Virus record (IMG/VR): IMGVR_UViG_3300032323_000409
Coordinates: 1 to 34,638 of that record
Length of the DNA stretch: 34,638 nt
Direction: 5' to 3' (one strand)
Source of the DNA: a virus
Shown here: positions 1 through 34,638 of the stretch, in pieces
Layout of the letters: every line of letters starts with the position of its first letter
How positions within the stretch are numbered: position 1 is the stretch's first letter
Notes under the pieces: generated by a model
Told to the model about the DNA's origin: nothing
What the model saw: the letters and a program-made list of their open reading frames with translations, nothing else
The model's database searches: none
Translations under genes and position numbers: made by a program

Positions 1-123
1 TAACCATCCAAGAACCTGCAACTGCTAGTAACTTTACGCAGACATTACCTGCTGCTACTGGTGAAGTCGTAGTTACTGGGGCTAATAGCGCAATAGTTAG
101 CGGTTCTGCCGTAGCTTCTACAA
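1..123. repeat. Terminal direct repeat, left copy (circular-assembly overlap)
   Basis: Bases 1-123 are identical to bases 34516-34638. An exact overlap of this kind is what an assembler leaves when a circular or circularly permuted phage genome is written as a line. The repeat lies inside an open tail-fibre gene and the reading frame continues across it, which argues against a true physical end here. The unique circle would be 34515 bp. A real 123-bp terminal redundancy cannot be excluded from sequence alone. Confidence 0.95.
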
Positions 124-557
124 GTGGAACAAGCATTGACTTTACTGGCATTCCAAGTTGGGTTAAGCGCATTACGGTAATGATGACTGGGGTAAGTACA
201 AATGGTTCTTCATTTCCGCAAGTACAAATTGGTTCAAGTTCTTTTACCACAAGCGGATATTCCAGCTTTGCTGCACTTGTAGTTGGTGGCGGAGCAACAG
301 CAGCTTCTTCTGCAACAAGTGGTTTTCATATGAATGATGGTGCTGCGGTAAGCACTCGTTTTGGTTCTATGGTAATTACAAATATTACAGGCAACACTTG
401 GGTTTCAAATCATACAATGGCCGACCTTGGCGGTACTGTTGTATTTATGGGTGGTGGCTCAGTAGCATTAGGCGGAACACTAGAACGAGTCCGCATCACT
501 ACAATCAACGGCACAGACACCTTTGACGCTGGCTCAATCAACATTCTTTACGAGTAA
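1..557 (+). CDS. Tail fibre-like protein, 3' part of a gene split by the window junction
   Basis: The gene starts at 34479 and continues from position 1 after the circle is closed. Positions divisible by 3 start codons here, and the frame is open from base 3 to the TAA at 555-557. The joined product is about 197 aa. It is rich in Gly, Ser, Thr and Ala and predicted to be mostly beta strand, as expected for a small fibre or fibre-tip protein. Its beginning (MSLVLQSSGGG) resembles that of the S74 fibre at 2021 ([10 protein letters not shown]), so both may share a short attachment end. It sits in the fibre cassette, directly after the 191-aa fibre protein and before small tail genes. Exact role unknown. 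Confidence 0.8.
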   Translation, partial: TIQEPATASNFTQTLPAATGEVVVTGANSAIVSGSAVASTSGTSIDFTGIPSWVKRITVMMTGVSTNGSSFPQVQIGSSSFTTSGYSSFAALVVGGGATAASSATSGFHMNDGAAVSTRFGSMVITNITGNTWVSNHTMADLGGTVVFMGGGSVALGGTLERVRITTINGTDTFDAGSINILYE

Positions 558-560
558 ATC

Positions 561-737
561 ATGAACAGAATAGAAATTAATGTGATTACTGGTGAACAAA
601 GAACCGTTGAACTAACTGCTGAGGAAGTGGCACAAGCACAAGCCCAGTACGCAGAATGGCTTGCAGCACAGCCAACTAAAGAAGAACAAATTGCTAAACT
701 GCAAGAGCAAATAGCCGCATTACAAGGAGCAGAATAA
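561..737 (+). CDS. Small tail-cassette protein, 58 aa
   Basis: ATG at 561 follows the previous stop by 3 nt, and its TAA overlaps the ATG of the next gene (TAATG at 735-739). The 58-aa product begins MNRIEINVITGEQ and ends in a short Gln/Glu/Ala-rich helix (about residues 40-57) likely to form a coiled coil. Small proteins of this build commonly sit beside fibre genes in phages, where some act as fibre assembly helpers. That role is inferred from position and shape; no specific family is recognised. Confidence 0.7.
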   Translation: MNRIEINVITGEQRTVELTAEEVAQAQAQYAEWLAAQPTKEEQIAKLQEQIAALQGAE

Positions 738-1831
738 TGTCACAACTTCAGGTGAACCGAATAAACGATGCAAGCGGTGGAGTTCTAGCACCCATTAGTT
801 CAGTCATGCGGAATCGCATCATAAACGGTGCAATGGTTATTGACCAAAGAAATGCTGGTGCTAGTGTTACGCCTCTTACTGCTCCTATATTTACTTTAGA
901 CAGATGGAAATGTACGCAAACACAAGCATCTAAATACAGCGTTCAGCAAGATGCTGGTGCAGTAACACCGCCAGCAGGGTTTACAGACTATGCTGGTATT
1001 ACTTCCTTATCTGCATATTCTGTTTTAACTACAGACACATTTAATTTTAGGCAACCGATTGAAGGCTTTAATACAGCAGATTTAGGATGGGGCGCTGCTG
1101 GTGCAGCTACCGTAACTTTATCATTTTGGGTGCGTTCAAGTCTGACTGGAACTTTTAGCGGCACTTTAAATAATGCTGCGTTTGACAGGTCATATCCATT
1201 TACCTACACAATTTCAGCAGCAAATACTTGGGAACAAAAATCAATAACTATTGCTGGTGATACAACTGGAACTTGGAACAAAACTAACGATGCAGGAATT
1301 GTCTTAAACTTTAGTCTTGGTCAAGGTTCTGTTTATACTGGAACTGCTGGAGCATGGGCTGCTGGAACTTTATTAGGCGCTACTGGCGCAACTAATATTG
1401 TTTCTACAAACGGTGCTACATGGTATGTCACGGGCGTTCAGCTTGAAAGAGGCACACAAGCTACTTCGTTTGAATACAGACAGTATGGTACTGAATTAAG
1501 TCTTTGCCAGCGGTATTACCAACAATGTGGAAATGGATTTACAGGTTCTTTTGATGGTTCAACTACTGTAACAATTGCTATTATGGAAAAGTTCAATCAA
1601 ACAATGAGGGCTGCGCCAACAATTGCAACTATTTCAGGAAGAAACTGTCAATTTAGGGCTGTAGGAAACGACTTTAATAATGGCGCTCCTGGATTGGCTA
1701 ACGCAGGTTCAACAAATGAAGGATTGTGGACTCAAGTAACTGGTTTTACTGGTGGTACGGCAAACACTGTAGTTTACGCTAGAAATAATTCTGCTAATAA
1801 TTTATTTATTGGAGCTTCTGCGGAACTTTAG
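737..1831 (+). CDS. Tail fibre / receptor-binding protein with carbohydrate-binding-like beta sandwich
   Basis: The product is 364 aa. The N-terminus (residues 1-40, MSQLQVNRINDASGG then RNRIINGAMVIDQRNAG) matches a widespread fibre pattern in which an NGAM-DQR segment precedes a jelly-roll carbohydrate-binding region (about 40-235, ending in TGVQLERGTQATSFEYR). The remaining ~120 residues form a separate C-terminal domain, possibly the variable receptor-contacting part. The start is supported by AAGGAG at 724-729 and the TAATG overlap with the preceding gene. The likely role is binding host surface glycan. The domain assignment is by pattern recognition of this common phage family. Confidence 0.8.
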   Translation: MSQLQVNRINDASGGVLAPISSVMRNRIINGAMVIDQRNAGASVTPLTAPIFTLDRWKCTQTQASKYSVQQDAGAVTPPAGFTDYAGITSLSAYSVLTTDTFNFRQPIEGFNTADLGWGAAGAATVTLSFWVRSSLTGTFSGTLNNAAFDRSYPFTYTISAANTWEQKSITIAGDTTGTWNKTNDAGIVLNFSLGQGSVYTGTAGAWAAGTLLGATGATNIVSTNGATWYVTGVQLERGTQATSFEYRQYGTELSLCQRYYQQCGNGFTGSFDGSTTVTIAIMEKFNQTMRAAPTIATISGRNCQFRAVGNDFNNGAPGLANAGSTNEGLWTQVTGFTGGTANTVVYARNNSANNLFIGASAEL

Positions 1832-1871
1832 TCTATGTATTTATATGACAAAAACAATTTTGGAGTAGTAA

Positions 1872-2024
1872 ATGTATAAATTAACTAATTGTCAAAGCGT
1901 TGAGCGTTTATCAGACAACGCATTTATTCCATTCGACCCAGCAAATACCGATTTTATTGAATATCAGAAGTGGTTGAGCGAGGGAAATCAACCCTTGCCA
2001 GCAGACACAGGAGAAACATTGTGA
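1872..2024 (+). CDS. Small tail-cassette protein, 50 aa
   Basis: The ATG at 1872 is preceded by GGAG at 1862-1865, and the TGA at 2022-2024 overlaps the GTG start of the next gene. The product ([20 protein letters not shown]...) ends with a segment of the type [15 protein letters not shown]. Similar short segments are common at the start of phage tail-fibre accessory proteins and as stand-alone ORFs beside fibres. Function is unproven; a fibre assembly or chaperone-type helper role is possible. Confidence 0.7.
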
Positions 2025-2851
2025 GCCTAATTCTTAACGGTACAGACGGTTTATCCGATGTAGACGGTACAGCAGCTACCCCTGCAATACGAGGTACTGA
2101 CACTAATACAGGTATTTTCTTTCCAGCAGCAGATACGATTGCGTTCTCTGAAGGTGGTGTTGAGAGTATGCGCCTTACTAGTACAGGGAACTTAGGTATT
2201 GGCACAAGTAATCCTGCACAAAAATTTGTTGTAAGTGACGGTGGGGTAGATTTTGTAACTTCAGCTGGTGGTGGCACTCAATTTGTCGGAACAATAACAA
2301 ATAACCCCATGGCTTTTGTTGTCAGCAGCGCAGAACGTATGCGTATTGACTCTGCTGGTAGTTTAAATATCAACCAGACTTCAAGCAATGGTGCAACATT
2401 AAATATTACTGGTTTCAATGTTACCGAAGGAACTGCTGAATTTACTTGCCCAGCAAAAGGAATAAACAAAAGCCACATTCATTTTGGTAGTAACGGTGAT
2501 TGGTATATAAGACCCGCAAGTAATAGCGGAAAAGTATATGTATTAAATTATCAAGCAGAATCCGATGAAAGATTAAAGAAAGATATTACACCAATAACTT
2601 ATGGTTTATCGGAAATTGCCCAATTACAACCAAGACAATTTAAATGGAAAAATGGCGATGATTCTGAAGTAAACGGATTTATTGCACAAGAAGTTGAAGC
2701 AATCATTCCAGCCTTGGTTTCTGAAGGTCAATGGAAATCAGTAGATTACCAAGGAATCACAGCAATTCTTGTGAAAGCAATTCAGGAGTTAAAGGAAACC
2801 GTAGATGCACAAGCAGCACGAATCGCAGCGTTGGAATCTGCTAAGGTGTAG
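2021..2851 (+). CDS. Tail fibre with C-terminal S74 intramolecular chaperone (autoprocessing) domain
   Basis: The product is 276 aa with a GTG start at 2021 (AGGAGA at 2010-2015; overlap with the upstream stop). The start [19 protein letters not shown] is a typical N-terminal fibre module, followed by beta-rich sequence ([12 protein letters not shown]). The last 96 residues form a peptidase S74 chaperone: SDERLKKDI at 181-189 with the presumed Ser181/Lys186 dyad, NGFIAQEVE in the core, and a C-terminal coiled-coil helix. In known family members this domain assists trimer folding and then cleaves itself off before the Ser. It likely forms the mature distal fibre that contacts the host. Confidence 0.88.
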
Positions 2852-2853
2852 TT

Positions 2854-3087
2854 ATGGATGACGGCAGAATTGACCTTGTCCGCTATGGGGTGCTTTGGCA
2901 AAAAGTAGAAGCCTATGAGTCAAAGTTTGATTCTATGGAAAAAAAGATAGACAAAATGGAAACCCAGCTTGACCAATTGATAGCCCAATCAAACAAACAA
3001 GCTGGAATTGCATGGCTTGGTATTGCTATGCTCACGGTTCTATCTACGATTGGTGGCTGGGCATTGAAATGGTTTACAGACAAATGA
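2854..3087 (+). CDS. Coiled-coil plus single-TM membrane protein of the lysis cassette
   Basis: The product is 77 aa. Residues about 15-47 are a charged heptad-like helix (VEAYESKFDSMEKKIDKMET), followed by one hydrophobic span near 52-72 ending in WFTDK. This arrangement resembles small XhlA-like haemolysin/holin accessory proteins. AAGGTG at 2844-2849 and the ATG at 2854 support the start, and the stop overlaps the next start (ATGA, 3084-3087). Placed just before the holin and endolysin, it is probably a lysis accessory or second holin; the exact role is inferred. Confidence 0.7.
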   Translation: MDDGRIDLVRYGVLWQKVEAYESKFDSMEKKIDKMETQLDQLIAQSNKQAGIAWLGIAMLTVLSTIGGWALKWFTDK

Positions 3088-3353
3088 ATATGCAAGACTT
3101 ACTCAAAGCAATCATCCCTATTGTGGTGGTTTGCATGGGGTGGTTACTGGGTCAAGTTCATTCATTTCAAACCCGTTTAACGCAAATTGAAGGCAAAATG
3201 CCAGCGTTAATTACAAGCGAAGGCGTACCCACAGACAGCCCTATTTCAGCAGACCGCAGGGCTAGGATGCGTGAAGAACTTTACCGTGAAATCCATGACA
3301 TTCATGTACGGGTAAAGCTGCTTGAAGAACGAGAAAAGATAGGTAAAAAATAA
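3084..3353 (+). CDS. Membrane-anchored coiled-coil protein, inner-membrane spanin candidate
   Basis: The product is 89 aa from ATG 3084 (an alternative ATG lies at 3090). An N-terminal hydrophobic segment (about residues 7-25, IIPIVVVCMGWLLG) is followed by a long charged region with helical repeats (MREELYREIHDIHVRVKLLEERE). Type II membrane topology with a periplasmic coiled coil is the build of i-spanins (Rz-like), but no outer-membrane lipoprotein partner (Rz1, lipobox) was recognised nearby. It overlaps the 77-aa gene by 4 nt, and its stop overlaps the holin start (TAATG). A holin-related role is the alternative. Confidence 0.6.
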   Translation: MNMQDLLKAIIPIVVVCMGWLLGQVHSFQTRLTQIEGKMPALITSEGVPTDSPISADRRARMREELYREIHDIHVRVKLLEEREKIGKK

Positions 3354-3760
3354 TGTTTCCAATAGGCGCAATCCTTGACATTGGTGGCAAACTCATTGAC
3401 CGCCTTATGCCTGACCCTGAGCAAAAAGCCAAAGCCCAGCTTGAACTATTGCAGATGCAACAAAACGGGCAACTGGCTCAAATCCAAGCCGAAATAGCAG
3501 GGCAACAAGAAGTCACGAAGCGTTGGGAAGCTGACATGGCATCTGACTCTTGGCTGAGTAAGAATATTCGCCCTATGACCCTTATATTCATTCTAGGGGC
3601 GTATTTTGTATTCTCTATGATGTCAGCGTTCAATTACGATACAAATGAAGCGTATGTAAAACTCCTAGGCGAATGGGGCCAATTAGTGATGCTCGCCTAT
3701 TTTGCTGGAAGAACGGTTGAAAAAGTAATGGATATGAAAGAAAAAGCTAAGAATGATTGA
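3353..3760 (+). CDS. Holin, 3-TM (GTA-holin type)
   Basis: The product is 135 aa. It begins with an amphipathic stretch (MFPIGAILDIGGKLIDRLMPD), then a Gln-rich helix to about residue 65, then hydrophobic spans near 74-92 (PMTLIFILGAYFVFSMM) and near 105-122 (GQLVMLAYFAGRTVEKVM). This layout matches the GTA/3TM holin family, which often lies immediately upstream of an endolysin. Holins form the inner-membrane lesions that release the lysin. It starts in a TAATG overlap and overlaps the endolysin gene by 8 nt. Confidence 0.82.
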   Translation: MFPIGAILDIGGKLIDRLMPDPEQKAKAQLELLQMQQNGQLAQIQAEIAGQQEVTKRWEADMASDSWLSKNIRPMTLIFILGAYFVFSMMSAFNYDTNEAYVKLLGEWGQLVMLAYFAGRTVEKVMDMKEKAKND

Positions 3761-4340
3761 ATCTCAGCTATTAGCTTTAGGCATTGAAGGCAAGTGGTTT
3801 GAGCCACTCCAAGAAACCTTTGAAAAGTACCAAATTAACACCCCTAAGCGTCAAGCCTGTTTTTTAGGACAGACGATGCATGAAAGTGGGGGCTACAAAT
3901 TCCTGCGTGAAAACCTAAATTACAGCGCAAAAGCGTTGATGGCTACATGGCCCAGTCGCTTTCCTGATGCTGATACGGCTGAAAAGTTTGCTCGTCAGCC
4001 TGAAATGATTGCCAACAGGGTGTATTCAGGCAGGATGGGAAACACCGAAGATGGTGACGGTGCTAAATACATTGGTCGTGGACTTATCCAATTGACTGGT
4101 AAAGACAATTACAGGGCGTTTGGAGAAGCGATTGGCGAGGACTTGGTAGCTAACCCTCAACTCGTTGAAGAACCCCGCTATGCGGCTCTTTCTGCGGGCT
4201 GGTTCTGGAACAAGCGGGGGTTAAATGCCCTAGCTGATGTTATGGATATTACGACCATGACGGTACGAATTAATGGTGGCAGGATTGGTATTGATGACCG
4301 TATCGCCAAAATCAACAAAGCGTTTGATGTTTTAGCATAG
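3753..4340 (+). CDS. Endolysin, glycoside hydrolase family 19 (chitinase-like lysozyme)
   Basis: The product is 195 aa, within the usual size for single-domain phage GH19 lysins. The catalytic segment HESGG is at residues 43-47 (Glu44, general acid), followed by RENLNYSA with Glu53 as the likely second acid. GAKYIGRGLIQLTGKDNY and a conserved AGWFW lie further on. It would cut the glycan strands of peptidoglycan after the holin opens the membrane. There is no signal peptide, so it depends on the holin. The stop TAG at 4338-4340 lies inside the left arm of the 4337-4430 inverted repeat. Confidence 0.92.
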   Translation: MIESQLLALGIEGKWFEPLQETFEKYQINTPKRQACFLGQTMHESGGYKFLRENLNYSAKALMATWPSRFPDADTAEKFARQPEMIANRVYSGRMGNTEDGDGAKYIGRGLIQLTGKDNYRAFGEAIGEDLVANPQLVEEPRYAALSAGWFWNKRGLNALADVMDITTMTVRINGGRIGIDDRIAKINKAFDVLA

Positions 4341-4430
4341 GGCGTAGATTTAGTAGCTACTGCTCGTAGATAAGAAGGCAGAAAAAGTCTCTACTTGCTA
4401 CATCCTCTAATGTCTGCCTAACCGCCCTAT
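4337..4430. other. Nested inverted repeat between convergent operons (structured RNA or bidirectional terminator)
   Basis: The outer arms ATAGGGCG (4337-4344) and CGCCCTAT (4423-4430) are perfectly complementary. Inside them, AGGCAGA (4376-4382) pairs with TCTGCCT (4413-4419), and CTAC/GTAG (4357-4360/4366-4369) can form a small hairpin. The stop codons of both converging genes fall within the outer arms. No U-run follows a stem on either strand, so it is not a classical intrinsic terminator. It could be a 3'-end stabilising structure, a bidirectional transcription barrier, or a small structured RNA. No tRNA T-loop or known RNA family is recognised. Confidence 0.6.
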
Positions 4431-4684
4431 TTAGGTAGTCCTGATGCAATTCGGTTCGCTTTAAACAAATAATCGTTGCGTACAGTAGATGGTGGCACGA
4501 AACCATACGCTTTCCAAGTCTTTAATACATCACTACCAGAACTGTATTTAAAGGTACTTTTCGGTGCTATCGCCAATTTACTCATATTATCCTCTGCACT
4601 AATAGTTAAAGAACCGTCTTTTTCTTCATAAATGCCATAAAAAGGGATTGGATGCTCTAATTCAGTTAATGTAAAAGTTGCCAT
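4427..4684 (-). CDS. Hypothetical protein, 85 aa, end of replication operon
   Basis: It begins MATFTLTELEHPIPFYGIYE and has no motif I recognise. It is soluble, of mixed alpha/beta character, with no TM segment or Cys. A very strong Shine-Dalgarno (AGGAGGAAGT on the minus strand, right before the ATG at 4682-4684) suggests high translation. It is the last gene of the minus-strand operon, 8 nt after the 112-aa gene. Its stop TAG lies in the right arm of the 4337-4430 inverted repeat. Confidence 0.75.
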   Translation of the reverse strand: MATFTLTELEHPIPFYGIYEEKDGSLTISAEDNMSKLAIAPKSTFKYSSGSDVLKTWKAYGFVPPSTVRNDYLFKANRIASGLPK

Positions 4685-4692
4685 ACTTCCTC

Positions 4693-5031
4693 CTATGCGG
4701 TTGATTTATCAATTAAACGATTGTTTGCCTGGGTTGTTCTCCAGATTTCTACTCTAAGTTGTGCTGCGGTCATCTTCCACTTCAATGTTTCCTCTAATTC
4801 TACGGCTTCCTTTAAACCATCTAAAAGGTCACGGTACTCCTGCCTAGCATACGCATCTCTTTCTTGGCCTGCCATAGTATCTACCCCAGCAAAGAAAGCT
4901 TCTTGCATTAAAAGAGCCTTTTTAGACTTGCGAAACTCCTCTAAATACACCCTTTCAGACTTGGCTTTTGCAAATAAACTAGCATTTTTAAGTAAAAAGT
5001 CTACTGCTGCGTTTGGGTTAATTTCTTCCAT
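4693..5031 (-). CDS. Hypothetical helical phage protein, 112 aa
   Basis: It is a strongly helical, charged protein (MEEINPNAAVDFLLKNASLF...) whose second half reads LKWKMTAAQLRVEIWRTTQA followed by NNRLIDKST. I recognise this pattern from many phage hypothetical proteins found beside replication or recombination genes; none that I know has an assigned function. The ATG directly follows the helicase stop and uses GGAG in the minus-strand sequence ggagaattaa. Co-transcription suggests a DNA-metabolism accessory role, which is inference. Confidence 0.78.
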   Translation of the reverse strand: MEEINPNAAVDFLLKNASLFAKAKSERVYLEEFRKSKKALLMQEAFFAGVDTMAGQERDAYARQEYRDLLDGLKEAVELEETLKWKMTAAQLRVEIWRTTQANNRLIDKSTA

Positions 5032-5946
5032 TTAATTCTCCAAATATCGGTGTATTGGTGTATCTGCTTCTTCAATAAATTGCTGGCTCTTGTAATCAAA
5101 CCATAGCTTGTACATAGGGGTAGACTCACCATTGCGGTTTTTAGTGCATCTTAGTATTGCATCGGGTTCTATTCGGTCAAAATGATGGTAGTTTTCTGCT
5201 ACTTTTTGCGCTTTTTCTGCGTTTTTCCACACTAAAAATACATTGTCAGCAAAGCTAGTAACGGCTGATGAACCCTTAATATCGCTCATTATTGGTATCT
5301 CTTTTTCGCTACTTACCTTGCGAACATGGCAAATCAAGTGAATGTGCATACCTGTTGATAACGCTATGGACTTCACGGTAGCTACAAAGTTCTTTTGGGC
5401 GTTGTAATCATCCTCACCATTAACGCAAGTCATTAGGTTATCAATCACCAAATGCTCGATTTTTAACTGTTCTGAGGCATACCGGCACATAGCCAAAACC
5501 TTATTGGCATCTACCATTCCCGTATGTTTGTAAATGTAAAGGTGGTCGTTACCCCACTTAGAAAAGGCATCTATTGACAGCTCTGTAGGGTGTTTCATGC
5601 CGGTAGCTTGCCTTGCCATCCTAAACAAAGTGGATACTGGTGGCATCTCAAAGCTAGCAATAAGGCACTTTTTACCCTGTTCCATGATAGAAAGAATGAC
5701 CTGACCCATGATTAAAGACTTGCCATGACCTGTAGAACCGCCCCACAAAGTCAATTCTGCAGGCCTTAGTTCGACCTGTTGATGCGTTTTCTCCCAGGGC
5801 AGCTTCACTCCTTTAGCAAAATACTCACCCCTAGCAAACGCTTTTAAGTCATCTTTAAGTTCTGAAAGTTGTGAAACTTCATAAACCAAGTTATGCAGTT
5901 CTGAGTATTCTTGGAAATCAATGTCAGAGACAATGTTTTTAAACAT
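5032..5946 (-). CDS. Replicative helicase, DnaB/RecA-fold ATPase (SF4-type)
   Basis: The product is 304 aa from the ATG at 5944-5946, chosen over the upstream TTG because GGGGAC lies just upstream and the overlap with the previous gene is then only 8 nt. Walker A GGSTGHGKS is at about residues 69-77, Walker B-like LVIDNLMT near 166-173, and a sensor region LICHVRK near 203 is followed by DIKGSSAVTSFADNV, typical of DnaB and T7 gp4 helicase cores. It lacks the N-terminal primase or DnaB N-domain, so it is short. It should unwind DNA at the phage fork, probably working with host primase and polymerase. Confidence 0.85.
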   Translation of the reverse strand: MFKNIVSDIDFQEYSELHNLVYEVSQLSELKDDLKAFARGEYFAKGVKLPWEKTHQQVELRPAELTLWGGSTGHGKSLIMGQVILSIMEQGKKCLIASFEMPPVSTLFRMARQATGMKHPTELSIDAFSKWGNDHLYIYKHTGMVDANKVLAMCRYASEQLKIEHLVIDNLMTCVNGEDDYNAQKNFVATVKSIALSTGMHIHLICHVRKVSSEKEIPIMSDIKGSSAVTSFADNVFLVWKNAEKAQKVAENYHHFDRIEPDAILRCTKNRNGESTPMYKLWFDYKSQQFIEEADTPIHRYLEN

Positions 5947-6250
5947 AAATGTCCCCAGCGCTATCAAGCGCTACAAGCGTTTTTGCCTTGAGTTGATGGG
6001 TATGTATATACCATGCTGCAAAAAGCTCGTCAGAAGCGTTTTTACCGTGAATTAGCTGTAAATTTTGCCCCTCCAAGAACTTTAAGTCTATAGGTTGGGG
6101 ATTTCGGTTCTCTGTGTAAATGGATGGCATGGTTATGTCGTACTTGTCTTTAAGGTCAAACCAATCAGGCTTTTCACCAACCATCAAAAATACGCTTCTA
6201 ACTTGACCACCAGCCATCAAGTATTCCAACACTTGTTTCTGTCCTATCAT
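5939..6250 (-). CDS. Hypothetical protein, 103 aa, between initiator-like and helicase genes
   Basis: It begins MIGQKQVLEYLMAGGQVRSV and ends KTLVALDSAGDIYV. Residues about 18-30 (RSVFLMVGEKPDW) and 88-100 have short beta-strand character that faintly recalls a small alpha/beta fold, but no motif is complete. The ATG overlaps the upstream stop (ATGA at 6250-6247) and the 3' end overlaps the helicase start by 8 nt, so translation is tightly coupled. Position suggests a helicase loader or partner; the sequence itself does not show this. Confidence 0.72.
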   Translation of the reverse strand: MIGQKQVLEYLMAGGQVRSVFLMVGEKPDWFDLKDKYDITMPSIYTENRNPQPIDLKFLEGQNLQLIHGKNASDELFAAWYIHTHQLKAKTLVALDSAGDIYV

Positions 6251-6930
6251 TTTGCATTCCTCATCATTTCATCAAAATTACTTACATCACTCTTTGGCTT
6301 AAATTGCTTCTTTTCGTTTCTTACCCAATTGCGCCAGGTAGCCAACCAATCTGCTTTAACTTCACCATTCCCAAGCCAGTAATCACAAAACTTGTAATAG
6401 GTCTGTAAAGGGTCTAGGTCAGGTCTTTCAACTTTTATAAACTCCTCATAGTTTTCAGGCATGGTGTCTTTATTCAAAGTCATAGCCGTTTTCCTTTTCT
6501 TAATTTTTTCAGGAGTAGCACCACTACTGGTTATTGGTTCTTGGTTCTTGGTTAGCATTGGGGTTGCATTAGGTTCGCATAACTTAGCTATAGGTAAGCT
6601 ATTAGATTGCTTATTCTTGCCCTCATTACTCCAACGAGCTTTTGCACCTTTTTTGCCACCTGATGACTTGTTTGCATAACCTTCCATTTCTTTGTCGCAC
6701 CTAGATTGCTTTAAAAACCCATCAACAACTTCAAAATAAGTTTTTAAAATTAAAGAAACTGTTGATGTATCTGAGCCAATTTCAAAAGCAATTTGCTCAA
6801 TATCATGCTCAACATGGCCATTTTTATCGTAATACATCCACAATATTCTTAGGTAAGCCATAACTTGGCTATCTGTTAGCCTTGAGGTAGCTTTAATGAA
6901 ATCACCTATATGGTGTTGGTAATAGTGCAT
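6247..6930 (-). CDS. DUF1376-type replication initiation protein
   Basis: The product is 227 aa from ATG at 6928-6930, with minus-strand GGAGA 6 nt upstream; the nine extra codons upstream are not needed. Residues 1-95 carry the DUF1376 (YdaU) pattern: MHYYQHHIGDFIKAT, LTDSQVMAYLRIL, winged-helix-like ending, then GGKKGAKARW. A polar linker follows. The C-terminus (from about 150) has the WxNWVRNEKK-type tail seen in phage replication proteins. It probably binds the origin and recruits the helicase encoded two genes downstream. The origin itself was not located. Confidence 0.82.
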   Translation of the reverse strand: MHYYQHHIGDFIKATSRLTDSQVMAYLRILWMYYDKNGHVEHDIEQIAFEIGSDTSTVSLILKTYFEVVDGFLKQSRCDKEMEGYANKSSGGKKGAKARWSNEGKNKQSNSLPIAKLCEPNATPMLTKNQEPITSSGATPEKIKKRKTAMTLNKDTMPENYEEFIKVERPDLDPLQTYYKFCDYWLGNGEVKADWLATWRNWVRNEKKQFKPKSDVSNFDEMMRNAK

Positions 6931-6931
6931 T

Positions 6932-7129
6932 TCAGTCTCCAAAAATTTCAGGAGCAAGCATTTCTCTAGTGACTCTGCCTTCAGTTAGTTCAACAATTCT
7001 TTTAATGTATTTAATCGGTATTCGATTTCTATGAACCCAATTAGCAATAGCCTGGGGGCTGATTTCTAACTGTTGAGCTAAATTGCTCATGTCTCCAAAT
7101 TCGTACCTTAATTCGTCAAATTTACTCAT
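6932..7129 (-). CDS. Cro-like helix-turn-helix regulator
   Basis: The product is 65 aa. A short HTH is visible: DMSNLAQQLEISPQAIANWV (about residues 13-32), then HRNRIPIKYIKRIVELTEG and EMLAPEIFGD at the end, the layout of Cro or YdaS-type repressors. It is the first gene of the minus operon, immediately upstream of the initiator-like gene, and faces the early operon across 7130-7289. It likely binds operators in that gap and controls the two divergent transcripts. GGAAAGG upstream supports the ATG at 7127-7129. Confidence 0.85.
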   Translation of the reverse strand: MSKFDELRYEFGDMSNLAQQLEISPQAIANWVHRNRIPIKYIKRIVELTEGRVTREMLAPEIFGD

Positions 7130-7289
7130 AAAAACCTTTCCAGTTGATTTGCGTTAATGTATCATATAATTTCAAAAAAGAAAATAAATAACATTAGGGA
7201 ATGTACCTATGAAGAAAAGTGGGAAAAAGTGTTGTAAATGTGAAATATGGTGTATATTGGAGTCTAGTTCAACAGTAAAGGAGTAAGTG
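7130..7289. promoter_or_regulatory. Divergent early control region
   Basis: This AT-rich gap separates the Cro-like gene (minus) from the early operon (plus). On + there is TTGATT (7144-7149) followed 15 bp on by TATAAT (7165-7170), and a second pair, TTGTAA (7232-7237) and TATATT (7253-7258), also 15 bp apart. Both spacings are shorter than optimal. Minus-strand TATGAT-like sequence overlaps the first site. TAATGT (7155-7160) and ACATTA (about 7190) form a loose inverted pair that could be an operator. Promoters and operators are candidates only. Confidence 0.5.
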
Positions 7290-7370
7290 ATGAAACCAAC
7301 AGTACTAGATGTAGTAGGTGCAGCAACTTTAGGTATTACATTGGGCGTGATGTTTGCGTTGGGTGTTTAA
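7290..7370 (+). CDS. 26-aa hydrophobic membrane peptide, first early gene
   Basis: The ATG at 7290 stands behind the strong leader AAGGAGTAAGTGATG (7278-7292), the same 15-base leader used by the 177-aa annealing protein and nearly the same as that of the secreted protein at 9127. The peptide MKPTVLDVVGAATLGITLGV (then MFALGV) forms one short TM helix with a small-residue face. Such an efficient, shared initiation site argues that this tiny frame is truly translated. Function unknown; membrane interference or leader translation of the operon are possible. Confidence 0.6.
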   Translation: MKPTVLDVVGAATLGITLGVMFALGV

Positions 7371-7371
7371 C

Positions 7372-7656
7372 ATGGGAATGTCTAGACACGATGCGTACTA
7401 CGAACCTAAAGATGACTACATGGACTCAGACGAGTTCCAATACGAAGTAGCAGAACTCATGAAAGACGAGTACAACCCTTGCAACTGGGGTAATTTCTGT
7501 GAAGCGTTTGAAGGTGTACAAGACCCAGAAGTTGTAGCTCAGTTAGAAGAAATGCTAGAAAAGCGTGACTTTATGGCTTTAGGCCGTAAGTTGTGGAATA
7601 TGTCCTATGAGTATCAAGAGCGCTTTGCCACCGATGCAGTATTAGATAACCAATAA
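7372..7656 (+). CDS. Hypothetical acidic protein, 94 aa
   Basis: The start is placed at ATG 7372 (a second ATG lies at 7378), one base after the stop of the 26-aa peptide. The protein is acidic and rich in Asp, Glu, Tyr and Met (MGMSRHDAYYEPKDDYMDSD...), predicted helical, with WGNFCEAFEGV in the middle. No family recognised. Being early and acidic it could be a DNA-mimic or host-takeover protein, but nothing specific shows this. The Shine-Dalgarno is weak, so translation is probably coupled. Confidence 0.7.
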   Translation: MGMSRHDAYYEPKDDYMDSDEFQYEVAELMKDEYNPCNWGNFCEAFEGVQDPEVVAQLEEMLEKRDFMALGRKLWNMSYEYQERFATDAVLDNQ

Positions 7657-7666
7657 GGAGTAAGTG

Positions 7667-8200
7667 ATGTCATATTTAGAACTACGCAAGATTAATGTAA
7701 ACGAACACACAGAAAAGAAGGGTAAATTTACCTACCTTTCATGGGCTTGGGCAGTAGACCAATTACTACAAGCTGACCCAATGGCTACCTGGGACTACCA
7801 AGCGCCTATGCAGTTTGGCGATACTTTGATGGTATTTTGCTCAGTTACGGCTTTTGGCAAAACCATGACTTCTCAATTACCTGTCTTAAATGCCCAAAAC
7901 AAAGCTATTGCTAATCCAGACTCGTTTGCGGTCAATACTGCAATGCAACGCTGCCTAGCTAAAGCTATTGCCCTGCATGGTATTGGACTGTACATCTATG
8001 CCGGTGAGGACATTCCTGACGAGCCAACGCCTGATTTGGGTGAGTTGGCTCAGTATTGGGTAGGTAATATCAATCTATGCAAGACCATTGATGAGCTTAA
8101 AGATGTTTACGGAAAAGCTTATGCTGCCGTAGCTAAAGACAAAAATGCAGTCCAAATAATTGCTAATGCTAAAGATTTAAAGAAAGTAGACCTAACATGA
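7667..8200 (+). CDS. Single-strand annealing recombinase, DUF1071 (Sak-like)
   Basis: The product is 177 aa from ATG 7667 (AAGGAG at 7655-7660; the GTG three bases upstream is not needed). Motifs of DUF1071 are clear: FTYLSWAWAVDQLLQADP (about residues 22-39), VFCSVTAFGKTM, then NTAMQRCLAKAIALHGIGLY and IYAGEDIP (about 90-118). Members belong to the Rad52-like phage annealing proteins that pair complementary single strands. It lies directly before, and overlaps by 4 nt, a YqaJ exonuclease, the usual exonuclease plus annealing-protein pair for recombination-dependent replication. Confidence 0.85.
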   Translation: MSYLELRKINVNEHTEKKGKFTYLSWAWAVDQLLQADPMATWDYQAPMQFGDTLMVFCSVTAFGKTMTSQLPVLNAQNKAIANPDSFAVNTAMQRCLAKAIALHGIGLYIYAGEDIPDEPTPDLGELAQYWVGNINLCKTIDELKDVYGKAYAAVAKDKNAVQIIANAKDLKKVDLT

Positions 8201-8802
8201 TTGAACAAGGCACACTTGAATGGCACGAACTCCGTAGAGGTAAAGTAACCGCTTCTAGGGTAGCTGACATTCTGGCAAGGACAAAGACAGGGCCTTCAGC
8301 TAGTCGGCAAAACTATCTGATTGAGCTTGCCTTGCAACGAACTACAAAGGCCATAGAACCATCATATACCAATGCAGCAATGGAATGGGGGACACAAACC
8401 GAACCCCAGGCTAGAGTCGCATACGAAGTGGCTACTAATAACTTTGTAGACCAAGTGGCTTTTATTGACCATCCTACGATTGAGTGGTTTGGATGCTCAC
8501 CTGACGGCCTGGTTGGTGAAAACCTGATTGAAATCAAATGCCCTAACTCAGCAACCCATTGGGAATACTTTAAGGCTAAAGAACCGCCTAAAAAGTACTT
8601 TATTCAGATGCAAGCCCAAATGGCGGTGACTGGGGCTAAATGGTGCGACTTTGTATCTTTTGACCCTAGGATGCCGGAACGCAGTCAGCTTTTGATAGTA
8701 AATGTACCTAGAGACCCTGAGTTTATCTTGTACATGGAAGCAGAAATACAAACTTTTTTAAATGAAGTAGCAGCAGAAGTAAAACTTATGGAGAATCAAT
8801 AA
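8197..8802 (+). CDS. YqaJ / lambda-exonuclease-type alkaline nuclease
   Basis: The product is 201 aa. EWHELRRGKVTASRVADILA (residues 8-27) is the conserved YqaJ entry motif. The catalytic set is visible as GCSPDGLV (Asp103) and IEIKCP (Glu112, Lys114), with a downstream IQMQAQMAVTG helix. It should resect 5' ends of double-stranded DNA to load the annealing protein encoded just upstream. Translation is coupled by an ATGA overlap at 8197-8200, and the stop overlaps the next start (TAATG). Confidence 0.92.
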   Translation: MIEQGTLEWHELRRGKVTASRVADILARTKTGPSASRQNYLIELALQRTTKAIEPSYTNAAMEWGTQTEPQARVAYEVATNNFVDQVAFIDHPTIEWFGCSPDGLVGENLIEIKCPNSATHWEYFKAKEPPKKYFIQMQAQMAVTGAKWCDFVSFDPRMPERSQLLIVNVPRDPEFILYMEAEIQTFLNEVAAEVKLMENQ

Positions 8803-9053
8803 TGGCAATTCAATATTTTGTAAAAGCAGCAGTATCGGAATACGAAGATAAAACCGATGGCAAGATGAAAAAACGCTACGCAAGCATTGGCGTAATTATG
8901 GAAACAAAACACGGCCTTATGCTTAAAATTGAGACTTTACCGTTGTTTGCTCTTAAAGACGGTGGTTTATTGGCTTACCTGAACCCACCTGAAGATAAAG
9001 CAATCCCTACGCAACAAGTCAGTAAAGAATTTAAGGAAGATGTACCATTCTAA
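8802..9053 (+). CDS. Small OB-fold-like protein with SSB-type acidic C-terminal tip
   Basis: The product is 83 aa. The body is beta-rich (YASIGVIMETKHGLMLKIET, LPLFALKDGG, LAYLNPPEDK) and compatible with a small OB fold. The end KEFKEDVPF closely resembles the acidic tip of bacterial SSB (DDIPF), which docks host repair proteins. It sits immediately after the annealing protein and exonuclease genes, where a single-strand binding or host-recruiting partner would fit. GGAGAAT and a TAATG overlap support the start. The SSB-like role is inference; a similar fold without DNA binding is possible. Confidence 0.75.
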   Translation: MAIQYFVKAAVSEYEDKTDGKMKKRYASIGVIMETKHGLMLKIETLPLFALKDGGLLAYLNPPEDKAIPTQQVSKEFKEDVPF

Positions 9054-9060
9054 TTACGGG

Positions 9061-9087
9061 GTGAAAGCGCACGATTTACCGCTTCAC
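9061..9087 (+). other. Intercistronic hairpin in early operon
   Basis: GTGAAAGCG (9061-9069) can pair with CGCTTCAC (9080-9087), leaving one bulged A and a 10-nt loop. Flanking GGGG (9058-9061) and CCCC (9105-9108) may close a larger structure. It fills the only sizeable gap inside this operon, upstream of the leader AAGGAATAAGTGATG. There is no U-run, so it is not an intrinsic terminator. It could be an mRNA processing or stability element. Confidence 0.4.
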
Positions 9088-9126
9088 ATACGGAGCGCAA
9101 GTAGCCCCACTACCAAGGAATAAGTG

Positions 9127-9411
9127 ATGAAAGAACTGATTATTTTTTTAGTAGGATTTACTATTGGCGGCTGGGCAAATCAAGCAGAAGCCCAAACCTA
9201 TGTAATTACAAACCCCCAAGGATATGTGCAGCAGACAGTACAAGTCAATGGAAACCAAGCCCAGGTTGTAAACAATGCAGGCTATATAACCCAAACCTTA
9301 ACTATTTATCCTAACCAAGTCGTAACCCCACAAGGCCAAGCAATCGGAGTGCCTAGCTACAAAGTACCGGCAGTACCAATGTCACCCCCATCGCCAAGAG
9401 TAATGCAATGA
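9127..9411 (+). CDS. Secreted or membrane-anchored Gln/Asn-rich protein, 94 aa
   Basis: ATG 9127 follows AAGGAATAAGTG. The N-terminus MKELIIFLVGFTIGGWANQ is a signal peptide or anchor, with a plausible signal peptidase I site after AEA (residue 22). The rest is low in charge and has imprecise repeats (NPQGYVQQTVQVNGNQAQVV, NNAGYITQTLTIYPNQVV, TPQGQAIGVPSY), ending in a Pro-rich tail. A small exported early protein could alter the host envelope, for example to exclude superinfecting phages. That is inference. The stop overlaps the next start (ATGA). Confidence 0.72.
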   Translation: MKELIIFLVGFTIGGWANQAEAQTYVITNPQGYVQQTVQVNGNQAQVVNNAGYITQTLTIYPNQVVTPQGQAIGVPSYKVPAVPMSPPSPRVMQ

Positions 9412-9509
9412 TTGAAACCATAATGATTGTGTTTGCTATAGGATTTTTTGCTATATTCGCAACCCTAATGATATTGGCAGCAATGCTCTTGTATTGGACT
9501 AACTTATGA
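9408..9509 (+). CDS. 33-aa single-TM peptide
   Basis: The frame runs from ATG 9408 to TGA 9507-9509. The product is almost entirely hydrophobic (MIETIMIVFAIGFFAIFATL...MLLYWTNL), one TM helix with a Trp/Tyr boundary at its C-terminal end. It is stitched to both neighbours by ATGA overlaps (9408-9411 and 9506-9509), leaving no other explanation for this stretch. Together with the secreted protein before it, it may form a small envelope-directed unit. Confidence 0.65.
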   Translation: MIETIMIVFAIGFFAIFATLMILAAMLLYWTNL

Positions 9510-10144
9510 CATTTCTAGTAGCCAACATACCCCCAGTTAAGTGCTTTGTGCGTAAAGAGTACCTTTACAATCATGAAAAAGGACACGGTGAACTAGAGCC
9601 TTGCATATGGATGACCGCTAAAGCCATTAAAGGCCAAGCCTTTCGCATAGAATCCATGCTGACTAATTACGGTGCTTTGTACGACAAACTGCCAATTAGT
9701 GCTTATGTATGGAAAGAAGTTACCGAACCGTTGCCCTTGGATTATTTGCAGATATGGGATTGCCTTTCATACGACATGGCGGTAATTGAAAAGTCGAACT
9801 TGCGTGGTCTAAAGGTCAAATACTTTGGTAAGGATAAGCAGTTTCACTTTGGCAACTACTTGTTTACAGTCGATTTTGCCAGCCCCGATGCAAATCGCTT
9901 AGATACTAGCTTTAGCGAGGGGGTTCAAGAGCATAAGTCGTATAACTTTATTAAGTTGGATAATGGTCAATTTGCTTGCCAACCGAACAATCGTTGCCTT
10001 TGGTACGATGTATCGCTTGTGCCTGCTGTATTAAAAAACCCTGATTTTAAAATACCCACAGAAGTTTACAGCGTAGAAAACCATGCTAAATGGAGCGCTA
10101 AAGACGAATGGTTCTACAACTTTGACGAAATTAAACATGACTGA
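9506..10144 (+). CDS. Conserved phage protein of unknown function, 212 aa
   Basis: The sequence starts MTFLVANIPPVKCFVRKEYL and includes YNHEKGHGELEPCIWMTAKA, NYGALYDKLPISAYVW, LQIWDCLSYD and DNGQFACQPNNRCLWYDVSL. I recognise this aromatic-rich, mixed alpha/beta pattern as a family repeated in phages of aquatic bacteria, always without assigned function. There is no TM segment or nucleotide-binding motif. It is coupled by ATGA to the 33-aa peptide and overlaps the zinc-ribbon gene by 8 nt. It is expressed early, within the DNA-metabolism operon. Confidence 0.78.
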   Translation: MTFLVANIPPVKCFVRKEYLYNHEKGHGELEPCIWMTAKAIKGQAFRIESMLTNYGALYDKLPISAYVWKEVTEPLPLDYLQIWDCLSYDMAVIEKSNLRGLKVKYFGKDKQFHFGNYLFTVDFASPDANRLDTSFSEGVQEHKSYNFIKLDNGQFACQPNNRCLWYDVSLVPAVLKNPDFKIPTEVYSVENHAKWSAKDEWFYNFDEIKHD

Positions 10145-10289
10145 GAAACGATATTGCACGAGCTGCCAGGTGATGCGACCAGCAGACTACGGCAAGATGA
10201 TTAAAGCAGGAAAGATTAACAGGTGGAAATGCACTGCTTGTTTTGAACGGATTAATATACCAAGATACAAAAGTAAGGTGACTAAATGA
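10137..10289 (+). CDS. Small zinc-ribbon protein, 50 aa
   Basis: ATG 10137 is chosen over upstream in-frame starts because it gives the usual 8-nt overlap and begins at the ribbon. Two CxxC pairs are present: CTSC (residues 7-10) and CTAC (about 32-35), separated by 21 residues, with a basic tail PRYKSKVTK. This spacing suits one structural zinc. It could bind nucleic acid or act as a protein adaptor in replication; the partner is unknown. The stop overlaps the next start (ATGA). Confidence 0.72.
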   Translation: MTEKRYCTSCQVMRPADYGKMIKAGKINRWKCTACFERINIPRYKSKVTK

Positions 10290-10441
10290 ATGACGATTAC
10301 GCATTACCCCTGATTGTTTTACGCAGACTAAGCCAAGAATATGAAGCTGCTATGCTTAAAAAACAAACTGCTTTGGCCTATCAAACGGCTGAAAAGATGG
10401 TTGAAATGGCTTTAAAACTGCAAGATTTGTCTGATGACTAA
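10286..10441 (+). CDS. Hypothetical helical protein, 51 aa
   Basis: It begins at ATG 10286 (ATGA overlap) and ends TAA 10439-10441. The product (MNDDYALPLIVLRRLSQEYE...) is a nearly continuous amphipathic helix with Leu/Ala/Met faces, probably a coiled coil. It fills the space between the zinc-ribbon gene and the PD-(D/E)XK gene with overlaps on both sides (4 and 8 nt), which supports it as a real gene. No family recognised. Confidence 0.62.
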   Translation: MNDDYALPLIVLRRLSQEYEAAMLKKQTALAYQTAEKMVEMALKLQDLSDD

Positions 10442-10796
10442 AAATGCAATGCGTAATCCAAACGCTAAACATATAGATTATGGGTTTTTGCAGGGAGAAA
10501 TCCCTGACAATCCTAACTTTATGCCTAGCAACATTGATGGAATCATTGAACGAAATGGCTCGTTTATGGTGCTTGAATGGAAACGCAGAAACGAAAAGAT
10601 TAGCAAAGGTCAAGAGCGCTTATTAAAAGCATTAGCCCAAAACAATATAACCGTTGCAATAATATGCGGTGATACTGATAACGGGCTTAATTTTGAACAT
10701 TGTTGGTTGCTAAACAATAAGGGCGAACCTGAAGTAAAGTACACCAAATACGAAGATTTTTTGGAATACTACAAGTTTTGGTATAGCCTGGCATGA
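10434..10796 (+). CDS. PD-(D/E)XK-superfamily nuclease-like protein, 120 aa
   Basis: SNIDGIIERNGSFMVLEWKR (residues 32-51) supplies the core: Asp35, then Glu48-x-Lys50. It is followed by ISKGQERLLKALA, a helix typical of small VRR-NUC/Hjc-like phage nucleases. The remainder (VAIICGDTDNG...) fits the small alpha/beta fold. It probably acts on branched or broken DNA during phage recombination, beside the HNH nuclease and RusA encoded next. Exact substrate unknown. It overlaps the gene before by 8 nt and the one after by 4 nt. Confidence 0.78.
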   Translation: MTKNAMRNPNAKHIDYGFLQGEIPDNPNFMPSNIDGIIERNGSFMVLEWKRRNEKISKGQERLLKALAQNNITVAIICGDTDNGLNFEHCWLLNNKGEPEVKYTKYEDFLEYYKFWYSLA

Positions 10797-11071
10797 CTAA
10801 AGAACAAAAGAAACACTATGATAGAGTGGCGAGATTGGGTTGCATTTTGTGCAAAAGACAAGGCAATGAGGGAACACCATGCGAAATACATCACATTAGA
10901 CGAGGTGGCATACGAAGCAGCGCTCCTGTTATCGGCCTCTGTCCCTATCACCATCGAGGAGCAAATACCAGTATTCACGGAATGGGTCGAAAACGCTTTG
11001 AAAGGGAATACGGAGTTACAGAAGAACAATTACTCGAAAAAACACTTGAACTTATAAATGCTAGTACTTAA
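10793..11071 (+). CDS. Ref-like HNH nuclease (RecA-dependent nuclease family)
   Basis: The product is 92 aa. C17xxC20 and C50xxHH53-54 bind zinc. IHHIRRGGIRSS (His33/His34) carries the catalytic HH, and LCPYHHRGANTSIHGMGRKR matches the Ref (recombination enhancement function) pattern, in which a phage nuclease cuts DNA at RecA-formed D-loops. It lacks the long basic N-terminal extension of P1 Ref, so dependence on RecA is uncertain. It starts by ATGA overlap and overlaps RusA by 14 nt. Confidence 0.8.
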   Translation: MTKEQKKHYDRVARLGCILCKRQGNEGTPCEIHHIRRGGIRSSAPVIGLCPYHHRGANTSIHGMGRKRFEREYGVTEEQLLEKTLELINAST

Positions 11072-11423
11072 TCTACCGTACCCACCAAGCGTTAATCATA
11101 TGTATATAAACGCACATGGTAGACGGTTTCCTAACAAAAAAGCCTTAGATTACAAGTCCAAAGTAGCTGATTATGTGGTTGAGTACAAAGTACCAAAGTT
11201 AGGTGAGGCTAAGTTATCCCTGACAATTTGGGTACACCCCCCTGACAAACGCAAAAGAGATATATCAAACATTGTAAAGATTGTGGAAGATAGCCTCCAG
11301 GATGCTGGAGTTTATGACAACGACTTCAATATTGACATCCTTTTGGTTCAAAGGGGCGAAATAACTAAAGGCGGAAAGTTGCTTGTAATGATTGATATAT
11401 TGGAAGATAATGTAGTGGCGTGA
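11058..11423 (+). CDS. rusA: RusA-type Holliday junction resolvase
   Basis: The product is 121 aa, the normal RusA length. LPYPPSVNHMY (residues 6-16) is the family entry motif. RKRDISNIVKIVEDSL (about 65-80) and GVYDNDFNID hold the acidic metal-binding residues (Asp68, Asp78, Asp87, Asp89) and Lys74. As a dimer it cuts Holliday junctions, resolving recombination or replication intermediates before packaging. It is the last gene before the intrinsic terminator at 11433. Confidence 0.92.
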   Translation: MLVLNLPYPPSVNHMYINAHGRRFPNKKALDYKSKVADYVVEYKVPKLGEAKLSLTIWVHPPDKRKRDISNIVKIVEDSLQDAGVYDNDFNIDILLVQRGEITKGGKLLVMIDILEDNVVA

Positions 11424-11432
11424 GGTACTTTT

Positions 11433-11456
11433 GCCCTAGAAATAGGGCATCTTTTT
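11433..11456 (+). terminator. Intrinsic terminator closing the early operon
   Basis: A perfect 6-bp stem GCCCTA (11433-11438) / TAGGGC (11443-11448) with a stable GAAA tetraloop (11439-11442) is followed by ATCTTTTT. It lies 9 nt after the rusA stop and before the Dps-like gene, so the latter is either read-through or separately transcribed. Confidence 0.85.
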
Positions 11457-11467
11457 AAGGATTAACC

Positions 11468-11827
11468 ATGAACGATAATGTAGCCCTATTTGCTGCCACC
11501 TTGTTGCACTCAGCAACAAACACCCATTTTTTTCATTGGTCTACCGATTCTTACGCCAAACACATTGCTTTAGGTGAGTATTACGACAACATCGTAGACC
11601 TTACAGATGCTTATGTAGAGGCCTATATGGGCGCTTACGACAAAGTAACCGAGTTCCCAAGCGTATACCACCAGCCTAAAGACCCAATTAAGTACTTGCA
11701 AAGCCTACAAAAGTTCGTAAAAGAAGCCCGTAACGACCTGCCACAAGACGAACAACTTTGCAATTTGATGGATGCTATTGCCGACCAAATAGATTCAACT
11801 ACCTACAAATTACGCTTTTTGAAATGA
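11468..11827 (+). CDS. Ferritin/Dps-like protein (DUF5856 type)
   Basis: The product is 119 aa and all helical. HFFHWSTDSYAKHIALGEYY (residues 20-39), then DNIVDLTDAYVEAYMG (40-55), follow the Dps pattern of His/Trp in helix A and acidic residues in helix B that form a di-metal site (His20/His23/His32, Glu37, Asp40, Asp44, Glu51 as candidates). Phage proteins of this type have no proven role; iron handling, oxidative protection of DNA, or a structural role are options. AAGGAT precedes the ATG. Its last 18 nt overlap the convergent methyltransferase gene. Confidence 0.78.
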   Translation: MNDNVALFAATLLHSATNTHFFHWSTDSYAKHIALGEYYDNIVDLTDAYVEAYMGAYDKVTEFPSVYHQPKDPIKYLQSLQKFVKEARNDLPQDEQLCNLMDAIADQIDSTTYKLRFLK

Positions 11828-12796
11828 TACCCCAAAGCAGGTAGAAGGAAAGCCGTCTACCATTAGTTTTAAGTGGCAATGATTTAAGTTTTCATTGTGG
11901 CTACCATGCCAAGCATAAGGTGGCACATCAATAAACGAATCTATAGGGTTTTCACCTACGCTAAAGTTCATTGGTGGCAATACATAGTCAGAAAGACGGT
12001 TATACAACGACTCAAAGTCTTTCTTTCTGAACAAAACAGTCCCCCAGTTATCAATGGTTTCGTCTTGGTGACTGTAATTAAACTCAGTTGTATGTACTGA
12101 AATACCGCCTGATTTAAGCAATTTGCCTGTATTTTCAATGAATTGCAGACCTTTTCCTATAGACCCTAAGTGTTCAAACGCACATAGAGTCCAGCAAAAA
12201 TCAAACTGACCATGTAAATGTTCGCCAATATTGTTCATATCAGCGTAATCAAAAGTCACAAGACGGTCAAAAGATTCCCTATCAATCAAGTCATCTTTAT
12301 AGATTTTATCTAAAGACCCAAGTTGAGCCGTATTAGCCCATCCCTGAGATGCTTCTTCATTAGGGTTTAAGTCTGTAGCTAGTATTTCACAGCCATAGGA
12401 TGCAAACAAGGAAGGCAAACGCTCCTCACCCACTCCAAAAACAATACCTTTCATGCCTGGCTTGAGTTTAGACCGTAATGTATTAACCACATAGGCTTCT
12501 TCCCAAACCTTACGGTGCAAGACAGGGGCAATCTTTAATTCTTCACAGGTATCAATAAACCATTTTTGAAGGAAATCATTGTAAATACTGGCTTTCCATC
12601 CTTGTTTAAAATCATCAAACTTCTCAGGTAGGCGCTTGTAACCGTAGTATTTTTCAGCTAATTCGTGTCCAAACAATTTGGTATTGATAGCAAACGCTGG
12701 AAGATTGCGTAATTTTTCAGCTAATGGTGAAGTATTTGGTATAGAGCCATCTTTGGTTAAACTAAAAAGCTCTTTAAAAATCTCGTTAAAGTCCAT
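11810..12796 (-). CDS. Class I SAM-dependent methyltransferase, lone minus-strand gene
   Basis: The product is 328 aa. GIVFGVGEERLPSLFASYGC (about residues 117-136) followed by ATDLNP forms the SAM-binding strand-loop-helix and the acidic residue after beta 2. FDFCWTLCAFEHLGSIGKGL (about 198-217) and GKLLKSGGISVHTTEFN give the later Rossmann strands. There is no DNA-methylase NPPY/DPPY motif, so small-molecule, glycan or protein methylation is more likely. The N-terminal ~110 residues are a family-specific helical cap. AAAGGAAATC precedes the ATG. It looks like an accessory (moron-type) gene. Confidence 0.82.
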   Translation of the reverse strand: MDFNEIFKELFSLTKDGSIPNTSPLAEKLRNLPAFAINTKLFGHELAEKYYGYKRLPEKFDDFKQGWKASIYNDFLQKWFIDTCEELKIAPVLHRKVWEEAYVVNTLRSKLKPGMKGIVFGVGEERLPSLFASYGCEILATDLNPNEEASQGWANTAQLGSLDKIYKDDLIDRESFDRLVTFDYADMNNIGEHLHGQFDFCWTLCAFEHLGSIGKGLQFIENTGKLLKSGGISVHTTEFNYSHQDETIDNWGTVLFRKKDFESLYNRLSDYVLPPMNFSVGENPIDSFIDVPPYAWHGSHNENLNHCHLKLMVDGFPSTCFGVSFQKA

Positions 12797-12844
12797 GATT
12801 TCCTTTAGAATTAGACTTATACTATCAGAAACTTGGAGATAATC
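12797..12844. promoter_or_regulatory. Compact divergent promoter region
   Basis: Only 48 bp separate the start codons of the methyltransferase (minus) and the 63-aa basic protein (plus). TATACT (12818-12823) on + and TATAAG (complement of 12816-12821) on - overlap, so two -10 elements may share bases and compete. Convincing -35 boxes were not found. Shine-Dalgarno sites for both genes also lie in the gap. Confidence 0.4.
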
Positions 12845-13036
12845 ATGCCTTTAGATAAATCTGGCTCAGTCCAATCAGTCGGTAAAAACATTAAAACCGA
12901 AATGAAAGCCGGAAAGCCTAAAAAACAGGCAATCGCAATCGCTCTCAATGTAGAACGAGACAATGCCAAAGGCAAGCGCAAAGCCAAACTCGAGGAGGCC
13001 TATGGTCGTTTCTTAGGTGAGCGAGATGAGTCGTAA
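12845..13036 (+). CDS. Small basic protein (DUF6496-like), 63 aa
   Basis: The start ATG 12845 has GGAGA 7 nt upstream; the in-frame ATG at 12833 has no such site. SGSVQSVGKNIKTEMKAGKP (residues 6-25) then KKQAIAIALNVER is a pattern found in many phage and metagenomic small proteins. It is about one-quarter Lys/Arg. It could bind nucleic acid, but no structure-defining motif is visible. It is the first of four consecutive small basic genes and overlaps the next by 11 nt. Confidence 0.75.
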   Translation: MPLDKSGSVQSVGKNIKTEMKAGKPKKQAIAIALNVERDNAKGKRKAKLEEAYGRFLGERDES

Positions 13037-13292
13037 AGACCAAATTCGTGCCGCAGTAGAAAAGCACGAAAAGCCTATTGCCAAGACAACTAAAGGCAAA
13101 GGGCGTCATTACTTATCGGTAGAAGAAGGCGCAGGTATGACCGAAGCAGGAAGAAAAGCATACAACGCCAAAAACAACGCTAATTTACAAGCACCACAGT
13201 CTAGTGGGCCAAGACACGATAGCTTCTGTGCAAGGTCAGCAGGATGGACTGGGGAACGGGGCAAAGCAGCAAGAGCAAGGTGGAAATGCTAA
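13026..13292 (+). CDS. Small basic protein (DUF6321-like), 88 aa
   Basis: ATG 13026 is preferred to GTG 13017 because AGGTGA lies upstream of it. The sequence has a basic N-terminus, GAGMTEAGRKAYNAKNNANL (about residues 36-55), then SFCARSAGWTGERGKAARAR and WKC at the end. This order (TEAGR..YN, then SFCARS) is typical of a conserved small phage family without known function. The two Cys could take part in metal binding. It overlaps its upstream neighbour and abuts the next gene. Confidence 0.75.
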   Translation: MSRKDQIRAAVEKHEKPIAKTTKGKGRHYLSVEEGAGMTEAGRKAYNAKNNANLQAPQSSGPRHDSFCARSAGWTGERGKAARARWKC

Positions 13293-13475
13293 ATGAAAGA
13301 CGGACTATATGCCAATATTCACCGAAAGAGGGCTAGGATTAGAGCCGGTTCAGGTGAAAAGATGAACAAACCAGGGACTAAAGGCGCACCAACAGCTAAA
13401 GATTTCAGAGAATCAGCCAAGACTGCCAAGCCTACCCGTAAAGAGATAATTGCTTCTAAGATGAAGGATATGTAA
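13293..13475 (+). CDS. Small basic protein, 60 aa
   Basis: ATG follows the previous stop directly. The sequence begins MKDGLYANIHRKRARIRAGS and continues GEKMNKPGTKGAPTAKDFRE. It is very basic and probably partly disordered. I recognise the opening pattern as a conserved companion of the preceding DUF6321-like gene in aquatic phage genomes. No enzymatic motif. The stop overlaps the start of the next gene (TAATG). Confidence 0.72.
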   Translation: MKDGLYANIHRKRARIRAGSGEKMNKPGTKGAPTAKDFRESAKTAKPTRKEIIASKMKDM

Positions 13476-13696
13476 TGTTTAAAAAAGACAAAATCAAACC
13501 TGAAAACAGTTTGCTGCAACCGCACAAAGAATCTACCCTTGAGAAGCAGGAAAAAGAGCGCAACAAGCCAAAGCCCCAGGAGTTAGCAGTAGGCGGTAAA
13601 GGGGATATTCTTAACAAAAAGACCAATGAACGCATGAAGCGCAAGCAGGCTTTAATGGATGCAATGAACAAAATCCATGACCCTGACATTGCGTAA
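13475..13696 (+). CDS. Hypothetical Lys-rich protein, 73 aa
   Basis: The product begins MFKKDKIKPENSLLQPHKES and is dominated by Lys, Glu, Gln and Asn, with no predicted fold or membrane part. TAATG overlap with the preceding gene supports the start. It closes the basic-protein cassette and converges with the HTH gene, with 28 nt between the stops. Function unknown; a small DNA- or virion-associated protein is possible. Confidence 0.68.
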   Translation: MFKKDKIKPENSLLQPHKESTLEKQEKERNKPKPQELAVGGKGDILNKKTNERMKRKQALMDAMNKIHDPDIA

Positions 13697-13724
13697 TTTA
13701 AAACCGGCAATTTGAGGTCGACCC

Positions 13725-13898
13725 CTAAACCCTGTTTACCATCTGCTCATAGTTAAGGCAAGCCATCCCTATCAATTTAGGCATGGCACAAGCCCCAGAC
13801 TCCCATCGTGCTATCGTGACACGATGAACCCCCAAAAGCTCTGCAGCAGACTCTTGCGTCAGGCCAAGCCTAAGCCTCCAGGCCTTTAAGTCGAACAT
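13725..13898 (-). CDS. Small Cro/CI-type helix-turn-helix protein, 57 aa
   Basis: It runs from ATG at 13896-13898 (minus-strand GAGGGGG 8 nt upstream) to TAG at 13725-13727. MFDLKAWRLRLGLTQESAAE then LLGVHRVTIARWESG is a textbook XRE/HTH_3 motif (residues about 4-36): LTQESAAELLGV is the first helix pair and RVTIARWESG the recognition helix. It ends soon after the HTH, so it lacks a dimerisation or cleavage domain. It probably regulates a promoter near the late/early boundary, perhaps at the hairpin region just upstream. Confidence 0.82.
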   Translation of the reverse strand: MFDLKAWRLRLGLTQESAAELLGVHRVTIARWESGACAMPKLIGMACLNYEQMVNRV

Positions 13899-13928
13899 TT
13901 AATTACCCCCTCATCTAATCCAAAGTAA

Positions 13929-13970
13929 AACCAAGATGACGAGTCCAATCGTTGAGCCGTCATCTTGGTT
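13929..13970 (-). terminator. 12-bp perfect inverted repeat, minus-strand terminator or operator
   Basis: AACCAAGATGAC (13929-13940) and GTCATCTTGGTT (13959-13970) are exact complements around an 18-nt loop. Read on the minus strand, the stem ends in GGTTTTACTTT, a short U-rich tail, so it could stop transcription coming from the 88-aa gene. Because it also lies just upstream of the HTH gene, it might instead be that protein's operator; the 30-bp centre-to-centre spacing is about three helical turns. The 139-nt gap around it holds no gene. Confidence 0.6.
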
Positions 13971-13991
13971 AGTTTCATATATTGCACCCCA

Positions 13992-14013
13992 TGAAGGCTA
14001 AAAACCGCCTTCA
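13992..14013 (-). other. Second hairpin downstream of the 88-aa minus gene
   Basis: TGAAGGC (13992-13998) pairs perfectly with GCCTTCA (14007-14013) around an 8-nt loop. It begins 24 nt after the minus-strand gene's stop at 14038 and precedes the 12-bp repeat in the direction of transcription. The two hairpins in tandem may form a composite 3' end. There is no adjacent U-run. Confidence 0.45.
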
Positions 14014-14037
14014 CTTGGAGATTACCGAATACAGTTT

Positions 14038-14304
14038 TCAATACTCTAGCCCTGCACAATCCATCATTGCACATTGATTGTGAATCATCAGCGAGCGCAC
14101 CGCCTTTAAAGCATTGCGGACTTGATATTTACTAAAATTATCGGAGTCTAGGTCTTTGAGGATGTACTGTAAGACGGAGAACATCTCGTCATAATCATCG
14201 TATGCCATGTATAAGGATTGTTCCAGAATGGCAATATTCATCGATAATTTAGAAATTTGCTCGGCTGGTGTTACTTTTTTGGCTGGTAATTTTTTAGTAG
14301 TCAT
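14038..14304 (-). CDS. Hypothetical helical protein, 88 aa
   Basis: The start is placed at ATG 14302-14304 with minus-strand GGAG about 10 nt upstream; the longer reading frame would run through the 29-aa peptide gene. The sequence begins MTTKKLPAKKVTPAEQISKL, a basic head, then long helices (SMNIAILEQSLYMAYDDYDE, LQYILKDLDSDNFSKYQV). No family recognised. Expressed with the 199-aa gene upstream; 2 nt separate it from the 29-aa peptide. Confidence 0.7.
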   Translation of the reverse strand: MTTKKLPAKKVTPAEQISKLSMNIAILEQSLYMAYDDYDEMFSVLQYILKDLDSDNFSKYQVRNALKAVRSLMIHNQCAMMDCAGLEY

Positions 14305-14306
14305 AA

Positions 14307-14396
14307 TTAAATTGCTCCAATAGATGTTAAATAAAACCCGATTTGTGCTAAAATGAACACGAGAACCAATAGTAATAAGGCTTGATAGTTTTTCAT
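14307..14396 (-). CDS. 29-aa single-TM peptide
   Basis: The frame starts at ATG 14394-14396 and ends TAA 14307-14309. The product (MKNYQALLLLVLVFILAQIG then FYLTSIGAI) is one strong TM helix with a basic N-terminus, which would leave the N-terminus inside. AAGGG lies upstream on the minus strand. It sits snugly between two genes of the same operon (9 nt and 2 nt gaps), which supports translation. Function unknown. Confidence 0.6.
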   Translation of the reverse strand: MKNYQALLLLVLVFILAQIGFYLTSIGAI

Positions 14397-14405
14397 GTTG
14401 TACCC

Positions 14406-15005
14406 TTATGCGTAAGCAGTCCAATGCGATGACTCGTAAATGGGCTTATTCTCAATAACTGCGACAGGTTGCATTTTGAAAGCGCTAGAGTAGCTGTTCA
14501 TAGTGAAGTAGGCCTCAGAATCTACGGAACGCTTTTGTATAAGCTTTTTCTTAGGTTTGCCGATAAAAGCACCTAACTGCGGTACTGAATTACCCTGTAA
14601 AAAGCCGGTTTCTTCGGAAAGGCAACCAATCCGGCAAATAGTGGCAGTTTTACCCGTTACGGCTATGACTTCGTAATAATCTATATTGGTTTGGTCGTAA
14701 CCCCAAGAACAGCGAAACACATCGCCAACGACAACACCATGATTAGCAGTAGCAATAGCTTTAGAGGCTTTAGCTTGATTCTTACGCTCTAAGCGGTCAG
14801 AAACATCCTTAAAGGTCTTGGTAACTTCTGCTTGACGCTGTTCAGCACTCTTGAATCTATAGTGCCATGTAGGCTTGATGGCTTTACCTACAAAACATAA
14901 GCCCCCAATTACTGCACCTTCTTTATAGTAAACCTGTATAGCTAGGTCTTTATCATCCCATGCTAGTTCGTAGCCTTCAGGGATATAGCGTTCTGTATTT
15001 CTCAT
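14406..15005 (-). CDS. Conserved phage/plasmid protein of unknown function, 199 aa
   Basis: AAGGAGAAG precedes the ATG at 15003-15005. The N-terminal half has YIPEGYELAWDDKDLAIQVY and a Lys/Ala-rich helix (about 55-87). The C-terminal half starts GVVVGDVFRCSWGYDQTNID, then YYEVIAVTGKTATIC, a beta-rich pattern recurring in many phage and plasmid proteins with no known role. It is the first gene of the minus set and faces the terminase genes across a divergent promoter region, so it is probably expressed early. Confidence 0.78.
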   Translation of the reverse strand: MRNTERYIPEGYELAWDDKDLAIQVYYKEGAVIGGLCFVGKAIKPTWHYRFKSAEQRQAEVTKTFKDVSDRLERKNQAKASKAIATANHGVVVGDVFRCSWGYDQTNIDYYEVIAVTGKTATICRIGCLSEETGFLQGNSVPQLGAFIGKPKKKLIQKRSVDSEAYFTMNSYSSAFKMQPVAVIENKPIYESSHWTAYA

Positions 15006-15055
15006 GTTTACTTCTCCTTGTCATCAATTAATAGGTCATCACTTACTACGCCTCT

Positions 15056-15083
15056 ACTGTAACACATTGCTACATCATTGCAA
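15056..15083 (-). promoter_or_regulatory. Candidate promoter for the minus-strand 199-aa gene set
   Basis: Read on the minus strand, TTGCAA (15083-15078) is followed after 16 bp by TACAGT (15061-15056), close to the sigma-70 consensus. Transcription would start about 40 nt upstream of the ATG at 15005. It lies in the 162-nt AT-rich gap 15006-15167, which holds no gene. Confidence 0.4.
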
Positions 15084-15106
15084 GTATTTTTATCAATTAT
15101 TTTTAT

Positions 15107-15136
15107 TTGTTGTTTTTTTGGTAACTGTTATATACT
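15107..15136 (+). promoter_or_regulatory. Candidate late promoter upstream of the terminase genes
   Basis: TTGTTG (15107-15112) and TATACT (15131-15136) are 18 bp apart, inside a T-rich stretch that would assist melting. The next gene starts at 15168, leaving a short leader with AAGGGG as ribosome site. No other good promoter was seen ahead of the long late operon. Confidence 0.45.
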
Positions 15137-15167
15137 TGGGTCATATATTTCAAGGGGTTAGAAGATT

Positions 15168-15452
15168 ATGGATGAAAAACAATCTAAATCTATCAAGGGT
15201 GGGAAAAGACCTGGCGCAGGGCGTAAGGCTGGCGTACCCAATAAAATCACAGGTGATGTCAAGGCCGCCATTGCTGCGTTTACTTCTGCCAATGTGGACA
15301 AGCTAGATGAATGGCTTAATTCGATTGATGACCCAGCCAAGCGCTTAGACCTTTACTTTAAGGCCTTGGAGTATAGTATGCCAAAACTGGCTAGGACTGA
15401 GCTGTCAGGCGATAAAGAGAACCCCATTATTGTTCAAACTGTAAACTTTTGA
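15168..15452 (+). CDS. Terminase small subunit (candidate)
   Basis: The product is 94 aa. SIKGGKRPGAGRKAGVPNKI (about residues 8-27) is the basic, Gly-rich start often seen in small DNA-packaging proteins and terminase small subunits, followed by a helical region (TGDVKAAIAAFTSANVDKLD) and a C-terminal strand. It is directly upstream of, and overlaps by 4 nt, the large terminase gene. It should recognise phage DNA and hand it to the large subunit. It is shorter than typical small terminases, so the assignment rests partly on position. Confidence 0.75.
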   Translation: MDEKQSKSIKGGKRPGAGRKAGVPNKITGDVKAAIAAFTSANVDKLDEWLNSIDDPAKRLDLYFKALEYSMPKLARTELSGDKENPIIVQTVNF

Positions 15453-16864
15453 CCACTATTCGCCTACCTAATAACTGGAAGCCTAGAGACTACCAGCTTG
15501 CAGCCTGGCGCTATATGCAAACAGGCGGTAAACATTGTGAAATTGTCTGGCATCGAAGAAGCGGTAAGGATGAGCTAGGCCTGCATTGGACTGCAGTTGC
15601 AGCATTTAAAAGGGTAGCTCAGTACTGGTATATGCTGCCTGAGTACTCACAAGCTCGCAAAGCTATTTGGGATGCAATTAACCCTCATACAGGGCGAAAG
15701 CGCATAGATGAAGCCTTCCCCCTGGAGCTGAGGGAAACCACTCGTAATGACGAGATGAAGATTATTTTTAAGAATGGTTCATCTTTCCAGGCTGTAGGCT
15801 CAGATGACCCCTCTAAGCTTGTTGGTTCGCCTCCTGCAGGCATTGTCTATTCTGAGTGGGCGCTGAGTAACCCAGCAACTAGGGCTTATTTAAGGCCGAT
15901 TCTGATGGAAAACGGGGGATGGCAGATATTCAACACCACACCCAGAGGCCGAAACCATGCTTACACCACATTGGAGGCAGCTAAGCGAAACCCAGACGCA
16001 TTTGCCCAGGTCTTAGACGCTACGCAAACAGGCATATTCACACCTGAGCAGCTAGAGGCAGAGCTTCAAAACTATATTGCTGACTTTGGCGAGGACTTCG
16101 GGCGCTCTAAGTTCGAGCAAGAGTACTTATGCTCATTTGATGCCGCAAATTTAGGGGCAATACTGGCAAGGCAGCTTACATTATCTGAAAGAGCAGGTAG
16201 GATTAGTGATGATGTTCAGTTTGACCCAGAAGGACAACCAATCCAGATTAGCGTAGACATTGGGCGCAGAGATACGGCTACATGGTGGTTCTGGCAGCCG
16301 GTCATTGGTGGTTATAACATCGTGGACTATGACTCAGGCTTTGGCATAGATGCAGAGGAATGGGCGCATAGAATCCACAAAAAGCTCTGCAAGTACGAAC
16401 TAAGCGGCAAACGCAATCCATTAGGCTGTATATGGCTGCCCCATGATGCAAGGACTAAGACTTTCTCAGCCAAAGAGTCAGCAATAGAAATATTCCTTAA
16501 ATTTTTTGGGCATAATAAATGCGACATAACCCCATCGACATCCATTGCAGACAGGATAAACGCTGCCAGGGTGGTGTTGCCTAGGGTGCAATTCAACAAA
16601 ACTAATTGCAAAATAGGACTAGATGGCCTTAGAGCCTGGAGCTACGCATATAACGACATTACCAAGACATTCGGTTCTAGTCCATTGCACGATTGGGCTT
16701 CCCATGATGGAGACGGTTTTTCTTATGGTTGCCAGATTATGCAGATGGCCTCACCGTTACCGCCTCCGATTGAGGAAATGAAGGGTATTAAAGTGGGACA
16801 AACTGAGGTATCGCTTAACGACCTTTGGAAAGAAACTAAGACAAAAGTGAACCAAAGGTACTAA
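15449..16864 (+). CDS. Terminase large subunit (packaging ATPase and nuclease)
   Basis: The product is 471 aa with a TTG start at 15449 overlapping the small-subunit stop (TTGA). The next in-frame ATG would cut the conserved PRDYQLAAWRYM segment, so TTG is favoured. A Walker A-like HRRSGKDE is at residues 35-42, Walker B GIVYSEW at 131-137 with Glu136, and a motif III region IFNTTPRGRNH lies near 161. The nuclease half has SVDIGRRD (Asp270), IWLPHDARTK and a late acidic DWASHDGDGFSYG. It cuts concatemers and pumps DNA through the portal. Confidence 0.93.
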   Translation: MTTIRLPNNWKPRDYQLAAWRYMQTGGKHCEIVWHRRSGKDELGLHWTAVAAFKRVAQYWYMLPEYSQARKAIWDAINPHTGRKRIDEAFPLELRETTRNDEMKIIFKNGSSFQAVGSDDPSKLVGSPPAGIVYSEWALSNPATRAYLRPILMENGGWQIFNTTPRGRNHAYTTLEAAKRNPDAFAQVLDATQTGIFTPEQLEAELQNYIADFGEDFGRSKFEQEYLCSFDAANLGAILARQLTLSERAGRISDDVQFDPEGQPIQISVDIGRRDTATWWFWQPVIGGYNIVDYDSGFGIDAEEWAHRIHKKLCKYELSGKRNPLGCIWLPHDARTKTFSAKESAIEIFLKFFGHNKCDITPSTSIADRINAARVVLPRVQFNKTNCKIGLDGLRAWSYAYNDITKTFGSSPLHDWASHDGDGFSYGCQIMQMASPLPPPIEEMKGIKVGQTEVSLNDLWKETKTKVNQRY

Positions 16865-16919
16865 CTTTAGGTAAAATAAGACAACATTTCGCCAAAATCT
16901 TCAACATTAGGGCAACATT

Positions 16920-19187
16920 ATGGCAAACGATACAGCAACGGTAGACCACACATACGAAGATTGGTACAAGACAATTATGTCTTACGAGCGCCAGTACAAG
17001 CGCTGGGAGGCTAGAGCAGACCGAATCGTTAAGAAGTATAAAGACGATAGCCGTTATGACCGTAACCCTAATGCTCGGTTTAATATCCTTTGGTCAAATG
17101 TCCAAACCATTCAGCCAGCCATCTTTGCAAGACTGCCTCGCCCCGATGTAAGCCGAAGATTTAGGGACAATGACCCTATAGGTCGTGTTGCGTCAATGAT
17201 GCTGGAGCGAGCCTTAGAGTTTGAGATTGAGCATTACGGTGATTACAAGTCCGCTATGAACAACTCAGTACTAGACCGTCTTTTAGGTGGTCGTGGTGTT
17301 TCATGGGTGCGGTACGAGCCACATTTTGCAGTCGATGAAGTAGGCGAACCCGATGATGGCTTCCAAGTTACCGAAGATTCAGACGAATCCGAGACACCTG
17401 AAGGCATGGAGAATGAGAACCCTGAGCGTATTGAGTACGAGTGCGCTCCTGTAGATTATGTTCATTGGAAGGAATTTGGACATACCCCTGGAGCTAGGAC
17501 ATGGGAGGAAGTAACTTGCGTATGGCGTAAGGTCTATATGTCTCGCCCTGCACTCGTTGAGCGTTTTGGTGAGGAATTAGGCTACAAAATACCGCTAGAC
17601 ACCAAGCCAGCAGACGATAAAAACTCGTATAAACCTGTAGACGGTGTATATGAAGCGGTAATTTATGAAATTTGGGACAAGGAAACGGGTAAAGTCCTGT
17701 GGATTTCCAAGTCTTTAGGAAAGATTATTGACGAGCGTGATGACCCATTGCAGCTTGAGAACTTTTTTCCCTGCCCTAAACCCCTGTATTCCACACTCAC
17801 AACGGATTCACTAGAGCCAATTCCTGATTTTGTCATTTACCAAGACCAAGCAAGGGAATTAGATACTTTATGTGACCGAATTGACGGGTTAATTAACGCA
17901 TTAAAGGTGCGTGGCGTATACGATGCCTCGGCTAGTGAACTACAACGACTGTTTACAGAAGGCGAAAACAACACTCTGATACCTGTAGACAACTGGATGG
18001 CTTTTGCTGAAAAGCAAGGCATGAAGGGAGCGATTGATTTAGTAGACATTACCCCATTCGCACAAGCTTTAGCCCAATGTTATCAAGCAATGGAGCAAGT
18101 TAAGGGGCAAATCTACGAATTGATGGGTATTGCCGACATTCAACGGGGACAAACTGACCCTAATGAGACCCTTGGCGCACAGATTATTAAGTCAAACAAC
18201 GCATCGGGTCGTTTAAAAACCATGCAACACGCTGTAGTCGATTTTGCTACTAGCATTTTGTCGATTAAAGCGCAAATTATCTGCAATCACTTTACCGATG
18301 AGACATTAATTCAGATTTCGGGTGCAATGCAATTATCTGAGCAAGATAAACAGCTTATCCCCCAAGCCATTGCCCTGTTAAGAGACGAAGCCTCTAAAAA
18401 CTTCCGCATTGAAGTCACTTCTGACTCAATGATTTACCAAGATGAACAGCAGGAAAAAGCAGACAGAGTAGCGTTTTTAAGTGCCGTTGGCTCATTTTTA
18501 CAGACAGCGCTTCCAACTGCACAAGCCGCACCTGAATTAACCCCAATGCTGTTGGAAATGATGAAGTTTGGCGTTACTGCATTTAAAGCCGGTAAACAGC
18601 TAGAGGGAATCATTGACCAAACTGCTGACGATATGCGTAAAGCTTACGAACAGAGAAAAGGCCAACCACAACAGCCTCCTGTAGAACTGCAAAAGGTTCA
18701 AATGGAACAACAAGCCAAACAACAGCAAATGCAGATGCAAGCTCAATTAGAGCAATTAAAAATGCAAAATGCTATGCAGATTGAAAAAGCCAAGCAAGAG
18801 TACCAGGCTCAAGAGAATCAACTCAAATTCCAACTTGAAGAACAACGCAACACAATGGACAGAGAGATGGAGATGAAAGTAGCTCAAATGAAGATGATGA
18901 CTGAGCGAAACACTCAAGTCCTACTAGCCCATATCAACAATGGCGCTAAGATTGAAGTTGCCCGTATTGGTTCGGATGACTCTGACGGTGCAGCAGCTTA
19001 CGCTAATGAGCAAGAAATGGCTCAAGCTATGGCTCACCCAATGCAACCGATTGCCGATGCTATTGGTCGTGGAAATCAAGAAATGGCTATTGCAATCAGT
19101 AACTTAGCTCAAACACTTAGCGAACAAAACAATAGGCCAAGACAAGTAGTTCGTGGCGCTGACGGTAAAATCATCGGAGTTCAATAA
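16920..19187 (+). CDS. Portal protein
   Basis: The product is 755 aa, like portals of P22-type podoviruses. YERQYKRWEARADRIVKKY and RFNILWSNVQTIQPAIFARL at the start, WVRYEPHF, EFFxH-like VHWKEFGHTPGARTWEEV and LMGIADIQRGQTDPNETLGA further on are typical of this portal family. From about residue 577 to 675 the protein becomes Gln/Met-rich coiled coil, which could form the barrel or a P22-like helical extension. It forms the dodecameric DNA gate at one capsid vertex. It starts 55 nt after the terminase gene and its stop overlaps the fibre start (TAATG). Confidence 0.9.
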   Translation: MANDTATVDHTYEDWYKTIMSYERQYKRWEARADRIVKKYKDDSRYDRNPNARFNILWSNVQTIQPAIFARLPRPDVSRRFRDNDPIGRVASMMLERALEFEIEHYGDYKSAMNNSVLDRLLGGRGVSWVRYEPHFAVDEVGEPDDGFQVTEDSDESETPEGMENENPERIEYECAPVDYVHWKEFGHTPGARTWEEVTCVWRKVYMSRPALVERFGEELGYKIPLDTKPADDKNSYKPVDGVYEAVIYEIWDKETGKVLWISKSLGKIIDERDDPLQLENFFPCPKPLYSTLTTDSLEPIPDFVIYQDQARELDTLCDRIDGLINALKVRGVYDASASELQRLFTEGENNTLIPVDNWMAFAEKQGMKGAIDLVDITPFAQALAQCYQAMEQVKGQIYELMGIADIQRGQTDPNETLGAQIIKSNNASGRLKTMQHAVVDFATSILSIKAQIICNHFTDETLIQISGAMQLSEQDKQLIPQAIALLRDEASKNFRIEVTSDSMIYQDEQQEKADRVAFLSAVGSFLQTALPTAQAAPELTPMLLEMMKFGVTAFKAGKQLEGIIDQTADDMRKAYEQRKGQPQQPPVELQKVQMEQQAKQQQMQMQAQLEQLKMQNAMQIEKAKQEYQAQENQLKFQLEEQRNTMDREMEMKVAQMKMMTERNTQVLLAHINNGAKIEVARIGSDDSDGAAAYANEQEMAQAMAHPMQPIADAIGRGNQEMAIAISNLAQTLSEQNNRPRQVVRGADGKIIGVQ

Positions 19188-21691
19188 TGGCTATTACAGT
19201 CAAACATAGTAAGGTTTCGCTAATACCTGACGGTGATGACACATCCGTAGTCAGGCCAAGTGACTGGAACGCTGACCATACTCTAGTCGGTCTAGGCACG
19301 ATGGCAGAGCAAAATGCCAATTCCGTAGCCATTACGGGCGGTACGATTTCAGGCGTTACTATTCCTGCATCTAACATTACGGGTACGCTTGGAGTCCCTA
19401 ATGGCGGCACAGGTGCATCTACTTTGACAGGCTATGTCAAGGGTACTGGCACAACGCCAATGACTGCTAGTGCAACCATTCCGAACACGGATATTACGGG
19501 TTTAGGTACGGCTTCTACCAAGGATGCAGGTTCACCCAACGGTGTAGCTACCCTCGATGCTGGCGGTAAAGTACCTGTTTCTGAACTTCCAGCCGCAGTA
19601 TTGGGCGCACTTAGTTACCAAGGCACATGGGATGCAAGCACTAATACACCTACCCTTACTTCTTCTGTTGGTACTAAAGGTTATTACTATGTGGTCAGCG
19701 TTGCTGGTAATACTAACCTTAACGGGATTACTGATTGGCTTGTGGGCGATTGGGCAGTATATAACGGCACAGTTTGGCAAAAGGTTGACAATACCGAAAC
19801 GGTAACATCCGTCAACGGTCAGACTGGTGCAGTCGTATTAACCACGACAAATATTACCGAAGGTACAAACGAATACTTTACCCAAGCTAGGGCTAGAACT
19901 TCCATAAGTGCTGGCACAGGCATAAGTTATGACAACACGACTGGCGTAATTACAAACGCTGCACCTGACCAAACCGTTAGCATTACTGGGGCTGGTACAA
20001 CAACAGTTACGGGTACTTATCCTAACTTTACCATTACATCCGATGACCAGTTTGACGGTACGGTAACTAGCGTAGGCCTTACAAGTTCTGCCGCATCATT
20101 AGCCATTACCAATAGTCCGATTACTTCTAGCGGCAATATTGGCGTTAATTTTGCAGGATTATCAAACCAATATGTCAGGGGTGATGGTGCTTTAGCCAAC
20201 TTCCCAACCACGCAAGGCGGTGGTTCTTCCGTATCGTATTACCTAAACGGTAGCGTAAACCAAGGCACTTTTGGTGGTAATACTTACTACGAAATGAGCA
20301 AAACCCCTATATTTGGGACTGGTACTAACTTTAGTGTTAGTGCTGATGGATACATTGCCCAATTCATTACGGATGCTGGTGACCCTGCGTTATTGTCAAT
20401 TCCTGCTGGTAATTGGAACTTTGAGTTATTTTTTAGTGCTTCTTCAGGCGGTGGTTCGCCTAGCTTTTATATAGAACTTTACAAGTACGATGGCACGACC
20501 TTTACTTTAATTGCCAGCGATTCAGGCAGTCCTGAAGGAATAACCAACGGTACTAATAAAGATTTATATTTTTCAGCCATAGCTGTACCGCAAACAGCTT
20601 TAACTTTAACTGACCGTTTAGCAATTCGAGTTTATGTAACTACAAGCGGTAGAACCATTACCTTACATACTGAAGATAACAATCTTTGCCAAATAATTAC
20701 CACTTTTTCTACTGGAATCAATGCTTTAAATGGCCTAACCGCACAAGTTCAATACTTTGCCGTAGGCACTTCAGGCACAGATTTCAATATTGCAAGTGCA
20801 ACTGATACCCATACATTTAACCTGCCATCGGCATCGGCTACAAATCGTGGCGCATTACTATCTGCTGACTGGACAACCTTTAACAACAAGGTAACAAGCG
20901 TTAGCGGAACAAGCGGCAGAATTACCAGTAGCGGTGGCACAACCCCAGCCATTGACCTTGCAAGCGGTATTGCAACAGCAGGGACTACGGGTTCTAGCAC
21001 CTTAATTCCTGTAATAACCGTTGATACTTATGGTCGAGTAACTTCCGTAACCACAGCCGAAAACCCACAAGGTACAGTCACAAGCGTAAGTGGTACAGGT
21101 ACGGTCAATGGCATTAGCCTTTCAGGAACAGTCACTTCTAGCGGTAGCTTAACCCTTGGCGGCACATTATCCAATGTAAGTCTAAGCACCCAAGTAACGG
21201 GAACTTTGCCTATTGCCAATGGGGGTACAGGGGAAACAACCCGTCAAGCTGCTATGGATGCGCTTGCAGGTGCAGTAACTAGCGGTCAATACCTACGGGG
21301 TAACGGTACGGATGTGGTTATGTCGGCTATTCAGGCTGCAGATGTACCAACCTTGAACCAAAACACCACAGGCACAGCCGCCAATGTAACGGGTACGGTA
21401 GCCGTAGCTAACGGTGGTACAGGACTTACTAGCCTTACAGCTAATAGAGTTCCTTACGGTGCTGGCACAAGTGCCTTGGGTAATGAAGCTGAATTTACCT
21501 ATGACCCTAGCTTAAACACGCTTACCGCCCCGCAAATCAACGCTTCAAACGGCATAGTCGTAAACAGCAATACGGTATCGGCAAACTATACGATTCCTAG
21601 CGGTTCTAGTGCTAGTTCAGTAGGGCCAATGACCGTATCAAGTGGTGTAGTCGTAACAGTTTCTAGTGGGTCACGCTGGGTCGTTCTGTAA
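19187..21691 (+). CDS. Large tail fibre / adhesin protein, 834 aa
   Basis: The sequence is Thr/Ser/Gly-rich beta structure. The start MAITVKHSKVSLIPDGDDTS and WNADHTL is a common fibre N-terminus. NGGTG repeats occur near residues 71, 675 and 738, and GTVTSV-type repeats at several places. Residues about 355-520 form a distinct jelly-roll-like domain. The last ~45 residues share a pattern (SVGP..V.SG..VT..S..RWV.L) with the 191-aa fibre at 33907. It is placed between portal and scaffold genes, far from the other fibres, which is unusual. Likely receptor binding or virion surface adhesin. Confidence 0.82.
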   Translation: MAITVKHSKVSLIPDGDDTSVVRPSDWNADHTLVGLGTMAEQNANSVAITGGTISGVTIPASNITGTLGVPNGGTGASTLTGYVKGTGTTPMTASATIPNTDITGLGTASTKDAGSPNGVATLDAGGKVPVSELPAAVLGALSYQGTWDASTNTPTLTSSVGTKGYYYVVSVAGNTNLNGITDWLVGDWAVYNGTVWQKVDNTETVTSVNGQTGAVVLTTTNITEGTNEYFTQARARTSISAGTGISYDNTTGVITNAAPDQTVSITGAGTTTVTGTYPNFTITSDDQFDGTVTSVGLTSSAASLAITNSPITSSGNIGVNFAGLSNQYVRGDGALANFPTTQGGGSSVSYYLNGSVNQGTFGGNTYYEMSKTPIFGTGTNFSVSADGYIAQFITDAGDPALLSIPAGNWNFELFFSASSGGGSPSFYIELYKYDGTTFTLIASDSGSPEGITNGTNKDLYFSAIAVPQTALTLTDRLAIRVYVTTSGRTITLHTEDNNLCQIITTFSTGINALNGLTAQVQYFAVGTSGTDFNIASATDTHTFNLPSASATNRGALLSADWTTFNNKVTSVSGTSGRITSSGGTTPAIDLASGIATAGTTGSSTLIPVITVDTYGRVTSVTTAENPQGTVTSVSGTGTVNGISLSGTVTSSGSLTLGGTLSNVSLSTQVTGTLPIANGGTGETTRQAAMDALAGAVTSGQYLRGNGTDVVMSAIQAADVPTLNQNTTGTAANVTGTVAVANGGTGLTSLTANRVPYGAGTSALGNEAEFTYDPSLNTLTAPQINASNGIVVNSNTVSANYTIPSGSSASSVGPMTVSSGVVVTVSSGSRWVVL

Positions 21692-22158
21692 TGTTTTCAA
21701 CCGCTTTTCAGGCTAATGCGTTTCAAAACGATGCGTTTCAAATCGTTATTACCCCGATTGAACCTACAATTCGGGGTGGCGATGGTTGGACAAAAGAAGA
21801 ATGGAAACGAGCGCAAGCATTAGATAAGAAGTTGCGCCAGGCTGAAGAAAAGCGGATGGCTGCCTTAAAAGCAGACCAAGAAGCTCGCAGGGACTTTATT
21901 CGTGAACAAATTAGTCCTGCACCAAAAGTCAGTAAACGCAAACAAGTTATTGTAGAATCCGTAAGCGAAGAAAAGCAGTCAGAAGTAATTAAATATGATG
22001 CCCTGATAGCTAATTTGGAGCGCCAAAGACAAGATTTATCAAATGCAGTATTAATTCGTCAAGCTAAAGAGCGTTTAGAGCAAGAAATTGCAATACTAGA
22101 AGCTAAACGGCTTGCTGAAGAAGATGATGAGGATGGGATTTTAGCGTTGTTTTTATAA
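21691..22158 (+). CDS. Phage coiled-coil protein following the fibre, 155 aa
   Basis: The start MFSTAFQANAFQNDAFQIVI contains a short AFQ repeat often seen in small phage structural-region proteins. After residue 35 comes a long charged helix (KEEWKRAQALDKKLRQAEEK onward) with a second coiled coil at 105-145, and an acidic hydrophobic end EEDDEDGILALFL. It starts in a TAATG overlap with the fibre. It may assist fibre or head assembly; this is inferred from position. Confidence 0.7.
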   Translation: MFSTAFQANAFQNDAFQIVITPIEPTIRGGDGWTKEEWKRAQALDKKLRQAEEKRMAALKADQEARRDFIREQISPAPKVSKRKQVIVESVSEEKQSEVIKYDALIANLERQRQDLSNAVLIRQAKERLEQEIAILEAKRLAEEDDEDGILALFL

Positions 22159-22185
22159 AGGAGAAGGCGATTACTTGCCTGAAAC

Positions 22186-23079
22186 ATGACAGCATATAGA
22201 AGTTACAAAAAAGGTGTAGATTTACTACACATGGGCCATTTCCAAGCAGGATTTCGGCTATTTGAGTTCCGTTGGCATCCAGAAGTGATGCAAGCCACAG
22301 GCGAACAATGGCAAAAATGGGTAAAAGCACCTAAATGGGATGGTGAAAGACTGATTGGTAAGCATATTGTTGTTCAAATGGAACAGGGGTATGGCGATAT
22401 TATCCAATTTGCTCGTTTTTTACCTATGCTTAAAGCCTGGGGAGCTAAAACACTCTCCGTTATGTGCCATGAATCCATGATGCAGTTACTTGGTACGATG
22501 GATTGCATAGATTACATCTCCTGCAATAAGGCAGAAGGCCCACAAATGGAAGCAGATTACTGGATTGGGTCTATGTCCCTACCCCATTTCGCCACTTATG
22601 CACCCCCTTTTGTCAAACAATCCTACCCTATAACTACCCAAAAGATTGTTGGTTCTGAGGGTTATTTTGAGGCTAGACCATCCAATATTGAGCGCAAAGT
22701 AGGGGTAAATTGGTCTGCATCTAATGGCCCATTGCATTACACCAAGTCAATTCCTCTAGAAACCATGCGACAACTAGTTGGAGACGATGTTTATTCGCTC
22801 CATATAGAGTTAGACGATGTGTTTGACCCATTGCCGAATGATGGTTGGAAACGCAACTTTTACAAGACTGCTTGTCACATGAAAGCCATGAAAGCCGTAG
22901 TAGCGCCTGATACTGCAACCGCACATTTAGCCGGTGCTTTGGGTGTAAAGTGCTTTTTATTGCTTCCAGACCATGACTATATCTGTTGGCGTTGGAAAAA
23001 CGCAACATGGTATGACTCAGTAGTACCTTTAAAGAAAGAAGAATGGCATTTATTACCCTCATTATTGGAGAAACTATGA
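22186..23079 (+). CDS. TPR-linked glycosyltransferase (GT-B, OGT/heptosyltransferase-like)
   Basis: The product is 297 aa. A single TPR-like repeat at residues 5-30 (YKKGVDLLHMGHFQAGFRLF, EFRWHP) is followed by a GT-B fold: HIVVQMEQGYGDIIQFARFL (about 59-78) and near the end VVAPDTATAHLAGALGVKCF, LLLPDHDYICWRW. These are hallmarks of bacterial TPR/O-linked GlcNAc transferase-like and family 9-like enzymes. It probably transfers a sugar to a virion protein or host glycan. AAAGGAG lies 22 nt before the ATG, with a small AGGC/GCCT hairpin between; an in-frame stop rules out an earlier start. Confidence 0.82.
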   Translation: MTAYRSYKKGVDLLHMGHFQAGFRLFEFRWHPEVMQATGEQWQKWVKAPKWDGERLIGKHIVVQMEQGYGDIIQFARFLPMLKAWGAKTLSVMCHESMMQLLGTMDCIDYISCNKAEGPQMEADYWIGSMSLPHFATYAPPFVKQSYPITTQKIVGSEGYFEARPSNIERKVGVNWSASNGPLHYTKSIPLETMRQLVGDDVYSLHIELDDVFDPLPNDGWKRNFYKTACHMKAMKAVVAPDTATAHLAGALGVKCFLLLPDHDYICWRWKNATWYDSVVPLKKEEWHLLPSLLEKL

Positions 23080-23450
23080 TTTGCCCTAAATGTGGACACA
23101 CCGATAATCCTGAAATTAGCGTTAAATCCGACAAAGACTACTATTTAGAGTTTTGGGGATATACCCTTGGAAGCCCCGAAGCAGAAGAAGCCTGGAGAGA
23201 AAAACAGGAAATGACTCGCAAAGAAGCCCCTATGGTTATGTCGGATATTCAACCCTACATTTCGCAAGTAGACGGTTCACTAATTGAAAGCCGGTCTAAA
23301 CACAAAGCACACCTAAAACAACACAGAATGATTGAGTTAGGCAACGATGTACCATTGCAGCACAAACCACCTGAGTTAAGCAGAAAGTCTATGGAAGCTA
23401 GGAAGCGCCAAATAGCCGAATTGACCTATGCAAAACTTAATTACCGATAA
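23076..23450 (+). CDS. Zinc-ribbon phage protein upstream of scaffold, 124 aa
   Basis: ATG 23076 (GGAG 7 nt upstream, ATGA overlap) is preferred to upstream in-frame starts. MICPKCGHTDNPEI gives one CxxC near the N-terminus; no second CxxC is visible, so a zinc site would need a dimer or be degenerate. The body includes APMVMSDIQPYISQVDGSLI and ESRSKHKAHLKQHRMIELGN, a pattern seen in conserved phage proteins located ahead of scaffold genes. It may be a head-assembly factor; role unproven. Confidence 0.72.
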   Translation: MICPKCGHTDNPEISVKSDKDYYLEFWGYTLGSPEAEEAWREKQEMTRKEAPMVMSDIQPYISQVDGSLIESRSKHKAHLKQHRMIELGNDVPLQHKPPELSRKSMEARKRQIAELTYAKLNYR

Positions 23451-23470
23451 TCCGATACCTTGGAGATACC

Positions 23471-24517
23471 ATGTCAGAAGAACAGTTAGACCGTAGAGAA
23501 TTACTAATGCAAGCTATGGAAGCTGCAGAAGAAGGCGAATTAGAACCTGTAAAGGAAGCACCTGCTGAACTAGAACCTGTAGACGATATTGCTGAAGAAG
23601 CCAAATTAGAGACTACGGAAGAACCTATTGAAGTTGCCCAAGAGGAAGAAACAGAGGAAGAAACGGAAGAAATCGTTGAAGAACCTGTTTTACAGCGCCC
23701 TACGACATGGAAAAAAGAGTATTTGCCTATTTGGGATAAGCTAACTAAAGGCGAACAACTAACTAAAGAAGAAGGCAGAAAACTAGCTGAATATACGGGA
23801 TTCCAAAGAGAAACCGAATTTAAGCGTGGAGTGTCTACTTACAAAGCTGAAGCTGACCGAGCAAAAGAACTAGAAAACGCTATTGCTCCATTCCAAGCAG
23901 AGTTTCAGCAACAAGGAATTAGCCCTGCAGCTTGGATTAATAACCTTGGTCGAGCGCACATGATTTTGTCAAAAGCGCCTTATGACCAAAAAGTTCAATT
24001 ATTTCACCGACTTGCACAAGATTATGGTATACAATTAAATCAAGACGGTAATTCTGTTCCACAAGTTGATGCGTACACACAACAACTTATGAACCAGTTG
24101 AACCAAGTGAATCAAGAGGTTTCTACTATTAAAGGTAGATTCCAGCAGGAAGAACAAGCAAGACTCAGCAATGAAATCGAGCGAGTTCGGAGTGATGTGG
24201 AGAGGTTTCCGCATTTTGATGTGGTAAGGGAAGAAATGGCTCAACTACTTGAGCTAGGGAAAGCCCAAGACCTAGAAACGGCTTACAAGAAAGCTGTGCG
24301 TATGAATGATGATGTATGGGCATTAGAACAGGAACGACTCCTGAAGGATGCCAAACAACAGGCAATCAAAGCGCAGCAAGTACAGAAAGCTAAGGCGGCT
24401 GCAGTAAGTCCAAAGTCCGTTACACCTAGCGGAAAAGTGACAGAAACAGGCGATAAAAAGGATAGGCGGTCTTTATTGTCAGAGCAATTAGGCGAGGCAA
24501 TGAGCCGTAGGGTTTAA
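23471..24517 (+). CDS. Scaffolding protein
   Basis: The product is 348 aa. Residues about 1-75 are extremely acidic (runs of Glu, Pro, Val), 90-130 carry FQRETEFKRGVSTYKAEADR, then long helices (DAYTQQLMNQLNQVNQEVST). The C-terminus is basic (KKDRRSLLSEQLGEAMSRRV), as expected for the coat-binding end of a scaffold. Placement directly before the major capsid gene strengthens the call. It would guide procapsid assembly and then leave the head. GGAGATACC precedes the ATG. Confidence 0.85.
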   Translation: MSEEQLDRRELLMQAMEAAEEGELEPVKEAPAELEPVDDIAEEAKLETTEEPIEVAQEEETEEETEEIVEEPVLQRPTTWKKEYLPIWDKLTKGEQLTKEEGRKLAEYTGFQRETEFKRGVSTYKAEADRAKELENAIAPFQAEFQQQGISPAAWINNLGRAHMILSKAPYDQKVQLFHRLAQDYGIQLNQDGNSVPQVDAYTQQLMNQLNQVNQEVSTIKGRFQQEEQARLSNEIERVRSDVERFPHFDVVREEMAQLLELGKAQDLETAYKKAVRMNDDVWALEQERLLKDAKQQAIKAQQVQKAKAAAVSPKSVTPSGKVTETGDKKDRRSLLSEQLGEAMSRRV

Positions 24518-24555
24518 CTAGCCAATTTTGGCAATTTTTTAACTAAGGATATATC

Positions 24556-25542
24556 ATGACTTTTGCTAACTCAGCAATCACCGATATTATCGCTACCACT
24601 ATTCAAAGTCGTAGCGGTGAACTCGCAGACAACTTAACAGAAAACAACGCAATTCTTACTCGTTTGAACCAGAAGGGCAATGTTCGCCCATTCTCAGGTG
24701 GTAATGTGATTTTGGAAGAAATCATGTACAACGACCCCAACACCAACAACGCTAACTCGTATAGCGGATATGAAGTTCTGAACATTTCTCCTGACAGCCC
24801 AATTTCTGCTGCTCAGTACAAAATTGCTCAGTACGCTGATTCCGTAACGATGTCCGGCCTTGAAATGTTGCAAAACAGCTCTAAAGAAGCAATCATCGAC
24901 CTGTTAGATGGTCGTATGCAAGTTTCTGAAGCTCGTTTGCTAAACCGCATTTCGGGTGACTTGTTCGGAAACGGTACTGGTAACGGTGGTAAGAATCTTG
25001 ACGGTCTAGGCGCTGCTGTTTCAGCAACTCCAACCCTCGGTACTTACGGTGGTATTAATGCCGCTAACTGGGACTTCTGGCGCAACCAGATTACTACTGG
25101 CGTAACCACAACTCCTGCTACAACCAACATTCTTGCCAAGATGACTGAAGCTGCTATCAAGCAGATTCGTGGTACTGACAAGGCTGACCTGATTGTTGCT
25201 GGTAACACAATGTATCAACTCTATGTGAACAGCTTGCAAGCTATCCAGCGTATCGCTTCTGAGGAATCTGGCGCTGCTGGTTTTGCATCGCTCAAGTTCT
25301 ACGGTGGCGGTACATCTGCTGATGTGGTGCTTGGTGGTGGTTATGGCAATCAACAGACAGCTACCTATATGTATATGCTCAACACCAACTACATTTTCTT
25401 CCGCCCTCACAAAGAGCGTAACTTTGTACCTATCGGTGGCGAGCGTCAAGCGATTAACCAAGACGCAATCGTTAAGCTGTATGGTTGGGCTGGTAACTTG
25501 ACAACTTCTAACCGCTTCTTGCAAGGTTTGTTGACAACCTAA
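24556..25542 (+). CDS. Major capsid protein
   Basis: The product is 328 aa. It begins MTFANSAITDIIATTIQSRS and has NVRPFSGGNVILEEIMYNDP, SAAQYKIAQYADSVTMSGLE (an alpha/beta segment like the HK97 P-domain) and NISPDSPISAA. It ends AIVKLYGWAGNLTTSNRFLQ plus a few residues. The length, the position after a scaffold and the strong ribosome site (AAGGATATATC) fit the shell protein of a short-tailed phage. An HK97-like fold is inferred, not shown. Likely the most abundant product; its codon use looks smoother than its neighbours'. Confidence 0.88.
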   Translation: MTFANSAITDIIATTIQSRSGELADNLTENNAILTRLNQKGNVRPFSGGNVILEEIMYNDPNTNNANSYSGYEVLNISPDSPISAAQYKIAQYADSVTMSGLEMLQNSSKEAIIDLLDGRMQVSEARLLNRISGDLFGNGTGNGGKNLDGLGAAVSATPTLGTYGGINAANWDFWRNQITTGVTTTPATTNILAKMTEAAIKQIRGTDKADLIVAGNTMYQLYVNSLQAIQRIASEESGAAGFASLKFYGGGTSADVVLGGGYGNQQTATYMYMLNTNYIFFRPHKERNFVPIGGERQAINQDAIVKLYGWAGNLTTSNRFLQGLLTT

Positions 25543-25600
25543 TAAGTAGGGGGAAACCCCTATTTAATCTTGTCCACTCAATTAATTTAAGGAAATAATC

Positions 25601-25897
25601 ATGGCATATTCAACACTTCCCATCGCTGGCATTGATTTGAACAGCACACAATCTGCAGCAGAAATTGCAGCTTACGGTGAACCAGTAGACTTTGGCCCAC
25701 TCGGCACACAAACTTTCGCTTCTGACGGTTTGCGTTATGTTTGGGCTGTAGCAGCAGCTACTATCGCTCCAAGCACGACTGCTTGCAACATCAACACATC
25801 AACCTTTACTGTTGCTGCTTCTGGTGGAGCTTATATCTCCCCAGCAGTTTCAATGGTAGCTGGTGATTATGGTTGGTTTGGTAAAGCATCTGTTTAA
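25601..25897 (+). CDS. Head decoration / minor capsid protein candidate, 98 aa
   Basis: It begins MAYSTLPIAGIDLNSTQSAA and is Ala/Thr/Ser-rich with beta character (TQTFASDGLRYVWAVAAATI, SPAVSMVAGDYGWFGKASV). Small beta-rich proteins encoded right after the capsid gene are often decoration proteins stabilising the shell. AAGGAAATAATC gives a strong ribosome site. A good terminator follows, so capsid and this gene could be expressed at similar high levels. Confidence 0.7.
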   Translation: MAYSTLPIAGIDLNSTQSAAEIAAYGEPVDFGPLGTQTFASDGLRYVWAVAAATIAPSTTACNINTSTFTVAASGGAYISPAVSMVAGDYGWFGKASV

Positions 25898-25917
25898 GCT
25901 GTACCTGTAGTACTATA

Positions 25918-25953
25918 GGGCTGTCCCCAAAAGGGGCAGTCCTTTTTCTTTTT
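25918..25953 (+). terminator. Intrinsic terminator after the capsid module
   Basis: GGGCTGTCCCC (25918-25928) pairs with GGGGCAGTCC (25933-25942) around AAAA, with one bulged U and one G-U pair, followed by TTTTTCTTTTT. It likely reduces read-through into the downstream connector genes. Confidence 0.88.
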
Positions 25954-25984
25954 AACAATTCCAACCACTTGGGAGAATTAAATT

Positions 25985-26614
25985 ATGGCATTACCATCCG
26001 ATGATATTAGCGCAGATAGCCGCCTAGCAGTAACTTTCTACAAACGCTCGATGAAGCAAGAAGATGAGTCAATGGCTGCAGGCAGACCCATTTTTAAAGA
26101 GTTTGACTTTGTCCGTATTTGCGTACCAGGCGATTCCTTAACTGAAATTGACACTTATGCACACGAAGAACACAAAGCTCGTTTTCCTCGTCAATGGGCG
26201 CATTATCAAAACCAAACAGCCAACCATGAGCAGATTATAGGTACTCCTATTGAGGAGTGGACAATCATTAGTCGCTCGCAAGCCGATGAATTAAAAGGAA
26301 TAAAATTCCATACGGTAGAATCTGTAGCCAATGCTTCAGACCTACAAATTCAGCGTATTGGCATGATTGCCGGTATGAATCCTTTTTCGTTTAGGGATAA
26401 AGCCAAGGCATTTTTAAACCTAGCAGAGCAAGTAGGCGAAACAAACCAACGGGAAGAAGAACTGTCTAAATTGCGCCAAGAAAACGCTGCAATTAAGATG
26501 GAAGCTGATGCCAAACTAGCCAAACAACAAGAGCAAATTGATGCTCTGATGGCAATGATGGCAGAGAAAAAACCCAAAGGTCGTAAGCCTAAACAAACAG
26601 AAGAAGTAGAATAA
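25985..26614 (+). CDS. Conserved head-region protein, 209 aa
   Basis: The first 140 residues are mixed fold (MALPSDDISADSRLAVTFYK, FDFVRICVPGDSLTEIDTYA, HEEHKARFPRQWAHYQNQTA), followed by a coiled coil (about 150-195, EELSKLRQENAAIKMEADAK) and a basic end. I recognise the N-terminal block as a conserved protein that follows capsid genes in aquatic podoviruses, function not assigned. GGGAG lies upstream of the ATG. It sits between two terminators, so it may have its own transcript. Confidence 0.72.
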   Translation: MALPSDDISADSRLAVTFYKRSMKQEDESMAAGRPIFKEFDFVRICVPGDSLTEIDTYAHEEHKARFPRQWAHYQNQTANHEQIIGTPIEEWTIISRSQADELKGIKFHTVESVANASDLQIQRIGMIAGMNPFSFRDKAKAFLNLAEQVGETNQREEELSKLRQENAAIKMEADAKLAKQQEQIDALMAMMAEKKPKGRKPKQTEEVE

Positions 26615-26616
26615 AT

Positions 26617-26642
26617 AAAAGGGGGATATTTCCCCTTTTTTT
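26617..26642 (+). terminator. Intrinsic terminator before the connector gene
   Basis: AAAAGGGG (26617-26624) pairs with CCCCTTTT (26632-26639), continuing into a run of eight T. It begins 3 nt after the 209-aa gene's stop. A TATAAT (26646-26651) follows closely and could be a -10 element for the next genes, although no good -35 was found. A further small hairpin, ACTTGG/CCAAGT (26670-26686), precedes the ribosome site. Confidence 0.85.
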
Positions 26643-26698
26643 GTTTATAATCAGTACAAATACCCAACTACTTGGGGAAACCAAGTAAAAGGATATAT

Positions 26699-27604
26699 AT
26701 GTCACAAACCATGCTTCAGCTTGTCCAACAGACAGCAGCCGAACTTAACCTTGCAGTACCGACCTATGTTGCTGGTAATACATCACAGGATGTTCAGCAA
26801 ATATTGGCATTAATGAACGGTACAGGGTATGACTTGGTTAAAGAACACGATTGGCAAGCCTTACAGGTTCAATATCGTTTCTATACACAAGCCATTAATT
26901 GCAATGCAACAACGGTAAATGGTTCTACAACAATGGTTGTAGAGTCAGGTGTAGATTTAACGGGTGTAGACAAACAATGGCAGGTTACAGGCAATAACAT
27001 TAACCAAGATACCAATGTGGTAACGGTTAATGGTCAAACAGTCATCATAAGCCAACAAGCTTCGGGTACAGGTACAGGCGCTATTGTATTAGCCCAAACT
27101 GCCTATTCATTACCCTTTGATTTTGAGCGTATTACCAATAGAACTCAATGGGACAAGACCAAAAGATGGGAAGCTTTAGGCCCTGAAGATGCACAACAAT
27201 GGCAATGGTTAAAGTCTGGTTATATCTCTACAGGCCCTAGAATCCGTTGGAGAATCTTAGACAATCAATTCCAAGTATGGCCTCCTATGAATACCCAAGA
27301 GTACATTGGGTGGGAATATAAGTCTAAAGGATGGGCAAGAAGCGCAGATGGAACAGTAAAAAACAGTTTTACTGCGGATACCGATACTAGCGTTTTAGAT
27401 GACCGCTTGATTGTTTTGTCTACAAAACTCAAGTATTTCCAAATTAAGTCTTTTGACACTACTGCATTGCAAGCTGATTATTTCCGCTATTTAAGCGTAT
27501 GTAAAGCCCAAGACAAAGGTGCGCCTACTCTATCGTTTGCACCATACCCAACCAAGGTTCTTATTGGTTACGCAAACATCCCAGATACCGGCTATGGGAC
27601 TTAA
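26699..27604 (+). CDS. Head-to-tail connector / adaptor protein
   Basis: The product is 301 aa from ATG 26699 (AAAAGG 8 nt upstream); the longer TTG-initiated frame would run through the leader hairpin and is rejected. MSQTMLQLVQQTAAELNLAV and QQILALMNGTGYDLVKEHDW are typical of podovirus adaptors of the P22 gp4 / T7 gp11 type; the middle is beta-rich (DLTGVDKQWQVTGNNINQD) and the end returns to helix (LKYFQIKSFDTTALQADYFR). It would bind the portal and connect to the tail hub. Confidence 0.78.
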   Translation: MSQTMLQLVQQTAAELNLAVPTYVAGNTSQDVQQILALMNGTGYDLVKEHDWQALQVQYRFYTQAINCNATTVNGSTTMVVESGVDLTGVDKQWQVTGNNINQDTNVVTVNGQTVIISQQASGTGTGAIVLAQTAYSLPFDFERITNRTQWDKTKRWEALGPEDAQQWQWLKSGYISTGPRIRWRILDNQFQVWPPMNTQEYIGWEYKSKGWARSADGTVKNSFTADTDTSVLDDRLIVLSTKLKYFQIKSFDTTALQADYFRYLSVCKAQDKGAPTLSFAPYPTKVLIGYANIPDTGYGT

Positions 27605-27606
27605 TT

Positions 27607-29385
27607 ATGGCAGTCGCTAAAGGCCGTTCAGCACAAACTACATCGTTAGCATCACCTATTGGCGGTTGGAACGCTAGGGATTCCCTTGCTAATATGCAGC
27701 CATTAGATGCTGTTCAACTGGTTAACTTTTACCCTACGCCTACCGATGTTCAATTAAGAAAAGGCTACATTAAGTCATCTACAGGCATTACTGGTAGGGT
27801 TAAGTCGTTAATGAACTATACCGATACTAGTTTGCCAGGCGGTTATCGGTTATTTGCTGCTGCAGAAACAAAGATTTATGATGCGAAACCTTCAACTGCA
27901 GTAGAGTTTTTTTCAGGCATTAGTGACAGTAGATTTCAACATACCAACCTTACAAACCAAGCAGGTCATTTTCTTGTAGCCTGTAATGGCGTAGACCCAA
28001 CCCTAGTATTTGATGGTACTAGGTGGTTTTTTATTGCCACAACCGATACTGCACAAACAATTAGTAGCATTACAAGGGGCGGTACAGGCAACTTAACCGC
28101 TACTGTAACTACTGCAGCACCGCATGGATTGGTAGATAAAAACAGGGTTACTATCTCTGGAGCTACTGAATCTAACTATAACGGTACTTATGTTATTGAT
28201 GTAACAGGGCCTACAACCTTTACTTATGTGATGGCTACTGCCCCTACGGCTAATGCAACCGTAGTAGGAAGTTATACGGTGATTGGCATTACAGGGGTTA
28301 ATTCAAATACATTTATCGGTGTAAACCTTTTTAAAAACAGGCTTTATTTCACCCAAAAAGACACTTTAACCTGTTGGTATCTTGATGTAGATGCTATTGG
28401 TGGCGCTGCTTCTCCGCTATATTTTGGCGGAATTGCCCGTAATTCAGGCTATTTACAAGCTATGGGAACTTGGACTCTTGATGCAGGTCAAGGGGCTGAT
28501 GACTATGCTGTATTTATAACCAGTATGGGGGAAGCCATTGTTTATAACGGTACTGACCCCGATACAGCAGAAACTTGGCAACTTAAAGGCGTATGGCAAT
28601 TAGGTCAAACATTTAGTCGCAGGTGTTTCTTTAAGTGGGCTGGAGACCTTCTTTTGCTTACGCAAGATGGACTTGTACCTCTAGCTTCTGCCCTGCAATC
28701 AAGCCGTTTAGACCCAAGAATTAACTTAACGGACAAAATTTACTTTGCTGTAAGTCAAGCAGCTACCGAATACTATGCTTTAGATGGGTGGCAAATTAAC
28801 TTCTTTGCTAGTCGAAATATGTTGATTTTGTCTATTCCTACTACTTCGGGAATGGAGCAGTATGTAATGCACTCCATTACTAAGTCATGGGCTAGATTTA
28901 CAGGTATTCAAGCGTATTGCTGGGAAGTATCAGGTGATGCAGATATGCACTTTGGCGGTGACGGTTTTGTAGGCGAGTTCTACACGACCAATTCTGACGC
29001 TGGAAACAATATTGTTGCAACTGCACAACAAGCCTATTCTTACTTTAATACGCCTGGTCAGCTAAAACGATTTACCTTGGTACGACCAATTCTTCAGACA
29101 GATAACGGATTACCTACCGTTTTATGCGGAATTTCTGTAGACTTTGATACAGAGCCTTTGACCAATCAAATAGCGTTTAACCCCTCTATTAACAACATTG
29201 GTATTTGGGATGCCTCTACATGGGACAACGCAAATTGGGGCGGTGGTCTTACTACTACAAAGATTTGGCAAGGCGTTACTGGGCTAGGCTTTAGCGGTTC
29301 AGTCAATATAAATGTGGCCTCACAAGGAATTGAGTTCCGTTGGGCAAGTACCGATTATGTAATGGAAAATGGAGGTGTACTGTAA
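27607..29385 (+). CDS. Tail hub / DNA-stabilisation protein (P22 gp10-like)
   Basis: The product is 592 aa. SLASPIGGWNARDSLANMQP (about residues 14-33), VQLVNFYPTPTDVQLRKGYI, GVDPTLVFDGTRWF, FKNRLYFTQKDTLTCWYLDV and RCFFKWAGDLLLLTQDGLVP give the repeating blade-like pattern of phage hub/stabilisation proteins that resemble a beta-propeller. Residues about 155-235 hold an inserted beta-sandwich (GGTGNLTATVTTAAPHGLVD). It should close the portal channel and anchor fibres. It starts 2 nt after the connector stop. Confidence 0.8.
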   Translation: MAVAKGRSAQTTSLASPIGGWNARDSLANMQPLDAVQLVNFYPTPTDVQLRKGYIKSSTGITGRVKSLMNYTDTSLPGGYRLFAAAETKIYDAKPSTAVEFFSGISDSRFQHTNLTNQAGHFLVACNGVDPTLVFDGTRWFFIATTDTAQTISSITRGGTGNLTATVTTAAPHGLVDKNRVTISGATESNYNGTYVIDVTGPTTFTYVMATAPTANATVVGSYTVIGITGVNSNTFIGVNLFKNRLYFTQKDTLTCWYLDVDAIGGAASPLYFGGIARNSGYLQAMGTWTLDAGQGADDYAVFITSMGEAIVYNGTDPDTAETWQLKGVWQLGQTFSRRCFFKWAGDLLLLTQDGLVPLASALQSSRLDPRINLTDKIYFAVSQAATEYYALDGWQINFFASRNMLILSIPTTSGMEQYVMHSITKSWARFTGIQAYCWEVSGDADMHFGGDGFVGEFYTTNSDAGNNIVATAQQAYSYFNTPGQLKRFTLVRPILQTDNGLPTVLCGISVDFDTEPLTNQIAFNPSINNIGIWDASTWDNANWGGGLTTTKIWQGVTGLGFSGSVNINVASQGIEFRWASTDYVMENGGVL

Positions 29386-29829
29386 TTGAGGCAAGTAACT
29401 ACTGAAAATCAACAGTACATGGGGGATTGGCTAGTCAGAATGATGAACCACCCTTTGCCAATAGAAACAGTATGTATAGGGCAGGAAATAGATGGTAATT
29501 TAGTAGCAGTAGTAGGGTTTGCTAGTTTTATGCCAAAAGCGTGTCAAATGCACATTGCGGCAGTAGACGAAGTAAATTGGATGAGTAGAGATTTATTGTG
29601 GGCGGCTTTCGATTATCCCTTTAATAAACTAGGTGTTAGCGTTATACTAGGGCAAGTTTGTGCAGATAATGAATCTGCCCTAAAACTAAACCGACACCTT
29701 GGTTTTAAAGTAATAGCCGAAATCCCTGATGCTCACATGGATGGTGATTTAGTGATTATGGCTATGAGGCGTGAAGATTGTCGTTGGCTCGACATTAAAT
29801 GCCCTTTAAGAACAGCAAGAGGAGAATGA
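29386..29829 (+). CDS. GNAT-like virion-region protein, 147 aa
   Basis: TTG at 29386 is the likely start: GGAGGTG lies 8 nt upstream and the frame follows directly on a stop, whereas the ATG at 29419 has no ribosome site. VGFASFMPKACQMHIAAVDE, LLWAAFDYPFNKLGVSVILG and NESALKLNRHLGFKVIAEIP form the core of a GNAT acyltransferase fold, including the NxxAxxLxxxxGF segment. Similar proteins lie near internal virion genes in T7-like phages (gp13). It may be structural rather than enzymatic. Confidence 0.78.
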   Translation: MRQVTTENQQYMGDWLVRMMNHPLPIETVCIGQEIDGNLVAVVGFASFMPKACQMHIAAVDEVNWMSRDLLWAAFDYPFNKLGVSVILGQVCADNESALKLNRHLGFKVIAEIPDAHMDGDLVIMAMRREDCRWLDIKCPLRTARGE

Positions 29830-29830
29830 C

Positions 29831-30880
29831 ATGGGTGGTGGTGGATTTTTAGGATTAGGGCCTGCTCCAAGAGCGCCTGCGCCCCCTGATTATGCGGGTG
29901 CAGCTAGGGAAACAGCAGCAGGCAACTTAGAAGCTGCTAGAGCAGCCGCAGCAGCTAATCGTGTAAATCAAGTTACTCCTTATGGAAACCTTGACTACAC
30001 CGTTAGTGGTTTTGACCCATACGGCAACCCTACTTGGACTGCTACGACAAGCCTTTCTGATGTTGGACAACAGCTTTTAAACAATCAAAACGCTGCAAGT
30101 TTAGGTCTTGGAAGCACAATTAACGCTGCTTTAGGCCGTGTCCAAAGCACAATGGGTGAAGAATTTAACCCAAATCTGCCATCTACAGGATTTAACCCAG
30201 GTCAGTCCTATCAAGATGCGTATATGCAGCGACTTGCTCCTCAAATTGAGCAAAGCCGTGAATCTATGCAGGCACGATTAGCTAATCAAGGGGTAGAGCC
30301 AGGTACGCAAGCTTATGAAAATGCTATGCGCCAACAAGCACAGCGTGAAAACGACCTGCTTTTGGGTGCTACAACACAAGGTTTTGGTGTTGGTTCACAA
30401 GCAAATCAACAGGCATTTAACCAAGCAATGACCAAATACAATATGCCACTTAATACTTTAAGTGCATTGCGTAGTGGTTCACAGGTTCAAAACCCATCTT
30501 TTGTAAACTCTGCCCAACAAGCTACAACAAGTGGCCCTGATTTATTAAGTGCAGCGCAAATGGGCTATAACGCTCAAATGGGTGACTTTAATGCAAGGCA
30601 AGCTGCTCAACAGAGTTTTAACCAAGGTCTAATGGGTCTTGCAGGTGCAGGCATTATGGCTTCTGACATTCGCATGAAAGAAAACATTAAGCAAATTCAT
30701 TGGTTGCCTAATGGACTGCCGGTTTATGAATTTGAGTACAAGCCTGAATTTAAAGACATTGCAGGTCATGGTAAGTTTGTTGGTGTTATGGCTCAAGAAG
30801 TTGAGTTGGTGCAACCTGAAGCAGTTATTACCAATGCAGACGGTTACAAAATGGTTAATTATGGAGTCCTAAATGGATAA
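29831..30880 (+). CDS. Internal virion/ejection-type protein with compact C-terminal S74 domain
   Basis: The product is 349 aa. The N-terminus MGGGGFLGLGPAPRAPAPPD and Ala/Gln-rich helices (AARETAAGNLEAARAAAAAN, QAYENAMRQQAQRENDLLLG) are typical of ejection proteins. The last 72 residues are an S74-type chaperone: SDIRMKENI with Ser278 and Lys283, GKFVGVMAQEVE, then a short end lacking the usual coiled-coil helix. The combination of a non-fibre body and a fibre autochaperone is odd. AGGAGA precedes the ATG. It overlaps the next gene by 8 nt. Confidence 0.78.
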   Translation: MGGGGFLGLGPAPRAPAPPDYAGAARETAAGNLEAARAAAAANRVNQVTPYGNLDYTVSGFDPYGNPTWTATTSLSDVGQQLLNNQNAASLGLGSTINAALGRVQSTMGEEFNPNLPSTGFNPGQSYQDAYMQRLAPQIEQSRESMQARLANQGVEPGTQAYENAMRQQAQRENDLLLGATTQGFGVGSQANQQAFNQAMTKYNMPLNTLSALRSGSQVQNPSFVNSAQQATTSGPDLLSAAQMGYNAQMGDFNARQAAQQSFNQGLMGLAGAGIMASDIRMKENIKQIHWLPNGLPVYEFEYKPEFKDIAGHGKFVGVMAQEVELVQPEAVITNADGYKMVNYGVLNG

Positions 30881-31235
30881 CAATTACTTCACTACTGTAA
30901 ACCCATACTTTACACAACAAGACCAAGGTCTAACTCCTGTTTTTCAAAACATTGCACAGCAACAAGCAATGCAAAATATGGCAATGCAACAAGGTCAAGG
31001 ATTAACCGAAGCTGCTGGTCAAACAGGTCAAAGCGGTGGCATGAATCCAATGGCTATGGCAGCAATGTTGCGAAAGAAGCCAGGTCAAGCAGATATTAAT
31101 GCTAAAGATGCAAAAATGGGTGGTTTAAGCACATATAACCCATTTACCCAATACAGTATTTCACAACAATATGGAACTGACCCTTTTTCAGAATCAAGCA
31201 GAATGATTGCTGCTCAAGAACGAGGATTTAGATAA
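30873..31235 (+). CDS. Gln/Met-rich internal virion protein candidate, 120 aa
   Basis: MDNNYFTTVNPYFTQQDQGL, then QNIAQQQAMQNMAMQQGQGL, GMNPMAMAAMLRKK and YGTDPFSESSRMIAAQERGF. It is low complexity in Gln and Met and probably helical or disordered, like small core proteins ejected into the host. It lies between two internal-protein candidates with overlaps or 1-nt spacing. No enzymatic motif is visible. Confidence 0.68.
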   Translation: MDNNYFTTVNPYFTQQDQGLTPVFQNIAQQQAMQNMAMQQGQGLTEAAGQTGQSGGMNPMAMAAMLRKKPGQADINAKDAKMGGLSTYNPFTQYSISQQYGTDPFSESSRMIAAQERGFR

Positions 31236-31236
31236 T

Positions 31237-32394
31237 ATGGTTGCCCAAAATATGTCCCCAGAAGATTACGCTCAACAACAAGCGTTAAATCGTCAACAGC
31301 AATTAGCTGCAATGCTAATGCAACAAGGTACGCAATTACCACAAGGTCAAATGGTTAGTGGTCGTTTTGTGCCGACTTCATTCTTTCAAAACCTTGTACC
31401 CCTTGCAAACATTGCGGCATCTAAGTATATAGGTCAAAAAGCAGATACCGAACAATCTAAGTTAGCTGAAAGAATCCGTACTGCAAGAAGCGAAAAAGAA
31501 AAAGCTATTACCAATCTGATTGCTGGTACACCTGACCAAGTTACTGAAATGGCAGGGCCTTTTGGTCAAGGCGTTGGCAGGGGTGGCGCTAATGTGCCTA
31601 TGCCGGTAGCTGTACAGCCTGGTACTAAACCTGATTTAGCAGCAGCATTAAGAGAAATTGGTACTAATAACCCTTATGGCGTTGGTACAGAATACAAATC
31701 GGCTATTTTAAGCAATATGATGCCTAAAACTCCTGATGCAGTTGCTCAATACAAGTTTGCACAAAGTCCTGAAGGCGGTGGTTTTAAAGGCTCGTTTAAT
31801 GATTTCCAGAATCAACTGACTCCTTACCAAAGACAGTCATTGGCTATTCAAGCTGGAAACCAAGCTCAACAAAAAATACCAATGGGTTATCGCATGACTG
31901 CAGATGGAAAAGGTTTAGAGCCTATTCCTGGTGGCCCAGCAGACCAAAAAGCTCAAACAGTTAATGCTGGTAGAGAAACAGTAGACACCTTAATTGCTGG
32001 ATTAAAAGACCAATATGGCATCCTTAAAAAAGGTGGCGGTATTACAAGCACAGAAAATACCTTTATGAATGTGCCTGCTTTCCTATCTTCTACTGCAGCA
32101 GGTCAAGCCACAGGAAAACTGTTTGGTACACAGAATCAATCGGCTCGTAACACTATTATTCAATCTCGCCCATTGCTATTGGCGGCTATTAAGAACGCTA
32201 CTGGTATGTCTGCTAAACAGATGGACTCCAATGTGGAATTGAAGATGTACTTAGATGCTGCAACAAACCCATCGTTAGACTTCGAGGCTAACATGGCTGC
32301 ATTGAATCAATTAGAGGCTTTATATGGCCTTAGCGGTACTGCTGGAGCTACTCCTAGTGGTGGTGCGCCTATGGGTGGCTGGAGAATTAAATAA
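31237..32394 (+). CDS. Internal virion (ejection) protein candidate, 385 aa
   Basis: ATG 31237 follows the previous stop by 1 nt with GAGGA about 12 nt upstream; the ten codons further upstream lie in the overlapping gene. MVAQNMSPEDYAQQQALNRQ, LAERIRTARSEKEKAITNLI and AQYKFAQSPEGGGFKGSFND show mostly helical, polar sequence with no TM segment. Residues about 255-370 (TVDTLIAGLKDQYGILKKGG, AAIKNATGMSAKQMDSNVEL) look like one folded helical domain. Position suggests a DNA-ejection role; no family is certain. Confidence 0.7.
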   Translation: MVAQNMSPEDYAQQQALNRQQQLAAMLMQQGTQLPQGQMVSGRFVPTSFFQNLVPLANIAASKYIGQKADTEQSKLAERIRTARSEKEKAITNLIAGTPDQVTEMAGPFGQGVGRGGANVPMPVAVQPGTKPDLAAALREIGTNNPYGVGTEYKSAILSNMMPKTPDAVAQYKFAQSPEGGGFKGSFNDFQNQLTPYQRQSLAIQAGNQAQQKIPMGYRMTADGKGLEPIPGGPADQKAQTVNAGRETVDTLIAGLKDQYGILKKGGGITSTENTFMNVPAFLSSTAAGQATGKLFGTQNQSARNTIIQSRPLLLAAIKNATGMSAKQMDSNVELKMYLDAATNPSLDFEANMAALNQLEALYGLSGTAGATPSGGAPMGGWRIK

Positions 32395-33914
32395 TGGCTG
32401 AAAAAGAATATACAGTCGTTGCTCCTGATGGCAAAGAAATAACCCTTATTGGGCCAGTTGGTGCTTCTCAAGCTGATGTTATTGCACAAGCTCAAAGACT
32501 GTATCAGCCTAATAAACCGGCTGCATTTACGCCTACTGCTCAAAATCGTGGCAATATTATTAATACTGATGTCCCTACAGTTGTTGGCTCACAACCTAAT
32601 GCTGTAAATCCACAACCACCTGCTAGACCCGTTAGCATGATGGATAGGGTTAAAGCTATATATGAAGTGCCTACTGCTGTTGTAGCAGGTGCAGCAGCTC
32701 CCTTTCTTGGAGTTGGCGCTGGTATTGCAGAAAACCTTATGCAAGGCACTAGAAAGCGTGTTGATAGCCCTGAGTTTGCACAACGATTCCAATATCAACC
32801 CACTAGCCCTGTAAGCCAAAATGTTTTGGAAGGTTTAGGTAGTGCATTAGAAGCCTCTAAATTACCCCCATTTTTAGGCAGTATTGGCGCTATTCCTTCT
32901 GCTATACAAAAAGCACCAAATGTTCGCCCTGTTATTCAAGAATCAGTAATGCCTGCTGCTAGAAACATGGCTAGCGCATTGCGTAGTGAAGGTCAAATGA
33001 TTCAACAAGCAGCACAACCCGTTACAAGCAGGGTTTCACAAGCTGTAGAACCTGTTGCTAATCAAATGGCAAGCGCTTTGCGTAAAAAGCCTACTCTTGT
33101 TGAGACTGCTCCTACTTCTGCTGCTTTGGCTGAAGAATCAACCAGGTACTTTAATAAAGCCAAACAATCTGGAGTTGAATTAAACCCTGAGTATTTTGGC
33201 AACATGATGGTAAGTATTGGTGGTGATTTAAGAGAACTAGGATATGACCCTAGAACTATGCCTAAAGTAGCCGCAGCTTTAGACCAGTTGCAAAACAAAG
33301 ATATTCCTAAAGATTTCCAAGAGTTAAGCGTTTTAAGAAGATTCATTAGAAATGCACAACGCAGTAAAGAGCCGGATGAGAAGATGGTTGCTACTCGTTT
33401 AAAGAATGAATTTGACGATTACATTGCTAATATGCCTGATTCTTCCATTATTGGCGGAAATAAAGAAGGTTTATCTGATTGGAAAAAAGGTAGAGATATT
33501 TATGCCAAATTAAGTAAATCTGAGGTGTTTGAGGATATGCTTGATAAGGCTGAAATTAGAGACTCTAAACTCAGTACAGAACAATACCTACACAACAAAC
33601 TGTTGCAGTTATCTGAGGATGACAGGCGTATGCGCTTGTTTACTCCTGAAGAACAAGAAGCCATTAGAAGCGCTGCCAAAGGTACTGGTATGCAAAACTT
33701 CTTAGCTGCTGCTGGTAAATACAATTTGCGAAATATTAGTGCTACCACAATGGGTTCTTTACTAGGATTGGGTTTAGCTGGCCCTGTTGGAGCTATTGTT
33801 GCTCCTGTTGTTGGCGGTATTGCTAAATACAAGGCCACTAAAATCAGAAAAGGTGATGTAGAAAACCTTGCAGCAATGGTCAGAGCAGGAAAAAAAGGAG
33901 CAGAAAATGAGTAG
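32394..33914 (+). CDS. Internal virion (ejection) protein with membrane-active C-terminal region, 506 aa
   Basis: EYTVVAPDGKEITLIGPVGA (about residues 5-24), then SQADVIAQAQRLYQ, is a small phage module usually at the start of internal virion proteins. A Pro/Ala-rich linker and helices follow (VPTAVVAGAAAPFLGVGAGI near 90 is hydrophobic). Near the C-terminus GSLLGLGLAGPVGAIVAPVV (about 450-475) is a TM-like stretch, followed by a basic tail. Such proteins are ejected with DNA and line a channel across the envelope. It starts by TAATG overlap. Confidence 0.72.
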   Translation: MAEKEYTVVAPDGKEITLIGPVGASQADVIAQAQRLYQPNKPAAFTPTAQNRGNIINTDVPTVVGSQPNAVNPQPPARPVSMMDRVKAIYEVPTAVVAGAAAPFLGVGAGIAENLMQGTRKRVDSPEFAQRFQYQPTSPVSQNVLEGLGSALEASKLPPFLGSIGAIPSAIQKAPNVRPVIQESVMPAARNMASALRSEGQMIQQAAQPVTSRVSQAVEPVANQMASALRKKPTLVETAPTSAALAEESTRYFNKAKQSGVELNPEYFGNMMVSIGGDLRELGYDPRTMPKVAAALDQLQNKDIPKDFQELSVLRRFIRNAQRSKEPDEKMVATRLKNEFDDYIANMPDSSIIGGNKEGLSDWKKGRDIYAKLSKSEVFEDMLDKAEIRDSKLSTEQYLHNKLLQLSEDDRRMRLFTPEEQEAIRSAAKGTGMQNFLAAAGKYNLRNISATTMGSLLGLGLAGPVGAIVAPVVGGIAKYKATKIRKGDVENLAAMVRAGKKGAENE

Positions 33915-34482
33915 AAACGGGTCGGGTACATATAGCCTACCTGCTGGCAATCCAGTAGTAACAGGCACAAGTATTAGCTCTACATGGGCTAATAACACCC
34001 TTACAGACATTGCAACTGCCCTAACAGGTTCTTTAGCTGCTGACGGTCAAACTACCGCAACAGGCGCTTTAAAGATGGGTAGCCAAAAGATTACAGGAAT
34101 GGCTGCCGGTAGCGTATCTGGAGACGCAGTTGAGTTTGCTCAATTTACTGCTGCTTTTGTAAACCCTAGCTTTACAGGCACAGGCTTTATGCTGATTCCA
34201 AAAGGAACAACAGCACAAAGACCAGTAAGCCCAGTAAACGGTGAGATGCGTTACAACACCGATACTAACCAATTTGAAGGCTACCAAGGTGGTGCATGGG
34301 GTCAATTAGGCGGTGGTGCTACAGGTGGTGGCGGGGACGAAGTTTTTTTAGAAAACGGTGTTACTGTTACAACTTCTTATACACTAACAACTAACAAAAA
34401 TGCACTATCTGTTGGGCCAATTCTTGTAAACTCAGGGGCAACGGTAACAATTCCTTCAACTCAAAGGTGGGTCATATTATGA
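33907..34482 (+). CDS. Tail fibre protein, 191 aa
   Basis: ATG 33907 follows AAGGAG and overlaps the upstream gene by 8 nt; the longer frame would extend into that gene. MSRNGSGTYSLPAGNPVVTG, then SISSTWANNTLTDIATAL and MGSQKITGMAAGSVSGDAVE, are classic fibre/collar attachment sequences. RPVSPVNGEMRYNTDTNQFE is the fibre RYNTD-type motif. The last ~45 residues (about 147-191) match the end of the 834-aa fibre. It probably sits at the base of the fibre set and connects to the hub. The stop overlaps the next fibre start (ATGA). Confidence 0.85.
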   Translation: MSRNGSGTYSLPAGNPVVTGTSISSTWANNTLTDIATALTGSLAADGQTTATGALKMGSQKITGMAAGSVSGDAVEFAQFTAAFVNPSFTGTGFMLIPKGTTAQRPVSPVNGEMRYNTDTNQFEGYQGGAWGQLGGGATGGGGDEVFLENGVTVTTSYTLTTNKNALSVGPILVNSGATVTIPSTQRWVIL

Positions 34483-34638
34483 GCCTAGTCTTACAATCAT
34501 CGGGTGGCGGCCAAATAACCATCCAAGAACCTGCAACTGCTAGTAACTTTACGCAGACATTACCTGCTGCTACTGGTGAAGTCGTAGTTACTGGGGCTAA
34601 TAGCGCAATAGTTAGCGGTTCTGCCGTAGCTTCTACAA
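34479..34638 (+). CDS. Tail fibre-like protein, 5' part of the gene split by the window junction
   Basis: ATG 34479 with AAAGGTGGG upstream overlaps the previous stop (ATGA at 34479-34482). It opens MSLVLQSSGGGQITIQEPAT and stays open to the window end. Because bases 34516-34638 repeat 1-123, the frame continues into 1-557 in phase to give about 197 aa (37 nt before the repeat plus 557 nt). The QTLPAATGEVVVTG segment encoded inside the repeat is a common fibre N-terminal feature. See the entry at 1-557. Confidence 0.85.
   Translation, partial: MSLVLQSSGGGQITIQEPATASNFTQTLPAATGEVVVTGANSAIVSGSAVAST
34516..34638. repeat. Terminal direct repeat, right copy
   Basis: Identical to bases 1-123 with no mismatch seen. 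It marks where the circle was opened. Confidence 0.95.

Follow-up and report, generated by a model that had tools for sequence, protein, structure and literature searches.

The window, a 34,638-base viral contig whose positions supply all coordinates below unless another locus is named, carries a 297-aa GT9-like glycosyltransferase (GT; 22186 to 23079) in a head gene cluster of the Mx8 type, and the variation of this enzyme among relatives follows that of a 98-aa head structural protein encoded at 25601 to 25897. On the evidence of their sequences, GT and 98-aa types change together across a mosaic backbone. We consider it reasonably probable that this phage GT acts as a protein O-glycosyltransferase and that the 98-aa protein, of a capsid decoration type, is its paired acceptor. 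A sequence-only reading of the locus had proposed that the enzyme glycosylates a virion protein, possibly the Ser/Thr-rich fibre two genes upstream; the covariation with a head protein supports the proposal in kind, and the reading was most likely right about the class of target and wrong about the acceptor that it named.

The features of this region lie on the plus strand in the following order: the terminase large subunit (TerL, 15449 to 16864; phrog_2, E 1.9e-23, and Pfam Terminase_6N), a portal protein (16920 to 19187; phrog_12082, E 4e-176, with Mx8-type relatives), a hypervariable 834-aa Ser/Thr/Gly-rich fibre (19187 to 21691; PHROG 13892/31460 tail matches, E ~1e-21), a 155-aa coiled-coil protein directly 5′ of the GT (cc155, 21691 to 22158), the GT, a p46-like small protein with a zinc-ribbon-like N terminus (23076 to 23450; syntenic in relatives), a scaffold-like protein (23471 to 24517; assigned by position and by homology to the Mx8 p47 region), the major capsid protein (MCP, 24556 to 25542; phrog_9953, E 2.8e-96, and 50% identity with the major head protein of Mx8), and the 98-aa protein. 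The GT thus sits between fibre/coiled-coil genes and scaffold and capsid genes, as had been proposed. The p46 ATG overlaps the GT stop codon as ATGA (sequence 23041 to 23090), and the strongest terminator-like site, a hairpin plus T-run identified by consensus match only (25917 to 25943; 11-bp stem, TTTTCTTTTT tail), lies directly 3′ of the 98-aa gene and is likely the end of a GT-to-decoration transcription unit. The overlap and the terminator-like site support, as far as sequence can, the suggestion that the GT is expressed late, together with the head genes.

Homology of TerL, portal, and capsid places the window with the Mx8-type phages, and its portal (phrog_12082) and capsid (phrog_9953) genes, with p46 and scaffold between them, make up the Mx8-type head module. 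The window shares the order and homology of TerL, portal, p46, scaffold, and capsid with Myxococcus phages Mx8 and Mx9 and with BUCT555 and ppBjS10J-1. In all four, and in RHph_I3_18, small genes, scaffold, and capsid follow the portal and there is no GT; the fibre-cc155-GT segment between portal and p46 is a feature of the window that Mx8, Mx9, BUCT555, and ppBjS10J-1 lack.

Several other features of these genomes emerged from the comparison. In relatives, the stretch from portal to cc155 forms a hypervariable fibre locus, with 1 to 7 ORFs over ~1.6 to 6 kb, and in most cases it opens with a fibre-like N terminus. The terminase large subunit occurs in at least two alleles in the clade (window; L010, L020, L021, and L024; 86 to 90% versus 28 to 33% identity) on otherwise similar head genes, which amounts to terminase swapping. 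A GNAT-like acyltransferase gene in the tail/virion region (29386 to 29829; phrog_4470) occupies the same place in Mx8-type phages and is possibly another virion-protein modifier. In the early/middle region, 9506 to 10144 is an auxiliary gene with a phrog_3704 "ferredoxin" assignment (E 9e-85).

The GT ORF is open from an ATG at 22186 to a TGA at 23079. Most relatives have a stop just ahead of the ATG, by one or a few codons, which fixes the start. The ORF is not a chance one, since >100 homologues (49 to 95% identity) occupy the same genomic place and dN/dS against close relatives is 0.04 to 0.09; these ratios argue for strong purifying selection. The Pfam GT9 family (PF01075, Glyco_transf_9) scored below its gathering threshold on the window protein (13.5 bits versus 22; E 0.044); it matched 27 of 31 relatives at E ≤0.1, with a best value of 2.9e-4. 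An AlphaFold2 model of moderate confidence (pLDDT 67) gave 27 matches at E ≤0.001 in a PDB fold search, all of the GT9 or TibC/WaaC/WaaF type, the best being 3tov, TibC, and WaaC (E 2e-6 to 1e-4). The modeled enzyme thus appears to have a GT-B fold closest to those of heptosyltransferases. Its N-terminal part, which is of low confidence, shows helices (residues 3 to 14 and 26 to 38) and no β-barrel.

A profile of the phage GT family recovers, mostly at E 1e-19 or lower, the GT domains of TPR-GT proteins from bacteria and phages, and HMM alignment shows a homologous GT domain with the invariant residues in shared columns. Judged by sequence similarity, the nearest relatives of the window GT are TPR-GTs and not lipopolysaccharide (LPS) enzymes. 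Sequence searches of the PDB with the GT or GT profiles gave no match, and the genome-contig search with the phage GT profile found no relatives; only the TPR-GT profile reached bacteria. The motifs E66-Q-G-x-G-D71, S188, D242-T-x-x-A-H247, W268-R-W270, and W275-Y276 show no or almost no variation across relatives from phages and bacteria. The motifs had been described as intact, and the family alignment bears this out; a search of the same alignment for loss of catalytic residues in relatives, an outcome named beforehand as counting against the proposed virion glycosylation, found none. By analogy to WaaC D13 and to TibC D110, D71 is the putative catalytic base. The TibC residue is described in PMC4358343.

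The label "TPR-type" held in one respect and failed in another: the GT belongs to the TPR-GTs by descent, but the Pfam scan detected neither a TPR match nor an N-terminal TPR array in the window protein. What it has is one degenerate hairpin at about residues 5 to 30, a remnant of the array present in relatives such as the L177, L178, and L185 proteins. Other arrangements of the domain were also seen. In cyanophage BUCT-ZZ01 (L083, 5851 to 7566), the GT domain is joined to a C-terminal region that, judged by eye, resembles a methyltransferase; the gene for this fusion comes immediately after one for a BNR-repeat protein and has a tail fibre gene nearby. Bacterial ORFs of ~2000 to 3700 aa (L250, L317, L292, and L261; for example, in Telmatospirillum and Geobacteraceae) contain several tandem TPR-GT units.

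We surveyed relatives through the capsid gene, without conditioning on the GT; among the matches listed, the GT was present in every close relative with a covered portal-p46 interval. Over four capsid scans, each giving the best 80 of >500 capsid-matched contigs, it was present in 131 of 135 loci with cc155 and in none of 73 complete loci without a recognizable cc155; its late, head-coupled position was kept in all GT-positive loci. It is cleanly absent from seven loci within the clade (L366, L444, L449, L447, L477, L409, and L413), where cc155 runs directly into p46; the 32.7-kb contig L447 has no GT elsewhere on the contig. Five GT-less loci could be placed on a backbone tree, and they represent five independent loss events. 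The 98-aa protein occurs in all GT-positive loci (112 detected by profile and 2 seen in the ORF list). Its family also occurs without the GT in at least 15 loci, so the protein does not depend on a sugar everywhere.

The family phrog_26298, made up of structural proteins of the virion head, matches the 98-aa protein at E 0.0018 and the homologues of this protein in L089 and L090 at 1.3e-4 and 2.6e-12. The AlphaFold2 model of the 98-aa protein, of high confidence, is a small β-rich protein (pLDDT 88.9); in the PDB fold search nothing fell below E 0.7, and the weak matches include the HFTV1, lambda gpD, and phi29 gp8.5 head proteins. A role in capsid decoration is suggested by the position of the gene after the capsid gene and by the weak PHROG match.

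Covariation singled this protein out. Distances for portal, cc155, scaffold, and capsid correlate at 0.77 to 0.90 among themselves, but those for the GT reach only 0.38 to 0.53 with them. In a first backbone-corrected comparison the 98-aa gene was the best GT partner (r 0.72, partial 0.62), and in 129 nonredundant loci the values were 0.72 and, after correction against cc155, scaffold, MCP, and p46, 0.63; partial covariation of the GT with each of those four was ≤0.20. We then extended the scan to the 30 window genes for which a test was possible, using up to 30 genomes (29 entire contigs and the window itself): the 98-aa gene was by far the best partner (r 0.76, partial 0.68), and the next best gene reached 0.44, in 13 genomes. 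The signal resides in the C-terminal half of the 98-aa protein (residues 50 to 98; partial 0.70, versus 0.29 for residues 1 to 49), and on the GT side it is strongest in the N-terminal 50 residues, the TPR-like part (0.70). Two candidates were rejected: recombination linkage as the cause of the covariation, because the intervening genes do not share it, and cc155 as the acceptor, since it always adjoins the GT yet has a partial r of ~0. The covariation could also be explained by contact without catalysis.

When GT and C-terminal-half sequences were each sorted into three clusters, the resulting table was block-diagonal (80 / 40+8 / 1). On a backbone tree built from scaffold, capsid, and cc155, the GT type changes 8 times and the C-half type 7 times, with the same change in 5 to 6 of 7 independent pairs and never the opposite one; the significance given by partial Mantel tests is inflated when sequences are related, and the tree-based sign test gives only p 0.03. 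The type of p46, used as a control, does not follow GT type. Individual genomes illustrate the exchange. The window and L017 share 89% DNA identity in the GT and 88% in the 98-aa gene, versus 71% in cc155, 67% in p46, 69% in scaffold, and 78% in MCP; L017 and its backbone sister L081, in turn, share 82% in scaffold and 86% in capsid, but 67% in the GT and 66% in the 98-aa gene. At the protein level, the pattern recurs when L048/L051/L056 are compared with L065 to L074 and among the GT types found on the backbone of the window. A second Mx8-like clade (L177, L178, and L327 to L329) encodes a full TPR-GT of ~470 aa downstream of the capsid gene, directly 3′ of a ~192-aa gene; the N-terminal part of the ~192-aa product is a homologue of the 98-aa protein, with HMM E values from 2.5e-8 to 2.5e-4. 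The recurrence of the same pair in a different placement argues for a functional link.

Within the C-terminal half, Ser67 is a first candidate for the acceptor site on the basis of residue conservation. A Ser or Thr occupies this position in 149 of 149 distinct variants from GT-positive loci and also in 15 of 18 from GT-negative loci; it is kept in 131 of 131 GT-positive loci versus 2 of 5 independent GT losses, the other three having Ala, a suggestive pattern that falls short of significance. Among the other positions considered, Ser87 is Ala in the window protein, Ser97 is invariant with and without the GT, and Arg45 and residue 52, like residue 67, vary where the GT was lost.

If the acceptor were instead the 834-aa fibre, the enzyme would act much as TibC does on Ser-rich β-solenoid passengers. 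The fibre is rich in Ser, Thr, and Gly and lies upstream of the GT in this clade, and glycosylation of Ser in autotransporters by TibC provides a precedent (PMC4358343). However, its partial r with the GT was −0.07 in the genome-wide scan (30 genomes) and 0.12 in 56 loci, it is hypervariable between loci with nearly identical GTs, and GT alleles track the 98-aa protein. A survey of relatives for co-occurrence of enzyme and fibre, proposed earlier as a check, found no covariation, and L366, L444, and the sister loci L204 and L232 keep both fibre and cc155 although they cleanly lack the GT. We therefore regard the fibre as an improbable target. It is unlikely, too, that the GT modifies another virion protein (MCP, cc155, scaffold, or p46) and that the 98-aa protein covaries by packing against the modified surface. 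Such a target would fit a gene that lies in the head operon, adjoins cc155, and overlaps p46, and glycosylation of capsid and tail-tube proteins is known from mycobacteriophages, to go by the accounts in PMC12619734 and PMC11256854; against it stand the low partial values of all four proteins and the second clade, where the GT is beside the 98-aa homologue and not beside MCP, cc155, scaffold, or p46.

If the GT instead modified a glycan of the host, LPS or capsule, whether to prevent superinfection or to aid release, its place in the head operon would be incidental. The fold relatives do include the LPS heptosyltransferases WaaC and WaaF, but a host-glycan role leaves the constant head-coupled position and the coupling of alleles with a head protein unexpected, and it fits poorly with TPR-GTs as the nearest sequence relatives. 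Furthermore, the window ORFs scanned contain no flippase, bactoprenol-sugar, or serotype-conversion gene, hence no gtrABC-like serotype-conversion module (flippase, bactoprenol glucosyltransferase); we rate this role as low in probability as the fibre. Very unlikely, in our estimation, is co-exchange of the GT and the 98-aa gene through shared host-range or serotype selection without either acting on the other. The genomes are mosaic and exchange alleles often, including those of terminase and early genes, but host selection should also act on the fibre-like genes and the distal virion genes, and those starting at 19187, 29831, 31207, and 32394 show GT covariation of ~0; the coupling maps to one half of the 98-aa protein, and the two genes are adjacent in an independent clade.

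Glycosylation of the 98-aa protein, the reading we prefer, has partial parallels in known systems. FlmG of Caulobacter, which combines TPRs with a GT-B domain, glycosylates flagellins and binds them via its TPRs (PMC7591256). Compared by layout, both enzymes have a GT-B domain of ~290 aa, soluble and cytoplasmic, with TPR sequence ahead of it; FlmG itself acts on a self-assembling surface protein, with the TPR part binding the acceptor, and bacterial TPR-GTs of the window's family also adjoin flagellin genes, in 7 fetched loci. Unlike FlmG, the window GT is phage-encoded, has lost nearly all TPRs, and has a capsid protein as its predicted acceptor. TibC has a GT9-like fold and heptosylates Ser of autotransporters (PMC4358343), a direct transfer of sugar onto Ser of a β-rich protein that resembles the activity predicted here. 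TibC and bacterial autotransporter heptosyltransferases (PDB 4rap and 4rb4) are among the best fold matches of the GT, at ~9% identity in the structural match; an N-terminal β-barrel, an iron finger, and a dodecamer are features of TibC, and the window GT has 297 aa. With the GT9 LPS heptosyltransferases WaaC and WaaF, the GT shares its fold and GxGD and DTxxxH-type motifs, but it falls below the Pfam GT9 cutoff and its predicted acceptor is protein, not LPS. A phage precedent is found in mycobacteriophages, whose GTs glycosylate capsid and tail-tube subunits (Freeman et al. 2023, as cited in PMC12619734 and PMC11256854). In those accounts the glycans are on capsid and tail-tube C termini, whereas the window has a predicted separate, small, decoration-type acceptor; it also differs in having a GT9-like TPR-GT and, by the genomic evidence, a jointly exchanged partner.

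We propose that the GT, a member of the GT9-like TPR-GT family, is produced late, as part of the transcription unit of the head genes, and works in the cytoplasm as a soluble protein O-glycosyltransferase. There it would draw on a host nucleotide-sugar as donor and modify Ser/Thr residues within the C-terminal half (residues 50 to 98) of the 98-aa protein, either ahead of capsid assembly or while it proceeds, with the N-terminal TPR remnant of the GT probably aiding acceptor recognition. The 98-aa protein would then be assembled onto the capsid, giving it a glycan coat. Enzyme and acceptor would evolve, and be exchanged between phages, as a matched pair despite three intervening genes. A distant TPR-GT in marine virus AG-345-E08 (L082, 29174 to 31662 and 19461 to 20768) has other sugar-related genes in its vicinity: ~9 kb away are homologues of dTDP-glucose 4,6-dehydratase, HldE-type adenylyltransferase, and HldE-type kinase, all below NCBI cutoffs, and a sulfotransferase is nearby. 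This is possibly a virion- or surface-modification cluster; the HldE-like homologues are at best a hint of a heptose-type donor.

Phage virion glycosylation is documented in few systems. Phage-encoded glycosylation of virions is already known from mycobacteriophages, and set against the accounts of that work cited above, what is new here is the enzyme family, the predicted acceptor, and the paired exchange; our literature search found no paper on the GT/98-aa pair, which is not proof of absence. We give about an even chance to the broader proposal that a capsid "glyco-type" module of two genes exists in Mx8-like tailed phages, one gene for a GT9-like protein GT and one for a dedicated decoration-protein acceptor. 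The two genes, which lie apart in one clade and side by side in the other, would be swapped between phages as matched pairs and so alter the sugar coat of the capsid. Natural variation names the predicted acceptor protein, the half, and the candidate site ahead of experiment, and relatives supply matched and mismatched enzyme-acceptor pairs, with natural GT losses as controls. If the pairing is true, capsid glycosylation would be widespread in this environmental phage group, acceptor recognition by TPR-GTs could be studied in detail with a substrate of 98 aa, and covariation across mosaic phage genomes would offer a way of finding enzyme-substrate pairs.
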